Of a DNA stretch of 60,245 nucleotides, positions 1 to 60,245 are shown piece after piece. Every line of letters starts with the position of its first letter. Position 1 is the first letter of the stretch. A program made the translations under genes and the position numbers. The notes under the pieces were generated by a model. It was not told where the DNA came from. It made no database searches and saw only the letters and a list, made by a program, of their open reading frames with translations. The stretch is from an uncultured Bacteroidales bacterium (lineage in GTDB: Bacteria; Bacteroidota; Bacteroidia; Bacteroidales; Muribaculaceae). The stretch lies in NCBI GenBank assembly GCA_902782465.1, contig CACZNH010000018.1, positions 1 to 60,245 of the forward strand, written 5' to 3'.

Positions 1-391
1 GCGCTCACTTTACTGATGATTCTCGTAAAGAATCCCTGATAATCCTTGGCGTAGTTGCGCATGATGTTGAACTGGTCGGTGAACTGCGAGAAATTCGTTT
101 CCAGTCTCTTGCGCGCCTTGGCAAAAGGCTTGTGGAACGGCTTCCACTGCTTCTGGTTGTATCGGTATGGCACTTCAAGCTGAATGTTCGCACTCTCGAA
201 CAGATTGTATTGGATTTCTGCGCTGAGGTATGCCTTGTCACCGATAATCGTGCATGAGAAATAGTCCTGTCCGACATCATCCAGGTATTTGATGTCGTGG
301 ACACTGGCCTTGGTCATGTCATAGGAATGGATCCAAAGTAATACAGGGCTTGAGTGGCGCAGTATCCGAAGTCCGGGGCCTTCTCGGGGCA
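1..391 (-). pseudogene. IS982-family transposase remnant, C-terminal part, runs off the left edge
   Basis: Read on the minus strand, about 105 codons give an IS982-like DDE transposase C-terminus: a TKASVHDIKYL block, then GDKAYLSAEIQYNLF, then FTDQFNIMRNYAKDYQGF. Further upstream, in another frame at about 332-388, the residues PEKAPDFGYCATQALYYFG match the segment that in this family precedes a YKLHA-type block. The YKLHA region is missing and the two pieces are out of frame, so an internal deletion with frameshift has occurred; an in-frame TAA lies just before the second piece. No terminal inverted repeat could be found. The element is dead here, although its 3' end lies outside the window. 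Family assignment is from motif recognition only. Confidence 0.72.
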
Positions 392-582
392 ATATTAGGA
401 CCAGCTGCGCCCATCATCGATGAGCTATTATTCGCGAATGAATTATCATTCTTTCGTAAAATTCGTCTTATTCGGCTAATTCGCATTAAGAAAACCTTCA
501 GGGTCAACTGCTATACCATTCACAAAAATATGCCTGTAGAATAGGGCGACTTTTTGCAAAAAAATAAATTTTGCCAGTAGGT

Positions 583-657
583 AAAGATGGGCGGCACCTC
601 AACAATCCAAGAAAAACAAGTTTTTTCTTGGCGTTGTATTCGGCTTGCACTATCTTT
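583..657 (+). repeat. Structured intergenic element, copy 1 (at the nadE promoter)
   Basis: An outer stem AAAGAT (583-588) / ATCTTT (652-657) encloses the block GGCGGCACCTCA, an inner hairpin (CCAAGAAAAA at 607-616 with TTTTTCTTGG at 622-631, extended by ACAA/TTGT), and the block ATTCGGCTTGCAC. The same two blocks around unrelated but self-complementary stems recur near 18264, 36126 and 43715, and partly near 27893. In this copy the 3' outer arm contains the -7 box of the nadE promoter. Confidence 0.6.
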
Positions 658-658
658 G
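628..658 (+). promoter_or_regulatory. Bacteroidota-type promoter of nadE
   Basis: TTG at 628-630, a 20-nt spacer, then TATCTTTG at 651-658, matching the phylum consensus TTG-N19/20-TAnnTTTG. Predicted start is near 664, giving a leader of about 25 nt. The -33 element sits in the inner hairpin of the structured repeat at 583-657. Confidence 0.65.
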
Positions 659-690
659 CAGGTTAAACGAATTGAAAACGAATTAAGGAT

Positions 691-2676
691 ATGGCAAAGA
701 AGAAACAACAAGCGGTAACCGACTATGGCATGGTGCGCGTGGCAGCAGTTGTGCCTCAGGTCAATGTGGCCGACGTCGAGGGCAATGTGGCCCACATCAT
801 CGAGAGTGTGGACCAGGCTGTGAAAGCGGGTGCCGCCATCGTCGTGACCCCCGAATTGTGCATCACGGGCTACACCTGTGCCGACCTGTTCGGCAACGAA
901 CTGTTGCTGGACGCCGCCGAGCAGGCGCTGCTCACCCTGTGCGACCACTATAAGGACACGCCGGTGATGGCAGTGGTGGGCGCACCCCTGCGCTGCAGCG
1001 GCCACCTGTTCAACTGTGCCGTGGTCATCAACGGTGGAGAGATGTGGGTTGTGCCCAAGACCTATATCCCCAACTATAAGGAATTCTACGAGAAACGCTG
1101 GTTCACCACGAGCAACATCACCGCGATTGCCGGCAAGAGCAGCATCATGGTTGGCGGCGCTGAAGTACCCTTCGGCACCCACCAGATCTTTGACGCGGGC
1201 CGCGCTCGCGTGGCAGTGGAAATCTGCGAGGACCTGTGGGTTCCCGCAACGCCCAGCAGCATTGCGGCCATCAACGGTGCCAACGTGATTGTGAACCTGT
1301 CGGCCAGCAACGAGCTCATCGGCAAGCACACCTACCTGATGGACCTCATCAAGCATCAGAGCGCCCACTGCATCGCGGCCTACGTTTATGCCTCGTGCGG
1401 CTACGGCGAATCGACGACCGACCTCGTCTTTGGCGGCAATGCCGTCATTGCCGAGAACGGCAAGATGCTCGCCGAGGGGGTACGTTTCTCCACGCATCCC
1501 CAGATGTCCGTTGCCGACATCGACATCGCTGCCCTGGAGAACGAGCGGCGCGTGAACGGCAGCTTTGCCGACAGCATGGTGCAGTTCGGCACACCGTTTG
1601 AGCACTACACGATGACGGTGGCCGGTCCCCTCGACTATGAGCGCGAGCAGCTGCTGCGCCCCGTTAAGCGCCTGCCCTTTGTCCCCGAAGGGGATGAACG
1701 GCTGACGGCACGTTGCGAGGAAATCATCGCCATCCAGACTAGCGGACTGATGCGCCGCCTGGACTTCACGGGCATCAAGACCATCGTCGTGGGCGTGTCG
1801 GGCGGCCTGGATTCGACCCTGGCACTGCTGGTTGCTGTGCGAGCCTTTGACCGCATGGGCCGCGAGCGCAAGGACATCCATGCCATCACCATGCCGGGCT
1901 TCGGCACCACCGACCGCACCTATACCAACGCCTGTGCGATGGTCAAGTCGCTGGGCGTCACACTGCACGAGGTCAGCATTGCCGCTGCCGTGACCCAGCA
2001 CTTCAAGGACATCGGCCACGATGCCAGCAACCACGACGTGACCTACGAGAACAGCCAGGCCCGCGAGCGCACACAAATCCTGATGGACTTCTCCAACAAG
2101 GTGAACGGCCTCGTGCTGGGCACCGGCGACCTGTCGGAACTGGCACTGGGATGGGCGACCTATAACGGCGACCACATGTCGATGTACAACGTCAACGTGA
2201 GCATCCCCAAGACGCTGGTGCGCCATCTGGTGCGCTGGTTCGCCTCGGCGCTCAACGACGGCACCCGCAAGGGCAAAGCCATCCGCGCCACCCTGCTCGA
2301 CGTGCTCGACACCCCCATCAGCCCCGAGCTGACGCCCGCGGCCAAGGACGGCACCATCCTGCAGGTTACCGAGGACATCGTGGGACCCTATGAGTTGCAC
2401 GACTTCTTCCTGTTCAACATGCTGCGCTACGGCTTCACGCCCGCCAAGCTCTACCTGCTGGCGCGCAAGGCATTCAAGGGAGAATATGATAATGAGACCA
2501 TCAAGAAGTGGCTGCGCACCTTCGTCAAGCGCTTCTTCGCTCAGCAGTTCAAGCGTTCTTGCCTGCCCGACGGTCCCAAGGTGGGTAGCGTCTCGCTCTC
2601 GCCGCGCGGCGACTGGCGCATGCCCAGCGACGCCTCGTCACGCCTGTGGTTGGCCCAATGCGATTCATTGAAATAA
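691..2676 (+). CDS. nadE: Glutamine-dependent NAD(+) synthetase
   Basis: The enzyme makes NAD+ from deamido-NAD+, ATP and glutamine in the cytoplasm, the last step of NAD synthesis. Residues 15-300 form a nitrilase-type glutaminase domain with the catalytic triad visible: E55 in [10 protein letters not shown]123 in PKTYIPNY and C179 in EICEDLW. Residues about 330-661 form the synthetase domain with the ATP-pyrophosphatase loop SGGLDS at 370-375. Length (661 aa) is normal for the two-domain type, which can use glutamine. The start follows a good promoter by about 30 nt. It is followed after 148 nt by tamB, which has its own -7 box, so it is probably monocistronic. Confidence 0.95.
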
Positions 2677-2767
2677 CGGCTAACGCCGTGGAGAACGTTT
2701 AATGGACAAAGAATGTAGATGCCTCATTAATCATTATCCTTTATCCATTATGCACGGCGCAAGCCGT

Positions 2768-2797
2768 TTAAAAAAACTGAATTTGGCACTAGATTTG
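2768..2797 (+). promoter_or_regulatory. Probable promoter of tamB
   Basis: TAGATTTG at 2790-2797 is a good -7 box, but 19 nt upstream there is TTTA instead of TTTG, so the -33 match is weak. The context GCACTAGATTTGCAG resembles the extended -7 region at nadE, the UvrA-like gene and the 43.7-kb gene. Confidence 0.4.
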
Positions 2798-2824
2798 CAG
2801 CAATAGCGGGAAATTGACACGGGA

Positions 2825-5800
2825 ATGAACTTTACCAGGGGAACATACAACGTGTTGCGCAGTGTGGTTGTGACCATACTGGCGTCGCTTGTTGGGCTGT
2901 TTGCGTTGGCCTATCTGCTCTTGCTGCTGCCACCCGTTCAAGACAAGTTGCGCCACGAGGGCGAAAAAGCCCTCGGCGAGTACCTGAATACAACGGTCAG
3001 CATCGGTTCGGTATCCATTACACCGTTCAACCAGTTGGAAGCGGGCGACGTGCTGGTTAATGACCAGCAAGGGGATTCCCTGCTCACCATCGGCAAACTG
3101 GGAGCAGGCATCAGCCTCAAGGAACTGATTACCAATAACCGCATTGTCATCACTTATGGTGAAATCATCGGTCTCGACGGTCATGTCACGCGTCCCGACA
3201 AGGACTGCCCCACCAACATGCAATTCATCATCGACGCGTTCAAGCCCAAGGACGACAAGCCGCCCAAACCGTTTGACGTGCAGGTGAAAACAGTCGTGGT
3301 GCGCGGCTCGTCACTCACCTATGACGTGCTCGACCAACCTCGCAAACCGGGACGCTTTGACCCCAACCACCTGGCGGTACACAACCTGCGTGCCGACCTC
3401 ACCCTGCCGCAGCTCAAGAACAATGACTTTGACATCCGCATCAAGCGCTTGTCGTTTGACGAGGGGTCCGGCCTGACGCTCAAACGCCTGACCGCCGATG
3501 TCCACGTCACAGACAATGCTCTGGATGTAAAAGGCCTTAACCTGAAGCTTCCCAACAGCGACATCCGCCTGGATGACATTCGTCTGAACTATTCCTCGCT
3601 CAAGAACCTTGGGAAGGAACTGTCAGATATGCCCCTGCGTGTGAGCACACCGGGCAGCACTATCACCCCTGCCGACCTGGCCCCGTTAGTGCCCCAACTC
3701 AAGAAATTTGACGAGCCCCTGCACATCGCTACGACCGTGGAGCGCGACGGTGACCGCATCAGTTTTCCCGCCCTCAGGTTACGTTCCAACGACGGTACGC
3801 TGGCACTCGAAACTCGAGGTGCGCTTACCATGCCGGCAATGGGCGGCAGTTACAAGTCACTGGACCTGGAACATCTGAACCTCACCGCCAGCGCCGGACA
3901 ACTGTCTAACATCACCAAACTCATCCCGTCCATGCCCGCCAAGACGCGAGACCTTATCACACGCTGTGGTGAACTGCGTGTTAACGGTGCGTTGCACAGC
4001 ATCAACAATCACGTGAAGTTTGACGGACTCATCGGCACGTCGCTTGGCGATGCCCAGCTCGACGGTGCACTGGCGCAGTTGCCTGGTGGAGCACACTTTG
4101 ACGGGCACGTCAAGACCGACGGACTGCAACTGGGCACCTTGCTCGGCAAGAAAGACCTGCTGGGACAGGTCGCTGTCGATGCCCAAATCGATGCCACCGT
4201 TCAGGGCAACGACGTGTCAGGCCACCTGCAGGGCAACATCCCGTTTGTGGATTTCAAGGAAATGCGTTACCACAACATCACTGCCAACATCGACAAGAAA
4301 GGCAATGACATCAAGGGCGAGATGGCCATGAATGACCCCGCAGGCAGTGTAAACATCGACGGATATGCCTTCTTTAACGGCCCCAACTCCACCTACGACC
4401 TGAACATCGTCACCCGCGACCTGAATTTGGCACACATGGGTCTGACCAACAAATATCCTGACCACCGCCTGTCGACAAACGTCACGGCGTCGTTCTGGGG
4501 CAACTCGCTGGATAACGCTACAGGCTATGTGCAGTTTGACGACGTGAATTTCACTGACAACAACGGCAAGGGGTTGCGCATCAACAGTCTGCAGCTGAGT
4601 GCCGACGATAACGACGGAGAGAAGCTCTTCAGCGTCTCCAGCGACCACTTGAACGGATACATCGAGGGGCAATACAGCTTCAAGACCATTGTTCCCACCA
4701 TCAAGCACGTGCTTTCCCGTGCCTTCCCTCAGTACTTCGGCGACTACGATTCCTATACCCACGCTGGAGATCCCACACAGGTCAATTTTGACTTTGTCAT
4801 CAACCCCGATGACGAGCTCAACGCGACCCTCAAACTGCCGGTGAGCCTGATTTACCGCACGACACTCAAGGGAAGCCTTAACGAGGAGGACAACTCGTTT
4901 AATCTGGCCCTGGATGCCCCCTACATCCTGCAGGGCAACAAAATCATCGAGGGAACACGCCTCAATGCCGAGCTCGACAGCCTCAGCGGCATGGTCATGC
5001 TCAACATGCAGTCGCTCTATCCCATGAAGAACGGCAAAATGGCACTGAACATCGACGCCAGCGGACAAAACAACATGCTGGATGCCAACATTGGATGGCG
5101 CGTGAATCGTGAAGCTGATTTCCACGGCAATTTCAACCTGAATGCCCTGCTCGACCGTGGCAACGACGGCAAATTCAAGGCCGACGTTGACATCATGCCG
5201 TCGCAGATGGTGTTCAACGACACCGTCTGGACGATAGAGAAGGGACGCGTTACCGTCGATGATGACATCATCACCGTCAACAACCTGACGGGCGGACACG
5301 ACAACCAGTTCATCAGTGTCAACGGCAAGGTTTCGCATGACCCGGACGATGAACTGTGTCTGGAATTGAGCGACATCAATCTCGACTACGTGTTCGGCAC
5401 GCTTGCCATCGACCATGTGGACTTTGGTGGCAGGGCCACCACCAAGGTGTATGCCAGCGACCTGCTCTCTGACGCACCGCGCCTGCACTCCCCCAGCCTG
5501 TTCATTAAGGACATCACCTATAACGGTGCCCTCATGGGCGACCTGGACATCGCGCTCAACTTTGACAACGAGACCCAGGGCATCATGGTCAACGGGGACA
5601 TCGTGCAGCGCAACGGGCGCACCAGCACCCTCGACGGCGGCATCTATGTGAGGGACGACTCGCTCGATATCAAGTTTAACACCGACCATGCCAACGTGGC
5701 ATTCCTGAAACCCTATATGGCGGCATTCACGGGCGACGTGCAGGGAGAAATGTCGGGCGAGGCCACCCTGTTCGGCAACTTCCACACCATCAACCTCAAG

Positions 5801-7441
5801 GGCGACCTGATGGTGGACACGCTGCGCTTCCTTGTGGACTATGTCAACTGCTACTACACCGCCTCTAACGCACCCATTCACATCATTCCCGACTACATCG
5901 CGATTGACAACATCCCGATACATGACCGTGACGGCCACGAGGCGAAGTTCAACGGTTGGCTCAAGCATGACGCTTTCCACCGCCCGGAATTCAACTTTGC
6001 CATCACCGGGGCGCATGATTTCCTCGCCTATGACACCAACCCCAGCATCAACCCCTACTGGTACGGCACCATCTACGGCAACGGGGCATGCTTTGTTGAA
6101 GGCGGGCCCGGCATGGTTGAAGTCAAGGTAAACATGACCTCTGCCCCGCGCAGCAAGTTCACCTTTGTCATGAGTGATGACCAAAAGGCCGACAACTACA
6201 CCTTTATCACCTTCAGGGACAGGGATAAGGCCAATGCTCCCGAAGTCAAAGAGCAGCCCGACACTATCGACCTGATTCTGAGCCAACTGCAGCAGAAGGT
6301 GAACCAGGAGGAGATGTCCGAGCCCAGTGCCTACTTCATCGACCTTCAAGGCGACATCACGCCCGACCTGGCGCTCACAGTGATCATGGACCCCGTGGGC
6401 GGCGACCGCATCAAGGCTACAGGTTACGGCCACATGCGCATGACCTATAACAACAACGGGGAACTGGAAACCTACGGCAAGTACACCCTTGACAAGGGAA
6501 CCTATAACTTCACCCTGCAGGATGTGATTATCAAGGATTTCACCATCCGTGACGGCAGCAGCATCAGTTTCCAGGGCGACCCCTATGCCGCAACGCTCGA
6601 CCTGGAAGCCCTCTACTCGCTCAATGCCAACATTCGTGATTTGGACGAGTCGTTCGGGGATGACCCCGACCTGAACCGCACCAGTGTGCCTGTCCATGCC
6701 CTGTTGAAGGCCAAAGGCATCATCAGTCAGCCCGACATCTCGTTTGACCTCGAATTCCCATCACTCACTACCGAGGCCGACCGCAAAATCAAGAGCATCA
6801 TCAGCACCGACGAGATGATGAACCGACAAATCATCTACCTGCTGGCACTCAACCGATTCTATACGCCCGAATACATGGGCAAGACAAGCAACCAGAACGA
6901 GTTCCTCACCTCGGTGGCCTCATCGACCATTGCAGGACAGTTGAGTAATATCCTGGGCAAGATGACCGACAACCTGAGCATCGCGCCCAACGTGCGCACC
7001 GACCGCGGTGACTTCAGCGACGTCGAGGTGGATGTGGCGCTCTCCAGCCAACTACTCAACAACAGGCTGCTGCTCAACGGCAACTTCGGCTACCGCGACA
7101 ACACCTACAACACCAGCAACACCAACTTCATCGGTGACTTTGATCTGGAATACCTGCTCAACAGCAAGGGAACCTTCCGCCTCAAGGCCTACAACCACTT
7201 CAACGACCAGAACTACTACCTGCGCAATGCCCTCACCACCCAGGGCGTAGGCATCGTGTGGAAACATGACTTCGACAAGCCCAAGGCCAAGAAACGTCAA
7301 CCCGAGCTGACCACGCCTGCCCGCGACAGCATTCCCACGCGGGTACCCACTCCGGCATCACCTGGCGACAGCAGCGTGCGTCAACCCGTCAACATGATAA
7401 CCTTCAGGTCCTCAGGACACAATCAGCCCGATACACACTAA
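2825..7441 (+). CDS. tamB: TamB-like translocation/assembly module (DUF490), AsmA-related bridge protein
   Basis: A 1538-residue protein with one N-terminal membrane anchor (about residues 10-38) followed by very long beta-rich sequence and a typical TamB C-terminal domain (about 1200-1480, including the region DLALTVIMDPVGGDRIKATG). TamB-like proteins span the periplasm as hydrophobic-groove bridges, used for outer-membrane protein assembly and, in AsmA-type relatives, lipid transport. Length is typical for Bacteroidota TamB. The stop overlaps the next start by one base (TAATG), so translation of the DUF4421 protein is probably coupled. The usual partner TamA is not adjacent in this window. 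Confidence 0.9.
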   Translation: MNFTRGTYNVLRSVVVTILASLVGLFALAYLLLLLPPVQDKLRHEGEKALGEYLNTTVSIGSVSITPFNQLEAGDVLVNDQQGDSLLTIGKLGAGISLKELITNNRIVITYGEIIGLDGHVTRPDKDCPTNMQFIIDAFKPKDDKPPKPFDVQVKTVVVRGSSLTYDVLDQPRKPGRFDPNHLAVHNLRADLTLPQLKNNDFDIRIKRLSFDEGSGLTLKRLTADVHVTDNALDVKGLNLKLPNSDIRLDDIRLNYSSLKNLGKELSDMPLRVSTPGSTITPADLAPLVPQLKKFDEPLHIATTVERDGDRISFPALRLRSNDGTLALETRGALTMPAMGGSYKSLDLEHLNLTASAGQLSNITKLIPSMPAKTRDLITRCGELRVNGALHSINNHVKFDGLIGTSLGDAQLDGALAQLPGGAHFDGHVKTDGLQLGTLLGKKDLLGQVAVDAQIDATVQGNDVSGHLQGNIPFVDFKEMRYHNITANIDKKGNDIKGEMAMNDPAGSVNIDGYAFFNGPNSTYDLNIVTRDLNLAHMGLTNKYPDHRLSTNVTASFWGNSLDNATGYVQFDDVNFTDNNGKGLRINSLQLSADDNDGEKLFSVSSDHLNGYIEGQYSFKTIVPTIKHVLSRAFPQYFGDYDSYTHAGDPTQVNFDFVINPDDELNATLKLPVSLIYRTTLKGSLNEEDNSFNLALDAPYILQGNKIIEGTRLNAELDSLSGMVMLNMQSLYPMKNGKMALNIDASGQNNMLDANIGWRVNREADFHGNFNLNALLDRGNDGKFKADVDIMPSQMVFNDTVWTIEKGRVTVDDDIITVNNLTGGHDNQFISVNGKVSHDPDDELCLELSDINLDYVFGTLAIDHVDFGGRATTKVYASDLLSDAPRLHSPSLFIKDITYNGALMGDLDIALNFDNETQGIMVNGDIVQRNGRTSTLDGGIYVRDDSLDIKFNTDHANVAFLKPYMAAFTGDVQGEMSGEATLFGNFHTINLKGDLMVDTLRFLVDYVNCYYTASNAPIHIIPDYIAIDNIPIHDRDGHEAKFNGWLKHDAFHRPEFNFAITGAHDFLAYDTNPSINPYWYGTIYGNGACFVEGGPGMVEVKVNMTSAPRSKFTFVMSDDQKADNYTFITFRDRDKANAPEVKEQPDTIDLILSQLQQKVNQEEMSEPSAYFIDLQGDITPDLALTVIMDPVGGDRIKATGYGHMRMTYNNNGELETYGKYTLDKGTYNFTLQDVIIKDFTIRDGSSISFQGDPYAATLDLEALYSLNANIRDLDESFGDDPDLNRTSVPVHALLKAKGIISQPDISFDLEFPSLTTEADRKIKSIISTDEMMNRQIIYLLALNRFYTPEYMGKTSNQNEFLTSVASSTIAGQLSNILGKMTDNLSIAPNVRTDRGDFSDVEVDVALSSQLLNNRLLLNGNFGYRDNTYNTSNTNFIGDFDLEYLLNSKGTFRLKAYNHFNDQNYYLRNALTTQGVGIVWKHDFDKPKAKKRQPELTTPARDSIPTRVPTPASPGDSSVRQPVNMITFRSSGHNQPDTH

Positions 7442-8667
7442 TGATGAAGCGCTGGGTCATATCTTGGTTGATGATGCTGACGGCATGCCTGGCATGGTGC
7501 TCAACGACGCAGTGGCAACCGGGCAACGAGACCGACACCGCTACAGTAATCTGCCAAGACAGTATTGACCTGAAGATAAAGGACATCGGGGCTGGGCTGG
7601 ACAACGCCCAGGCGAGGCTGAATGCCATGCAGGCAAGGGTGGACAGCCTGGAAGAGGTCAGGACACGATGGGAAAAACTCATGTTGCGACACGGCTGGAG
7701 CATCAACGACACGACCATCATCTATCCGCCGGTCATCGATTTCGGCGTCAAGACCTACCGCTGGCTCAACCATGCCCTCAATTACTACGACAGCACCTAT
7801 GTCGTCAACCCGGGACGGGGCAAGAAGAGGTTCAAGGTCATGCTCAAGAACAGCAACTGGCTGGACTTCTACTCGGGTCATCTGGGCAAGTGGGAAACCC
7901 CCATACAACTCAACAGTGACGTGACGTCACTGTTCGGTTTCCACATCAGCGGCATGGGACTCAGTTTCACCTATATGCTCAACGCACGAGACCTGCTGGA
8001 GGGACGATTCATCCACAACCGCAGGCTGCAGTTCTCGTTCACCACATCACGCATCTTTATCGAGGGCTACTACCGCAAGAATGACCAGAGTTCGGTACAC
8101 ATCCACCGGCTCGGGAAATGGATAGGTTCAGAGCTGTTCTACGGACTCAAACGAGAGGGGTACGGGCTCGATGCCTACTACATCTTCAACCACACCCATT
8201 ACTCCCAAGCCGCTGCCTACTGCTTCTCCAAGTACCAGAAGCGGAGCGCCGGCTCGCTGATGGCAGGCATCTACCTGAGCCACCAGGATGTGGTGATGAA
8301 CCTGAACCTGCTGGACAGTGCACTGATACCTTTTCTGCCCGACGATGTGACCGACTACCGTTTCCGTTACCGCGACTTCGGAGCCATGATTGGCTATGGC
8401 TACAGTTGGGTCTTCCACCATGGTTGGCTCTTCAACGTCACCGCTGTCCCCAGCGTTGGTTACCGCCACAGTTTCCCCAACTCCATCGAGGGGAAAAAAA
8501 CGCTGCTGTCCACCAACCTCAACGGACGCATAGCGCTGGTGCGCACGGCAGGCAACTTCTTCTACGCTCTAACCTTCAGCCACGAGGGGCACTGGTACAC
8601 CAGCGTCAACCACAGCTTCTACAACAGCTACAACAACCTCGACATCACCGCAGGCTTCCGATTCTAG
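7441..8667 (+). CDS. DUF4421-type outer-membrane beta-barrel protein
   Basis: 408 residues: N-terminal signal peptide or lipoprotein-like segment (MMKRWVISWLMMLTACLAWC), a short coiled segment (about 45-75), then alternating aromatic/hydrophobic strands to a C-terminal phenylalanine (DITAGFRF), as expected for an outer-membrane barrel. It resembles the Bacteroidota family DUF4421, which has no established function. It overlaps the tamB stop by one base, so the pair is one transcription and probably translation unit; the context suggests a role with TamB in the outer membrane, which is inference. A second ATG three bases downstream could also be used. Confidence 0.75.
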   Translation: MMKRWVISWLMMLTACLAWCSTTQWQPGNETDTATVICQDSIDLKIKDIGAGLDNAQARLNAMQARVDSLEEVRTRWEKLMLRHGWSINDTTIIYPPVIDFGVKTYRWLNHALNYYDSTYVVNPGRGKKRFKVMLKNSNWLDFYSGHLGKWETPIQLNSDVTSLFGFHISGMGLSFTYMLNARDLLEGRFIHNRRLQFSFTTSRIFIEGYYRKNDQSSVHIHRLGKWIGSELFYGLKREGYGLDAYYIFNHTHYSQAAAYCFSKYQKRSAGSLMAGIYLSHQDVVMNLNLLDSALIPFLPDDVTDYRFRYRDFGAMIGYGYSWVFHHGWLFNVTAVPSVGYRHSFPNSIEGKKTLLSTNLNGRIALVRTAGNFFYALTFSHEGHWYTSVNHSFYNSYNNLDITAGFRF

Positions 8668-8824
8668 CGTGTTTTCATAACCCACCTTGACGAGGACCGC
8701 TCGCTCAGTATCACCGATTGAAACACACCGATGGATTACATGTCCACCATTCGGCAAACATTCCGGAATCAGGGCATTTCACAAAAAAATCACCATTAGT
8801 TGGTAAATATTCATACATTTTTGC

Positions 8825-8854
8825 TTGCCATGTCCCCAAAAAATAGTATTTTTG
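8825..8854 (+). promoter_or_regulatory. Promoter of the 2-oxoacid:ferredoxin oxidoreductase operon
   Basis: TTG at 8825-8827, a 19-nt spacer and TATTTTTG at 8847-8854. The leader to the ferredoxin start at 8913 would be about 52 nt. Confidence 0.6.
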
Positions 8855-8912
8855 TGGGTAGTTAAACGAACATTCAGATTAATAACCTTTTAAACTTTAA
8901 ACTATTTCTTTT

Positions 8913-9143
8913 ATGGCAAAAATTCATGGAGCCGTAGTAGTGAATACGGAACGATGCAAGGGATGCCGCCTGTGTGTTGTGGCATGCCCATGCAATGTAC
9001 TGAACCTCAAAGAGAAAGAGGTGAATGACCGCGGATATCATTTCGCTTACATGGAGCAACCTGAAGCTTGTATCGGTTGCCAGAGTTGTGCACTCGTTTG
9101 CCCCGATGCCTGCATCGAGGTTTATCGCGTGACAGAGAATTAA
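8913..9143 (+). CDS. korD: 2-oxoacid:ferredoxin oxidoreductase delta subunit, 2x[4Fe-4S] ferredoxin
   Basis: 76-residue bacterial-type ferredoxin with two full CxxCxxCxxxC(P) motifs, C15/C18/C21/C25 and C53/C56/C59/C63, each binding a [4Fe-4S] cluster. It moves electrons from the thiamine centre of the alpha/beta subunits to soluble ferredoxin. It is the first gene of a four-gene operon in the usual Bacteroidales order (delta, alpha, beta, gamma). Whether the complex prefers 2-oxoglutarate (Kor) or branched-chain 2-oxoacids (Vor) cannot be decided from this subunit. Confidence 0.88.
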   Translation: MAKIHGAVVVNTERCKGCRLCVVACPCNVLNLKEKEVNDRGYHFAYMEQPEACIGCQSCALVCPDACIEVYRVTEN

Positions 9144-9177
9144 CAGAGACTAACCATTTAAATTACTGTCGAACAAT

Positions 9178-10104
9178 ATGAACGATAAAGTAACATTGAT
9201 GAAGGGTAACGAAGCCCTCGCCATGGCGATGATTCGCTACGGTGCCGTCTGCACTTCTACTTCCAGCCCTGGTTTCAGCCTCATGCAGGAGGGTGTATCC
9301 TATCTCGCCGCCAGCGAGGTTCCCGCTCTGTTAATCAACGTACAGCGTGGCGGTCCCGGTCTGGGTACCATCCATGCTTCACAGGCCGACTACTTCCAGG
9401 CTTGTAAAGGTGGTGGTCATGGTGACTACCACATGATCGTGCTCGCTCCCAGCAGTGTGCAGGAGATGGCCGACATGGTTGCCCTGGGATTTGACCTGGC
9501 TTTCAAGTATCGCTGCGTTTCGATGATTCTCGCCGACGGTACCATCGGCCAGCTCATGGAGAAGGTCGTACTGCCCGAGCAGCGTCCGCGCCGCACCGAC
9601 GACGAAATCCGCCAGCAGTGCCCCTGGGCCGTTAACGGTCGCAAGGGTATGCGCCCCAGCAACGTCGTTACCAGCCTCGAGCTCGATGACGACAAGATGG
9701 AGGAGAACAACTGGCGCTTCCAGGCCTGCTATCGCGAAATCGAGAAAAACGAGACCCGTTGTGAGCTTATTGACACTGAGGACTGCGACTACTTGATCAC
9801 CGCCTTCGGTACTACCGCCCGCGTCGCCATGAAGACGATGGAGCTGGCCCGCGCCGAGGGCATCAAGGTGGGTATGTTCCGTCCCATCACCCTGTGGCCC
9901 TTCCCCGAGAAGCAACTTCGCGAGGCCGCCAAGAACGTCAAGGGCATCCTGTGCGTTGAGCTCAACGCCGGCCAGATGGTCGAGGATGTGAAGCTTGCCG
10001 TTGAGTGCAAGATGCCGGTTGAACATTATGGCCGTTTCGGTGGCAACGTGCCCACCCCCGACGAGCTGCTGAACGTACTTAAAGAGAAACTCATTAACAA
10101 GTAA
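9178..10104 (+). CDS. 2-oxoacid:ferredoxin oxidoreductase alpha subunit (KorA/VorB type), internally shortened
   Basis: The sequence matches the alpha subunit family (GFSLMQEGVSYLA, NVQRGGPGLGT, QADYFQACKGGGHGDY, later the transketolase C-terminal domain with GMFRPITLWPFP). Full-length relatives are about 355-365 residues; this one is 308. The N-terminus MKGNEALAMAMIRYG joins directly to TSTSSPGFSLM at residues 22-26, so about 50 residues are missing in frame, including the conserved GYPITPQSE-type segment and the glutamate-containing QAESE-type segment of the pyrimidine-binding domain. The rest is intact, with no frameshift or stop. It may be a real deletion, an assembly artefact, or a specialised subunit. 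Start chosen 34 nt after the ferredoxin stop. Confidence 0.82.
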   Translation: MNDKVTLMKGNEALAMAMIRYGAVCTSTSSPGFSLMQEGVSYLAASEVPALLINVQRGGPGLGTIHASQADYFQACKGGGHGDYHMIVLAPSSVQEMADMVALGFDLAFKYRCVSMILADGTIGQLMEKVVLPEQRPRRTDDEIRQQCPWAVNGRKGMRPSNVVTSLELDDDKMEENNWRFQACYREIEKNETRCELIDTEDCDYLITAFGTTARVAMKTMELARAEGIKVGMFRPITLWPFPEKQLREAAKNVKGILCVELNAGQMVEDVKLAVECKMPVEHYGRFGGNVPTPDELLNVLKEKLINK

Positions 10105-10112
10105 AGAACGCA

Positions 10113-10892
10113 ATGGAACTTAACGATATCATTAAACCTGAGAACAAGGTCTATGCTGAGCCTAAATTACTGAATAGGGTTCATATGCACTACTGCCCTG
10201 GTTGCAGCCATGGCGTTGTACACAAACTCGTTGCACAGGTCATCGAGGAAATGGGTGTTGCTGAGAAGACCGTAGGCGTTTCGCCCGTTGGTTGTGCAGT
10301 ATTTGCCTACAACTATATCGATGTGGACTGGGAGGAGGCTCCCCACGGCCGCGCCACCGCTCTGGCTACCGCTGTAAAGCGCCTGTGGCCCGAGAACCTG
10401 GTATTCACCTATCAGGGCGACGGTGACTTCTCGGCTATCGGTACCTGCGAGTCGATTCACGCTTGCAACCGTGGCGAGAACATCGTCATCATCTTCATCA
10501 ACAACGCTATCTACGGCATGACCGGTGGTCAGATGGCGCCCACGACCCTGCTGGGTCAGAAGACCGCTACCTGCCCCTACGGCCGCCGTCCGGACCTCAA
10601 TGGCTATCCCCTGGCCATCACCCCGCTGCTGGCTCAGCTCGACGGCACCTGCTACGTAACCCGCCAGAGCGTTCACACGCCCGCCAACGTACGCAAGGCC
10701 AAAGCCGCTCTGAAGAAGGCTTTTGAGAACAGCATCAACTGCAAGGGCACTTCGGTTGTCGAAATCGTCAGCGCCTGCAACACGGGCTGGAAGCTCACTC
10801 CCGAGAAGGCCAACAAGTGGATGGAAGAGAATATGTTCGCCAAGTATCCCCTGGGAGACTTGAAGGACTTGAAAGATGGTATTCAACGCTAA
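10113..10892 (+). CDS. korB: 2-oxoacid:ferredoxin oxidoreductase beta subunit (thiamine diphosphate-binding)
   Basis: 259 residues. It carries CPGC at 28-31, the GDGD of the thiamine-diphosphate/Mg motif at 102-105 with the matching NN at 130-131, followed by YGMTGGQ. It binds the diphosphate half of the cofactor and decarboxylates the 2-oxoacid, making acyl-CoA with the alpha subunit. Length and motifs are normal, which makes the shortening of the alpha subunit stand out. It starts 8 nt after the alpha stop, so it is co-translated in the operon. Confidence 0.92.
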   Translation: MELNDIIKPENKVYAEPKLLNRVHMHYCPGCSHGVVHKLVAQVIEEMGVAEKTVGVSPVGCAVFAYNYIDVDWEEAPHGRATALATAVKRLWPENLVFTYQGDGDFSAIGTCESIHACNRGENIVIIFINNAIYGMTGGQMAPTTLLGQKTATCPYGRRPDLNGYPLAITPLLAQLDGTCYVTRQSVHTPANVRKAKAALKKAFENSINCKGTSVVEIVSACNTGWKLTPEKANKWMEENMFAKYPLGDLKDLKDGIQR

Positions 10893-10907
10893 AATTTAGA
10901 AGACACT

Positions 10908-11447
10908 ATGATTAACGAAATAGTTATTGCCGGTTTCGGCGGACAGGGTGTATTGTCAATGGGTAAGATTCTTGCCTACTCTGGTCTGATGGAAGACAAG
11001 GAGGTCTGCTGGCTCCCCTCTTACGGTCCCGAACAGCGTGGCGGTACCGCCAACGTAACGGTTATCGTGAGCGATGAGCGCATCAGCTCGCCCGTCCTCA
11101 ACACCTATGACGTGGTGGTTGTACTCAACCAGCAGTCTCTGGACAAGTTTGAGAGCAAGGTAAAGCCCGGTGGTATCCTGATGTATGACACCTATGGCAT
11201 CCACAAGAAACCCACCCGCACCGACATCAAGATTTATCCTATCGATGCTACCGAGAAGTCTATCGAGATGAAGAACTCCAAGACCTTCAACATGATTGTC
11301 CTGGGTTCGATGCTCAAGGTACGCCCCATGGTTACCATCGAGAGCGTCCTCAAGGCCCTCAAGAAGACCCTCCCCGAACGCCACTGGCACCTCATCCCCC
11401 TCAACGAGGAGGCTCTGAAGGAAGGCGGCAACCTCATCAAGGAGTAA
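10908..11447 (+). CDS. korC: 2-oxoacid:ferredoxin oxidoreductase gamma subunit
   Basis: 179 residues with the family opening IAGFGGQGVLSMGKIL and SYGPEQRGGTANV. In this enzyme class the gamma domain helps bind coenzyme A and holds the alpha/beta dimers together. It is the last gene of the operon, 15 nt after korB and followed by a strong hairpin. Complete and ordinary. Confidence 0.92.
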   Translation: MINEIVIAGFGGQGVLSMGKILAYSGLMEDKEVCWLPSYGPEQRGGTANVTVIVSDERISSPVLNTYDVVVVLNQQSLDKFESKVKPGGILMYDTYGIHKKPTRTDIKIYPIDATEKSIEMKNSKTFNMIVLGSMLKVRPMVTIESVLKALKKTLPERHWHLIPLNEEALKEGGNLIKE

Positions 11448-11469
11448 TCACAAAACCTATCCATAAGTT

Positions 11470-11501
11470 ACAAGCGGTTGACCTGGTGGTCAACCGCTTG
11501 T
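11470..11501. terminator. Intrinsic terminator after the oxidoreductase operon
   Basis: A perfect 14-bp stem, ACAAGCGGTTGACC / GGTCAACCGCTTGT, with a TGGT loop, 22 nt after the korC stop. It lies between convergent genes and may serve both directions, although no long U-run follows on either side. Confidence 0.65.
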
Positions 11502-11546
11502 TGCATCATATCCGTTAAGTCCGTTTATTCCGTTACATCCGGTTTT

Positions 11547-13256
11547 TTACTTCACGGCGATTTTCCATGCCTGGCGGCTGGTCGACGTCTTGAGCAGATA
11601 GAAGCCGCGAGGCAACTCGATGACCATGTCGTTACTCAGGTGCTCGATGCGGCGCACCACGCGGCCTGCCATATCATAGACCACGGCATCGCCAACGTCC
11701 TCGCAGCATTTTACCAGGATGCCGCCATCGATGGCGAGCGCCTGCAACGGCTTGTTGGCCTCGACACCCGTCACGCCGCTGTCATCCACGATAATGACAT
11801 TGGAAGGCTCGCTCAGGTAGCCCAAGCGGTAAGACTGAACGTAGTAGGTGTGCGTCTCTCCGCCAATACGGTCGTCAAAAGCATAGCTCGTGACGGTGCC
11901 GTCCTCGGTGGTGAAGGCATCGGTGCGCAAGGATGTCTTGTCGGCGCCAAATACTGAACGCGTGATGATATAGTAGTCCACCTCCTCGTTGGCAGGCGTC
12001 CAGTTGGCGATATACTTTGTGCCCTCAATGCCGGTGGCGTTCAATGCCGTCAAGGGTGACAATGTGGGCACCGCAACACACTGGGCACGCAACTCGATGC
12101 CGATGCTGCCCACCAGTCCGCCATCCGAAATGAGCAGACGCGCCGAGTGTTCGCCGATGGCTGAGGGATAATAGATAACCTTCAGGGGATAGCCCTCGGC
12201 GCTGTTGGCAACTGCACGGCTAACAGTGGTCACGGGAATGCGGAACATCTTGTAGTCATCGCGATAAACCTGTACCGACAGCGGGTTATTCAAGCCGCGA
12301 CCCTTGATATAAACGGTGTATTCCAGCGACTTGCCGATGGCCACCTCGCCAAAGTCCAGCACAGCATCCTGAACAGGCGTAATCAACTCGGGGTCACCGG
12401 TGTAGGTAGTGGTGTCGGCACTCATGCCAGCCTCACTCAGATAGAACACCTGTCCCTGACGGTCACCCCAGATGTATTCAAACAGCGTGGGGATATCGAT
12501 GAAGGGATTGCGGTTGTTCTGACTCTTCTGCACGGCATCGTTGCGGGCCAGCTCCTTGTCGCTCACCGCATCGGCACGGGCCCAGCGGCACAGCATTTCG
12601 GCCGACCAGTCATTAAGGGTCTTCCAGTAGTTATTGGTTAGCATGAACGTGTACTTCCAGGTATAGTGCTGGTAAGTGCAAGCCATATAGAAATAGGTGC
12701 GGGCAAAGTCGCCCTTATAGCGGTCATCAGGTTCAAACACCTTGAAGGCTCCACCACCCTGGCCGCTCTTGGGATAACCCACACGGGTCACACCGTTGTC
12801 AAAGAGCACTGTGGACACCTCGCCCAGGGGCCAATAGTTCTTCTCCAGATTGGCTTCTTCTTCCGAGGGGTACAGATGGTTGAGGTCGGTGTAACTGGGA
12901 AAACCTTGCTCCTCGGTATAGCCGTACCACCAACTCTTGGGCAATGAGTGCTCGCGGTTCATGCCGTAGGGTGCACGCGTGCCGCCCCTGAAGTAGAAGG
13001 TGTCGTCGCTGTACATGTCCCACACCTTGCTATGGTCCTCGGGACGGCAGTCGGTATTGGCAAAGTAGCCCCACAGGCTGTAATAGCTCAGCACGGTGTG
13101 CTGGAGCGTCAAGTCGTGGATGGCATCTTTCAGAGCCTGCCCGCTCTTGCCCTCCAGGCAATCGTAATAACCCGAGGGGATAGTGGCTTCGGCACCCAGC
13201 CATGCACTAATGGCAACCAATAGGATGGCTATGCGATATAGTCTATTGTGTTTCAT
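11547..13256 (-). CDS. Secreted endonuclease I family nuclease with type IX sorting tail
   Basis: 569 residues from the ATG at 13256, which begins a clean signal peptide (MKHNRLYRIAILLVAISAWL, cleavage about residue 24). An upstream in-frame ATG would add 11 residues before the signal and is less likely. Residues 30-260 are an endonuclease I domain with the His-Asn-type motif MNREHSLPKSW (H103) and NLEKNYWPLG. Then follow an Ig/fibronectin-like region and a short C-terminal tail (ELPRGFYLLKTSTSRQAWKI) typical of T9SS type A signals. Likely role: extracellular or surface degradation of DNA for nutrients. A -7 box TACCTTTG lies at 13287-13294, with no clear -33. Confidence 0.85.
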   Translation of the reverse strand: MKHNRLYRIAILLVAISAWLGAEATIPSGYYDCLEGKSGQALKDAIHDLTLQHTVLSYYSLWGYFANTDCRPEDHSKVWDMYSDDTFYFRGGTRAPYGMNREHSLPKSWWYGYTEEQGFPSYTDLNHLYPSEEEANLEKNYWPLGEVSTVLFDNGVTRVGYPKSGQGGGAFKVFEPDDRYKGDFARTYFYMACTYQHYTWKYTFMLTNNYWKTLNDWSAEMLCRWARADAVSDKELARNDAVQKSQNNRNPFIDIPTLFEYIWGDRQGQVFYLSEAGMSADTTTYTGDPELITPVQDAVLDFGEVAIGKSLEYTVYIKGRGLNNPLSVQVYRDDYKMFRIPVTTVSRAVANSAEGYPLKVIYYPSAIGEHSARLLISDGGLVGSIGIELRAQCVAVPTLSPLTALNATGIEGTKYIANWTPANEEVDYYIITRSVFGADKTSLRTDAFTTEDGTVTSYAFDDRIGGETHTYYVQSYRLGYLSEPSNVIIVDDSGVTGVEANKPLQALAIDGGILVKCCEDVGDAVVYDMAGRVVRRIEHLSNDMVIELPRGFYLLKTSTSRQAWKIAVK

Positions 13257-13301
13257 CGTTGATTGAATGATGTTGATTCTGAGCCACAAAGGTAATATTT
13301 T

Positions 13302-13397
13302 TTTTAGTTTTAAGTTGTAAGTTGTAAGTTTTAAGTTTTAAGTAATATTACTATTGCCTAAAACTCCTAACTTCTAACTTCTAACTTCTAACTCCTA
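13302..13397. repeat. Heptad-rich spacer with conserved core, copy 1
   Basis: A run of degenerate heptads of the type AAGTTTT/AAGTTGT, a core AATATTACTATTGCC, then heptads of the type AACTTCT/AACTCCT. The two heptad runs are inverted relative to each other, so the spacer can fold. Related spacers lie at 20655-20781 and 57785-57843. Confidence 0.7.
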
Positions 13398-13419
13398 GCG
13401 GCCGCACCAAGGCGAGACT

Positions 13420-14886
13420 CTATACTTCCACATCGTTTACCCAGTTGATGAGATAGACGCGGTCGCGGGCTCGCGTCATGGCGGTATAGAGCCAGCGGTA
13501 GAAATCCATCGACTGCATCGCATCGGGCATGATGCCGCCCATGTCGATGAACACGTTGCGCCACTGGCCGCCCTGTGCCTTGTGGCACGTCACGGCATAG
13601 GCATACTTCACCTGCAGGGCGTTGAAATAAGGATGCTCCTTGAGTTGCTTGTAGCGCTCGCGCTTGTCGCCGGTCAATTCGGCCCACACCTCGTTAAACA
13701 GGTGTTCGCTCTGTTCGCGGTCCAGGGCCGGTGTGTCGCTCAGCAGGCAGTCCACCACGATTTTGCAGTCCATCTCCACACCGTCGTGGTCCGGGAACTC
13801 GACAGTGACGTTTGCAAAGCGCAACCCGTACTTGTGTTCGATGTCTCCCCACACGCGACGCACGCGGCACACGTCGCCGTTGGCAATGAAATCCATCTGC
13901 TCATAGTCGCGCGCCCAAAAGTAGTTGTTCTTGGCCACCAGCAGCATGTCGTCATTGACCAGCAGGTCCTCACGATAGAGAATGGTGTTGCGCACCCCCA
14001 TATTATATAATGTGGCGCGTTTGTTGCTTCGGGTGACGATGATGGTCTCTCCCATGCCGTCACGGTCATAGCAGTCGCTGATGGTTTCCAGCAGAAATTC
14101 GCTCGACACCGTCTGGATATCTTCCATGCCGTCAAGGTCAAAGTGTGGACGTCCCAGCGTCCCTTCTTCCATCGCCTGGCGCAGCAGCGTGGCATTGTGC
14201 AGGATGCCGCTCTCCTCGGCCTGGCGGGCAATCTGCCGCATGAACACGCCGTAGGTCGTCAATCCCATCGAACGCAATATCTCATCATCCAGGGCCGGAC
14301 TCAACAACTGCCCCACTGGCGGCAACTGCGCATTGTCGCCCATAAGGACCAACTTACATCCCAGTCCGTTATAAACGTAGCCGATAAGGTCATCGAGCAA
14401 CCGTCCGCTGCCAAAGATGCTGCCGTCGCTGGCATTGCTGATCATTGATGCCTCATCGACGATGAAGACAGTGTCGGTATGCTTGTTATCGGCCAGGCCA
14501 AAGGCGTCGATGCCGTAGCCCTGCTGGCGGTAAATCTTGCGGTGGATGGTGTAGGCAGGATGACCCGAGTAGTCGCTGAAGATGTGTGCCGCGCGGCCTG
14601 TCGGAGCCATCAGCACACTCTTCTTGCTCTGCTGGTGCAGCGCCTTGACGATGGCACCCGTGAGCGACGTCTTGCCCGTACCGGCATAGCCGCCCAAGAT
14701 AAACACCGACCGCTCAGGGGCATACAGCAGGAAATGCGCCAGGGCCACAATGACCAGCATCTGGTCATCATTGGGGTCATAGGGCAACCAGCGCAGCACG
14801 TCCACGGCCAGTTGCTTCACCCTCGGGTCCTGACGGTCGGCAGCCCCGGTATGCTTGAATGTTTGCAGTCGGTTATCGTTGTTCAT
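13420..14886 (-). CDS. RecD-like ATP-dependent DNA helicase (superfamily 1)
   Basis: 488 residues from the ATG at 14886. Walker A GGYAGTGKT at 65-73, APTGRAA at 94-100, Walker B IVDEASM at 142-148, and a C-terminal UvrD_C_2-type motif CHKAQGGQW. It resembles single-subunit RecD2-like helicases of repair and recombination but lacks their long N-terminal domain. The longer open frame starting at 15051 would run through the tRNA-Ser gene on the other strand and is rejected. A -7-like box TATTTTTG (14892-14899) ends 5 nt before the ATG, so the mRNA may be leaderless. The spacer before the next gene downstream holds a heptad repeat. Confidence 0.85.
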   Translation of the reverse strand: MNNDNRLQTFKHTGAADRQDPRVKQLAVDVLRWLPYDPNDDQMLVIVALAHFLLYAPERSVFILGGYAGTGKTSLTGAIVKALHQQSKKSVLMAPTGRAAHIFSDYSGHPAYTIHRKIYRQQGYGIDAFGLADNKHTDTVFIVDEASMISNASDGSIFGSGRLLDDLIGYVYNGLGCKLVLMGDNAQLPPVGQLLSPALDDEILRSMGLTTYGVFMRQIARQAEESGILHNATLLRQAMEEGTLGRPHFDLDGMEDIQTVSSEFLLETISDCYDRDGMGETIIVTRSNKRATLYNMGVRNTILYREDLLVNDDMLLVAKNNYFWARDYEQMDFIANGDVCRVRRVWGDIEHKYGLRFANVTVEFPDHDGVEMDCKIVVDCLLSDTPALDREQSEHLFNEVWAELTGDKRERYKQLKEHPYFNALQVKYAYAVTCHKAQGGQWRNVFIDMGGIMPDAMQSMDFYRWLYTAMTRARDRVYLINWVNDVEV

Positions 14887-14891
14887 GGCGA

Positions 14892-14899
14892 CAAAAATA
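14892..14899 (-). promoter_or_regulatory. Possible -7 box of the helicase gene
   Basis: TATTTTTG on the minus strand, separated from the ATG by exactly five bases (TCGCC). No TTG was found at the expected -33 distance, so the call is weak. The same box-N5-ATG arrangement occurs at the UvrA-like gene. Confidence 0.3.
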
Positions 14900-14918
14900 T
14901 CAATTTTTCTCCAAAATC

Positions 14919-14950
14919 TTGCGATTATCCGCCAAAATGTATTACCTTTG
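14919..14950 (+). promoter_or_regulatory. Promoter of tRNA-Ser
   Basis: TTG at 14919-14921, a 21-nt spacer and TACCTTTG at 14943-14950. The predicted start is a few bases before the mature 5' end at 14968. Confidence 0.5.
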
Positions 14951-14967
14951 CCCCGCATTTGACGAAT

Positions 14968-15055
14968 GGAGTGATGCTCGAGTGGCTGAAGAGGCACGCC
15001 TGGAAAGCGTGTATACGTCAAAAGCGTATCCCGAGTTCGAATCTCGGTCACTTCG
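14968..15055 (+). tRNA. tRNA-Ser(GGA)
   Basis: 88-nt type II (long variable arm) tRNA. The acceptor GGAGTGA pairs with TCACTTC (one G-U); D arm GCTCGAGTGGCTGAAGAGGC; anticodon GGA at 15002-15004, reading UCC/UCU; variable stem around ATACGTCAAAAGCGTAT; T arm with GTTCGAATC. The 3' CCA is not encoded in full, as only CC then T follows. A T-rich tract follows directly and may terminate transcription. Confidence 0.95.
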
Positions 15056-15112
15056 CCTCTTTTTTGTATGCCTTGAAAAGCCGCTAGACCTTGACAACGA
15101 ACCTCATCCCTA

Positions 15113-16045
15113 TTACTTGAAGAACTTACTGTGGCGAATGAAGAAATAACCGATTGCCATCAGTATCACCGAGATGGTTATCGCCATCGGGAAGCCGAGC
15201 CACCAGGTTTCCAAGCCGTTGGGAACGTTCATGCCATAGTAGCCCGCCACCACTGTAGGAATCATCAGCAGGATGGTCACGACAGTGAGCGTCTTCATGA
15301 TTCGGTTCAAGTTATTGCCGATGATGGAGGAATAGGTCTCTTGCTGACGCTCCAGAATCTCATTGTATATGCTGGCGGTGTCTAGCGCCTGTTGCGTCTC
15401 AATCTCGACATCGTCAAGAAGGTCCTCGTCATGGGGCAGTGCCCGCAGCCGTTTCTTGATGCGTGTCAGCACAGTCATATTGCCCTTGAGCGACGTGATG
15501 AAATAAATCAGATACTTGCCCAAACCCATAGCGCGCATCAACTCGTCATTATCCATCTTTTGCTCCAGACGTCGTTCAGCATCATTCATAATGACGTTCA
15601 TCTGCTTGAGGTACTTGAGGAACCAAACAGATGTGGACAGCATCAGTGACGACAGGAGGTCATAGCCCTTACAGTTATTGATGCGCCGTCGCTTACTCCA
15701 ATTGATGAAGTCATCGAGAACCACCGTTTCATAGTAGTTGACCGTGATGAACACATCGTCACGTATCAGAAACACCAACGGAGCGGTAGAGAACACGGTG
15801 TCGCCGTCCTTGTCTATGTCCTTGCATGGCACTCGCACAAACACCATCAGCCAATTGTCTTCTTGGTCAACACGCGGCCGCTCCTCGATGTCTTCGGCAT
15901 CGTGTGAGAAGTCCTGCGGAACCGCAAAGCGTTCTCTCAACACGGACAAGTCATCGGCTGTCGGGTTAGTAACCTTAATCCAGCACCCCGACTTCCATTG
16001 ATGGATTTCATTGAATCCGTCCTTACATTTCCAATAACTGATCAT
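15113..16045 (-). CDS. corA: CorA-family divalent cation transporter
   Basis: 310 residues. A soluble N-terminal domain (1-245) is followed by two C-terminal membrane helices (about 250-270 and 281-303) with the selectivity motif YGMN (GMN at 271-273), the hallmark of CorA Mg2+/Co2+ channels. It forms a homopentamer in the inner membrane. Length is normal. It reads toward the tRNA-Ser gene, with 58 nt between the ends, and has no apparent operon partners. Confidence 0.92.
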   Translation of the reverse strand: MISYWKCKDGFNEIHQWKSGCWIKVTNPTADDLSVLRERFAVPQDFSHDAEDIEERPRVDQEDNWLMVFVRVPCKDIDKDGDTVFSTAPLVFLIRDDVFITVNYYETVVLDDFINWSKRRRINNCKGYDLLSSLMLSTSVWFLKYLKQMNVIMNDAERRLEQKMDNDELMRAMGLGKYLIYFITSLKGNMTVLTRIKKRLRALPHDEDLLDDVEIETQQALDTASIYNEILERQQETYSSIIGNNLNRIMKTLTVVTILLMIPTVVAGYYGMNVPNGLETWWLGFPMAITISVILMAIGYFFIRHSKFFK

Positions 16046-16170
16046 CTTCTGTGCTTTTATTAATCAATTCCTTTTTTCGTGACAACTATGACGAAAAGCT
16101 GTTGCAGCTATCCAAGTTGTTTCTTGAATCGACACCGGTCCGATGCCATGGCGATCCTGTCCTCCATTCA

Positions 16171-18126
16171 TCAGAGGGTGTTGAGGACGCGGTCGATGAG
16201 TTCGGTGACGTCACCAATGCCGATGTTGCCGTCACCGTCCACGTCGGCGGCGGGATGTTCGGTAACAACAGGATCTCCGTTCAGCAGCATATCAATCAGG
16301 TCGGTGATGTCGCCAATGCTGATTTGGCCGTCGCCATCCACATCTCCGTACATGACATTCTCGACAATGAACTCAAAGAAATCACTCCACCTCGTGTCGG
16401 CCTGATAGGCCTCAACAGTTCCAACGGGCACATGGAGCACACGGCCGGTAAAATCGTAACCGTTTTCACCATATTTGTTAAAAACGTGTGATCCCATCGA
16501 GATAGCCGATGGGTCAGGGATGTCGCAATAGACCTCGTTTAGGGACAAGCAGCCATAGAACGCCCAGCTGCCGATTTCGGTGACAGTTGCGGGGATATAC
16601 ACACTTCTCAGTTCCTCGCAATTTTCAAAGGCATCCTGCCCGATATAGGTGACGCCATCAGGAATATCCATCACACTCAGGTGCTTGCACTGCATGAACG
16701 AATAACGGCCAATCGCTGTAACCGTGCTGGGGATGACAGTGGTCTTGCAGCCCTGTAACAACACATTGTTCGCGGTCACGATAATGGCATTGCAGTTGTC
16801 GCGCGAGTCATAGACGGGATTGTCGCTCGCTACCGTTATGCTGGCCAAGTCATAACACATTTCGAAGGTAGCCAAACCGATGGACTCGACCGAACTGGGA
16901 ATGTAAATGCTTGACAGACTCGTACATCCGATGAAGGCTTGGTCCTCAATCGCTGTAACCGTGCTGGGGATGGTGATGCTCGTCAAGCCATAACAGCAGG
17001 AGAAGGCCAGTTCGCCGATGGTGGTTACCGTATTGGGGATAACTGTGGTCTTGCAGCCATAGACCAACTTATTGGTCGCCGTCTCGATGATGGCATTGCA
17101 GTTGTTGCGCGAGTCATAGACGGGATTGCCGCTCGCCACAACCATCCTGCTCATGGCTGTGGTGCCATCAAATGCACCCGACCCAATGGACGTAACAGAC
17201 GCAGGAATCATAATGCTCGACAGGCTGTTGCATTCACTGAAGGCATACATACCAATTGTTTCCACCGTGTTGGGAATGCTCACGCTGGTGATATTATGGC
17301 ATTCGCAGAACGCAAAGTTGCTAATCTTGGTGACCGACGTAGGAATGGTCACTCTCGTCAGGCCCGTGCAGCCATAGAAGGTATAGCTCTTAATCTCGGT
17401 GAGGGTGTTAGGGAAGACCAGGTTGGTCACCTCCGAGCCATTCAAGTATAGGTGCTTGGCATTATACAACGGGTTGGCATCGATACCAGCAATAGCGATG
17501 CTGCACCATGCAGTTAAATCGGTGATATCCACACGCTCAAGTCCTGTACATGCCTGGAAGGCCAACCTGCCAATTGTTGTAACCGATGCGGGAATGGCTA
17601 CGCTTTTCAAACTTTTATTACTGCCAAAGGCATATTCGCCAATGGTGCTAACAGAATTGCCAAGAGTGAGATTTTCGAGGCTCTCGCAGTAAAGAAATGC
17701 CTGGTTGCCGATAGTGGTCACTGAATTGCCGATGACGACACTTGTCAGTCTTGGGGTGTAATAGAATGCCCTGTAACCGATGGTAACGACCGAATTGGGG
17801 ATGGTGACGCTCGTCAGCTGTTCGCAGCAATAGAACACAGTCTCGCCAATCGACTTGATGGTGTTGGGCATGGAGATGCTTGTCATGCCCGTACATCCAT
17901 AGAATGCCTTGTTACCGATAGCGGTAACGCTGTAGGTCGTACCCTGATAGGCGACCGACGACGGTATGACAACATCACCACGATAAGAATATGAGGGTGA
18001 TTGCGCTACAGTCGCCTCGCTGCCATTGATTTCATAATAGATACCCCCTACCTCAAAGTCGTAGGCCATAGCGGTTGTCGGCAACAGCAATGCCAGCAAC
18101 AGAATAGGTAAAAAGATGTGTTTCAT
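16171..18126 (-). CDS. BspA-type leucine-rich-repeat surface protein with C-terminal dockerin-like repeats
   Basis: 651 residues from the ATG at 18126, which opens a signal peptide (MKHIFLPILLLALLLP). The open frame extends 27 residues further upstream, but that part overlaps the promoter. Residues about 40-550 hold more than a dozen BspA-type leucine-rich repeats with the recurring pattern SVTIPNSVTTIG...AF..C. The C-terminus has two dockerin-like EF-hand repeats (DVDGDGQISIGDITDLID and DVDGDGNIGIGDVTELID) and ends directly after them. BspA-type proteins of oral and gut Bacteroidales bind host proteins or other bacteria; the ligand here is unknown. No separate sorting tail is seen after the dockerin. 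Confidence 0.85.
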   Translation of the reverse strand: MKHIFLPILLLALLLPTTAMAYDFEVGGIYYEINGSEATVAQSPSYSYRGDVVIPSSVAYQGTTYSVTAIGNKAFYGCTGMTSISMPNTIKSIGETVFYCCEQLTSVTIPNSVVTIGYRAFYYTPRLTSVVIGNSVTTIGNQAFLYCESLENLTLGNSVSTIGEYAFGSNKSLKSVAIPASVTTIGRLAFQACTGLERVDITDLTAWCSIAIAGIDANPLYNAKHLYLNGSEVTNLVFPNTLTEIKSYTFYGCTGLTRVTIPTSVTKISNFAFCECHNITSVSIPNTVETIGMYAFSECNSLSSIMIPASVTSIGSGAFDGTTAMSRMVVASGNPVYDSRNNCNAIIETATNKLVYGCKTTVIPNTVTTIGELAFSCCYGLTSITIPSTVTAIEDQAFIGCTSLSSIYIPSSVESIGLATFEMCYDLASITVASDNPVYDSRDNCNAIIVTANNVLLQGCKTTVIPSTVTAIGRYSFMQCKHLSVMDIPDGVTYIGQDAFENCEELRSVYIPATVTEIGSWAFYGCLSLNEVYCDIPDPSAISMGSHVFNKYGENGYDFTGRVLHVPVGTVEAYQADTRWSDFFEFIVENVMYGDVDGDGQISIGDITDLIDMLLNGDPVVTEHPAADVDGDGNIGIGDVTELIDRVLNTL

Positions 18127-18165
18127 AATGTGATATGTTTTAGTGACACTTATTGACGATTGCCA

Positions 18166-18195
18166 CAAATATACGCCAAATAACAATAAACACAA
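18166..18195 (-). promoter_or_regulatory. Promoter of the leucine-rich-repeat protein gene
   Basis: Minus strand: TTG at 18195-18193, a 19-nt spacer, TATATTTG at 18173-18166. Start expected near 18160, leader about 34 nt. It supports the ATG at 18126 over the upstream start. Confidence 0.6.
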
Positions 18196-18247
18196 AATAA
18201 AACACATAGAAAAGGCGCTGTGTCATAATTGCTACATGGTAATATAA

Positions 18248-18263
18248 CCGTGCTTTCGCACGG
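18248..18263. repeat. Short hairpin next to structured element copy 2
   Basis: CCGTGC-TTTC-GCACGG, a perfect 6-bp stem abutting the 18264-18327 element. No U-run follows, so it is not a clear terminator. Confidence 0.4.
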
Positions 18264-18327
18264 GAAAGCTTGTGCAAACTGAAGGCAAACGAGCTTGCTC
18301 GATTTGCTGAAGTGCCGCCAAGCTTCG
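18264..18327 (-). repeat. Structured intergenic element, copy 2
   Basis: On the minus strand: outer stem AAGCTT / AAGCTT (a palindromic pair at 18320-18325 and 18266-18271), the block GGCGGCACTTCAG, an inner hairpin AAATCGAGC-AA-GCTCGTTT, and the block CCTTCAGTTTGCAC. Stems differ completely from copies 1, 3 and 5, while the two blocks are kept. This copy lies upstream of the promoter at 18166-18195, in the orientation of the leucine-rich-repeat gene. Confidence 0.6.
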
Positions 18328-18399
18328 GGAAATTAAACAAATTATTAAATTAAAATTAATATTATATGTATAATAATAAAAATTTTATAATTAGAAAAA

Positions 18400-19365
18400 T
18401 TACTTTTCCAGGTCGGTGATGACGTTCAACAGTGTCTGGCCCACCTCGCCAAGGGTTGTGGCGCTGATGGCATCCATGGTATCGCCCACGGTGTGCCACT
18501 CGGGACAGAAGCCTGTCTCGCTGTCGCTGCGCATGTCGATAATGTCGATGCAGGGAATGCCGGCACGGTTGATAAACACGTGGTCGTCGGTGACCGCCCC
18601 ACCCTGAGCATTGATGAAATGACTGCCAGCAGCATGGCGCCACACGAGGTCGCCAAAGCCCTGGGCATACTGCATGGAATAGTATTCACGCGTGAAGGTG
18701 GCATCGGCCGAACCCACCATGTCGAGCAGGATGCCGAACAAAGCCTTATAGCCCTGAACGTGGGGATGGCTGGCCCAATACTGTGTGCCCAGCGCCCACG
18801 ATTCCTCGTTGTCGTCAACACCCATATCCTCGGCATCCACCAGCAGGATGTCCACACCCAGCGTTGAGCCGTTGGCCTTGAGCTGGCGGGCAAGCTGCAG
18901 CAGCACACCCACGCCGCTGGCACCGTCGTTGGCGCCCACGACGGGCTTATTGTGGTTCGACGGGTCAGGGTCGTTGTCAGCCCAGGGGCGCGTGTCCCAG
19001 TGGGCAAGTAGCAGCAAGCGCTTGCTCGCCTCGGGATTGATGACACCGATGATGTTCTTGATACCCACCTTGCCCGAGCGGGCGCTCTGCACACTAGCCG
19101 TCTGCACCAGCACCGTGTCGCACGATGCCTGCAGGGTGGAGATGAGCCACTCGGCGCATTTCTCATGCGCCGGCGTGCCGGGCACGCGAGGCCCGAAGTC
19201 GCACTGCTGACGGGTAAGTTCAAATGCACCGGCGGCATCAAACGGGTTTTGCTCAGCCACCGCCGTCACAGTATCACTGCCTGCAGCATCGCCACTGACA
19301 ACTTTTGTGTTGCCACAAGCTGTCATCAGGGCGACAATCAACATATATAATAATGTCATCTTCAT
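18400..19365 (-). CDS. M28-family peptidase / glutaminyl cyclase-like lipoprotein
   Basis: 321 residues. Lipoprotein signal with the modified cysteine at residue 17 (LMTAC). The catalytic domain has the zinc-binding pattern of M28 enzymes: AHWDTRPWAD (H122, D124), GANDGASGVG (D147), VDAED (E179/D180), TDDH, and a WHT near the C-terminus. The AHWDTRPWAD form is typical of glutaminyl-peptide cyclotransferase-like members, so the protein may cyclise N-terminal glutamine rather than act as an aminopeptidase. Likely location: periplasm or surface. It follows the secG terminator and is followed by an A+T-rich spacer. Confidence 0.85.
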   Translation of the reverse strand: MKMTLLYMLIVALMTACGNTKVVSGDAAGSDTVTAVAEQNPFDAAGAFELTRQQCDFGPRVPGTPAHEKCAEWLISTLQASCDTVLVQTASVQSARSGKVGIKNIIGVINPEASKRLLLLAHWDTRPWADNDPDPSNHNKPVVGANDGASGVGVLLQLARQLKANGSTLGVDILLVDAEDMGVDDNEESWALGTQYWASHPHVQGYKALFGILLDMVGSADATFTREYYSMQYAQGFGDLVWRHAAGSHFINAQGGAVTDDHVFINRAGIPCIDIIDMRSDSETGFCPEWHTVGDTMDAISATTLGEVGQTLLNVITDLEK

Positions 19366-19399
19366 GACAAACGCGACTGCTTGATAAACCTAACAAAAG

Positions 19400-19455
19400 A
19401 AGGATGCGGTGTGTCTTCATCCGCTGTGATGCGGATACGACCTTACCGCATCCTT
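19400..19455 (-). terminator. Terminator of the acyltransferase-to-secG operon
   Basis: Outer stem AAGGATGCGGT / ACCGCATCCTT (11 bp; 19400-19410 and 19445-19455) enclosing a second small hairpin ATCCGC/GCGGAT. On the minus strand it is followed by TTCTTTTG, a U-rich tail. It lies 29 nt after the secG stop. Confidence 0.7.
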
Positions 19456-19484
19456 TAAAAAGTTGGTTTAAAACTCGGTGTTAA

Positions 19485-19886
19485 TTACTTCTTCTCCTCA
19501 GTCTTACCGGGAACCTTTACAGTGGTAGCTGACTTGCCATCGGCTGCGGGAGCAGCGGCAGGTGCAGCGGCTGCGGGAGCCTCCTCGGCCTGAGTGCCGA
19601 AGGTGGGAGCCTGAGTCTCGCTGGTGGGGAGCTTCTTGATTTGAGGAGCACCCTCAACGATGCTGGGAGCGGTAACAAATGCGCAAGCGATGCTCAAGGC
19701 GCAGATGAAACCTGCCAGGCACCAAGTAGCCTTCTCAACGAAGTCGGTGGTCTTGCGAACACCCATAAACTGGTTGTAATTATTCACATTGGCAGCAAGA
19801 CCGCCACCTTTAGATTTTTGAATAAGGATGACACCGATTAACAGAATCGATGCGATCGTAATCAGAATTGCAAAAATAGTGTACAT
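19485..19886 (-). CDS. secG: Preprotein translocase subunit SecG
   Basis: 133 residues. Two membrane helices (about 3-22 and 53-75) around the conserved loop IQKSKGGGLAA, then an alanine/proline-rich cytoplasmic tail (about 85-133), as in many Bacteroidota SecG proteins. It is a small subunit of the SecYEG channel that aids protein export. It is the last gene of the block acyltransferase / sigma-54 activator / lptE / TPR protein / secG, starting 6 nt after the previous stop. Confidence 0.92.
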   Translation of the reverse strand: MYTIFAILITIASILLIGVILIQKSKGGGLAANVNNYNQFMGVRKTTDFVEKATWCLAGFICALSIACAFVTAPSIVEGAPQIKKLPTSETQAPTFGTQAEEAPAAAAPAAAPAADGKSATTVKVPGKTEEKK

Positions 19887-19892
19887 TTTTTC

Positions 19893-20654
19893 TTATTTTT
19901 TGTCGTTTAGTGTCTCATTTAGGACCAATTTGGCCAAAAATCGAATTTGGTCTGCAAAGTAAATACTTTTTTCTGGATAATTCAAACTTAATCGCTCAAT
20001 AATTTCAAGTGCCTGCGAATATTTGTGTCGGGCGATATACATTTTAGCCAGACTTTCGGTCAGCATCGAATCATCGTTTTGGGTAGGATTGTCGATAGCT
20101 GCATCGGCGATTTCGGCCTTCTCCTCCTCTCCGACAGAAGTAGTGATAGGAACCTTGGCAGCCTGTTCGCTCATCTGCATCTGCTCGGCAATGAACTGGC
20201 TGATGAGTTGGTCCTGGGTATCACCGCCCTCTGGGGCAGCGCCGCCCGCTTCCTGCTCCTGTGCCGCCAACACGTCGGCATAGTCGGGCTGCGGGTTGAA
20301 GATGGCTCGCGTGATGGCCTCGACCTCGCCCGGACTGGTCTTGCCGTAGTTGTCCAGAAAGCGGTCGATGGTCGTCACCGTGTCGGGCGTCTCGGGCTCA
20401 GGCTCAGGCGGATAAAACGCCCTCAAGGCCTCGCCGTCCTCACCCAGGGTCAAAGACAGCGCCAGACGGTCGGGAAAAGCGAGGGCGAGCCGTGACAGCA
20501 CGTCCTCATTGCCCTTGACCCCGTTATGCTTGAGGTAGAGCAGGGCGGGCATGACGCTGTAGGGGGCTGCCTCCTGGGCCTGCTCCATCCACTCGCGTGT
20601 CACCTCGACGTCCTCGCCCAGGGCCACCTGCTTGATATCCTCAATCCAGTTCAT
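19893..20654 (-). CDS. Conserved hypothetical protein with C-terminal TPR-like repeat
   Basis: 253 residues from the ATG at 20654 (MNWIEDIKQVALG). The longer frame to 20741 runs through a heptad-repeat spacer and is rejected. The N-terminal part is acidic with no recognised domain; the last 50 residues form at least one TPR-like hairpin (LAKMYIARHKYSQALEII). No signal peptide or membrane segment, so probably cytoplasmic. A protein of this type commonly sits between lptE and secG in Bacteroidales; its role is not known. Confidence 0.75.
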   Translation of the reverse strand: MNWIEDIKQVALGEDVEVTREWMEQAQEAAPYSVMPALLYLKHNGVKGNEDVLSRLALAFPDRLALSLTLGEDGEALRAFYPPEPEPETPDTVTTIDRFLDNYGKTSPGEVEAITRAIFNPQPDYADVLAAQEQEAGGAAPEGGDTQDQLISQFIAEQMQMSEQAAKVPITTSVGEEEKAEIADAAIDNPTQNDDSMLTESLAKMYIARHKYSQALEIIERLSLNYPEKSIYFADQIRFLAKLVLNETLNDKK

Positions 20655-20781
20655 ATCTTTTAGTTGTAAGTTTTGAGTTTTGAGTTTTAAGTTGTAAGTT
20701 TTAAGTAAGATTACTATCGCCTTCAGGCATTCAACTGTCAACTCCTAACTTCTAACTCCTAACTCCTAACTCCTAACTAAA
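20655..20781. repeat. Heptad-rich spacer with conserved core, copy 2
   Basis: AAGTTTT/GAGTTTT-type heptads, the core AGATTACTATCGCCTTCAGG, then AACTCCT/AACTTCT heptads running up to the lptE stop. The core is almost the same as in the 57785-57843 spacer (GATTACTATCGCCTT). It fills the gap between two genes of one operon, so it would be transcribed. Confidence 0.7.
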
Positions 20782-21297
20782 TTACCAGTCTCCCAGGGTC
20801 GCGTTGAAAATCAGGTCGCTCAGGTCCTTGCAAATCTGGTTGCACAACTCGTCCTGCACATCCACCAGCAGTTCGCTGCTGGAAAAGTCGCGATAGGCAC
20901 TGAAGGACAAGTCCTTGGACAGATTCTGGTTCTTGTTGTTGATATACCTCACCTTTACCGTGATGGTCAGGCGCGTCTGGCTGGCATAGGCATCCTCGCC
21001 GACGGCCTGGGGCGTCAGGCTATAGTTGGTGATTTCGCCCTCCATGCGCAGGTCAGCGTTGCCACCATCGATGACGCGCAGACGCGTCTGCTGGGCAATC
21101 ATGTCGGTCATGCGGTTCTCGAACATCGACTGCAGCGGCGGATAGACCAGCGCGGCACGGATGGGGAACTCGCCGAAGGAGATGGTCTTATAGACACTGT
21201 AGTCGATGGACGCGCCATTCAGCGTGTAACGGGGCACGCAGGCCTGCCACCCGATGGTGGCGACCGCGAGCACTAATATGACAAATAGCCGTTTCAC
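20782..21297 (-). CDS. lptE: LptE-like LPS-assembly lipoprotein
   Basis: 171 residues. Signal peptide MKRLFVILVLAVATIGWQAC with a lipoprotein-type cysteine at about residue 20; the lipobox WQAC is loose but acceptable in Bacteroidota. The mature part matches LptE-type proteins (GEFPIRAALVYPPLQSMFENRMTD region; a secondary structure of two helices and a sheet). LptE plugs the LptD barrel that delivers lipopolysaccharide to the outer leaflet. Its start overlaps the stop of the sigma-54 activator by 4 nt, indicating translational coupling. Confidence 0.85.
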   Translation of the reverse strand: MKRLFVILVLAVATIGWQACVPRYTLNGASIDYSVYKTISFGEFPIRAALVYPPLQSMFENRMTDMIAQQTRLRVIDGGNADLRMEGEITNYSLTPQAVGEDAYASQTRLTITVKVRYINNKNQNLSKDLSFSAYRDFSSSELLVDVQDELCNQICKDLSDLIFNATLGDW

Positions 21298-22556
21298 TGA
21301 CGTTCCAGGTTGTATTGCTTGATTTTGCGGTACAGCGTGCGCTCCGAGATGTTCAGCTCCTGGGCAGTGAGTTTGCGGCGCCCGTTGTTGCGGCGCAGGG
21401 CGGTCTCGATGGTCTCGCGCTCGGTCTCGTCAAGTGTCTTGACGGTCTCGCCCTCCACGTCCATGGCGGCCACCTCGTCAACGCGTCCCAGGTCTTGGGC
21501 CTCGTTCTGCATGTTGCGGTAAGGCGATGCCATATTCATCTCTCCGGCCGAGTTGCCCAACTCCAGGAGCGGGTTGGTATCGCGCTTGAGCTCGTGCACG
21601 GTCGATGACACGTGCGACTTGGGCCCCACGCCGTCGAGGCGCTTCTTGATGCTCTCGATTTCGGCACGCATCGACAGGATGAGGGTGAACAGCTGCTCAC
21701 GCTCGGCGTTGTAGTCAAAGTTGGGCTGCGACTGCACCGTCAGCGCCGTCTCGCGGGTGCTGGGCATGTACTGGCGCAGCGTGGCGGCATCGACCGTGTT
21801 GCCGCTCTCGAACAGGGCGACCTGCTCGATGACGCTCTTGAGCTGACGCACGTTGCCGGGCCAGTGATAGGCCAGGAGCACGCGCTGGGCGTCGTCGGCA
21901 AGGGTGACCTCGGCGGTGCGGTTCTGGGTGATGAAGTTGCGCAGGAACAGACGGGCCAGCAGCACGATATCGTTGCCGCGCTCACGCAGCGGCGGCACGT
22001 TGATTTGTACCGTCGAGAGACGGTAGTACAGGTCCTCGCGGAACTTGCCATCCTTGACAGCCTGCAGCATGTCCTTGTTGGTGGCGGCGACGATGCGGAT
22101 ATTGGTCTTGCGCACCGTGCTGTCGCCCACGCGCAGGTATTCGCCGTTCTCCAGCACGCGCAGCAGGCGCGCTTGGGTGCTCATGGGCATCTCGGCCACC
22201 TCGTCCAGGAAGATGACGCCGCCGTCGGCCTCCTCAAAGTAACCCTTGTGGTCGGCAATGGCGCCCGTGAACGAACCCTTGACGTGGCCAAAGAGCTCAC
22301 TGTCGATGGTGCCCTCGGGGATGGCGCCGCAGTTCACGGCGATGTATTTCTTGTGCTTGCGCGGACTGCTCTCGTGGATAATCTTGGGGAAAGACTCCTT
22401 ACCCGAGCCGCTCTCGCCAATGATGAGCACGCTCAGGTCGATGGGGGCCACGAGCATGGCACGGCGAATGGCGGCAATCAGGGCAGGCGACTCGCCCACG
22501 ATGCCAAAGCGCAGCTTCAATGCGCGGATGTCATTATCAGTTATTTTTGTTGCCAT
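21294..22556 (-). CDS. Sigma-54-dependent transcriptional activator without receiver domain
   Basis: 420 residues. AAA+ domain from residue 10: Walker A GESGSGKE at 47-54, sigma-54 contact loop GSFTGA at 94-99 (family consensus GAFTGA), Walker B GVIFLDE at 113-119, R-finger region LYYRLSTVQINVPPLRER. A linker follows, then a Fis-type helix-turn-helix at the end (about 393-417). There is no N-terminal receiver, GAF or PAS domain, so activity is probably set by another protein or by expression level. It overlaps lptE (4 nt) and the acyltransferase gene (16 nt); its target genes are not evident here. Confidence 0.9.
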   Translation of the reverse strand: MATKITDNDIRALKLRFGIVGESPALIAAIRRAMLVAPIDLSVLIIGESGSGKESFPKIIHESSPRKHKKYIAVNCGAIPEGTIDSELFGHVKGSFTGAIADHKGYFEEADGGVIFLDEVAEMPMSTQARLLRVLENGEYLRVGDSTVRKTNIRIVAATNKDMLQAVKDGKFREDLYYRLSTVQINVPPLRERGNDIVLLARLFLRNFITQNRTAEVTLADDAQRVLLAYHWPGNVRQLKSVIEQVALFESGNTVDAATLRQYMPSTRETALTVQSQPNFDYNAEREQLFTLILSMRAEIESIKKRLDGVGPKSHVSSTVHELKRDTNPLLELGNSAGEMNMASPYRNMQNEAQDLGRVDEVAAMDVEGETVKTLDETERETIETALRRNNGRRKLTAQELNISERTLYRKIKQYNLERQ

Positions 22557-23437
22557 TTCTTCATTTTGTAAGTTTCACCTTTCAGGAACACGCCCAGTTC
22601 CTCGGGCGTGGTGTATTGCGCGTACTCCTCGGGCATGATGGGGTCATGCACGCTCACGCGGAAGTTGTAGTTCTTGCGACGGAACATCTCGGAGGGCAGC
22701 CTCAGCGTCCTCAGCTTCCAGCTGATGGCGCCCAGCACCAGCGATATCCAGCTGTTGTGACCGTGGATATAGATGGGGATCACGGGCACCTTGAGTTTCT
22801 GAATCAGACGCATGATGACGGGTTGCCACTCACGGTCCTCGACGCGCAAGTGCTTGTTGAGCTTGCTCACGGCACCGGCAGGGAAGAATCCCATCGGGTG
22901 ACCTGCCCGCACGTGCTTCATCGTGTCACTGATGCCCTGCATCGACACGGCACGCTTGGCGGGGTCGTCGCTGGCGAGCGCGTCCACAGTGATGAAGTTG
23001 GGCATCATGCCGCCAATCTTGCTCAGCATCATGTTGACCATGAACTTGTAGTCGGGCCTGTGGGTGCCGATGATGTGAATCATCATCACGCCATCCACGG
23101 CACCAAACGGGTGGTTGCTCACCGTGATAAACGCACCCTCGGGTAGGTTTTCCAGCACCTCGCCGTTATCATAGGTGATGGTGGCATTCAGATCCTTCAG
23201 CACTCCGGTGCAGAAGGGGACGCCCGGCGTGTGGCAGTTGTGGCCGTGAATCCAGTTGGCGTCGTCCATGTCCAGCAGGTGGAACAGCCACTTCACCAGT
23301 TTGGGTTTGCCGTCAAAGAACGGCACCATCCGTCGGATGTCGTCATAGTCCAGAATGTCCGGCTTGATGTACGGCGTCTCCTGTTCAGCGGCTTGCTGTG
23401 TTTCAGCTATGTTTTGTTCTATCTTCTTTTCGTCCAT
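22541..23437 (-). CDS. PlsC-like lysophospholipid/glycine-lipid acyltransferase
   Basis: 298 residues from the ATG at 23437 (MDEKKIEQN). Acyltransferase blocks are visible: SNHPFGAVDG (a variant of the NHxxxxD active site with the Asp kept), FITVDAL, and FPAGAVSK. It resembles the hemolysin-like acyltransferases of Bacteroidota that attach fatty acids to lyso-lipids, including the GlsA type of glycine-lipid synthesis; the exact acceptor is not shown. The longer frame to 23554 extends past a -7-like box TAACTTTG (23464-23471), so the downstream start is preferred. First gene of the block reading to secG. Confidence 0.78.
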   Translation of the reverse strand: MDEKKIEQNIAETQQAAEQETPYIKPDILDYDDIRRMVPFFDGKPKLVKWLFHLLDMDDANWIHGHNCHTPGVPFCTGVLKDLNATITYDNGEVLENLPEGAFITVSNHPFGAVDGVMMIHIIGTHRPDYKFMVNMMLSKIGGMMPNFITVDALASDDPAKRAVSMQGISDTMKHVRAGHPMGFFPAGAVSKLNKHLRVEDREWQPVIMRLIQKLKVPVIPIYIHGHNSWISLVLGAISWKLRTLRLPSEMFRRKNYNFRVSVHDPIMPEEYAQYTTPEELGVFLKGETYKMKKWQQK

Positions 23438-23585
23438 TATATTATCACTATGTTTTGGGGCCGCAAAGTTAGTAACTTTTTCCCGGAACTGACACAAAAA
23501 ACCGTTAAAAAGTGACATTTTGGCAGAAAGCCATACCTGCAAAAACAATGCCAACCCTCAAAACAACAGAACAACACCCTTTTTT

Positions 23586-23676
23586 CAAACAACTGATTAA
23601 TCTGATTTTTCTGATGGCATCCGCACACCTTCTTTCTGTCCACGGATTAAAACGGATTAAACGGATGGCATCCGCT
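23586..23676 (+). repeat. Interspersed repeat, copy A (CTGATGGCATCCGC type)
   Basis: Starts AACAACTGATTAATCTGA, contains CTGATGGCATCCGC, then CTTTCTGTCCACGGATTA and GGATTAAACGGAT. The first 60 bases are nearly identical to copy B at 23916-23990. No coding sequence. Confidence 0.75.
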
Positions 23677-23915
23677 CATTTCCTCACGCTAAGGCGCTAA
23701 GTTGTTTTTTGGGCCTATTTTGACCGTCAAAAACACTAATCGCCTAATTGACAGCCGTTAGACCAATTTTTAGAGCCATCCGACAATCGTAAAAAAAAAT
23801 CGGGGGGATAGTTAAATGCAATTAACATTTCCTTGGTTGTCTCCCGCTAGCAAAGTTACTATTCCCGCAATCCCGTGTCAACGACAAAACGCTACAACAA
23901 CCACTATTCTTATAA
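23677..23915. other. Non-coding spacer between repeat copies A and B
   Basis: A+T-rich, with no convincing ORF, RNA or promoter. Short phrases such as CTCACGCTAAGGCGCTAA are of the kind scattered between genes in this genome (compare CTCACGCTAAAACACC near 31945). Confidence 0.5.
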
Positions 23916-24040
23916 AAACAACTGATTAATCTGATTTTTCTGATGGCATCCGCCCACCTTCTTTCTGTCCACGGATTACACGGATTTCACTTATCACTAC
24001 TCACTCCTCACCCCTTACTACTCAGCGGCGCCAGCCGCTC
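23916..24040 (+). repeat. Interspersed repeat copy B, left direct repeat of the Fic cassette
   Basis: The first part repeats copy A. The second part (ATTACACGGATT, TTCACTTATCACTACT, CTCAGCGGCGCCAGCCGCT) aligns with 25357-25452 on the other side of the Fic gene. The shared segment includes the last codons of the Fic gene. Confidence 0.7.
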
Positions 24041-25183
24041 AAACAGCAACATGCCTTTAGCCGTGAGTAGGTACTTTTGGCGCGGATGGCGAGGCTTGTC
24101 GGGATACAACATCCTCACATACCCTCCATCCATAGCAGGCGAGAGGTGATTTTCTAAAAAATTGTCCCTACCCTTTAAGCCTATTGCTTCCATCATCATC
24201 TTGACCGACATTTGCTGATTTCCAATTGCCAAAACAAGCAATTCCACATTCGGATCACTCGTAAGCATCTTGTCCTGTACTTGTCCTGTGCTTGTCCTGT
24301 GTTTTCCATAGGCACTTTGTAGAATCATATACCTCTCATGCTTCATATCCTCAGGCAAATCAATGTGCAAATATCTGTTTTTTAATGTGTTGGTGTCTTT
24401 CAGAAGCAAGTTGCGAAAAAAGAGTTCCAGAAACACTGATTCGCGTTTCACGCCCCTAACAACATTTTGATAATTGGCACGAACCAAAGCATTACGGAAG
24501 TACCAGGAATTTTCTACAAATGGCTGATTATCCACGTCAAAGCCCAAAGAACGCAGATATTTAATGGTAAACACAGCTGTTGTTCTTGTATTACCCTCAC
24601 CGAATGGATGGATTTGCCATAACCCAGCAACAAAACCTGCAAGATGCTTAATTATTTCATCAGTGTCTAAGCCAGTATAGTCAAATGCCTTTTCTTGCTC
24701 AAGGTCATACTCCACCGCCTGCTTGATATCAGGTGCCGAGACATAAAGCACCGTATCTCCGCCCAACACCCATTCACGCTTGGTGATATCATAATCTCGA
24801 ACCTTACCAGCAAATATATAGACGCCATCAAAAATCCTGCGATGGATAGAAATCAAGCCCGACAGGGTAAATGAGAACGACTTTTCTTTCAGAATTTTAA
24901 CAATATTTGACGAAGCGCGGTCGGCTTCCTCGGTGTCACGGTCTTCAGTGGTGCGCGAGGTGCGGTGCTCATAATAGGCCTTAACCAGTTGCCGTGCCTC
25001 GTCGATGGTGATTTCGCCTTCGATATTGCGGAGAGCCGTTTCCTTGAGGTAATCCGACGTCTCCAAGCCGTCAACAGCCTGCAGACCGATAGCCGTCCGC
25101 CAAATATAAGCCCTCTCCTTCTTCCCGGGCTCTCCCTGACGGATATATTCCTCAAAGTCCATATTTACCTTCTTCTCACTCAT
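24008..25183 (-). CDS. Fic-domain AMP-transferase with N-terminal inhibitory motif and C-terminal winged helix
   Basis: About 391 residues from the ATG at 25183 (MSEKKVN); an ATG four codons upstream (25195) is equally possible. An N-terminal helix carries the inhibition-like motif NIEGEITIDEA (E59, G60 counted from the upstream ATG), although the residue four before the Glu is Leu, not Ser/Thr. The Fic core has the complete motif HPFGEGNTR (H196), so AMP transfer from ATP to a protein target should be possible. The last 75 residues look like a winged helix, suggesting DNA-binding autoregulation. The linker contains three 11-bp repeats (24269-24301). The gene sits alone between direct repeats, with its own promoter. 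Confidence 0.88.
   Translation of the reverse strand: MSEKKVNMDFEEYIRQGEPGKKERAYIWRTAIGLQAVDGLETSDYLKETALRNIEGEITIDEARQLVKAYYEHRTSRTTEDRDTEEADRASSNIVKILKEKSFSFTLSGLISIHRRIFDGVYIFAGKVRDYDITKREWVLGGDTVLYVSAPDIKQAVEYDLEQEKAFDYTGLDTDEIIKHLAGFVAGLWQIHPFGEGNTRTTAVFTIKYLRSLGFDVDNQPFVENSWYFRNALVRANYQNVVRGVKRESVFLELFFRNLLLKDTNTLKNRYLHIDLPEDMKHERYMILQSAYGKHRTSTGQVQDKMLTSDPNVELLVLAIGNQQMSVKMMMEAIGLKGRDNFLENHLSPAMDGGYVRMLYPDKPRHPRQKYLLTAKGMLLFERLAPLSSKG
24269..24301 (-). repeat. Three tandem 11-bp repeats inside the Fic gene
   Basis: Coding-strand unit CACAGGACAAG, three times (third with one change). Because 11 is not a multiple of 3, each unit is read in a different frame (HRTSTGQVQDK). Gain or loss of one unit would shift the frame and remove the C-terminal winged helix. 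Confidence 0.8.
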
Positions 25184-25221
25184 ATTGTAAAACAAAGCTC
25201 AACCAGCCTTTACTACTATTG

Positions 25222-25252
25222 CAAAGGTACAAAAAAAATCCAATCCCACCAA
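25222..25252 (-). promoter_or_regulatory. Promoter of the Fic gene
   Basis: Minus strand: TTG at 25252-25250, a 20-nt spacer, TACCTTTG at 25229-25222. Start near 25216, leader of about 20-33 nt depending on the ATG. Confidence 0.6.
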
Positions 25253-25356
25253 TCTTTAAACAACTGAATTATCTGATTCGTCTGAAAGGCACCCGCGCCC
25301 CCATCTATCAAACAACATGGTCGACGATGAACAATACTAACAACTTTCTCACTTGT

Positions 25357-25452
25357 TGCATCCGCCACCCCCTTTTGTCCACAGATTACACGGATTAAAC
25401 GGATTTCACTTATCACTACTCTCACCTCAGCGGTTCCAGCCGCTTCATCAGC
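25357..25452 (+). repeat. Right direct repeat of the Fic cassette (relic of a gene 3' end)
   Basis: Aligns with 23944-24040: GCATCCGCC, TTTTGTCCAC.GATTACACGGATT, TTTCACTTATCACTACT, CTCAGCGG..CCAGCCGCT. On the minus strand the last part reads MLMKRLEPLR-stop, resembling the end of the Fic protein (LLFERLAPLSS), so it looks like the relic of a duplicated 3' end. A weaker copy of the CTGATT..CTGA part lies at about 25256-25290. Confidence 0.65.
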
Positions 25453-25466
25453 ATCCGCACAACTTC

Positions 25467-25567
25467 ATTTCTGTCGGCGAATTAAACCCTAACTTTGCGG
25501 CGATGGAAGTTTGACGAATAAACTTTCATCGCCGCAAAGTTAGGGTTTAATTTGTGGACAGAAAAGA
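25467..25567. repeat. Very long inverted repeat
   Basis: Arms of about 31 bp (25482-25512 and 25520-25550) starting TTAAACCCTAACTTTGCGG pair with one G-T wobble around a 7-nt loop. The complementarity resumes beyond a short mismatched patch as TTCTGTC/GACAGAA. It has no U-run and no ORF. The right side continues into an inverted copy of the CTGATGGCATCCGC repeat (25553-25612). Confidence 0.75.
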
Positions 25568-25612
25568 TAAAGTAGGCGGATGCCATCAGAAGAATCAGAA
25601 TAATCAGTTGTT
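25553..25612 (-). repeat. Interspersed repeat, copy C, inverted
   Basis: On the minus strand: AACAACTGATTATTCTGA, CTTCTGATGGCATCCGCC, TTTTCTGTCCAC. Same family as copies A and B, in the opposite orientation. It ends next to the stop codon of the UvrA-like gene. Confidence 0.7.
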
Positions 25613-25613
25613 T

Positions 25614-27884
25614 TTAGTTGTTTGAGAGATAGGGGGCGGTGACGGAGGCTGCGCTGTCGAGCATGTTGCGGGGTGTGCCCTGGAAGACGATGGTGCCGCC
25701 CAGGTCACCGGCGCCAGGGCCGAGTTCGATGACGTAGTCGGCGGCCTTGATGACGTCGGTGTTGTGTTCGATGACATAGACCGTGTTGCCCATGTCCACC
25801 ATCTGCTCGAACAGGTCGATGAGGTGGCGCACGTCCTTGAGGTGCAGGCCGTCGGTGGGTTCGTCGATGACGAAAATGCCACGCTGACCGCCCATTTCCA
25901 GGGGCATGGTGTATTGCTTGAGGCAGGACGCCATCTTGAGGCGTTGCAGCTCGCCGCCTGACAGGGTACTGAGCGCCTGGTTCAGGTGCAGGTAATGCAG
26001 GCCGACATCCATCATGGGCTTAAGTTTCTCCTCGATAGAAGTGCCCTTGAAGAACTCGCTGGCACGGCGAACGGACAGGTCCATCACCTCGGCGATGTTC
26101 TTGCCGTCGACGGTATATTGCAGTGCCTCGCGGCTGTAGCGCAGGCCGTGGCAAGCCTCGCAGGTGGTCTCGATATTGTCCATAAACGCCATCTCGGCGA
26201 TGACGACGCCCTTGCCACCGCACACGGGGCAGCCGCCCTTGCCGTTGAAGGTGAAATACTGCTCTTTCATCTTGTTGGCTTTGGCAAAGCGTTTGCGGAT
26301 GTCGGGGGCTACGTCCATATAGGTTGCGGGCGTGGAGCGCAGGCTCACGCCGATGTTCTTCTGGCTGATGTAGATGACGTCGCCGTGCTCGCGACGGAAG
26401 CACTCCATCAACGAACTCTTGCCCGAACCCGCCACACCGGCGATAGCGGCAAAGATGCCCATGGGCAGGTCGATGGAAACGTCCTTGAGGTTGTGGAAGT
26501 TGACGTGGCGCAGCGGGAAGGTCTCTTGGAACAGACGTGGCTGGGCCTTGAAGTCACCGCGCTGACTCAGCATCTGTCCCGTGCTGGTGCCGCTGTGCAG
26601 CAGCTCGTTGTAATTGCCCTGGAAGACGATGCGTCCGCCCTCGCTGCCTGGGCCGGGGCCCAGGTCCACGATGTGGTCGGCCAGGCCAATCATCTCGCGG
26701 TGATGCTCGACGAGCAGGACGGTGTTGCCCGCGTCGCGCAGGCGGCGGACGGAGTGCTTCATCTTCTCGATGTCGTGGTCGTGCAGACCCGTGCTGGGCT
26801 CGTCCAGGATGTAGAGGACGTCGGCCAGCGACGAGTTGATGTACTTGGCAATCTTGCAGCGCTGGGCCTCGCCACCCGACAGGGTGCCCACGCCGCGCTC
26901 CAGGCTCAGGTATCCCAGCCCGATTTCCTCGAGTGCCGTCAGGCGGGCGCTGATGGCCTGCTTGATATCGACGGCGAGGGGCGAGGTGAGCGCCTTGACC
27001 CACTCGTTGAGGCGCGTGATGGACATGGCACAGGCGTCGGCGATGTTGATGCCGTCGATTTTGCACGAGAGCACACGGGGGCTCAGGCGCGAGCCGCCGC
27101 AGTCGGGGCACACGCCCATGTTGAGCATCGGGTTGAGCACCGCGGCATGCAGCAGGCCCTCCTCGCTGTTGATGATGCTGCGGTACATGCGCGGAATGAT
27201 GCCCTCGTACTTGGCCGACTTGGGCCAGTTGGCGGGCGGGTTCTTCAGGCGAATCTGCGGACTGTTGAGGAACAGGTCGAGCTCCTCGGGGCTGTAGTCG
27301 CGGATTTTCTTGTCTAGGTCGAACAGGCCGCTGTGGGCGTAGCGAATCCATCGCCAGCCGCCCTTGCCGAAGGCGATGTAGTGGATGGTGTCCTCATCGT
27401 TGAGGCTCTTGTCAAAGTCCACCAGCTTGTGGATGTCCAGCTCACGGATTTCGCCCAGACCCGAGCAGCGCGGACAGCTGCCCTCGGGGTGGTTGAAGCT
27501 GAACGACTCGGCATAGCCCACAAAGGGTTGGCCCACGCGCGAGAAGAGCAAGCGCAGCAGGGCGGCGATGTCGGTATAGGTCGCCACGGTCGAGCGCGAG
27601 TTCTGGGCGGGCTTCTTCTGGTCGATAACGATGGCGATGGGCAGGTTCTCGATGGCATCCACGTGGGGACGGCCATACTTGGGCAAGTATTGCTGCACAA
27701 ACGACGGGAAGGTGTCGTTCAACTCCCGACGTGACTTGGCAGCAATGGTGTCGAGCACCAGCGAACTCTTGCCGGAGCCTGACACGCCCGTGAACACTGT
27801 GATTTGATGCTTGGGGATTTCCAGCGAGACCTCCTTGAGGTTGTTCTCGCGAGCCCCCTTGATGATTATCTTGTCGCCATTCAT
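25614..27884 (-). CDS. UvrA-like ABC ATPase lacking the UvrB-binding insertion
   Basis: 756 residues from the ATG at 27884. Two ABC modules: Walker A GVSGSGKSS (33-41) with signature LSGGEAQR (335-342), and Walker A GVAGSGKSS (483-491) with signature LSGGELQR (641-648). Zinc-type clusters CPRCSGLG, CPDCGGSR and CPVCGGKG...CEACHG are kept. Canonical UvrA is about 940 residues; the shorter length fits the UvrA2/drug-resistance-like class that lacks the UvrB-binding domain, so it may protect against DNA-binding drugs rather than start nucleotide excision repair. The ATG at 27908 lies upstream of the -7 box and is rejected; the true mRNA would have almost no leader. Confidence 0.87.
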   Translation of the reverse strand: MNGDKIIIKGARENNLKEVSLEIPKHQITVFTGVSGSGKSSLVLDTIAAKSRRELNDTFPSFVQQYLPKYGRPHVDAIENLPIAIVIDQKKPAQNSRSTVATYTDIAALLRLLFSRVGQPFVGYAESFSFNHPEGSCPRCSGLGEIRELDIHKLVDFDKSLNDEDTIHYIAFGKGGWRWIRYAHSGLFDLDKKIRDYSPEELDLFLNSPQIRLKNPPANWPKSAKYEGIIPRMYRSIINSEEGLLHAAVLNPMLNMGVCPDCGGSRLSPRVLSCKIDGINIADACAMSITRLNEWVKALTSPLAVDIKQAISARLTALEEIGLGYLSLERGVGTLSGGEAQRCKIAKYINSSLADVLYILDEPSTGLHDHDIEKMKHSVRRLRDAGNTVLLVEHHREMIGLADHIVDLGPGPGSEGGRIVFQGNYNELLHSGTSTGQMLSQRGDFKAQPRLFQETFPLRHVNFHNLKDVSIDLPMGIFAAIAGVAGSGKSSLMECFRREHGDVIYISQKNIGVSLRSTPATYMDVAPDIRKRFAKANKMKEQYFTFNGKGGCPVCGGKGVVIAEMAFMDNIETTCEACHGLRYSREALQYTVDGKNIAEVMDLSVRRASEFFKGTSIEEKLKPMMDVGLHYLHLNQALSTLSGGELQRLKMASCLKQYTMPLEMGGQRGIFVIDEPTDGLHLKDVRHLIDLFEQMVDMGNTVYVIEHNTDVIKAADYVIELGPGAGDLGGTIVFQGTPRNMLDSAASVTAPYLSNN

Positions 27885-27889
27885 GGCTG

Positions 27890-27919
27890 CAAAGGTAGTG
27901 CAAGTCATGAATAGAACAA
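27890..27919 (-). promoter_or_regulatory. Promoter of the UvrA-like gene, giving a near-leaderless mRNA
   Basis: Minus strand: TTG at 27919-27917, an exact 19-nt spacer, TACCTTTG at 27897-27890, then CAGCC and the ATG at 27884. A start 5-7 nt after the box would fall on or next to the A of the ATG. Confidence 0.65.
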
Positions 27920-27960
27920 TAAGAATTTATTCATATTTTATATCATGACGCAGCCTACCT
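27893..27960 (-). repeat. Structured intergenic element, divergent copy 3
   Basis: On the minus strand: outer stem AGGTA (27960-27956) / TACCT (27897-27893), block GGCTGC, inner stem GTCATGA/TCATGAC, block TTGCAC, then the -7 box. The CCTCA and TTCGG parts of the other copies are absent, so membership is less certain. Confidence 0.4.
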
Positions 27961-28049
27961 AAGCCGACCAACGGGAGGCAACGGCAAGACTTTTTTAGCT
28001 ATCAGGCGTTAGCTTTTAGGCATTAGCTATGTTTGTCTAACGGATTATG

Positions 28050-28080
28050 TTTGTTGTTTGGAAAAAAAATAGTAATTTTG
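28050..28080 (+). promoter_or_regulatory. Promoter of the aminotransferase gene
   Basis: TTTG at 28050-28053, a 19-nt spacer and TAATTTTG at 28073-28080. The leader to the ATG at 28141 is about 55 nt. Confidence 0.6.
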
Positions 28081-28140
28081 TCGGCCGAATTAGACGACTT
28101 CAAATATCATTATCAACCAATAACACGAGAACAGACTATT

Positions 28141-29334
28141 ATGCCTAAATTATCAGAACGCAGCATGAAGATGCCGGCATCGCCCATCAGGAAGCTGGCT
28201 CCGTTTGCAGCAGACGCTAAGAAACGCGGTATCAAAGTGTATCACCTCAACATCGGTCAGCCCGACATCCACACCCCCGAGGAAGGTCTCGAGGCCATCA
28301 AGCATGTGGACCGCAAGGTGCTCGAGTATTCGCCCTCACAGGGTATTCCCAGCTATGTGGAGAAGCTTGTGGGCTACTACAAGCGCTATGACATCAACCT
28401 GAGTGTGGACGACATCATCGTCACCTGCGGCGGCAGCGAGGCCGTGCAGATGGCTTTCATGGTGTGCCTGAACCCCGGTGACGAGGTCATCATTCCCGAA
28501 CCCGCCTACGCCAACTACATGGGCTTTGCCTGCGAGACCGGCGCTGTGGTACGCACCATCACCACCCACATCGAGGACGGCTTTGCCCTGCCTCCCGTCG
28601 AGGAGTTTGAGAAGGTCATCAACGAGCGCACCCGCGCCATCATGATCTGCAACCCCAATAACCCCACCGGCACCCTCTACAGCCGCGAGGAGCTGATGCG
28701 CCTGCGTGACCTGGTGAAGAAATACGACCTGTACCTGTTTGCCGACGAGGTTTACCGCGAGTTCATCTACAGCGACGCCCCCTACACCAGCGCCATGCAT
28801 CTGGAGGGCATCGAGAACAACGTCATCATGATTGACAGCGTGTCCAAGCGCTACAGCGAGTGCGGTATCCGCATCGGTGCCTTCATCACCCGCAACAAGG
28901 AAGTGCGCGCCGCCGCCATGAAGCTCGCTCAGGCCCGCCTGAGTCCTCCCCTGATTGGCCAGCTCATCGCCGAGGCATCGCTCGACGCACCGCAGGCCTA
29001 CCACCAGGGCGTGTATGACGAGTACATCGCTCGCCGCAACTGCCTGGTCGAGGGTCTGAACAAGATTCCCGGCGTATATTGCCCGATGCCCATGGGTGCC
29101 TTCTACACCGTGAGCAAGCTGCCCGTGAAGGACATCGACGACTTCTGCCGCTGGTGTCTTGAGGAGTTCAACTACGAGGGCGAGACCGTGATGATGGCAC
29201 CTGCCAGCGGTTTCTATGCAACCCCCGGCCTGGGCAAGGACGAGGTGCGCATGGCCTACGTGCTCAAGATCGACGACCTCAAGCGCGCCCTGGTAGTCCT
29301 CGAGAAAGCCCTCGAGGCCTACAACGCCCGCTAA
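28141..29334 (+). CDS. Class I/II pyridoxal-phosphate aminotransferase
   Basis: 397 residues from the ATG at 28141 (MPKLSERS). The frame is open from 28033, but that part overlaps the promoter. Fold type I landmarks: HLNIGQPDIHTP, SQGIPSY, CNPNNPTGTLYS, FADEVYREF, and the cofactor lysine in DSVSKRYSECGIRIG. It transfers amino groups between an amino acid and a 2-oxoacid in the cytoplasm; the substrate (aspartate-like or aromatic) cannot be fixed from sequence. Single gene with its own promoter and terminator, transcribed away from the UvrA-like gene. Confidence 0.9.
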   Translation: MPKLSERSMKMPASPIRKLAPFAADAKKRGIKVYHLNIGQPDIHTPEEGLEAIKHVDRKVLEYSPSQGIPSYVEKLVGYYKRYDINLSVDDIIVTCGGSEAVQMAFMVCLNPGDEVIIPEPAYANYMGFACETGAVVRTITTHIEDGFALPPVEEFEKVINERTRAIMICNPNNPTGTLYSREELMRLRDLVKKYDLYLFADEVYREFIYSDAPYTSAMHLEGIENNVIMIDSVSKRYSECGIRIGAFITRNKEVRAAAMKLAQARLSPPLIGQLIAEASLDAPQAYHQGVYDEYIARRNCLVEGLNKIPGVYCPMPMGAFYTVSKLPVKDIDDFCRWCLEEFNYEGETVMMAPASGFYATPGLGKDEVRMAYVLKIDDLKRALVVLEKALEAYNAR

Positions 29335-29382
29335 ACTATTCGCCTTTAGGTGGCCACGCCAAGGCGAGGCCCTATATCGATA

Positions 29383-29417
29383 AACACCGCCAGCCCCATG
29401 ATGGGGTTGGCGGTGTT
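29383..29417 (+). terminator. Terminator of the aminotransferase gene
   Basis: AACACCGCCAGCCCCA / TGGGGTTGGCGGTGTT, a 16-bp stem with one G-U and a 3-nt loop, about 50 nt after the stop. Confidence 0.75.
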
Positions 29418-29585
29418 GTATAAAATGTGTATAAACTCCCTTATTTCGTGCTTATTTGTGTATCACGTCACAAACTAGAACGCCTACGCCACATAATCAG
29501 TGCTCTCATTCGTTTGTTTTAGTCTAATTTTGTAATGAGCATTTTACTCTATTTTTCATTATCAACTTTTAAAACTAAAATCATT

Positions 29586-31874
29586 ATGAAAAAGTTTCTA
29601 CAAATTTTCGCAGTCGCCATGACTATGGTCATAGTTATGCCCTGCACGGCGCAGAGCATCAGGAGTAACATGGGCGCAACACCATTGCCCAACAATAAAA
29701 CGGTATCATACGACTTTAAGTTCTATGAGATGCCAGGAGTGCAAAACATGTATGAGTTTGTGATTCCCGATGGCTATGAAAAGGTCACCAAAAACGGCAT
29801 CACCACTTATGTCGAGAAAGACAAGGCCAGAAAACAGAAAAGCCTTAAGGCCGAAAATGAAGGCATAGCCGTGACGTGTGTATTTGACTGTGATATGGCA
29901 GCCTGGAAACCATATGCGGTAATCGCTTATAACAATGTTTCACTCAAGAGAGAGGATGTTCGTGGGAATGGCGACTTTGTAACCTTAAATCTCGAGGCAG
30001 GAACCTATGATTTTCTTGCACTTTATCATAAATTGGACGAAACTTCTATGTACTATCAGTCATACGATGCATGGGTGATCAAGGAAAACGTGGAAATCTC
30101 AGGAGAAACCATGCTCAGTTTTGACCCCAATACAGCCACCAACCACATCTCGATGAGGTCATACAATCCCAATGGCGAACCCACATGTTTGAAACGAATT
30201 AAATATGATATTTTCTCTGGCCCAGTGACGCTTGAAGAGGGCAATGTTCATGATGTAGCAATGCTGAAGTCAATCAATCACGAAGATTACGGCACCCCTT
30301 TCATCATCTTCACAAATTTTGGCGGTTTTGATCTAGAATTCAACCCCGATATGCCCTATATGGGACAATGGAATAGTCAAGAATGGGTTGGTGACATCTA
30401 TGTGAACGATGTCAGTGACAAATATATGTTCCAAGAATTTCGACTTATGACTGCCGATGACGAGACCTACAGTACTGTAATACGTGCCAAGTGCAGCGAC
30501 ACATGGGCCACCAACGACTATACAGAATACGCAGCCCCCCTCCAGTTCAGATATACCAATTCCCCATCAAGGGAAAAATATGATATTAATGATGTAGTAG
30601 GAAATTATGGAATAAGTATATCACAGTTCTACAATAAACAACTGTTAGGTTCGTTCGGATTAAGAACGAATGCAGAACCAAGAAGTATCTACAATATCCG
30701 TTTCTGTCCTCCCTCTTCGGTTCCTGAATATGACAATTTAATAGACTTCGGCTTTCAATACAATTTTGTGGATGCGTGTGTAAGCGATACCATTGATTAT
30801 GGTGATGGAGATATCGATATTCAGCAACAGTCCTATCAAATTACCTCACAGTATATCTTCGCTCAAACCAGCAATTTTGAGTGGAAATATTCGACAAACC
30901 AAACAACACCACTTGACAACCCCACACCCGACGAATCGATCTATGCGACTGGAGTTGATGGCCTTAACTTTGATTATCTCAACTCCGACCTTGCAGCAGG
31001 CGGCACATGCCCCATTGCAAAAATAGGATATTATCAATATCCTTACAGGTGGTGGGATGGCAGCATTCGTACAGAACAGACTTTTTATTATAGATACGAA
31101 GGCCAGATGGGCGAACAGCGCAGTGCTGACATCTTAGATGCTACTTTTGAACTCAAAGTCAACGACGAGATTGTTGCCTCCACCCGCAAAGCAGTGAACA
31201 ACTGGATGAGTTCTAATGCGAACAACCCTGTAAAACTTACCCTGAGCATGACCAACCGTAACTTTATGGTGGATGATATTGAGGGCTTCAACGACATGGT
31301 CATCGAATTTGACCAGAACAAGGAAGACCACTATTCCCCCATGCTCACGGCATTGCAGTTCCGCAGAGCCGACGGTTTTGTCACCAACCGCTTTGACAAC
31401 GCCAATAATGGCACCATGTCCATCATGTGCGGCGATTTCAATGAACAGATAAATGCTGACAACTACTATTGGTTTGAATACGGTGATTGTGATGTGACCG
31501 TTGAGTATGCGCCCAACGGCACCGACTATTTCTTACCCATTGCAATGACCAAGGACGACAGCAAGTTCCACATGCCCAAATATGGTGCATATTACAGCGC
31601 AAGCCTCGATGCTTTCACCGAGCACAGCATTAACGGATGGTATGATCTGCGCATCACCCTCAAGGATGCAGCCGGCAACTACCAGCAGCAGGTCATCAGT
31701 CCAGCAGTACGCATCGGCGATGGAACTCCATCAAGCATCAAGGCCATCGAGCGCGACACCGCTACCGAGGTGGCCCGTTACACCATTGATGGCCGCATCA
31801 TCAGCGCACCGCAACCAGGCGTCAACATCGTCAAAATGAGTGACGGCAGCGTCAAGAAAGTCCTTGTAAAGTAA
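29586..31874 (+). CDS. Large secreted protein of unknown function with type IX sorting tail
   Basis: 762 residues from the ATG at 29586, which starts a clear signal peptide (MKKFLQIFAVAMTMVIVMP, cleavage after CTAQS). An upstream start at 29535 would hide the signal. The body is rich in aromatic and acidic residues and shows no catalytic motif I recognise. The C-terminus (RYTIDGRIIS...GVNIVKMSDGSVKKVLVK) is a T9SS type A sorting tail, so the protein is likely exported through the outer membrane and surface-anchored or released. Codon use is more A+T-rich than in the housekeeping neighbours. A TAATTTTG box lies at 29525-29532, without a clear -33. Confidence 0.8.
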   Translation: MKKFLQIFAVAMTMVIVMPCTAQSIRSNMGATPLPNNKTVSYDFKFYEMPGVQNMYEFVIPDGYEKVTKNGITTYVEKDKARKQKSLKAENEGIAVTCVFDCDMAAWKPYAVIAYNNVSLKREDVRGNGDFVTLNLEAGTYDFLALYHKLDETSMYYQSYDAWVIKENVEISGETMLSFDPNTATNHISMRSYNPNGEPTCLKRIKYDIFSGPVTLEEGNVHDVAMLKSINHEDYGTPFIIFTNFGGFDLEFNPDMPYMGQWNSQEWVGDIYVNDVSDKYMFQEFRLMTADDETYSTVIRAKCSDTWATNDYTEYAAPLQFRYTNSPSREKYDINDVVGNYGISISQFYNKQLLGSFGLRTNAEPRSIYNIRFCPPSSVPEYDNLIDFGFQYNFVDACVSDTIDYGDGDIDIQQQSYQITSQYIFAQTSNFEWKYSTNQTTPLDNPTPDESIYATGVDGLNFDYLNSDLAAGGTCPIAKIGYYQYPYRWWDGSIRTEQTFYYRYEGQMGEQRSADILDATFELKVNDEIVASTRKAVNNWMSSNANNPVKLTLSMTNRNFMVDDIEGFNDMVIEFDQNKEDHYSPMLTALQFRRADGFVTNRFDNANNGTMSIMCGDFNEQINADNYYWFEYGDCDVTVEYAPNGTDYFLPIAMTKDDSKFHMPKYGAYYSASLDAFTEHSINGWYDLRITLKDAAGNYQQQVISPAVRIGDGTPSSIKAIERDTATEVARYTIDGRIISAPQPGVNIVKMSDGSVKKVLVK

Positions 31875-31897
31875 CAGTTAAATCAATACAAATCCAT

Positions 31898-31927
31898 GGG
31901 CTGACCCACACACACAAGGGCCAGCCC
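31898..31927 (+). terminator. Terminator of the secreted-protein gene
   Basis: GGGCTGACCC ... GGGCCAGCCC (one mismatch in the stem) followed by TTTTC, 24 nt after the stop. Confidence 0.7.
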
Positions 31928-32069
31928 TTTTCAATACCTTTTTCTCACGCTAAAACACCAAATCGTAAAGAAATAAAGGATGGTGCACTATCGCTCACGA
32001 GTTGAAAACGAGTCATTGCTCATGGCCTGGATTGCAACAATCACTTCCACAAACAGCCGAAAGAATTAA

Positions 32070-32144
32070 CCATAAATCACGGAATGAAAGTCCCATAAAT
32101 CACCGAAAAACACAACCACAAATTACCGAAAATTCTCACAAATT
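32070..32144. repeat. 23-bp tandem repeats ahead of the DUF4143 gene
   Basis: Three copies at exact 23-bp spacing of CCATAAATCACCGAA-like sequence (starting about 32070, 32093 and 32116), then a partial fourth CAAATTA. They end next to the promoter at 32147-32178. The rest of the 320-nt gap (31928-32069) shows no gene. Confidence 0.6.
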
Positions 32145-32146
32145 AT

Positions 32147-32178
32147 TTTGGCTGAATGAAATAAAAGCCATACTTTTG
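32147..32178 (+). promoter_or_regulatory. Promoter of the DUF4143 ATPase gene
   Basis: TTTG at 32147-32150, a 20-nt spacer and TACTTTTG at 32171-32178. The ATG at 32196 follows 17 nt later, so the leader is short. Confidence 0.55.
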
Positions 32179-32195
32179 TATCCAAATTGAATGTC

Positions 32196-33470
32196 ATGGC
32201 AGAGTACAAACAACGAATTACGGATAGAATCCTTGAACGCAAGGTTCTTGGAAAGGGGGCAGTTTTGATAGAAGGCCCCAAGTGGTGTGGCAAGACCACC
32301 ACAGCAAAGCAACTGGCAAAAAGTGTACTTGACTTAGGGGACGCCTCCGTGCTGAAGCAAAGTTCGCAAATGATAGAGATAAGTCCCAAGACACTATTGG
32401 AGGGTGCAACACCTCGCCTGATAGATGAGTGGCAAGCCTTACCTCCTATCTGGGACTCTATCCGCAATGAAGTGGACAAACGTGGAGAGCCGTCGCAGTT
32501 TATTCTTACGGGATCCTCGGTGCTTCCTGATGCAAGCGAAACAATCCACAGTGGGACAGGACGATTTGCACATATCATGATGCGCCCAATGAGTCTGTAT
32601 GAGTCTGGAGAATCTACAGGCACGATTAGTTTAAGGGATTTATTTGAAGGGAAAACACTTGAGATACAACAATGTGAGTTGGAGATAGATAACATCGCCT
32701 ATCTTCTCTGCCGAGGCGGATGGCCCTGGGCGACTTTGATACCACAAGAAGCGGCTCTTGACCAGGCTTTTGACTATGTTGATTCAGTGACAAAACGTGA
32801 TATACAGCGTGTGGATAAAGTGAAAAGAAGCCCAGAACGTACTAGGCTGCTCTTACGCTCCTATGCAAGAAATATCTCCCAACAAGTTTCTTATGCCACC
32901 ATTAAGAAAGATATGCTTGCCAACGATGCAAGTACACTGGATGAAGACACTGTGGCCGACTACATCAAGGCACTAAAAAAGTTGTTTGTTATAGAAGATC
33001 TTGCTGCATGGAATCCCAACCTGCGCAGTAAGGCCGCAATCAGAACCAGCGATACACGTCACTTTGTTGACCCAAGTATAGGGACAGCAGTATTGGGACT
33101 AGGGCCTAAAGACTTGATCAATGATTTGGAATCTTTCGGACTGTTTTTTGAAGACATGGTTGTTCGGGATCTTCGTGTATATGCCGAGGCGCTGGATGGC
33201 CAACTTTATCATTATAGAGACAGTAACGGACTTGAATGTGATACTGTTCTTCATCGGCGCAATGGCAGTTATGCGCTTCTTGAGGTAAAACTGGGCGGAG
33301 AGGAGCGAATAAACGAAGGCGCAGCCAGTATGATAGAACTTGCAAGTAATATCGATACGAATAAAATGTCCCTTCCGTCATTCATGGCCGTTATTGTCAG
33401 TGTCGGAAAATATGCCTATCAGAGAAAGGATGGTGTATATGTCATTCCTATAGGTTGCTTGAAAGACTGA
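32196..33470 (+). CDS. AAA_14/DUF4143 ATP-binding protein
   Basis: 424 residues from the ATG at 32196 (MAEYKQ); a TTG three codons upstream is possible but less likely. N-terminal AAA domain with Walker A GPKWCGKT at 27-34, Walker-B-like LIDEWQ, and sensor GSSVLP. The C-terminal DUF4143 part ends in a nuclease-like pattern (ECDTVLHR...LLEVKLGG). This family is abundant in gut bacteria and mobile regions, and its function is not established. The gene is A+T-rich, has its own promoter behind 23-bp repeats, and lies next to a regulator of a different type, suggesting acquisition by transfer. Confidence 0.85.
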   Translation: MAEYKQRITDRILERKVLGKGAVLIEGPKWCGKTTTAKQLAKSVLDLGDASVLKQSSQMIEISPKTLLEGATPRLIDEWQALPPIWDSIRNEVDKRGEPSQFILTGSSVLPDASETIHSGTGRFAHIMMRPMSLYESGESTGTISLRDLFEGKTLEIQQCELEIDNIAYLLCRGGWPWATLIPQEAALDQAFDYVDSVTKRDIQRVDKVKRSPERTRLLLRSYARNISQQVSYATIKKDMLANDASTLDEDTVADYIKALKKLFVIEDLAAWNPNLRSKAAIRTSDTRHFVDPSIGTAVLGLGPKDLINDLESFGLFFEDMVVRDLRVYAEALDGQLYHYRDSNGLECDTVLHRRNGSYALLEVKLGGEERINEGAASMIELASNIDTNKMSLPSFMAVIVSVGKYAYQRKDGVYVIPIGCLKD

Positions 33471-33517
33471 CATCAGAGTTCTTTAATTATTTGATGATTA
33501 TCTAGTCATTATAAAAT

Positions 33518-35251
33518 ATGAAACGGATAACCTTTATTCTACAGAAAGCGGGACTGTTATTTATGTTCAAGCATATAAGATACATTATCATACTTGTGGT
33601 GGTCTTGTGCGCATTGCCGTGTTTCGCTCGTCCCGCCACTGACAACAGGACATTAGATTGGTTTTACAATCTCACTCCCAAAGAGTTTGATAACCTTATG
33701 AACTACTATGTACAAAACAACCTGACAGATAGTGCAATATTATGCGCTAACGTCCAAGCCAGCAAATATGACAAAGAAAAACTTACAACAGAGGAAGTTA
33801 AAGCATGCTGTATTGCATATCGATATATTGGCATGGTATATCTTAATGATTATTACAATTACCAAATTGCTGCAGAAAATCTATTAAAAGCCGAACAAAT
33901 TGCCCATAAACATGGATTTGAACGATTATGGTTTCATATAACGTTTGATGAAGCAATACTGACAGCCACAAAAAACGATATAGAGAGTAATTTCGCATAT
34001 AATAAAATTGTGTTGGACAATTTCAAAAAGTCTTTCCACTTTACGCTTCTTAAGTCAGACAATACGGAATCTCACAGGCAAATAATTGAAACCACGGTGT
34101 CAAACCTACTGTGTTATGCAATCAAACATGACAACACCAAAGAAGTGACCAATGAAATCCAAGCATACCGTCAAGCCCAAAAAGTATTTGGTTCCGAAAG
34201 CAATATAGCAGAACTACTTTGCAATGCGATAGAATGCTACAATTCAGGCAACTATGACAAGGCGTCTGAGATTCTGCAAACTCCAATTATCCATACAGAT
34301 TATTTCACCGACAGGAATTACATCCTGATGGAATCTATGGTCAGTATTGCACAGTATGCCGTTTTGCTTAAAAGCGGAAAAAGGACTGAGGCATTAAAAC
34401 TACTATTGCAACAGGAGCAGTTCCTGCGTGAAAATGAGATGCCTTTTGAACTGCTGGAAGTGATGCAACTCTTAAGACAACACTATGAAGCAGAGGGCAA
34501 AGAGATGCTGGCCGACAAGTATGCCCTACTGTACTACACGACCAAGGACGAGTTTATCTACAAGAGTCGTGTGGGCAAGATGGATCAGGCTAAACTTAAC
34601 CTTGAGCTGGAGGAAACTCGTGAGCGTATCCGTGAGATGAGTTATCGGCAGCAGATGCAGAGCATTTTGCTGTGGTGTGCTATTATAATCTCATTGCTGG
34701 CACTCGGCATCTTGACAGTGCTGTATGTCAACTACCGCAAGACCAAACGCACCAACCGTCTGTTGTATGAGAAGAATATCGCCCTGCTCAATGCCAACAA
34801 GGAGTTGCGGCCCACCATCACCGAGATTACCAAGAATCCCGCCCAGGAAGGTCCCACGCAAGCCGACCTGGAACTGATTGAAAGAATCACAGTTGTAATG
34901 GAATCCTCGCCCGAAGTGTATGAAGAAACCTTCTCCCGACAGCGCCTTGCCGAACTAGCAGGGAGCAACTACAAGGCAGTGTCACGAGCCATCAACACCT
35001 GCAAGGGATGTAACTTCAACGTACTGTTGAATGAATACCGCATCAAGGAAGCCTGCCGCCGACTGATGAATACGACCACTTACGGCAGTTACACGATTGA
35101 GGCTATCGCCAACAGCATCGGCTATAAGTCACGCAGTAATTTCGCCACGGTCTTTAAAGAAATCGTTGGCCTCACGCCCTCGGCATTCCAAAAAATGCAC
35201 AGACAAGGCAAATTTACTCAACCCACAATTTCAAGTGAAGAAGTACAGTAA
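33518..35251 (+). CDS. Membrane-anchored TPR regulator with C-terminal AraC-type DNA-binding domain
   Basis: Up to 577 residues; a start at 33563 (MFKHIRYIIIL) would place the signal sequence right at the N-terminus and is possible. Order: signal/anchor, TPR-rich sensor region (about 45-360), a coiled segment (365-385), a membrane helix (about 390-412, LLWCAIIISLLALGILTVLY), a short linker, then an AraC-type double helix-turn-helix (about 465-565, AIANSIGYKSRSNFATVFKEIVGLTPSAF). The layout resembles Bacteroidales one-protein membrane sensors that bind DNA from the inner face of the membrane. Its targets are unknown; the downstream solute-binding lipoprotein gene, 24 nt away, may be one. Confidence 0.85.
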   Translation: MKRITFILQKAGLLFMFKHIRYIIILVVVLCALPCFARPATDNRTLDWFYNLTPKEFDNLMNYYVQNNLTDSAILCANVQASKYDKEKLTTEEVKACCIAYRYIGMVYLNDYYNYQIAAENLLKAEQIAHKHGFERLWFHITFDEAILTATKNDIESNFAYNKIVLDNFKKSFHFTLLKSDNTESHRQIIETTVSNLLCYAIKHDNTKEVTNEIQAYRQAQKVFGSESNIAELLCNAIECYNSGNYDKASEILQTPIIHTDYFTDRNYILMESMVSIAQYAVLLKSGKRTEALKLLLQQEQFLRENEMPFELLEVMQLLRQHYEAEGKEMLADKYALLYYTTKDEFIYKSRVGKMDQAKLNLELEETRERIREMSYRQQMQSILLWCAIIISLLALGILTVLYVNYRKTKRTNRLLYEKNIALLNANKELRPTITEITKNPAQEGPTQADLELIERITVVMESSPEVYEETFSRQRLAELAGSNYKAVSRAINTCKGCNFNVLLNEYRIKEACRRLMNTTTYGSYTIEAIANSIGYKSRSNFATVFKEIVGLTPSAFQKMHRQGKFTQPTISSEEVQ

Positions 35252-35275
35252 CAACAATTAATGACCATATAAACT

Positions 35276-36118
35276 ATGAAGAGGAAAGAAACGCCCGCCA
35301 AGCGGGGACAGATGATACTCTACCTGGCGCTGCTCGCCATAGTGGTGGGTTTCATGGTGGCGCTGAGCATGTGCGACAAGCCCGTGGATCAGCCCAGTAC
35401 GAAGCCCAGCGGCGGCGACACGCTGGACATTGCCATCGAGTACTCGCCGGTGACCTATTACACCTATGACGACACGCTGGGCGGCTATAACTATGACCTG
35501 CTGCGCCTGATTTCGCGCAACACGGGGCGCCCGATGAAGTTCCATCCCATGGTGACGCTCGAGAAGGCGCTGGCAGGACTCGAAGACGGCCGCTTTGACG
35601 TGGTGGTGGCACAGTATCCCATGACCGCCGGCGACACGGCCCGCTATGCCTTCACGCAGCCCATCTACATCGACCAGCAGGTGCTCGTGCAGCGCCGCGG
35701 CAGCAACGCCATCCACTCGCAGCTGGACCTGGCGGGTGACACGGTGTGGACGGTCAAGGGGTCACCCATGACACAACGCATCGCCAGCTTGAGCCGCGAA
35801 ATCGGCGACACCATCTATGTCCACGTGGATGAGCTGTACGGCCCCGAGCAGCTGATGATGATGGTGTCGGAAGGCGAAATCCGCTATGCCATCGTGAACC
35901 GTTCCATCGCCCGTGCCATGGCAGCCAAACTGCCAAACCTGGACCGCTCGGTCGCCATCAGCCTGTCACAGTTCCAATCGTGGATTGTGTCTAAAAATCG
36001 CCAAGGCCTGTGCGACAGTTTGAACCTGTGGCACAACCAGGTGAAGCGTGACACGACCGCCTATCTGGAGCTGCAACGTCGCTACTTTGGCGGCACCTTC
36101 CCCACCTTGGCACGATAA
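35276..36118 (+). CDS. Periplasmic solute-binding (family 3/MltF-type) lipoprotein-like protein
   Basis: 280 residues. N-terminal membrane segment (about 12-32) ending ALSMC, which may be a lipoprotein site or an uncleaved anchor. The rest is a two-lobed family 3 solute-binding domain: DIAIEYSPVTYYTYDDTLGGYNYDLL, then GRFDVVVAQYPMTAGDTARYAFTQPIY. No lytic-transglycosylase domain follows, unlike full MltF. No permease or ATPase gene is adjacent, so it may sense rather than import its ligand. It starts 24 nt after the regulator gene; base composition returns to the G+C-rich level here. Confidence 0.75.
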   Translation: MKRKETPAKRGQMILYLALLAIVVGFMVALSMCDKPVDQPSTKPSGGDTLDIAIEYSPVTYYTYDDTLGGYNYDLLRLISRNTGRPMKFHPMVTLEKALAGLEDGRFDVVVAQYPMTAGDTARYAFTQPIYIDQQVLVQRRGSNAIHSQLDLAGDTVWTVKGSPMTQRIASLSREIGDTIYVHVDELYGPEQLMMMVSEGEIRYAIVNRSIARAMAAKLPNLDRSVAISLSQFQSWIVSKNRQGLCDSLNLWHNQVKRDTTAYLELQRRYFGGTFPTLAR

Positions 36119-36125
36119 TTTGATA

Positions 36126-36183
36126 TTATCGGCGGCACCTCAGCCATTGATGCGAGCATCATGGCCTTCGGTTGGCACGATAA
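36126..36183 (+). repeat. Structured intergenic element, copy 4
   Basis: Outer stem TTATCG (36126-36131) / CGATAA (36178-36183), block GGCGGCACCTCAGC, inner hairpin CCATTGATGC-GA-GCATCATGG, block CCTTCGGTTGGCAC. The blocks match copy 2 almost base for base, while both stems have entirely different but complementary sequence. It lies 8 nt after a stop codon and upstream of the co-oriented gene at 36270. Confidence 0.65.
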
Positions 36184-36269
36184 TTGTTGTAATTTTTACT
36201 CCTGGTTGGCTCCTGCCAACATTCAAGTCCAAGGTCTAACATCTATAGTCTAAAAACACCCTATATAAA

Positions 36270-37949
36270 ATGCGCATCAGGAAGAAAAACAACTCGGTAA
36301 AAGCCGCTTTAGAAAAGTTTCTCAAGGACAATCACTGCACCTACAAGGTCAGTTCGGAAGATAACGGCGCCACGACATTCGGCTTTGAATTCCAAGCCGG
36401 CAACTTCATCGCCACCGTACGCAGCCAGGACGACTGCGTGGAGGTGACCTTCCCCGTCATTGCCACCGCCCCCATGACGCAGCTGGCACTGGTGAGGGCC
36501 AAGTGCAACGACCGCAACAACAGCAACATCCTGTTCAAGTTCACCTATACGATTGACCACGAAGCGGGCGAGGTGCAGGTTCACCTGTCATTCTTCAACA
36601 ACCAGTTTGATGCCGAAAACTTTATCCATGAGCTCAAGGCTGCGTTCCACTTCCAGCGGGAGTGGCTGCGTGACTTTGACGAGGCTGTTTCCATCAGCAA
36701 GGACTATGACAGCGCCGACCTGGAGAGCGAGGTTTACAAGCATCACCGCGAGATGTTCCTGTTGCGCCGTCAGGAAATCAGGCACCAGATGGGTCCCGAA
36801 GTCGCCAACATCGCTGCCGGCACCGGAGCTTTGCCCTTATGGCAGTTGCTGGACACCGTCTGTCCCCTGCCCCAGACCCTGTTGCTGTTCATGACGGTGA
36901 ATACCGTGGGCGGACAACAGCGCATCGAGGAGACTGATGCCATACGCAATTTCGACCTGCGCAATGCCCTGGTCGAGGGTGAAGGCAAAGAGGCCAGGCT
37001 GACGCGCGACTATGCCGTGCTGGACCTTCACTACAAGCAGGGCCGTGACGACAAACCCATCATGGCGACTATCGCCATCACTGCCGAGGGTGAGGACGAG
37101 CACTGCATCTACAGCCGTGTGACCATCACTGTGCCGCCGCGCAACGCCAGCCGCATGAGTTCGCTGAGCAACGAGGATCGCAAGCCCTTCAGCGTGAGTG
37201 TGCTCATCGCTCTGGACCGCAGCGACGACAAGCAGCGCCAACAGGAGTTTGAATATATGTGGAGTGACGCCCAGCTCAAAATCAAGAACGGCGAGCAGGA
37301 CGGCATGACCGAGGAGCAGGAACTGCTGAGCCAAGTCAATATTGCCGACGTTGCCTACAACCTGTACTGGGGCCAGCAGTATTTCATGGCCGGCAGGTTC
37401 TATGAGGCCATCCTGCATTTGGAAAACGTGTTCTACAGCTTCCGCGAGAACTTCTTTGAGATGACCGACGAGCACAAACGCGTGTTCATGGAAACCGCCT
37501 ACAAGCTGGGCTTCAGCTACAATGAGTTGGGACTGTACAAGCAGGCATTCTTCTTCCTGGACCTTATGGCCAGCGACGGCAACATCCGCCACACGATGGA
37601 GCTGGTCAACGCCATGGCCAACGGCAAGGACCTGCGACTGTTCAGCTACACCGAGGAGGTGATGAACGAAGTGAAGCGCAACTTCAACGAGGACGATGAA
37701 CTGCCCGAGAACATCAAGGACTTCATCAACTTCCTGCGCCGTCGCCGCGGCTATGCCTTCATCGACTTCAACCAGCTCGACAAGGCCGAGAAAATCTTCA
37801 CCCAGATGCTGGACGAGGAGGACAATGCCGACTATGCCATCAACGAACTGGCCTATATCAAAAAGCTGCGTCAGCAGCGCGGCGAGAAGCAACCCGAGCA
37901 AGACAACGAATATCCTTACATCGGCCCCACCGACGCCCCCCCATTCTAA
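36270..37949 (+). CDS. Conserved hypothetical protein with YbjN-like N-terminus and TPR repeats
   Basis: 559 residues, no signal peptide, probably cytoplasmic. Residues 1-125 look like a YbjN/type III chaperone-type alpha-beta domain (FEFQAGNFIATVRSQDDCVEVTFP). The middle is beta-rich, and residues about 360-540 contain TPR-like helices (YNLYWGQQYFMAGRFYEAILHLE). Proteins of this kind occur widely in Bacteroidales, but I know no assigned function. Strongly biased G+C-rich codon use suggests a core, expressed gene. Ends before a long two-way terminator. Confidence 0.72.
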   Translation: MRIRKKNNSVKAALEKFLKDNHCTYKVSSEDNGATTFGFEFQAGNFIATVRSQDDCVEVTFPVIATAPMTQLALVRAKCNDRNNSNILFKFTYTIDHEAGEVQVHLSFFNNQFDAENFIHELKAAFHFQREWLRDFDEAVSISKDYDSADLESEVYKHHREMFLLRRQEIRHQMGPEVANIAAGTGALPLWQLLDTVCPLPQTLLLFMTVNTVGGQQRIEETDAIRNFDLRNALVEGEGKEARLTRDYAVLDLHYKQGRDDKPIMATIAITAEGEDEHCIYSRVTITVPPRNASRMSSLSNEDRKPFSVSVLIALDRSDDKQRQQEFEYMWSDAQLKIKNGEQDGMTEEQELLSQVNIADVAYNLYWGQQYFMAGRFYEAILHLENVFYSFRENFFEMTDEHKRVFMETAYKLGFSYNELGLYKQAFFFLDLMASDGNIRHTMELVNAMANGKDLRLFSYTEEVMNEVKRNFNEDDELPENIKDFINFLRRRRGYAFIDFNQLDKAEKIFTQMLDEEDNADYAINELAYIKKLRQQRGEKQPEQDNEYPYIGPTDAPPF

Positions 37950-37970
37950 CAACAAGCCGACCTACCCAAA

Positions 37971-38047
37971 AAGGAAAACAATAAGTACAATAAATACAAA
38001 TATCTGATTCACAACAGATTGTATTTATTGTACTTATTGTTTTCCTT
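37971..38047. terminator. Long two-way terminator between convergent genes
   Basis: Perfect 29-bp arms (37971-37999 and 38019-38047, beginning AAGGAAAACAATAAGTACAA) with an extra 5-bp inner stem ATCTG/CAGAT. A-rich on the left and T-rich on the right, so RNA from either strand would end in a hairpin with U-rich 3' arm. Unusually long and low in G+C for a terminator. Confidence 0.65.
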
Positions 38048-38074
38048 ATATCTTGTTATGTGTAATTGGAAGTT

Positions 38075-38986
38075 TTAGGGCTTGTGAAGGGCGGTGCCGA
38101 AGTAGCGGGGGATGGGCGTCTCGAAATATAACGGCTCGCCCGTCACGGGATGATGGAAGGCGAGACGGAAGGCATGCAGGCACATGCGGGTGCCGGGGTC
38201 ATCCTGGCGGCCATACTTGCCGTCACCCACCACGGGGTGACCGATGACGGCCATGTGGACGCGAATCTGGTTCTTGCGGCCTGTCAACAGGTGCAGATAG
38301 AGCAACGCACGCTCCTTGGCCTGCTCCACGAGTTCCCACTCGGTCGACGCCCACTTGCCGCCGTCATCGACGGGGCTGCTCACAACGACCATGCGGTCGG
38401 TATCATGCAGCCAACTCTCGACCTTGCCCTGCGGCTCTTCCATGACGCCCTCGACCACGGCAACATAGCGGCGGTCGATGATGGTGGAGTGCCAGTCCGC
38501 TGTCATCTGCTGCTGCACCTCTACGCTCTTGGCATAGACCATGAGGCCCGACGTACGGGCATCCAAGCGATGCACCACATGGGCAGTGCAGCGCTGATGG
38601 GTCTCGGTGAAATGACGGTCGAGCATCGTTTTCATGTTCAGGCTGCCAGCACCCACGGGCATTGACAGCACACCCTGCTGCTTATCCACCACGACCACCC
38701 ACTGGTCCTCATAGACGATGTTGTAATGGGGATTGCGTGTTGACGACGGTTGGGCATGACGACGGATTTTCACGATGCTGCCCTCGTCCAGGGGGTAGTC
38801 CACATGGGTCTGGATATGGTCATCCACAGTGACTCCACCATGAGCCAGGATGGATTTGGCCTTGTTGCGGCTGATGCCGTCGAGGGTCTGCATGACAAAT
38901 TCAAGCAGTTTGCTGGGCTGCTTCACCTCGCGGACGAGCGCTTTGTCGTCGTTGCGGGGCACGCGGTGGTCGTGACGTCGGGGCAT
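38075..38986 (-). CDS. RluA-family pseudouridine synthase with S4 domain
   Basis: 303 residues. N-terminal S4 RNA-binding domain (about 24-80), then the catalytic domain with HRLDARTSG, the active-site Asp being D142, and GRKNQIRVHMA near the C-terminus. It converts uridine to pseudouridine in rRNA and/or tRNA; the RluD-like S4 plus RluA layout points to large-subunit rRNA, but the exact site is not determined. Complete. It starts from its own region and reads toward the two-way terminator. Confidence 0.9.
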   Translation of the reverse strand: MPRRHDHRVPRNDDKALVREVKQPSKLLEFVMQTLDGISRNKAKSILAHGGVTVDDHIQTHVDYPLDEGSIVKIRRHAQPSSTRNPHYNIVYEDQWVVVVDKQQGVLSMPVGAGSLNMKTMLDRHFTETHQRCTAHVVHRLDARTSGLMVYAKSVEVQQQMTADWHSTIIDRRYVAVVEGVMEEPQGKVESWLHDTDRMVVVSSPVDDGGKWASTEWELVEQAKERALLYLHLLTGRKNQIRVHMAVIGHPVVGDGKYGRQDDPGTRMCLHAFRLAFHHPVTGEPLYFETPIPRYFGTALHKP

Positions 38987-39045
38987 TATAATTCAGATAA
39001 TAAATAGTAGTTTATAGATAATAACTAATCAATCGGCCGTTTTCC

Positions 39046-40221
39046 TTAATCGAAGATGTGACGCAGGCGGGAGAAGATGCGGCTCTTATCGCCCTCGCTG
39101 GGCTTGACGTGCTCACCCGCGTTCTGCAACATGGTGATGGCCTCTTTCTCTTTCTCATTCAACTTCTCGGGCATATAGACCATGACGTTGATGAGCAGGT
39201 CGCCCGTGCCATATCGTTCAGGCGAAGGCAGACCCTTGCCACGCAGGCGAAGGATGCTGCCCGGCTGGGTGCCCGGCTTGATGGTGACACGCGCCTTGCC
39301 ATCGACGGTAGGCACTTCCACCTTGCCGCCGAGCACTGCCGTGGGGATATCGAGCATGAGGTTATAGATGAGGTCGTTGCCGTCGCGTGTGAGCTGGGCA
39401 TCGCGCACTTCCTCGATAACCACGAGCAGGTCGCCAGGCACACCGCCACCGGGGGCGTCATTGCCTTGACGTCCCATGCGCAGGGTCATGCCGTCGGCAA
39501 CACCAGCGGGGATGCTGATGCTCACCACTTCCTCCTTGCGTACAAGTCCCTTGCCGCTGCAATGCGGGCAGGTCTCCTTGATGCGCTTGCCGCTGCCACC
39601 ACAGGTGTGGCACACGCTCTGAGACTGCATGGTGCCGAACATCGTGCGCTGCATGCGCACCTCAACACCGCTACCGTGGCAGGTGGGACAGGTCTCGAGG
39701 GCAGTGCCGTTCTTGGCACCGGTGCCGTGGCAATGTTCGCAGGACTTCATGCGAGGAATGCGCAGCTTCTTCTCGGTGCCCTTGGCAATCTCGCTGAGGT
39801 TCATCTTGACACGGACACGCAGGTCAGTGCCACGGTTCACGCGTTGGGACTGACCGCCGCCACCGCCTCCAAAGAAGTCACCGAAACCGCCAAAGCCGCC
39901 GAAGCCACCGAACAGGTCACCGAACTGGCGCAGGATGTCTTCCATCGACATGCCGCCGCCATAGCCACCGCTACCCATCTGCTCGCCATCAAAACCAAAC
40001 TGGTCATAGCGGGCGCGCTTTTCAGGGTCGCTGAGGACATTATAGGCCTCGGCAGCCTCCTTGAATTTCTCCTCGGCAGCCTTCTTCTCGGCATCGCTCT
40101 TGCCTTGCTGCTTGTCAGGGTGATACTGGATAGCCAGTTTGCGATAAGCCTTCTTCAGGTCATCGGCAGTGGCCTTCTTATCCACCCCAAGCACCTCGTA
40201 GTAATCTCTTTTCTGAGCCAT
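39046..40221 (-). CDS. dnaJ: Chaperone DnaJ
   Basis: 391 residues, type I J-protein. J domain 1-70 with HPD at 34-36, a glycine/phenylalanine-rich linker (about 75-125), four CxxCxGxG zinc repeats ([32 protein letters not shown]) and the C-terminal substrate-binding domains. It hands unfolded proteins to DnaK and stimulates its ATPase. It follows grpE by 62 nt on the same strand; dnaK is not in this window. No CIRCE or other obvious heat-shock operator was found upstream of grpE. Confidence 0.97.
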
Positions 40222-40283
40222 TTTATCTTGAAATCTCTCTTTTTTCTAATCACTAATCATACATCAGCGCAAATTGCGCTCTA

Positions 40284-40856
40284 TCAACTGCCGACAACCA
40301 CCTTGGCGTGGCGCAGCACCTTGTCGTTAATCATGTAACCCTTGATGGTCGTGTCGATGACCTTGCCCTTCATCGAGGGGTCGGGAGCGGGGAACATGGT
40401 CACCGCCTCGTGCACATCGGTATCAAAGTCCTTACCTGTCGAGTCTATCGCCTTTACATGCTGGCTCTCGAGGTATTTCACAAATTTATTGTAGATGAGG
40501 TCAACGCCCTCCTTGAGGCTGTCGATATCACCGCCCTTGCTGATGGCGTCCAGGGCACGCTCCAGGTCATCGACAACGGGCAGGAGTTCGCGCATGGCAC
40601 TCTCGGCACCGTTCTTGATGAGGTCGGCTTTCTCCTTGAGGGTGCGCTTGCGGAAGTTCTCAAATTCTGCCATCAGGAACAGATATTCATTCTTCTCGTG
40701 CTCCAGTGCAGCTTCCAGGTCAGCAATCTTCTTGTCGGCATCGGAGGTTTCCTCGGCTACCTGCTTCTGGTTCTGCTGCACGTTCTCCTCATTGAGTGCC
40801 TGGTCCTGTGCGGCCTTGGCCTCTTCGTTTTGATTCTTTTTGTTCTTTTTTGACAT
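40284..40856 (-). CDS. grpE: Nucleotide exchange factor GrpE
   Basis: 190 residues. An acidic/glutamine-rich N-terminus, a long coiled coil (about 38-95), then the beta domain with VVDDLERAL and the signature GYMINDKVLRHAKVVV at the end. It releases ADP from DnaK. It forms an operon with dnaJ. Complete, normal length for Bacteroidota. Confidence 0.95.
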   Translation of the reverse strand: MSKKNKKNQNEEAKAAQDQALNEENVQQNQKQVAEETSDADKKIADLEAALEHEKNEYLFLMAEFENFRKRTLKEKADLIKNGAESAMRELLPVVDDLERALDAISKGGDIDSLKEGVDLIYNKFVKYLESQHVKAIDSTGKDFDTDVHEAVTMFPAPDPSMKGKVIDTTIKGYMINDKVLRHAKVVVGS

Positions 40857-40986
40857 ATTCGTTGTTGTGTTTATATTCTATATTATAATAACTTGATTTA
40901 GCGCTACAAAAACCAGTCCAACACACCGCCAGCCTGCTAAAAAGCGGCAAACGGTGTAATTCACGGTTTTTTATAGCTACTAGAAA

Positions 40987-41802
40987 CTACAGGGGAAGGA
41001 CAAAGGTGGCGTAATCGGCAAAAGTGTCAGCCGTGGCTTCTGCCAGTTTGTCACTATCAAAAATACCGAAAATCGTCGAGCCCGAACCCGACATGGCGGC
41101 ATATTGGGCTCCCGCATCCAGCAGGCGCGACTTGATGAGCCACAACTGCGGCAGGGCAGAGAAAACACTCGGCTCAAAATCATTGACAAGCAGACCATCC
41201 CAAGCATGTACAGGAAGGGCAACCACTTGAGCCGGATTCATAGTGGACGGTGCGGGGACAACGCGGCTATAAGCCGTGCGGGTATCCACGCCCACGGAGG
41301 GCTTCACCAGCAACAGTGTCTTGCCCTTGAGGTTGACATCCACCGGCGACAGCACGTCGCCGATGCCCGTTGCCATCATGGGACGGTTGTAGATGAAAAA
41401 GGCGCAGTCGGCCCCCAACGTGGCAGCCATCGCCGCCAAGTCGGCATCGGCAATGCCCAGGCCAAACATCGTGTTAAGCATCATCAACGCATGGGCGGCA
41501 TCGCTTGAGCCCCCGCCCAGTCCAGCCCCGTCGGGGATGTGCTTGTACAGGTACATCGCCACAGGCGGCAAGTCGTAGCGCTCCTGCAGCAGTCGATAGG
41601 CCTTCATGACCAGATTTTTCTCGGGAGGGCAATCCACCGTGTTGCCATAGCAGGTGAGACTCACCTCGTCGGCAGGGACGATTTCCAGCACGTCGGTGAG
41701 CGGGATGGGGAAAAACACGGTTTCAAGGTTGTGGTAACCGTCGGCACGACGCTCCACAATGTTCAGACCCAGGTTGATTTTTGCGTTAGGGAAGGTTATC
41801 AT
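40987..41802 (-). CDS. ispE: 4-diphosphocytidyl-2-C-methyl-D-erythritol kinase
   Basis: 271 residues from the ATG at 41802 (MITFPNAKINLGL), the usual start of this family; the open frame extends 36 residues upstream into the cls stop region and is not needed. GHMP-kinase features: AKINLGLNI at the N-terminus, ATP loop PDGAGLGGGSSDAA, and a C-terminal SGSGSTIFGIF. It phosphorylates CDP-methylerythritol in the MEP isoprenoid pathway, feeding quinone and undecaprenyl phosphate synthesis. It lies 14 nt after cls, so both are probably transcribed together. Confidence 0.93.
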   Translation of the reverse strand: MITFPNAKINLGLNIVERRADGYHNLETVFFPIPLTDVLEIVPADEVSLTCYGNTVDCPPEKNLVMKAYRLLQERYDLPPVAMYLYKHIPDGAGLGGGSSDAAHALMMLNTMFGLGIADADLAAMAATLGADCAFFIYNRPMMATGIGDVLSPVDVNLKGKTLLLVKPSVGVDTRTAYSRVVPAPSTMNPAQVVALPVHAWDGLLVNDFEPSVFSALPQLWLIKSRLLDAGAQYAAMSGSGSTIFGIFDSDKLAEATADTFADYATFVLPL

Positions 41803-41816
41803 CTCGTTGAATGGTA

Positions 41817-43265
41817 TCACAGGATGGGACTGAGCAACCGCAGTACCGACTCCAGCGCTTTCTGCATCAATGGGCGCTGTTTCCATTTGCCCATGCTCAG
41901 CCGCGTGCATTGCTCCATGTCAGCCTCAAATATGGCTCGCATCCTGCTGTTAAAATCCTTGTTGTAAACCAGCACGTTGAACTCAAAGTTATGCTCAAAG
42001 CTGCGGAAGTCAAAATTAGTCGAGCCCGTGGTGACGAACTCGTCATCGACAATGACCACCTTGGCATGCATCACCGTCGGCTCATAGAGATATACCTTGA
42101 TGCCTGACAACAGGCACTCCTTGATATAGGAACCGGTGGCCAGGCGCAGCATCTCGGAATCAAGTTTGCGCGGAATCATCAGGCGCACGTCCACACCCGA
42201 CAACGCAACGCTCTCCAGCGCCTTGAGCAGGGCATCGCTCGGCAGGAAATAGGGTGTCTGGACATAGACGCGGTGCTTGGCCTGGGTGATGGCCTTGAAG
42301 AACACCACCGAGATGTTGTTCCAGCGGCTGGTGGGGCCACTGCCCATCATCTGCATAACCAGGTCAACCTTTTCAGGGTTGCCCTTATAGCGCATCGATG
42401 GCGAGTTGAGCAGCTTGCTCGTTGTGAAATACCAGTCGATGGCAAACGAGTACTGTAGTGCTGTCACAGCCTCGCCTGTCACCCGCAGGTGGGTGTCACG
42501 CCATGCGCTCCACTCCTTGTCCCCAGTGACATAGCGGTCAGCAATATTCATGCCGCCAACGTAACCCACCTGGCCATCGATGACGACAATCTTGCGGTGA
42601 TTACGCCAATTGACACGGAAGGCGAACGTGGCCAGCGAGAGCTCAAGGAAGGCGTGCACCTCGATGCCGGCATTGCGCATCTGCTTGAGCAGGCGCGAAG
42701 ACATATAGAACGAGCCCACATAGTCATAGAGCACACGCACCTGCACACCCTCGCGCGCCTTCTCAATCAACAGGTTAAGGAGGTCGGTGCCCACGTCATC
42801 GTTCTCGATGATGAAGTACTGTACATGAATATGGTCGGTGGCCGAAGCGATGTCGCGCTTGAGAGACTCAAACTTGTCAACGCCGGTAGTGAAAACGTCA
42901 ACATCGTTGCCCACGAACAGGTGGGGACCCGTTAACTTGTTGACCAGGTTAATCAGTTGTTGCGACTCAACGGATAATCCCTCGCTCACCTGAGTGGGAT
43001 AGGAAGAATCGTTCATGCGGCGCAATTCCCTAAGGGCTGAGCGTGAAATCAGACTCATACCCTTGAGGCTGCGCCCGAAAATCAGGTATATCACCAAGCC
43101 GATTACAGGCAACAAGACCAGCACGAGCACCCATGCCATCGACTTGACAGGGTTGCGGTTCTCGCTCAGCACCACGACAATCACTGCAAGCACAGTGAGG
43201 AAATACAACACCAACAGGATGTTGTAAACCAGATTGGCATATGGGAACAACTCAGCAAGAAACAT
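41817..43265 (-). CDS. cls: Cardiolipin synthase (phospholipase D superfamily)
   Basis: 482 residues from the ATG at 43265 (MFLAELFPYANLVY). Two N-terminal membrane helices (about 8-32 and 40-58), then two phospholipase-D motifs, HRKIVVIDGQVGYVGG and HAKVVIVDDEFVTTGS, each with H, K and D. It joins two phosphatidyl groups to make cardiolipin at the inner membrane. The 20 residues upstream of the chosen start lack the expected hydrophobic start and are left out. Followed by ispE. Confidence 0.93.
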   Translation of the reverse strand: MFLAELFPYANLVYNILLVLYFLTVLAVIVVVLSENRNPVKSMAWVLVLVLLPVIGLVIYLIFGRSLKGMSLISRSALRELRRMNDSSYPTQVSEGLSVESQQLINLVNKLTGPHLFVGNDVDVFTTGVDKFESLKRDIASATDHIHVQYFIIENDDVGTDLLNLLIEKAREGVQVRVLYDYVGSFYMSSRLLKQMRNAGIEVHAFLELSLATFAFRVNWRNHRKIVVIDGQVGYVGGMNIADRYVTGDKEWSAWRDTHLRVTGEAVTALQYSFAIDWYFTTSKLLNSPSMRYKGNPEKVDLVMQMMGSGPTSRWNNISVVFFKAITQAKHRVYVQTPYFLPSDALLKALESVALSGVDVRLMIPRKLDSEMLRLATGSYIKECLLSGIKVYLYEPTVMHAKVVIVDDEFVTTGSTNFDFRSFEHNFEFNVLVYNKDFNSRMRAIFEADMEQCTRLSMGKWKQRPLMQKALESVLRLLSPIL

Positions 43266-43373
43266 GGTGTCTCGGTATGGCTCTGCTTGCTTTAAAAACA
43301 ACGGACGTGACCATGCCACGCCCATTTCTACATATCATATCTACCCGTCAGTGACGGGAAACGCATCCTGTTA

Positions 43374-43685
43374 TCAACGCACCACCACCTTGCGTGACCA
43401 CTGGTTGCCACAACGCACGATATAGAACCCTTTAGGGAACTCCACCGACACGCGCTGTTCAGCGCTCACACGCACCACCTTAATCAGCTGGCCCGTGATG
43501 GAATAGACATTGAAAACGGCGTCATTGTTACCAGAAGTGAAGTAGATGCGTCCCTCACCACCCTGCACGGCAGGTCCTGTCACAGCGGTCTCAACACGCT
43601 GCGGCAAGAAGTTGTCGGGCGACGGTACCGCTTGTACCGCACCCATCGCCAACAGGCAGACAACTATGTAGAGTAAACGTTTCAT
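43374..43685 (-). CDS. Tiny secreted protein made almost only of a signal peptide and a type IX-like sorting tail
   Basis: 103 residues: signal peptide (MKRLLYIVVCLLAMGAVQA), about 20 residues of linker, then a 65-residue domain FNVYSITGQLIKVV...VEFPKGFYIVRCGNQWSRKVVV of the type that forms the sorting tail of much larger T9SS cargo (DUF6383-like). There is no room for a passenger domain. It has its own well-formed promoter and structured element, so it is unlikely to be a mere gene fragment. It could be a remnant, an anchor partner, or a decoy for the sortase; none is shown. Confidence 0.72.
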   Translation of the reverse strand: MKRLLYIVVCLLAMGAVQAVPSPDNFLPQRVETAVTGPAVQGGEGRIYFTSGNNDAVFNVYSITGQLIKVVRVSAEQRVSVEFPKGFYIVRCGNQWSRKVVVR

Positions 43686-43713
43686 CTCACGTCTTCATTG
43701 GGCTTCAATCTGC

Positions 43714-43743
43714 AAAGGTAGTGCAATCCGAACACAATGCCAA
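43714..43743 (-). promoter_or_regulatory. Promoter of the tiny sorting-tail protein gene
   Basis: Minus strand: TTG at 43743-43741, a 19-nt spacer, TACCTTTG at 43721-43714. Leader about 22 nt. It is embedded in structured element copy 5. Confidence 0.62.
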
Positions 43744-43779
43744 ATTTATTTGAGCATTGTTGAGGTGCAGCCTATCCTT
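43715..43779 (-). repeat. Structured intergenic element, copy 5
   Basis: On the minus strand: outer stem AAGGATA / TACCTT (one bulge), block GGCTGCACCTCA, inner stem ACAATGC / GCATTGT extended by AAAT/ATTT, block TTCGGATTGCAC, then the -7 box as 3' arm. Very similar in plan to copy 1. Confidence 0.6.
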
Positions 43780-43895
43780 AGCCATCGGCAAAATTACAAA
43801 CACTCTTGTATATTGACAAGCATTTTGCGCCATTTTTCACTTTATTTAGACTAACAATGAGTCTCAAGGTTTAACCTGACGCAGTTGCAAAACGG

Positions 43896-44999
43896 TTACT
43901 TCAGCACTTTGCGAATCATTCTTTTCAGCCTCAGGACGCATTTTGTGAATGACAGGCTACCGTATCGCTTCAGGGTCCAATCGGGCGCCTTACTGTATTT
44001 TTTCCAAAACAGCTCGTAATCCTTAGGCTTGGGAGCAGACCCGTTAATCGAGGGATTATGTCTGATGACCGAAACAGCATCCACCGCGGTCAGTTCCAGG
44101 CCACATTGCTGCAAGAAGTCCAGGCCGCGATTGCTGTAAGCAAGGATTGCGCTGGCACCCTTATCATCCCGCGCCGAGGGCAATGCCTTGACGCCCCACA
44201 GGTCAGCCATCAGGATATCGGCATGACTTTTCCCCTGCTTGCAAGGACAGGCGAAACAAGACTCCCGCATGTTGTGATTGGTCAAATAGCATGCCATGTA
44301 GTCATCATCGTCGTGACGACGCTTCTGCTTGCCGATGACCACAGAATAATCTCGCCACCCGGTTGACTTGTCACGGAAATGGACCTCATTGACATCACCC
44401 CTGCCCTTGAGATAGTTGCGCCACACGCCAGGACTCGGGACACCGTGACAGGCCACCTCGACAGCGACAAGATTGGGGTAATCCTTGCGCAGAAACAGTT
44501 TTAAGCCTGCTATCTGGCATGGTGTTCCCGTGAAGAGCACATCCCGGCCCTGTTTCAGGAATTGCTCGGCTTGAACATAACTGTCACCGATGACCGACTG
44601 GACATACTTGCTGCCACGGAAGGCTGTCAGCCCCTCAAGGGTATCGGTATAACCGTGGACGACTTCCCACTTCTCGTTGAATCGTGCCCCAAAGACGACA
44701 CCTCCGTGCCCGATTATCCGCTCAGCAAAAACCGAAAAGACGCCCCCCGATGAACTCCTGTACCTGATAGTTTCATCAGGGTGGATTGCAGCAAAGCATG
44801 CCAGCGTTTCCTGCTTCTCTTTTTCGTTCAAGAAGGGGCACACCTGCTCGCACAGGTGGCAATCAACGCAGGCATCCGCATCCACATGGGGGTAGAGGAA
44901 TCCGTTCTTGTCCTCGGTCAAGGTAATACATGCCTGCGGGCACCGCCCCACGCATGCTCCGCAACCGCAACACTGTGATTTGTCCTGGATATCAATCAT
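43896..44999 (-). CDS. Fe-S oxidoreductase of the coenzyme F420 hydrogenase beta-subunit family
   Basis: 367 residues. Two N-terminal [4Fe-4S] motifs (CCGCGACVGRCP, residues 10-21; CVDCHLCEQVCP, 44-55), then the FrhB-type N- and C-terminal domains with SSSGGVFS, FTGTPCQIAGL, VEVACHGVPSP and a further CFACPCKQG. In Bacteroidales such proteins sit in polysaccharide clusters, and the cofactor and reaction are unknown; F420 itself is not expected here. Its start overlaps the glycosyltransferase stop by 4 nt. Last gene of the three-gene unit. Confidence 0.85.
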   Translation of the reverse strand: MIDIQDKSQCCGCGACVGRCPQACITLTEDKNGFLYPHVDADACVDCHLCEQVCPFLNEKEKQETLACFAAIHPDETIRYRSSSGGVFSVFAERIIGHGGVVFGARFNEKWEVVHGYTDTLEGLTAFRGSKYVQSVIGDSYVQAEQFLKQGRDVLFTGTPCQIAGLKLFLRKDYPNLVAVEVACHGVPSPGVWRNYLKGRGDVNEVHFRDKSTGWRDYSVVIGKQKRRHDDDDYMACYLTNHNMRESCFACPCKQGKSHADILMADLWGVKALPSARDDKGASAILAYSNRGLDFLQQCGLELTAVDAVSVIRHNPSINGSAPKPKDYELFWKKYSKAPDWTLKRYGSLSFTKCVLRLKRMIRKVLK

Positions 45000-45898
45000 T
45001 TTTTGAAAAAGGCGATAAAACGCTTGATGGCGGGTCTGATAGGATTAGTGAGGTATATCAGGTCGTTCTTCAATATCTTTTTATCATACAAGCGGTTAAT
45101 CTTGTTGATGTAATCACGCTTTTCACCGTCAGGCATTTCCTGCATCCGCTCGAGCGTGGAGACTATCGTCTTGCGGTAACTGTTGAAGAGTCTCTTGGAC
45201 TTCTTGCGGGCAGCAAACTGCCCGCGGCTGTGAGACGACAGGCGAATCAGGACAGAATACATCACGCGGTTGATGGTCAGGCAACGGCGATTGTACAGCA
45301 CCGGCAGCATGAGTTGCCAGTTCTGGCCAGCATCGTGCTCGGTATATATCTGCAGGTCCGGAATAGCCTCTTTCAGCACCTTGGTTTTCATCATATATCC
45401 GCCAGGATTATACCAGTAGCTGTTCTGGCCATACAAGCAGTCTTCAAACAGAGATTCAGCGTATTGACGCTTGGCGTTAATCGTGCGGTTTACCGTGAGG
45501 TCTTCCTCATTGAGATACTCCAGCAAGCACCTGGTCATGCCCACGGTTTCGTCGGTATCCTTCAACGAGTTGACAAGCGTTTCAATGGCATCATCGGTCT
45601 TGTAAAAATCATCGGCATCGGGCCAGACAAAGTAATCACCGGTAATCATTTTCAGGTGATTGTTGATGGCGGCCGATTGTCCCTGGTTGGTCTGATAATG
45701 GTAACAGAGCCTGTATCCACGCTGCTCAAACTTGGAGACATATCGCTGGATGATCTCCTTCGTGTCGTCCACGCTGCCGTCGTCGATGACGTGCATCTCG
45801 ATGGCTGGATAGGTTTGTCGCAGAACCGAATCCAGCAACCGGTGAATATACTTGCCGCAATTATATGTTGGCGTGAGAACGCTAACCAATTTTGACAT
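44996..45898 (-). CDS. Family 2 glycosyltransferase
   Basis: 300 residues. GT-A fold with SVLTPTYNCGKYIHRLLDSV at the N-terminus, VIDDGSVDDT, and the metal-binding DxD region WPDADDFY; the C-terminal part is basic. It adds one sugar from a nucleotide sugar to a lipid-linked glycan at the inner membrane; donor and acceptor cannot be told. It overlaps the flippase gene by 17 nt and the Fe-S gene by 4 nt, so the three are tightly coupled. Confidence 0.88.
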   Translation of the reverse strand: MSKLVSVLTPTYNCGKYIHRLLDSVLRQTYPAIEMHVIDDGSVDDTKEIIQRYVSKFEQRGYRLCYHYQTNQGQSAAINNHLKMITGDYFVWPDADDFYKTDDAIETLVNSLKDTDETVGMTRCLLEYLNEEDLTVNRTINAKRQYAESLFEDCLYGQNSYWYNPGGYMMKTKVLKEAIPDLQIYTEHDAGQNWQLMLPVLYNRRCLTINRVMYSVLIRLSSHSRGQFAARKKSKRLFNSYRKTIVSTLERMQEMPDGEKRDYINKINRLYDKKILKNDLIYLTNPIRPAIKRFIAFFKK

Positions 45899-47516
45899 AT
45901 TTCAGAATTCTTTTCTTGATTAATTCTTGTACTTCAGCCTCGGCCGTGGTGTAAGTAATCGCAAAGATGACAATCGTGGACGAGAAGCCTACTATGATGA
46001 AACGGATAAATCCCTCCTGATAGAAAAGCCTGGGCAGATATGCCACGCCTAATGCCACCAGCGTGATGGGAATAATCGGCAACAATACCTTCTTGAGAAA
46101 ACGGCCAAGGGTAATCTGCTTCACTGTAAGGCCCAACGTGTACACATTGCACAAGCATCCGACAAATACCGCCAGAGCATTATAAATGAAGGCTGAATAG
46201 AGGTTGCCATTATACTTGTACATGATGTACGACACAGGTATCACACTCAAATACAACGTTCCGTTGATCAGGCTGACTCTCTTCACTTTACCCGTTGCAT
46301 GAATGCCCATGACCATGACAACTGACATTAATGCCGAGAAATTGAAGATAATCATCCACCTCACGAGCCAAACGGTGAAATCAGGTACAATCTTGAGCCA
46401 CAACTCAAGGACAAAATGAGTTTCCATGAACACCGGGACCGACACAAGCAACAGTAACAGATAAAGGTACTTGGCCGACATGTAAACGAGTGACGACATC
46501 CTGTCATAGTCTCCCACAGAGAAGGTCTTGACAATCTGAGGCCGCACGGCGGTAGAGATGCCTGAGGTGAATTTCATCACGATGCCCTGCACGGTGAAGG
46601 CAATCGACACTGCAGCGTTGGCAACAAGTCCGAAAAACAGGTTGACAAGTACTATCACACCCTGGGTGCGTGCCATATTGCTCAGATTGCCATACAGGTC
46701 CCACCCCGAGAAGCTGAGCATGGGCTTCAGGATATCCTTGCGCCAAATGAAGTGGAAATGGGACTCAGGATAATGCCTGATACAATAGATGCGGTACAGG
46801 CTCATCATGAAAATGCTCACCGACAAGGAGAGAATGGAATACAGAATCAGTTTATCAAAATCACCGATGACGAGCAAGTACAGTATCAGCAGCCTCAACG
46901 TCACGCCCAGGATATCGAAATAGGCATAAATGTTCATCTTCTCGTGGGCGATGATGACAGCATTATAGGGCACCTGGGTGATGTGCAGCATCGCACCGAT
47001 GATATTGGCCTGATAGACCCATCGGGCAGCCACCATTCGCTCTGGAGGAATCACCATTTTATTCTCGAGGAACCAGAGGCCAACCGTTTCGCCCAACACG
47101 AAGACAAGCAACATGATGCCCAGGTGAATTATCATCGCACTGCTGAAGGTGTCGGACAACTTCTGCTTATCGTTACGGCCCAACTCAAAGGTCAAGAAAC
47201 GGCTGGTAGCACCGCTCATTGACGCCTTGAGGAAGCCCATCATCGTGACGATGCTGCCCACGGCTGAATTGATACCATAATCATCTACACCCAGAACATT
47301 CAGGATGACACGTGAGGCATAGAACCCCACTGCCATGGAAATGAACATCCTGAAATAAAGAGCGATGGCATTCTTGGCCACACGCTTTCCGCTGACAATG
47401 GGTTCGGCCCGTTCTTCAACCTGTTCCCCCTTAGGTTGATTATCGCCTCCCGTCAGCGGCTGCTCTTTTCCAGTCAAGTCAGATGATGGATTGGTGCTAT
47501 TCTCGTTTTCTTGCAT
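45882..47516 (-). CDS. Polysaccharide flippase (Wzx/MOP-type)
   Basis: 544 residues. A hydrophilic N-terminal tail (about 1-45, with a run of Gln/Glu/Asn), then 12-14 membrane helices typical of lipid-linked oligosaccharide exporters. It likely flips a lipid-linked glycan across the inner membrane. First gene of a three-gene operon with its own promoter. With only one glycosyltransferase nearby, the rest of the pathway must be encoded elsewhere. Confidence 0.87.
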   Translation of the reverse strand: MQENENSTNPSSDLTGKEQPLTGGDNQPKGEQVEERAEPIVSGKRVAKNAIALYFRMFISMAVGFYASRVILNVLGVDDYGINSAVGSIVTMMGFLKASMSGATSRFLTFELGRNDKQKLSDTFSSAMIIHLGIMLLVFVLGETVGLWFLENKMVIPPERMVAARWVYQANIIGAMLHITQVPYNAVIIAHEKMNIYAYFDILGVTLRLLILYLLVIGDFDKLILYSILSLSVSIFMMSLYRIYCIRHYPESHFHFIWRKDILKPMLSFSGWDLYGNLSNMARTQGVIVLVNLFFGLVANAAVSIAFTVQGIVMKFTSGISTAVRPQIVKTFSVGDYDRMSSLVYMSAKYLYLLLLLVSVPVFMETHFVLELWLKIVPDFTVWLVRWMIIFNFSALMSVVMVMGIHATGKVKRVSLINGTLYLSVIPVSYIMYKYNGNLYSAFIYNALAVFVGCLCNVYTLGLTVKQITLGRFLKKVLLPIIPITLVALGVAYLPRLFYQEGFIRFIIVGFSSTIVIFAITYTTAEAEVQELIKKRILKYVKIG

Positions 47517-47573
47517 TAATTGTCTAGTTTACCGAATTCAGCCCCTCAGGAACCCACGCAAAGGGCTAAAGTA

Positions 47574-47603
47574 CAAAGGTAACCACATTCAATGATATGA
47601 CAA
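47574..47603 (-). promoter_or_regulatory. Promoter of the polysaccharide cassette
   Basis: Minus strand: TTG at 47603-47601, a 19-nt spacer, TACCTTTG at 47581-47574. Leader of about 50 nt to the ATG at 47516. Confidence 0.62.
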
Positions 47604-47657
47604 AATGTTTTAGCGAAAAATTGGCCAAATGATTGTTTTTGCCATGATTCAAAAAAA

Positions 47658-47695
47658 ACCATGCCGCAGGGGCTTGATGACCCTTGCGGCATGGT
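47658..47695 (-). terminator. Terminator of the fumarate reductase operon
   Basis: A 15-bp stem (ACCATGCCGCAGGGG at 47658-47672 with 47681-47695, one G-U) followed on the minus strand by eight consecutive Ts. Classic intrinsic terminator, 30 nt after the frdB stop. Confidence 0.9.
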
Positions 47696-47725
47696 GATAG
47701 ATGTTGATTAATGAACCTGAGCGGG

Positions 47726-48481
47726 TTAGTCACTGCACTTGGCGCAGATGAACTCGCGGTTCAGGCGGGCGATGTTGCTCAGCTTGATGTTCTTGGGGCA
47801 CTCGGCGGCACAGGCACCGGTGTTGGTGCAGTTACCGAAGCCCAGCTCGTCCATCTTGGCAAGCATGGCCTTCACGCGACGCTTGGCCTCGGCACGGCCC
47901 TGGGGCAGCAGTGCGAACTGGCTCACCTTGGCGCTGAGGAACAGCATGGCCGAACCGTTCTTGCAGGCAGCAACACAGGCACCGCAGCCGATGCAGGTTG
48001 CGCTGTCCATGGCCTCGTCGGCGGCCTCCTTGCTGATGGGGATGGCGTTGGCATCCTGGGCACCGCCCGTCTGGAAGCTAACGTAACCGCCGGCCTGCTG
48101 AATCTGGTCAAAGGCGTTGCGGTTCACCATCAGGTCCTTAATCACAGGGAACGCTGCCGAGCGCCAGGGCTCAACGGTGATGGTGTCACCGTCCTTGAAG
48201 CGGCGCATGTAGAGCTGGCAGGTGGTTGCACCCGTTGCGGGGCCGTGGGGGTGTCCGTTCACATAGAGCGAGCACATGCCGCAGATACCCTCGCGGCAGT
48301 CGTGGTCAAAGGTCACAGGCTCCTCACCCTTCTCGATGAGTTGCTCGTTAAGGATGTCCATCATCTCCAGGAAGGAGGTGTCGGTGGGAATGTCGCGCAT
48401 CTCGTAGGTCTCAAAGCGGCCCTCGGCATGTGCGTTGGCCTGACGCCAAACCCTAAGTTTGAAACTTATATTCGTATCCAT
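47726..48481 (-). CDS. frdB: Fumarate reductase/succinate dehydrogenase iron-sulfur subunit
   Basis: 251 residues. The [2Fe-2S] region has [18 protein letters not shown] with a later TTCQL; the C-terminal ferredoxin-like half has [16 protein letters not shown] and CAAECPKNI for the [4Fe-4S] and [3Fe-4S] centres. It passes electrons from the quinol site in FrdC to the flavin in FrdA. Last gene of the frdCAB operon, 32 nt after frdA. Confidence 0.95.
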
Positions 48482-48513
48482 TGTATTCGATGAATTTTTT
48501 AAAGGGTGGTTGA

Positions 48514-50514
48514 TTATGACTTGTAGTTACGCGTCTGGACCTTGATGGCCTCGTAGTGGAGCGGCTCCTTGATGAGCGTGGGAGCGGTCTCATCGTTGCC
48601 GTTGTACTTCCAGCAGGCGACATAGAAGAAGTTCTCGTCGTCGCGCTTGGCCTCGCCTTCCTCGGTCTGGTGCTCCTCGCGGAAGTGGCCACCGCAGCTC
48701 TCATGACGGTTCAGGGCGTCATAGGCAATCAGCTCGCCCATGGTGATGAAGTCACGCAGGCGGAATGCCTTATCCAACTCGACGTTCATGCCCTCTTGGG
48801 TGCCGGGGATGAACAGGTTGGTCTCGAACTCCTTGCGCAGGTCTTTGAGCTTCTGCAATGCGGTCTCCAGGCTCTCCTTGGTGCGTGCCATGCCCACGTA
48901 GTCCCACATCACGTTACCCAGCTCCTTGTGGATGCTGTCCACCGAGCGCTTGCCGTGGATGCTCATGAGGTTGTCGAGGTTGGCCTGAACCTTCTTCTCG
49001 GCGGCCTCAAACTCGGGCGCGTCGGTCGAGAAGTGAGGCACACTGATCTGGTCGCTCAGGTAGTTCTGGATGGTGTAAGGCAACACGAAGTAACCGTCGG
49101 CCAGACCCTGCATCAGTGCCGAAGCACCCAGGCGGTTGGCACCGTGGTCGCTGAAGTTGCACTCACCGATGGCGAACAGACCCTTGATGCTGGTCTGCAA
49201 CTCATAATCTACCCAGATGCCGCCCATCGTGTAGTGGATGGCGGGATAAATCATCATGGGATTGTAGTACTTCACGCCGTTGATCTCGTTGGCGAGCTCG
49301 CCGGGATTGACGTCGGTGATTTCCTCATACATGTCAAACAGGTTGCCGTAGCGCTGGCGAATCACGTCGATGCCCAGGCGGTTGATGGCCTCGCTGAAGT
49401 CGAGGAACACGGCCTTGCCGGTGTTGTTCACGCCATAGCCCTTGTCGCAGCGCTCCTTGGCGGCGCGGCTGGCAACGTCACGGGGCACGAGGTTACCGAA
49501 GGCGGGATACCTACGCTCCAGGTAGTAGTCGCGCTCCTCCTCGGGGATGTCACTGCCCTTGATTTGGCCTGCCTGCAGCTTCTTGGCGTCCTCGATGTTC
49601 TTGGGAACCCAGATGCGGCCGTCGTTACGCAGCGACTCACTCATCAGCGTCAGCTTGGACTGCTTGTCGCCGTGAACGGGGATGCAGGTGGGGTGAATCT
49701 GAACGTAGGCGGGGTTGGCGAAGTAGGCACCGTGGCGATAGCAGGCCATGGCAGCCGAGCAGTTGCAACCCATTGCGTTGGTGCTCAGGAAGTAGGTGTT
49801 GCCGTAACCGCCGGTGGCGATAACCACGGCATGGGCGGCAAAGCGCTCGAGCTTACCGGTCACCAGGTTCTTGGCGATGATACCGCGGGCACGGCCGTCG
49901 ATGATGACCACGTCGTGCATCTCATAGCGGTTGTAGCTCTTCACCTTGCCAGCGTGAATCATGCGGTTCAGGCTCGAGTAGGCACCCAGCAGCAGCTGCT
50001 GACCGGTCTGACCCTTGGCGTAGAACGTGCGGCTCACCTGAGCGCCACCGAACGAACGGTTGGCCAGCAGGCCGCCATACTCGCGGGCGAAGGGAACACC
50101 CTGTGCCACGCACTGGTCGATGATATTGTTGGACACCTCGGCCAGGCGGTAAACGTTGGCCTCGCGGGCGCGGTAGTCACCACCCTTGACGGTGTCATAG
50201 AACAGGCGGTAAACCGAGTCGCCGTCGTTCTGGTAGTTCTTGGCTGCGTTGATACCACCCTGTGCGGCAATCGAGTGAGCGCGGCGGGGTGAATCCTGGA
50301 TGCAGAAGTTCAATACGTTAAATCCCATCTCGCCCAGCGTGGCGGCTGCCGACGCACCTGCCAGACCAGTACCCACGACGATGATGTCGAGTTTGCGCTT
50401 GTTGGCGGGGTTGACGAGTTTCTGGTGAGCCTTATAGTTGGTCCATTTCTCAGCGATGGGTCCCTCGGGAATCTTGGAATCGATGGGCTGAGCGTTGATT
50501 TTGGTTTCTTCCAT
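48514..50514 (-). CDS. frdA: Fumarate reductase/succinate dehydrogenase flavoprotein subunit
   Basis: 666 residues. FAD-binding [19 protein letters not shown] near residue 45-65, [20 protein letters not shown] for flavin attachment, active-site region [20 protein letters not shown], and a long C-terminal domain. The length and the [15 protein letters not shown] segment fit the single-cytochrome (type B) enzyme of Bacteroidales, which reduces fumarate to succinate as the terminal electron sink of fermentation. Middle gene of frdCAB. Confidence 0.96.
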
Positions 50515-50549
50515 TTGTCTAAGAAATTTAATAGGTTAATACTCAGCGA

Positions 50550-51206
50550 TTAGAGGGCAAAGAACCAGGTAAAGTAGCAAGCCTCTACAGCAAACAGGAT
50601 AAACACGATGCTTGCCCACCACCTGGAGATGCACTGCCAGCGGGGAATCCACTTGTCGTTGGCAGTTCCCAGGGTCTGGAAAGCGCTCCAGAAACCGTGG
50701 CTGATGTGGAACCACAGGGCGGCAAAGCCGATCAGGTAAACGGGCAATACCCACAGGTGGCTGAAGGTAGCCTGCAGGTAGCTCGTGCCGTTCATCACAT
50801 GGTCACCCATGAGCTCGGGCAGCTGCATCTTGGCCCAGAACTGCACCAGGTGGAGAATCATAAAGCAGCAGACGATGATACCCAGAACGAGCATGTTCTG
50901 TGACGCCCACTCTACTTCTTTGGGCTTGGAGGTCACATTGTAGCGGTTGTTACCGCGCGCCTTGCGGTTCTGCAACGTGAGCCAGAAGGCGTAGATGATG
51001 TGAATAGCAAATCCGCCTGCCAGGATCAACGTACCCAGCACGGCATACCAGTTGGCACCGAGGAACTCGCAGATGGCGTCATAAGCGTCAAAGCTAATGA
51101 GGGCCACCGCATTCATCAGCGCATGGAAAGTGACGAATAGAACGAGGAAGAGGCCGGTAACCGACATCACCACCTTACGTCCTACAGATGAATTAGTTAA
51201 CCACAT
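50550..51206 (-). CDS. frdC: Fumarate reductase/succinate dehydrogenase cytochrome b subunit
   Basis: 218 residues with five membrane helices, as in the type B diheme anchor. Histidines likely to bind heme occur in the helices (FHALMNAVA, GGFAIHIIYAFWL, MILHLVQFW, FHISHGFW). It takes electrons from menaquinol and holds FrdAB on the membrane. First gene of the operon, preceded by a consensus promoter with a leader of about 55 nt. Confidence 0.93.
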   Translation of the reverse strand: MWLTNSSVGRKVVMSVTGLFLVLFVTFHALMNAVALISFDAYDAICEFLGANWYAVLGTLILAGGFAIHIIYAFWLTLQNRKARGNNRYNVTSKPKEVEWASQNMLVLGIIVCCFMILHLVQFWAKMQLPELMGDHVMNGTSYLQATFSHLWVLPVYLIGFAALWFHISHGFWSAFQTLGTANDKWIPRWQCISRWWASIVFILFAVEACYFTWFFAL

Positions 51207-51268
51207 AAAAATTGATGATTTTTTAGTTATTAATTGATTGTTGTTTCGTTAATTCACACATTATCCCG

Positions 51269-51298
51269 CAAAGGTAACGATTATTTTTCATTTTTCAA
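51269..51298 (-). promoter_or_regulatory. Promoter of the fumarate reductase operon
   Basis: Minus strand: TTG at 51298-51296, a 19-nt spacer, TACCTTTG at 51276-51269. Confidence 0.68.
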
Positions 51299-51485
51299 CC
51301 CCAAAATCCCAAAAACCTGCCCCAAGACCGATTTTCCGAACAAGAAAAACCGCCACCAATTGGCCCGAATCGACATTTTTTCCCAATTTCGGACAAATAA
51401 GAACCCTCTATTCCCAAAATTTTACCAAATTTGGGGATTAGGAAGATTTTCTACTAAGCGGATGTCCAAAGGATGTCATGGAATG

Positions 51486-51764
51486 TCACTTGTCGCCGTA
51501 ATGACCTTTCAGCGAGATGACAAATACGGTGATGATTTCATCCTCAATTCGATAAATCAGCCGTGAACTCTTGTTGATTCTACGGCTCCAATAGCCTTCA
51601 AGGTCGCCCCTTAGCTGCTCGACCTTGCCCGTGCCTGTTGTGGGGTGTTCACACAATTCCTCGAAAAGCGCTGCAATCTTGAGCAGTGTTTTCTTCTGGC
51701 CGGATTTGCGCCATTCGTCAAGATGGCGCTCGGCTTCGGGCGTGAGGACAAGTTTGTATCTCAT
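51486..51764 (-). CDS. YoeB/Txe-family mRNA interferase toxin
   Basis: 92 residues. RelE-superfamily fold with the YoeB/Txe ending FVISLKGHYGDK and the core GDLEGYWSRRINKSSRLIYRI. Such toxins cut mRNA in the ribosome when not held by the antitoxin. The gene start overlaps the antitoxin stop by 4 nt (ATGA), the usual antitoxin-first arrangement. Complete. Confidence 0.9.
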   Translation of the reverse strand: MRYKLVLTPEAERHLDEWRKSGQKKTLLKIAALFEELCEHPTTGTGKVEQLRGDLEGYWSRRINKSSRLIYRIEDEIITVFVISLKGHYGDK

Positions 51765-52066
51765 AAGCCCAAACGTTCGCGGATTTCATCCATGGTATAG
51801 GCTCTGCCCTGGCCCTCGTTCATCTCCTGAATGCCGCGACGGACAGACTCCATATTTTCTGGTTTATCAAACCACTTATCGTCTGACGGAGAAGGGTTTT
51901 CATGCACTTCGACCGAAATGCTGTTGGCCTTGGCAATCAGTATTTGCTCAATGTAAGCCTTAAGGCTACGGCCCTGAGCCACAGCCATAATCGAAAGTTT
52001 CTGCAACACCTCAACCGGCAGGTCAATGTTTTTCCTCTTAATCGTCGTTTCCATATTGTCAATCAT
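51761..52066 (-). CDS. Antitoxin partner of the YoeB-type toxin, ribbon-helix-helix-like
   Basis: 101 residues from the ATG at 52066 (MIDNMETTIKRKN); the second ATG at 52054 (METTIKRK) gives 97 residues and a longer leader, and either may be right. The N-terminus (IDLPVEVLQKLSIMAVAQGRSLKAYIEQIL) looks like a ribbon-helix-helix DNA-binding domain. The acidic C-terminus should wrap the toxin. It differs from the Phd/YefM antitoxins often paired with YoeB. The open frame extends to 52120, but that part lies inside the promoter. Confidence 0.82.
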   Translation of the reverse strand: MIDNMETTIKRKNIDLPVEVLQKLSIMAVAQGRSLKAYIEQILIAKANSISVEVHENPSPSDDKWFDKPENMESVRRGIQEMNEGQGRAYTMDEIRERLGL

Positions 52067-52078
52067 CTTTTCTCGCTG

Positions 52079-52116
52079 CAAAGATATATAATATATTTTA
52101 TATACACAATATATCT
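52079..52116 (-). promoter_or_regulatory. Toxin-antitoxin promoter with overlapping palindromic operator
   Basis: Minus strand: TTG at 52109-52107, a 20-nt spacer, TATCTTTG at 52086-52079. The palindrome AGATATAT (52082-52089) / ATATATCT (52109-52116) covers the -7 and -33 boxes, as expected for an operator bound by the antitoxin or its complex. Confidence 0.6.
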
Positions 52117-52331
52117 CCAAAAAAAAACAAAGATTTTGACAACAGAAACCTCAACAAGGACAACTTTTGGCCATTCCTGTCATGACAAGCTGCAAGCAGG
52201 TTTGACGCCATCATTTGTTCATCCACAGGCACTTTCAACCAGTGGCAAAACGATGACACAACACCGAGAAACAAAGAATGATATTTATATCAACAGAACA
52301 GCCCCTTTGATGTAAGTGATTCTTTTATATC

Positions 52332-53357
52332 CTACTTCCCTTTACTATGGATTTCGAAATGCTCTTTCAGAAATCTCGCGACACCATCATAACCAGGAAA
52401 TATGGTTGAAGCATTATATCCCATTTTTTCAATATGAGAATAAATATCATTTGCAGCATCTTGTGGGATAGTTATTTGGTAAAGGTAAGTCCTTTCTTTA
52501 GCCTTTATTTCTCTCAAATAAGAATCAAGTTGTTCATCCAGCGAATGCCTATCGATTTCTGGCTTAAGATGCAGTTTCATCTTCCCATCATCGTCTAACA
52601 TTCCTGGATAGACAGACTTCCAAAATGTGAACACTCCCTTTTGCGCACAAAGATTATCATTATTATGATATCTCGGCTGAATGATATGTAAACGATCTTT
52701 TGATGGTTTTACTATTACCACATCAATATTCAAAGCCCAAATCTCCATATTATATTTTGGAGAATAGATTTCACCATTCTCTTGGGCCTTTAATGCATTA
52801 ATTGGGTCGAAAATTTCCTTTGGATCATTGTAAACACCTGTAGAAGCAAAATATAAAGCGACATAAATGTCATGAGTCCAATCAAGCAAACGAGTCTTGA
52901 CTCCATGGTGTTGAGCAAGTGCAGCTAACTCCCAATACTTTTGGGGAATCCATTTTGATTCAAGCAATAATGATTCAACATCAATACCTGGGATGAAAGA
53001 ATTACGAAGCGACTCAATATGAGGAATATATAAACCACAAGTATCACAAGCCCTAAAGAAATCTTGCAATAATCGATACTCTTGTTGAACTTGGGCTAAC
53101 TCAGTTAAAGAAAGAAGAATCAATTCTTTTTGCTCAACATCTGAAAAGGATTCAAAATTCTTTATGTTTTCAAGAACTAAATTGCCTCTAAGAGCAGTAG
53201 GAACTAATTTATATTTTTCAGTTGAATGCCCACGAAAAATAAAATGTTCATCAAATAAATCATACAACTCTCCTTTGTAAGAGATGGCTTTAATAAAGTC
53301 ATCTGCATTCTCATAATGGATTGTCTTGATATATGGAGACTCTTGTACGTGTAGCAT
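52332..53357 (-). CDS. FRG-domain protein
   Basis: 341 residues, no signal peptide. FRG domain with its name-giving motif IFRGHS (40-45) and the second hallmark HHGVKTRLLDWTHDIYVALYFA. The domain occurs in accessory and defence-associated genes of bacteria, but its chemistry is not settled. Codon use is A+T-rich and unlike the flanking core genes. It follows a 56-codon ORF by 29 nt, and that pair shares a promoter. The C-terminal 100 residues have no recognised domain. Confidence 0.85.
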   Translation of the reverse strand: MLHVQESPYIKTIHYENADDFIKAISYKGELYDLFDEHFIFRGHSTEKYKLVPTALRGNLVLENIKNFESFSDVEQKELILLSLTELAQVQQEYRLLQDFFRACDTCGLYIPHIESLRNSFIPGIDVESLLLESKWIPQKYWELAALAQHHGVKTRLLDWTHDIYVALYFASTGVYNDPKEIFDPINALKAQENGEIYSPKYNMEIWALNIDVVIVKPSKDRLHIIQPRYHNNDNLCAQKGVFTFWKSVYPGMLDDDGKMKLHLKPEIDRHSLDEQLDSYLREIKAKERTYLYQITIPQDAANDIYSHIEKMGYNASTIFPGYDGVARFLKEHFEIHSKGK

Positions 53358-53386
53358 AGTTCATTTTAGTTTAGTTTATCATACTA

Positions 53387-53557
53387 TCACATTTGTGATT
53401 TCTGTATTGCTTCTAACCATTTTGCAAAATACTTGGCATCATCAACTTGTCGACAATAAAAGTCGGCTACAACAGGATGAAAAATTGCTCTAATTGATTG
53501 CTTGATTGCTTGAATGAGAAACTCTCTCCTGATGTCATTTATATTGTCATTTTCCAT
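53387..53557 (-). CDS. Small ORF (56 aa) upstream of the FRG gene
   Basis: Reads MENDNINDIRREFLIQAIKQ... to ...FAKWLEAIQKSQM with a TGA stop at 53387; mostly helical, charged, with no signal peptide. It is too short for routine ORF calling. Support: it starts about 18 nt after the predicted transcription start, has a proper ATG and stop, and ends 29 nt before the FRG start on the same strand. No family recognised. It may be a regulator, a partner or an antitoxin-like protein for the FRG product. Confidence 0.6.
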   Translation of the reverse strand: MENDNINDIRREFLIQAIKQSIRAIFHPVVADFYCRQVDDAKYFAKWLEAIQKSQM

Positions 53558-53580
53558 AATATATCATAGTATAATGGAAA

Positions 53581-53610
53581 CAAAGGTACAGATTCAGTTT
53601 GGAATTGCAC
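53581..53610 (-). promoter_or_regulatory. Probable promoter of the small-ORF/FRG unit
   Basis: Minus strand: TACCTTTG at 53588-53581, with GTG rather than TTG 19 nt upstream. The -7 box is ideal, the -33 imperfect. Confidence 0.45.
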
Positions 53611-53839
53611 CATAAAAGTCAATCATTTTATTAACAATTTATTGAATCAAAAGTTGCATTTACTATTGTACTTCACTCATTTTTCACCATTATTTATGCA
53701 TCGCGACGGTCATTGGCTATAACCTTAAAATCAGCAATATGCGGCAATAATAACAATAACAAAAACAGATGCGAGAGTCCTTGTATCCCATATCATCGCT
53801 TACCTTGAATTACTCACAACATCATAGGGTAACATGAAA
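53611..53839. other. A+T-rich non-coding spacer
   Basis: No ORF, tRNA or promoter that I can support. Low-complexity AATAATAACAATAACAAAAAC at about 53743-53766. Confidence 0.5.
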
Positions 53840-53864
53840 AAAAGACGGCGTTAGGCCGTCTTTT
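53840..53864 (-). terminator. Terminator of the mosaic secreted-protein gene
   Basis: AAAAGACGGC / GCCGTCTTTT with a 5-nt loop, followed by further Ts on the minus strand. 61 nt after the stop. Confidence 0.88.
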
Positions 53865-53925
53865 ATAATGAATAACTGGCGTTCATGCTGCTCATGAAAG
53901 CATTTTAGTTGATTAGAACAGGTTG

Positions 53926-56286
53926 CTAATTCTGCGGCACACGCACCGCACGCACGGAAAACCCGCCGCAGCGGTCGAGGTAGTCTCTGTGCACACCATC
54001 CGAATTGAACCACACGTAATACGCGTAGTACGGGCTTCTAGATTCAAGCGTGCGCGACCAATAGTAGCCGAACGACCTTGCGTAGTAGAGCGAGCTGTCG
54101 GTGCGGTAGCCCGCGGCGGGCAAGAACAACGTGTTACCGTTGGGACCGGTCAACAGTCGACCGTTCACGCCGTTCTGTGTCGTCCACGTCCAGGTGCACT
54201 TGGTCTGTAATTCTGTCTGTTGGTCAAGAGTTGGCATGCGCCAATTCTCGCCCCAGTTGACGTAGGCCGCATCGTCCTCGATATCTAACTCCGTCTTGCT
54301 ATCGACAGTGCCATAAGAACTGTTGGTGCAGTACTTCGTCAACGTGTTGTAAGAGCCGTTACACCACTTGTAGTTGGCCCAGTTGTAGTCCGCCTTGGGT
54401 TCGGTCTCGCCCCAGGCAAAGTAGTCGCCATATTCCTCAGGGCTGCTGGCACCCACGTTGCAGGTCGCCCACAGCGTGCCACTGGGCAGACCCAGATCAA
54501 CCCATTCATGTTCATCAGGAGTCGAACTGTTCTCTGGGCTGAGGGCGAGGCGAAGTCCAAGGGAGAAGTACGCGTCCGACGGTGCGCTGCCAATGCGGGA
54601 CCACACACGACAATACTCTTGATCGGAGCCCCAGCTGCCACCTCGCTCCACGCGGGTAGCGCCTGTTAAAGGACCAGCAGGGTTTATCTGAGCTTCGCTG
54701 CTGTAACTGCCATACCAATCTTGGCACCACTCAAACACATTGCCCGACATGTCATACAAGCCCAACTCGTTGGGTGCTTTGCCGGCAACAGCATGAGTTC
54801 CGTAGTCTAGACTACTGCTACCCACTCCACTACCAGCATTGTCTTTATTCCACGCTACATCACCAATCAAGTTACTGCCCGAATATTTATAACCTTTGCC
54901 CTTATTGCCCCCACGGGCAGCGAATTCCCATTCCGCCTCAGTGGGCAGGCGGAAGGTCTTACCCGTCAACTGGTTCAACTTGGTGATAAACGTCTGGCAG
55001 TCATTCCATGAAACCGTCTCCACAGGACGCTGCAGATTAGTTCCATACCTGGCACCGTTGAAGTAACTCGGATTCCTGTCCATCACAGCCAGCCATAAGG
55101 CCTGAGTTACCTCAGTCTCACCGATACAGTAGCTAGACACAGTCACTTGATGAGCGGGTTTTTCGTGATAGTATGCATCTGGGTCATCATCGCTGGCGCC
55201 CATCATGAAAGAGCCTCCCTCGACAGCCACCATTGTGAATGACACGCCATTCACGGTGAAGGTTTCGGTTTGTGGCTGTAACTCTTCCCATGACCAGTGG
55301 CCTTCGAGCAGGTAGTCGATTAGTTCGGTTACATCGGCGATGTTGACACTTCCGTTCTTGTCGGTGTCGGCGTTGGTTAGGTTGATTTGGGATGAATCGC
55401 CACTCAACAGGTAGTCGATTAGTTCGGTTACATCGGCGATATTGATATAGCCGTCGCAGTTTGTGTCACCCAATTCGGTATAGACCGTGACGACGCACTC
55501 GTCGGGGTTGCCCCAGCCGTCGGCGGCATTGACTGTGATAGTTGCGGTGCCTTCAGCAACGCCTACCACCATGATGGTGCCGTTTACAAGGCGGGGTATA
55601 GCGACGCCTGGATTGCTTGATGTTACAGCCAAGTCCACGTCTATGGGGGAGCAAGTGGCTGTTAGCGTCAAAGTGTGGTTGGGGAGCAGACGAGCCTCGT
55701 GGGTATCGAGGGTGATGGTCACACGAGGATTCACGACGGTCACGTGGCAAACAGCCACCTTATCGACGCATGTAGCCAAGATATCACATTCGCCCGTAGC
55801 TACCGCATTCATCGTGCCGTCACCGCTTACCGTGGCAACTGATGCGTCAGTAGAGGACCAGTAGACGGTATTTGGCGTAGCATTGCCTGGGGCGACCGTT
55901 GCTGAGAGTGACAACTGCTGGCCGATTTCCAACTCTGCATCGGCAGCGCTCATTGTTACCGACAGCGGCTCAATTGCATCCGAGAGGATGTTGTTGAAAT
56001 TGTACCAGTAGAGCGTGGTGAAATAGGATACCATACCCGCAGCAGGTACATGGAGGGTGGCACCATAGCCTGTGAAGGTGTTCGCCATGCACGCAGGTGG
56101 AATTGTTGCATAGCAGTAAATCTCACTGGGGTTGACCTGCAAGTCACCGAGCGATGTCACGCCGCTGCAGATGTATAGCGTCGAGCCGTCTTGATAAACG
56201 CCGTCGGCTAACTGAACGTATTCGGCATTCGCCATCAATGGCAGCATCGCTACCATCAGCAATAGAGAGATAATCGATTTCTTCAT
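53926..56286 (-). CDS. Secreted mosaic protein: Ig-like, dockerin-like, FGE-sulfatase-like and C-terminal FISUMP-like domains
   Basis: 786 residues. Signal peptide 1-21 (MKKSIISLLLMVAMLPLMANA). Then a short beta region (25-90); a bacterial Ig-like type 2 domain (about 97-185: LSLSATVAPGNATPNTVYWS) and a second Ig-like segment; two dockerin-like EF-hand repeats (about 275-330: DTNCDGYINIADVTELIDYL and DTDKNGSVNIADVTELIDYL); a formylglycine-generating-enzyme-like domain (about 345-585: VEGGSFMMGASDDD, FRLPTEAEWEFAARGG, RGGSW); and a C-terminal domain (about 595-786: LPSGTLWATCNVG, WGENWRMPT, VRAVRVP) of the Fibrobacter-paralogue type. The FGE-like domain in such proteins may be a binding fold rather than an enzyme. 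It lies behind a long structured leader with an internal terminator. Confidence 0.85.
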   Translation of the reverse strand: MKKSIISLLLMVAMLPLMANAEYVQLADGVYQDGSTLYICSGVTSLGDLQVNPSEIYCYATIPPACMANTFTGYGATLHVPAAGMVSYFTTLYWYNFNNILSDAIEPLSVTMSAADAELEIGQQLSLSATVAPGNATPNTVYWSSTDASVATVSGDGTMNAVATGECDILATCVDKVAVCHVTVVNPRVTITLDTHEARLLPNHTLTLTATCSPIDVDLAVTSSNPGVAIPRLVNGTIMVVGVAEGTATITVNAADGWGNPDECVVTVYTELGDTNCDGYINIADVTELIDYLLSGDSSQINLTNADTDKNGSVNIADVTELIDYLLEGHWSWEELQPQTETFTVNGVSFTMVAVEGGSFMMGASDDDPDAYYHEKPAHQVTVSSYCIGETEVTQALWLAVMDRNPSYFNGARYGTNLQRPVETVSWNDCQTFITKLNQLTGKTFRLPTEAEWEFAARGGNKGKGYKYSGSNLIGDVAWNKDNAGSGVGSSSLDYGTHAVAGKAPNELGLYDMSGNVFEWCQDWYGSYSSEAQINPAGPLTGATRVERGGSWGSDQEYCRVWSRIGSAPSDAYFSLGLRLALSPENSSTPDEHEWVDLGLPSGTLWATCNVGASSPEEYGDYFAWGETEPKADYNWANYKWCNGSYNTLTKYCTNSSYGTVDSKTELDIEDDAAYVNWGENWRMPTLDQQTELQTKCTWTWTTQNGVNGRLLTGPNGNTLFLPAAGYRTDSSLYYARSFGYYWSRTLESRSPYYAYYVWFNSDGVHRDYLDRCGGFSVRAVRVPQN

Positions 56287-56321
56287 AATTTATCGGTTTT
56301 TCTATATTTTGATTTCATCAT

Positions 56322-56538
56322 AAAAACAGCGTGGGCTGCTATTTATGCCACGCTTTGTGATCTGACGGTCCTGAGAAACCCAATACACAAAAGGGGATAA
56401 AGTGAGACAGCCCACGCCGTAGCGCGGAAGCCGTCGTGTCATCCTCTTGTGTATTTATGAAAATTCTCAGGTTTTCAACTTACAAGAATGAGCATAACGC
56501 TTCGTGATTCCAAAATGTCTTGGATTGGCCAGCAATCC
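56322..56538 (-). ncRNA. Candidate structured leader / attenuator or small RNA (about 215 nt)
   Basis: Transcribed leftward from the promoter at 56544-56573. Nested pairings: CCTGAGAA (56471-56464) with TTCTCAGG (56377-56370); inside it AATACACAA (56455-56447) with TTGTGTATT (56390-56382), continued by GGAT/ATCC; inside that GACA/TGTC and CACG/CGTG. After them comes the terminator hairpin AGCGTGG (56354-56348) / CCACGCT (56334-56328) plus GTTTTT. GCGTGGGCTG (56417-56408) can instead pair over 10 bp with CAGCCCACGC (56338-56329), which would break the terminator. GACGG/CCGTC may add a pseudoknot. No known RNA family recognised. Confidence 0.5.
56328..56354 (-). terminator. Internal terminator hairpin within the leader
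   Basis: AGCGTGG / CCACGCT, 7 bp, followed on the minus strand by GTTTTT. It lies 36 nt before the start codon at 56286, so expression of the gene requires read-through or escape. Confidence 0.55.
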
Positions 56539-56543
56539 AACCA

Positions 56544-56573
56544 CAAAGATAGAGACAATTCTCCACTCTACAA
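56544..56573 (-). promoter_or_regulatory. Promoter of the structured leader
   Basis: Minus strand: TTG at 56573-56571, an exact 19-nt spacer, TATCTTTG at 56551-56544. No other promoter-like box lies between it and the start codon 258 nt downstream. Confidence 0.65.
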
Positions 56574-56665
56574 ACTAATTTGAGGTTTTTCTAAACAGAA
56601 AGTCCCATTTTTGGGTTTACGTCCGAAAAATGCCAATTGTGGCATTTATCTGTCATGAAAAAATT

Positions 56666-56700
56666 GAACCCCAAAAGTTTTTGTCCAACTTTTGGGGTTC
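56666..56700 (-). terminator. Terminator of the queA-truB-uppP operon
   Basis: A perfect 14-bp stem GAACCCCAAAAGTT / AACTTTTGGGGTTC followed on the minus strand by AATTTTTT. 20 nt after the queA stop. Confidence 0.9.
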
Positions 56701-56720
56701 TCGATTATGTTATTGGTCAA

Positions 56721-57776
56721 TTAGTCGTTGAGGATGAGCATGGCGTCGCCGTAGGCACCGAAGCGGTATTTCTCCTCGACAGCCACATCATAGGCGTTCA
56801 TCGTCTGCTCGTAGCCGCCAAAGGCAGCCTGGGCCATCAGCATGATGGAGTAAGGCATGTGGAAGTTGGTGACCAGTGCGTCGCAGGTGGTGCACTCGTA
56901 GGGCGGGAACAAGAACTTGTTGCTCCAGCCGCCGTAGGGCTTGATGTGGCCGTTCATGCCCACGCAGGTCTCAAAGGCGCGGAGCACCGACGTGCCGATG
57001 GCGCACACCTTGTTGCCGTTGTCACGCAGACGGTTGACCTTCTCGGCCAGCTCGACGCTCACGTCCATCTCCTCACTATCCATGCGGTGCTTGGTCAGGT
57101 CCTCGACGTCGATGTCGCGGTAGCTGCCCAGGCTGATGTGCATCGTGAGGAAGTCACGGTCGATGTCGCGGATTTCCATGCGGCGCATCAGCTCACGCGA
57201 GAAGTGCATGCCTGCGGCAGGAGCCACCACGGCACCCTCCTTGCTGGCAAAGATGGTCTGGTAGCGCTCGGCATCCTCGGGCTCGGCCTCGCGGTCGATA
57301 TAGTAAGGCAAGGGCGTGTTGCCCAGATTGTACAGGTCCTTCTTGAACTGGTCATGGTCGCCGTCATAGAGGAAACGCAGCGTGCGACCGCGCGAGGTGG
57401 TGTTGTCGATGACCTCAGCCACCATCGAGTCGTCAAAACCGAAGTACAGCTTGTTGCCGATGCGGATTTTGCGGGCAGGCTCCACCAGCACGTCCCACAG
57501 TTTGTTGTTGGGATTGAGCTCCCTGAGCAGGAACACCTCGATGCGGGCACCCGTCTTCTCCTTGTTACCGAACAGCTTGGCAGGGAACACCTGGGTATCG
57601 TTGAACACGAACAGGTCGTGCGGATTGAAATACTCAAGGATTTCCTTGAAGACGCGGTGTTCGATTTCACCGCTCTTCTTGTGCAGTACCATCAGACGCG
57701 ACTCGTCACGCACGGGAACGGGATGTGAGGCAATCAATTCCTCGGGCATTCGGGTATTGAATTCTGAAAGTTTCAT
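56721..57776 (-). CDS. queA: S-adenosylmethionine:tRNA ribosyltransferase-isomerase
   Basis: 351 residues, the usual length. Family motifs: MKLSEFNTRMPEELIASHPVPVRDESRLMV at the N-terminus (about 1-30), FNDTQVFPAKLFG, PAAGMHFSRELM, HISLGSYRDIDVEDLT, and FHMPYSIMLMAQAAFGG at the end. It transfers the ribosyl part of SAM to preQ1 in tRNA, giving epoxyqueuosine. It is the third gene in the UppP / TruB / QueA order common in Bacteroidota and ends at a strong terminator. Confidence 0.96.
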   Translation of the reverse strand: MKLSEFNTRMPEELIASHPVPVRDESRLMVLHKKSGEIEHRVFKEILEYFNPHDLFVFNDTQVFPAKLFGNKEKTGARIEVFLLRELNPNNKLWDVLVEPARKIRIGNKLYFGFDDSMVAEVIDNTTSRGRTLRFLYDGDHDQFKKDLYNLGNTPLPYYIDREAEPEDAERYQTIFASKEGAVVAPAAGMHFSRELMRRMEIRDIDRDFLTMHISLGSYRDIDVEDLTKHRMDSEEMDVSVELAEKVNRLRDNGNKVCAIGTSVLRAFETCVGMNGHIKPYGGWSNKFLFPPYECTTCDALVTNFHMPYSIMLMAQAAFGGYEQTMNAYDVAVEEKYRFGAYGDAMLILND

Positions 57777-57784
57777 ATTATTAA

Positions 57785-57843
57785 AGTTCTAAGTTGTCAG
57801 TTTTAAGTTTTAAATATGATTACTATCGCCTTAACGGCTAATC
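57785..57843. repeat. Heptad-rich spacer with conserved core, copy 3
   Basis: TAAGTTG/CAGTTTT/AAGTTTT heptads, then the core ATGATTACTATCGCCTTAACGGC. It lacks the second heptad run of copies 1 and 2. It fills the gap between truB and queA. Confidence 0.65.
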
Positions 57844-57845
57844 GC

Positions 57846-58697
57846 TTATTTGATCTGCGAGATGCGCTTGGGTGGCGCGTCACATTTCTTGGCCTGCTTG
57901 CGGGCCTGGCGCTCGGCTTTCATGCGAGCGGCTCGCTCGCGGTTCTCGATGCGTTCGCGCTCCAGGCGCTCGGCGGCAGCCTGTTCGGGCGAGACGTAGG
58001 TCTCAGCATCCAGTTTCTCGACCAGCCCTTCGAGCGTCAAGCACTTGTCGATGGTCACGTCGCCCACACGGGTGCGGCGCAATCCCGTCAAGTGGGCACC
58101 GCTGCCCAGGGCCACGCCGATGTCGCGTGCCAGGGCGCGGATATAGGTGCCCTTGCTGCACACCACGCGCAGTTGCAGCGTGGGCTCGGCGGGCAAGCCG
58201 CATTGCAGCACCTCGATTTCGTCGATGACGAGGGTCTTGGGGCGGATTTCCACATCCTGACCCTTGCGTGCCAGCTTGTAGGCGGGCTTGCCATCGACCT
58301 TGCAGGCCGAGAACGACGGCGGCACCTGCTCGATGCTGCCCGTGAACTGTTCACGCAGCACGCGGTCGATGAGGGCACGGTCGATGTGTTGCCACTCATA
58401 GGTGGCGTCCACCTCGGTCTCCAAGTCATAGCTGGGCGTAGTGGCTCCCAACCTGAGGTCGGCGATATACTCCTTGATGCCCGCCTGCAGTTCATCGATG
58501 CGCTTGGTGGCGTGACCGGTGCACAGCAGCAGCACGCCTGTCGCCAGCGGGTCGAGCGTTCCGGCGTGCCCCACCTTCACGCTGCGCGTCTTCAAGTGGG
58601 TTCGCAGCACGGCGCGCACCTTCTTGACCGCAGTGAACGAGGTCATCCTCAGCGGCTTGTCGATGCAGAATATTTCGCCTTCTATCGGGTTAAGCAT
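57846..58697 (-). CDS. truB: tRNA pseudouridine(55) synthase
   Basis: 283 residues. The catalytic motif GHAGTLDPLATGVL carries the active-site Asp near residue 47; later blocks are YKLARKGQ and CSKGTYIRALARDIG. It makes pseudouridine 55 in the T loop of almost all tRNAs. The C-terminal 45 residues are rich in Arg/Lys/Glu (ERLERERIENRERAARMKAE), longer and more charged than in Escherichia coli TruB. Within the uppP-truB-queA operon. Confidence 0.95.
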   Translation of the reverse strand: MLNPIEGEIFCIDKPLRMTSFTAVKKVRAVLRTHLKTRSVKVGHAGTLDPLATGVLLLCTGHATKRIDELQAGIKEYIADLRLGATTPSYDLETEVDATYEWQHIDRALIDRVLREQFTGSIEQVPPSFSACKVDGKPAYKLARKGQDVEIRPKTLVIDEIEVLQCGLPAEPTLQLRVVCSKGTYIRALARDIGVALGSGAHLTGLRRTRVGDVTIDKCLTLEGLVEKLDAETYVSPEQAAAERLERERIENRERAARMKAERQARKQAKKCDAPPKRISQIK

Positions 58698-58701
58698 TAT
58701 A

Positions 58702-58740
58702 TAGTCCTTAGTCCTTAGTCCTTAGTCCTTAGTTTCTAGT
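58702..58740. repeat. TTAGTCC heptad tandem repeat
   Basis: About five copies of the 7-bp unit TTAGTCC in the 73-nt gap between uppP and truB, followed by GGCATCCGCC, a phrase also found in the repeats around the Fic gene. A single TTAGTCCTTAG occurs again near 59895. Confidence 0.8.
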
Positions 58741-58770
58741 TGGCATCCGCCATCTAATATCTGTTATCTC

Positions 58771-59586
58771 TTACATCGCGGGGGCAGGCATCAGTTGCGA
58801 CAGGGCGATGGCGACAAGGCCGGCGATGATGCAATACACGCCGAACCACACCAGTTTGCCCTTCTTGACGATGTTAATCATCCACTTGCAGGCCATGCAG
58901 CCAGCCAGGAAGGCGGCGATGAAGCCCACCACCAGGGGCAACGTGTCGATGCCGCCAAAGGCCTCCTCGCCCTTGACGACCTTGAGGACGTCGAGCAGGG
59001 CCTCGCCCAAGATGGGCGGGATAACCATCAGGAACGAGAACTGAGCCAGCGACTCCTTCTTGTTGCCCAGCAGCAGACCCGTGGCGATGGTGCTGCCCGA
59101 ACGCGACAGACCCGGCATCACGGCACACGCCTGGGCGATACCGATGATAAAGGCATCCTTCCAGGAGATTTTTTCCTTTTGGCGCGGCTTGGCATAGTAG
59201 GAGAAGATGAGCAGCGCGGCGGTCACCAGCAGCATGATACCCACAATCAGCAGGCCGCTGCCGAAGACTTCCTCCACCTTGTCCTTAAAGAAGAAGCCCA
59301 CGATGCCCACGGGAATCATCGACACGAGGATATTGAGGAAATACTTGGTCTCGTCGTTCATCTTGAACTTGAACAGGCCCTTCAATATCCAGTCGATTTC
59401 GCTCCACAGGATGACAAAGGTGCTCAGCACCGTTGCCACATGCACCAGGATAGTGAACGTCAGGTTATCGGCACCCTCAATGCCAAACAGGTAGCTGCCA
59501 ATCGCCAGATGGCCACTACTGCTCACGGGTAAATACTCGGTCAGACCCTGGACGATGCCCAGAATCAGTGCTTGCAGCCAATCCAT
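58771..59586 (-). CDS. uppP: Undecaprenyl-diphosphatase
   Basis: 271 residues, eight predicted membrane helices. Active-site regions [16 protein letters not shown] (about 15-30) and [17 protein letters not shown] (about 160-176) are intact. It recycles undecaprenyl pyrophosphate to the phosphate used for peptidoglycan, O-antigen and capsule, and confers bacitracin tolerance when abundant. It starts 5 nt after the DUF3098 stop. Confidence 0.96.
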
Positions 59587-59591
59587 CGTGG

Positions 59592-59882
59592 TTATTCGTT
59601 ATCTGTGGGTTCGTTCTTGTCTTTCTTGCGGTAGATGATGGCAAATGCCATGAGCACAAAGCCCAGGAAGGCGATGATGGGGCCCGTGGTCACGCGGCTG
59701 CTCTCAAACAGGTCGTTGTTGAACTTGTCGCCCACGTTGGCACTGCCGCCCATCAAGGCAAAGCCGATGATGATCAGCAACAGGCAGACGGCCATCATGA
59801 TGAAATTGATTTTTCCCAGGGGGTAGGACACCTTGTCCTTCGGTTTGTTCTCGACTGGAGCTTTCTTTTGTTGTGTTGCCAT
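59592..59882 (-). CDS. DUF3098 small membrane protein
   Basis: 96 residues, two membrane helices (about 28-47 and 66-85) with a basic N-terminus ([24 protein letters not shown]) and a charged C-terminus. It belongs to the Bacteroidota family DUF3098, commonly placed just before uppP and after ftsX. Here no ftsX lies within the remaining 360 nt; instead a consensus promoter starts the operon with this gene. Function unknown, probably tied to the envelope. Confidence 0.87.
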
Positions 59883-59959
59883 TAATTTGAATTGTTAGTC
59901 CTTAGTTGTTCGTGCTGTGGAGATGGGATTGCAATGGCGCATACCACTGCAATGTGATG

Positions 59960-59990
59960 CAAAAGTACAACATCAAGGGCCCTTTGTCAA
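59960..59990 (-). promoter_or_regulatory. Promoter of the DUF3098-uppP-truB-queA operon
   Basis: Minus strand: TTG at 59990-59988, a 20-nt spacer, TACTTTTG at 59967-59960. The leader of about 70 nt contains one TTAGTCC-like heptad pair. Confidence 0.6.
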
Positions 59991-60224
59991 TACTTTTAAC
60001 CCATTTTATGATTTACAGCACGATAAATGCCCCCTATTCCAGGACGCAAAACTTTTTTCAAACAACTTTAACAGCATGCAACAACATCGCTAGTAACAAA
60101 CCGCTTAGTAACAAGTTTGTTACTAATTCAATAATTTATAGGAAACCAATAGTGTCCGCTAAAAAGAGATACAGCAAGCACATATCATTAAGTTTCAATG
60201 CTATAATTGTGATTTCTCAAAAAG
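59991..60224. other. Non-coding spacer with a short inverted repeat
   Basis: A+T-rich and without a believable gene. An inverted repeat AGTAACAAAC (60092-60101) / GTTTGTTACT (60115-60124) with an extra AGTAACAA copy between the arms could be a protein-binding site, but no promoter is evident beside it. Confidence 0.4.
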
Positions 60225-60242
60225 GGGCTTGCTTTTAAGCCC
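60225..60242 (-). terminator. Terminator of a gene lying beyond the right edge
   Basis: GGGCTT / AAGCCC hairpin followed on the minus strand by CTTTTTGAG, which would end a leftward transcript entering from outside the window. Confidence 0.6.
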
Positions 60243-60245
60243 GTA

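Follow-up and report, generated by a model that had tools for sequence, protein, structure and literature searches.

Copies of the element in the window

The window, by which the whole analysed stretch of 60,245 nucleotides is meant, contains five copies (c1 to c5) of a short palindromic element, listed with their associated boxes in Table 1. Here, T denotes the box-like motif with which the element ends, and T' the corresponding motif directly 5' of it. All five copies had been reported by a first-pass annotation of this DNA and were located at the positions and on the strands that it gave; a search of the window with the family model described below returns exactly these five, although the matches are partly a matter of construction, since all of them belong to the 16 copies behind the model. 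The conserved blocks of the first-pass annotation hold for four copies, c5 having GGCTGCGTCAT and no TTCRG, and c3 reading TTGGCAC. Moreover, the copies had been described as following a single plan, but they are of two kinds, c1, c4 and c5 with a promoter motif and c2 and c3 with none. In all three promoter-type copies CC stands directly after T'.

Table 1. The element copies in the window and the boxes associated with them
Feature	Position	Strand	Description	Covariance-model match
T' of c1	566..573	+	AAATTTTG, probable altered native -7 box 5' of c1, judged from sequence by analogy with c4	
c1	574..658	+	promoter-type element, begins CC; upstream of the NAD synthase gene (691-2676)	576-664 (+), E 5.5e-18
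-7 box of c1	651-658	+	TATCTTTG, 3' end of the element, from sequence	
c2	18264..18330	-	promoterless A-type element, T = AAGCTTTC (18271-18264)	18258-18333 (-), E 3.4e-22
c5	27890..27978	-	divergent promoter-type element, begins CC, -7 box TACCTTTG (27897-27890); upstream of the UvrA-like gene	27884-27969 (-), E 6.6e-11
T' of c5	27979..27986	-	TGCCGTTG, probable decayed native -7 box 5' of c5, judged from sequence	
T' of c3	36114..36122	+	GATAATTTG, 5' of c3, overlaps the stop codon of the upstream gene	
c3	36123..36186	+	promoterless (B-type) element, T = GATAATTG at 36179-36186	36117-36192 (+), E 8.5e-20
c4	43713..43788	-	promoter-type element, begins CC, ends with -7 box TACCTTTG (43720-43713)	43707-43786 (-), E 1.6e-17
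T' of c4	43789..43796	-	TAATTTTG, native -7 box retained 5' of c4; TTG about 20 bp upstream	

Family model, copy number and covariation

The covariance model was built from 16 aligned copies of the source genome and comprises an outer and an inner stem. At E <= 6e-4 it recognises at least 103 matches in that genome, including the five of the window (114 are listed at E <= 10), which is more than the first-pass annotation had described; as 150 of 1273 candidates were scored, the count of 103 is a lower bound. Moreover, seven contigs of the draft (G000), namely C6, C7, C12, C20, C24, C30 and C40, have c2-like copies at their ends; the genome therefore probably contains more copies than this, and its arrays may be long. 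The element is short, extragenic (with gene boundaries from a simple ORF caller), palindromic and of high copy number.

Within the 16 copies, 83.6% of the paired cells are complementary vs 61.4% after shuffling, and none of 500 shuffles reaches 83.6%. Among these related copies of one genome, both sides have changed in 11 of the 16 stem pairs, and the covariation score is 0.541, compared with 0.162 for shuffled columns and at most 0.166 for slid structures. Since the copies behind the model are related, pairing was retested on 220 distinct copies found by block pattern, with G.T and A.C scored alike. The outer arms pair with their own T at 6.48 of 8 positions vs 5.70 when swapped (maximum 5.89 in 500 swaps, 119 distinct pairs), and the inner stems score 6.61 vs 5.65 (maximum 5.85 in 200 swaps, 65 dissimilar hairpins). 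Furthermore, double changes separate orthologous copies (AAGATA/TATCTT vs AAGGTA/TACCTT; ATTATC/GATAAT vs ATTTTC/GAAAAT). The complementary stems with compensatory changes claimed at first reading are thereby confirmed. The DNA cruciform then offered as one explanation is possible, but superfluous for explaining the element.

Promoter motif and the two kinds of copy

The element is about 60-105 bp long. In the promoter kind, the 5' half consists of CC, about 4-18 variable bases, a left arm complementary to T and the block GGCkGCRyCTC, and the 3' half of a variable inner hairpin, the block CGRCTTGCAC and finally T, which reads TAnnTTTG. Promoters of Bacteroidetes have a -33 TTG or TTTG about 19-21 bp from a -7 TAnnTTTG. 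The -7 consensus is given as TANNTTTGY in PMC12632263. By pattern search, 46 of the 103 own copies carry an intact -7 box, with TTG 19-20 bp upstream in 41 of them and TTTG in 32, the -33 TTG sitting in the 3' arm of the inner hairpin. With TAnnTTTG at its 3' end and TTG 19-20 bp before it, the element therefore seems to bring a promoter, and it appears to supply this in place of that of the host gene. The left arm varies with T (AAGGTA, AAGATA, AAATTA, AAGATT, TTATC); in only 6 of 119 arm pairs does the arm have A opposite the third T of TTTG, so that an antisense -7 box is avoided.

The promoterless kind has AAnnTTT, AAGCTTTC or GATAATTG in place of TAnnTTTG. The inner arm of c2 is common to 20 copies genome-wide, several of them truncated; some c2-like copies have no left half, with varying cut points. 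Several of these copies (L098, L119, L126) lie 3' of an AT-rich palindrome, gggaaattaagcaaatt ... aatttgtttaatttccc, of which the right part only stands beside c2 (18330-18395), and a second hairpin, cccgtgcgaaagcacggttatatt, is found 3' of several. Promoterless copies also occur nested in the inner hairpin of other copies (L051, L066, L080, C35:22322-22517). In tyrS (L051) and C35 the site is the loop TAnATTTG, and the nesting in L066 and L080 is known solely as nested matches on opposite strands.

It had also been noted that all copies point towards the next gene. This is so within the window; genome-wide it applies only to copies with an intact -7 box, of which 30 have the same direction as the next gene, 7 the opposite one and 5 no gene called (n=42), 24 of the 30 lying within 50 bases of it. 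It does not apply to the c2 kind, with 6 same, 12 opposite and 2 without a called gene (n=20), and the remaining copies face the next gene weakly (21, 14 and 6, n=41). These counts come from a simple ORF caller, and from an intact-box pattern slightly unlike that giving the 46.

The stems covary, and the predicted folds of the five window copies are more stable than those of shuffled sequences (z -1.7 to -4.2), both of which speak for a structured RNA or cis-regulatory leader. Such an RNA, another option of the first-pass annotation, is nevertheless very hard to reconcile with the position of the promoter: the -7 box is the 3' end of promoter-kind elements, and the transcript should therefore start outside the element. 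Upstream boxes able to transcribe it are mostly broken in arrays. Moreover, G.T pairs are not commoner than A.C in the inner stems (23 vs 36), no match above the Rfam gathering score occurs in the window, and a permissive Rfam search of six loci gave five weak, chance-like matches (best E 0.026), with microRNA models at the top.

Filled and empty insertion sites in relatives

Orthologous upstream regions of the genus were compared by eye (L-numbers denote loci). Gene names derive from family matches (NAD synthase, UvrA-like, TypA, DnaN, phosphoglycerate kinase, RbfA, AlgH-like and TyrS), those other than NAD synthase and UvrA-like from 60-residue pieces whose matches fall below whole-protein cut-offs. 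The piece of a further gene, of the phosphate-acyltransferase type, matched phosphate butyryltransferase models. The label sppA is our assumption, and a family search of that gene piece gave no match.

The clearest case is c4, which reads as native promoter, then element, then native leader. Where relatives lack the element, this upstream sequence and box, ...aaaatgcttga...TAnnTTTG, continue straight into the leader CAGATTGAAA, the box being TAATTTTG in 6 of 14 relatives with no visible remnant of the element and having TATC or TACC in the others. In the window, aaaatgcttgtcaatatacaagagtgtttgTAATTTTG is joined to CCGATGGCTAAGGATAGG at one end of the element and GATTGCACTACCTTTG to CAGATTGAAGC at the other. 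Likewise, the site of the sppA-labelled gene runs from TAATTTTG into CCTGTTGGCGAAGATAGG and from CACTATCTTTG into TAGGTTA where filled, and from TAATTTTG directly into TAGGTTAG where empty (L332 and L323). For the acyltransferase gene the own site and L336 are filled, and the six other relatives compared have TAnTTTTG followed by GGCATC; at tyrS the own T', TACCTTTG, is that of all 12 relatives compared, and the own T is TAACTTTG. Filled and empty sites also face each other at typA (L268 vs L264), rbfA (L312 vs L304) and, at the same spot, the UvrA-like gene (L174 vs L185). c1 precedes TATCTTTGCAGGTTAAAC; at L145, a locus that lacks the element, the NAD synthase gene comes directly after TATCTTTGCAGGTTAAAG, and leaders of the type TAnnTTTGCARGTTAA occupy this place in relatives without the element. 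In total, the picture is the same for eight further genes (up to 16 relatives), c4 and c3. The insertion point lies immediately 3' of a native TAnnTTTG (T'), so that the element separates this -7 box from the gene, and the new box T in turn takes, by the same alignments, the old distance from the gene. Among the options of the first-pass annotation, it is the mobile palindromic element that these filled and empty orthologous sites support; its interpretation held in part, the promoter inside the element and the target rule having been missed.

Model matches are present in 2 of 27 relatives for NAD synthase (L158, L161), 1 of 29 for the UvrA-like gene, 5 of 15 for typA, 1 of 16 for rbfA, 1 of 7 for the acyltransferase, 1 of 14 for the algH-like gene and 1 of 16 for c4, and in none for dnaN (15), pgk (13), the sppA-labelled gene (14) and tyrS (12). 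Thus, for 11 promoters with an own copy, a copy is recognised (E <= 0.001) in 12 of 178 upstream regions of relatives, some of them short or perhaps non-syntenic. The 166 regions with no recognised copy argue against a regulon, in which the blocks would be transcription-factor sites and the copies promoters of co-regulated genes kept by selection. The direction of the intact-box copies and the constant -7/-33 spacing are in its favour, but the named downstream genes (NAD synthase, TypA, DnaN, phosphoglycerate kinase, RbfA, TyrS) have unrelated core functions, the blocks are present in promoterless copies too and the variable stems are complementary; a regulon is accordingly considered very improbable.

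At four sites T' and T differ (c4 TAAT/TACC, sppA-labelled TAAT/TATC, tyrS TACC/TAAC, acyltransferase TAAT/TATC), and the left arm pairs with the near box T at c4 (with one bulged base), the sppA-labelled gene and the acyltransferase gene. T therefore probably came with the element, nothing being duplicated or lost, and at these four sites the element has inserted 3' of a fixed short motif with no duplication of the target. The UvrA-like L174, typA L268 and rbfA L312 have the same box as T' and as T, so these sites are ambiguous as to the origin of T. At rbfA L312 the arm reads TATC and T reads TACC like the native box, which counts against an element-borne T, and in the array C3:20139/20057 the arms pair crosswise; both cases fit target duplication or recombination better. 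Furthermore, the arm at tyrS fits both boxes poorly, TACC is also the native box of three relatives at the c4 site, and at c3 a run of 15 bases, TTGGCACGATAATTG, is common to both element ends and the empty sites, which exceeds what the rule needs.

Such observations bear on a classical MITE, a palindrome inserted by a trans-acting DDE-type transposase with duplication of an 8-9 bp target, TAnnTTTG(C), whose stems would later be maintained by quasipalindrome correction (template switching). The three sites with identical boxes and the 15 bp shared by the two sides of c3 agree with it, and the double changes between orthologous copies could come from quasipalindrome correction, a mutational process. 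On the other hand, T' is unlike T at the four sites named above and the arm fits T in all of these but tyrS; this origin is therefore regarded as rather unlikely, though deserving consideration.

At the c3 site six relatives have no element, and the other ten carry complete, partial or remnant copies, with as many as three in tandem; the model recognises copies in 7 of the 16. Next to it (36085-36122), the last codons of a solute-binding protein gene, TTTGGCGGCACCTTCCCCACCTTGGCACGATAATTTG, resemble the element minus its hairpin, and relatives with an empty site encode the same protein end. This C-terminus is possibly a fossil copy, or the resemblance is due to chance. Runs of short repeats, tctagaNNatctaga or cctaactcctaact / ctaaagtctaaag, were also seen upstream of several genes in the genus (L173, L304-L318) and in the window at about 20757-20796 and 27985-28025.

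Tandem arrays and decay

In 34 tandem arrays, 9 of 38 internal -7 boxes and 32 of 34 last boxes are intact, the last copy being the 3'-most one irrespective of gene position, and named loci entering the count through a pattern that requires one intact box per locus. Among discordant arrays, 26 have broken internal boxes and an intact last one vs 2 with the reverse, one of these perhaps misread. In 14 arrays that came from outside the pattern scan, 4 of 16 internal and 13 of 14 last boxes are intact. The lesions vary (TACCGTTG, TATCGCTG, one-base deletions). In the source genome, 12 near-identical neighbouring pairs (of 16) differ at 16 of 798 core sites, and in 9 of these 12 the first eight bases of T differ. 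Either outer promoters of an array have been selected to be silent, or the boxes were freed from selection or altered when the array formed; the former is favoured, since the changes fall mainly in the box. At typA, dnaN and c4, decayed copies (L261, L263, L266, L267, L288, L510, L514) seem, by eye, to retain mainly the right, promoter half.

The head-to-tail arrays and junctions such as TACCTTTGCC-TGGC-GGCGAAGGTA recall a site-specific tyrosine recombinase, integron- or Xer-like, for which T', four bases and the arm would form an inverted repeat resembling a core site, with arrays growing after T. However, the spacer is variable rather than conserved, empty targets have only one half site and no linked gene family emerged from general ORF clustering, all of which makes such a recombinase improbable. 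Both this explanation and that of a MITE concern movement alone and overlap with the best explanation, which is set out below.

Proposed mechanism and search for an enzyme

Most probably, the family represents a palindromic mobile element that is non-autonomous and directed at promoters. It inserts directly 3' of the native -7 box T' and probably carries its own box T; its promoter would then be used instead of the native one. A trans-acting enzyme may use the conserved unpaired blocks to recognise the single strand in its folded form, and may find T' and T through their pairing with the left arm, in the manner of the IS200/IS605 and REP guides. For the promoterless kinds (c2, c3) the rule would be the same, their targets being T-like sites outside promoters, including some inside other copies. 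That promoter boxes are targeted may, speculatively, reflect single-stranded DNA in open complexes.

The search for an enzyme concentrated on Y1 transposases. The 33 Y1 loci of the genus hold only 1 copy in 102,525 bases, two Y1 genes of the source genome, read with their flanks, have none, and a Y1-like match occurs in 1 of the 118 listed element loci of named genomes. Y1 genes thus show no linkage to the element, nor does their presence visibly follow that of the copies. Three drafts, G002, G012 and G014, have 7, 23 and 12 copies, which may be old, and no Y1 match at E <= 1e-5; in two others, G004 and G015, there are no copies and 5 and 7 Y1 matches. When the 731 ORFs from the 118 listed named loci were clustered, the commonest family was present in 8 loci and none in more. 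These loci contain 128 paired and 14 lone right blocks; as candidates for an autonomous version, four lone right blocks with a left-type block 136 to 2758 bases upstream were considered and taken as neighbouring copies. In L027, another palindrome, caggggt...gcgaagcgg...acccctg, flanks a Y1 transposase gene (about 1389-1415 and 1976-2010) and probably represents a separate REP-like family.

Comparison with known systems

Members of IS200/IS605 insert 3' of a motif without duplication. Their ends are described in PMC6006769 as a hairpin following a guide that pairs with the left-flanking target motif and the right-end motif, and REPs are said there to work partly by the same principle. The element is similar in having a guide-like arm before a hairpin and in inserting 3' of a motif without duplication; unlike IS200/IS605, it has one hairpin instead of one at each end, its guide pairs at about six positions instead of with a tetranucleotide, it has no linked Y1 enzyme and it carries a promoter motif.

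With REPs and BIMEs it shares the form of a short extragenic palindrome in about 100 copies, with arrays. However, there is no constant GTAG/GTGG (or CGTC) foot, GTAG appearing only when T = TACC, and the arrays are head to tail, whereas REPs in BIMEs alternate according to PMC2817692. Also unlike REP/RAYT, it has no linked enzyme, and its target is a promoter box. RAYT subclass 2.6 of Bacteroidetes is reported to be flanked by 'atypical secondary structures' (PMC6006769). Finally, the MITEs of Porphyromonas gingivalis such as BrickBuilt are likewise short, non-autonomous intergenic repeats of Bacteroidales with promoter activity, predicted in the present case (PMC4596501). BrickBuilt contains 23-nt tandem repeats, terminal inverted repeats and, in a part of its copies, target duplications; the present element differs in its single variable hairpin and in re-supplying the box at the landing site. 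No earlier description of the element was found in the open-access literature, a weak absence as most subscription papers lay outside its scope.

Taxonomic range

A search of other Bacteroidales, which the first-pass annotation had suggested, yields copies throughout much of the genus and scattered ones elsewhere. At E <= 1e-5, 17 of 19 sampled genomes of the genus have copies, source genome included, and none of 12 sampled from other families of the order. In a wider sample of the order, with stricter filters and few candidates scored, copies were found in at least 16 of 295 genomes (again including the source) and 13 of 184 genera, and in none of three other genera of the same family. The exact promoter-kind pattern occurs in at least 118 stretches of named genomes; among the matches listed, the 80 titles are by their taxonomy all of Bacteroidales, with Prevotella, Leyella, Marseilla, Mediterranea, Tannerella, Alistipes, Muribaculaceae and others. 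Cultured species with the pattern include Leyella stercorea DSM 18206 (L375) and Prevotellamassilia timonensis (L365). In 11 loci of other families the core is recognisable and the stems are different. A phage origin was considered, and the exact promoter-type pattern had no match in viral contigs.

Implications

A fuller picture may be put forward tentatively, as possible rather than probable: a single-strand element whose guide arm pairs with the host's promoter box, which lands in melted open promoters, re-supplies the promoter, is kept by the host and with time rewrites core-gene promoters throughout an order of gut bacteria. The usual effect of a mobile element is to disrupt or disturb a promoter; the present one seems to select the -7 box, insert next to it and provide the gene with a new promoter. 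Such re-supply would allow the persistence of about a hundred copies, many in front of core genes. From its copies the course of promoter replacement in Bacteroidales can be read, and the element could explain promoter differences between close strains. Moreover, it offers a test of the coevolution of guide arm and target, and arrays whose inner boxes are broken provide natural experiments in promoter interference. A selfish repeat thus appears to have become one of the means by which core genes are turned on.
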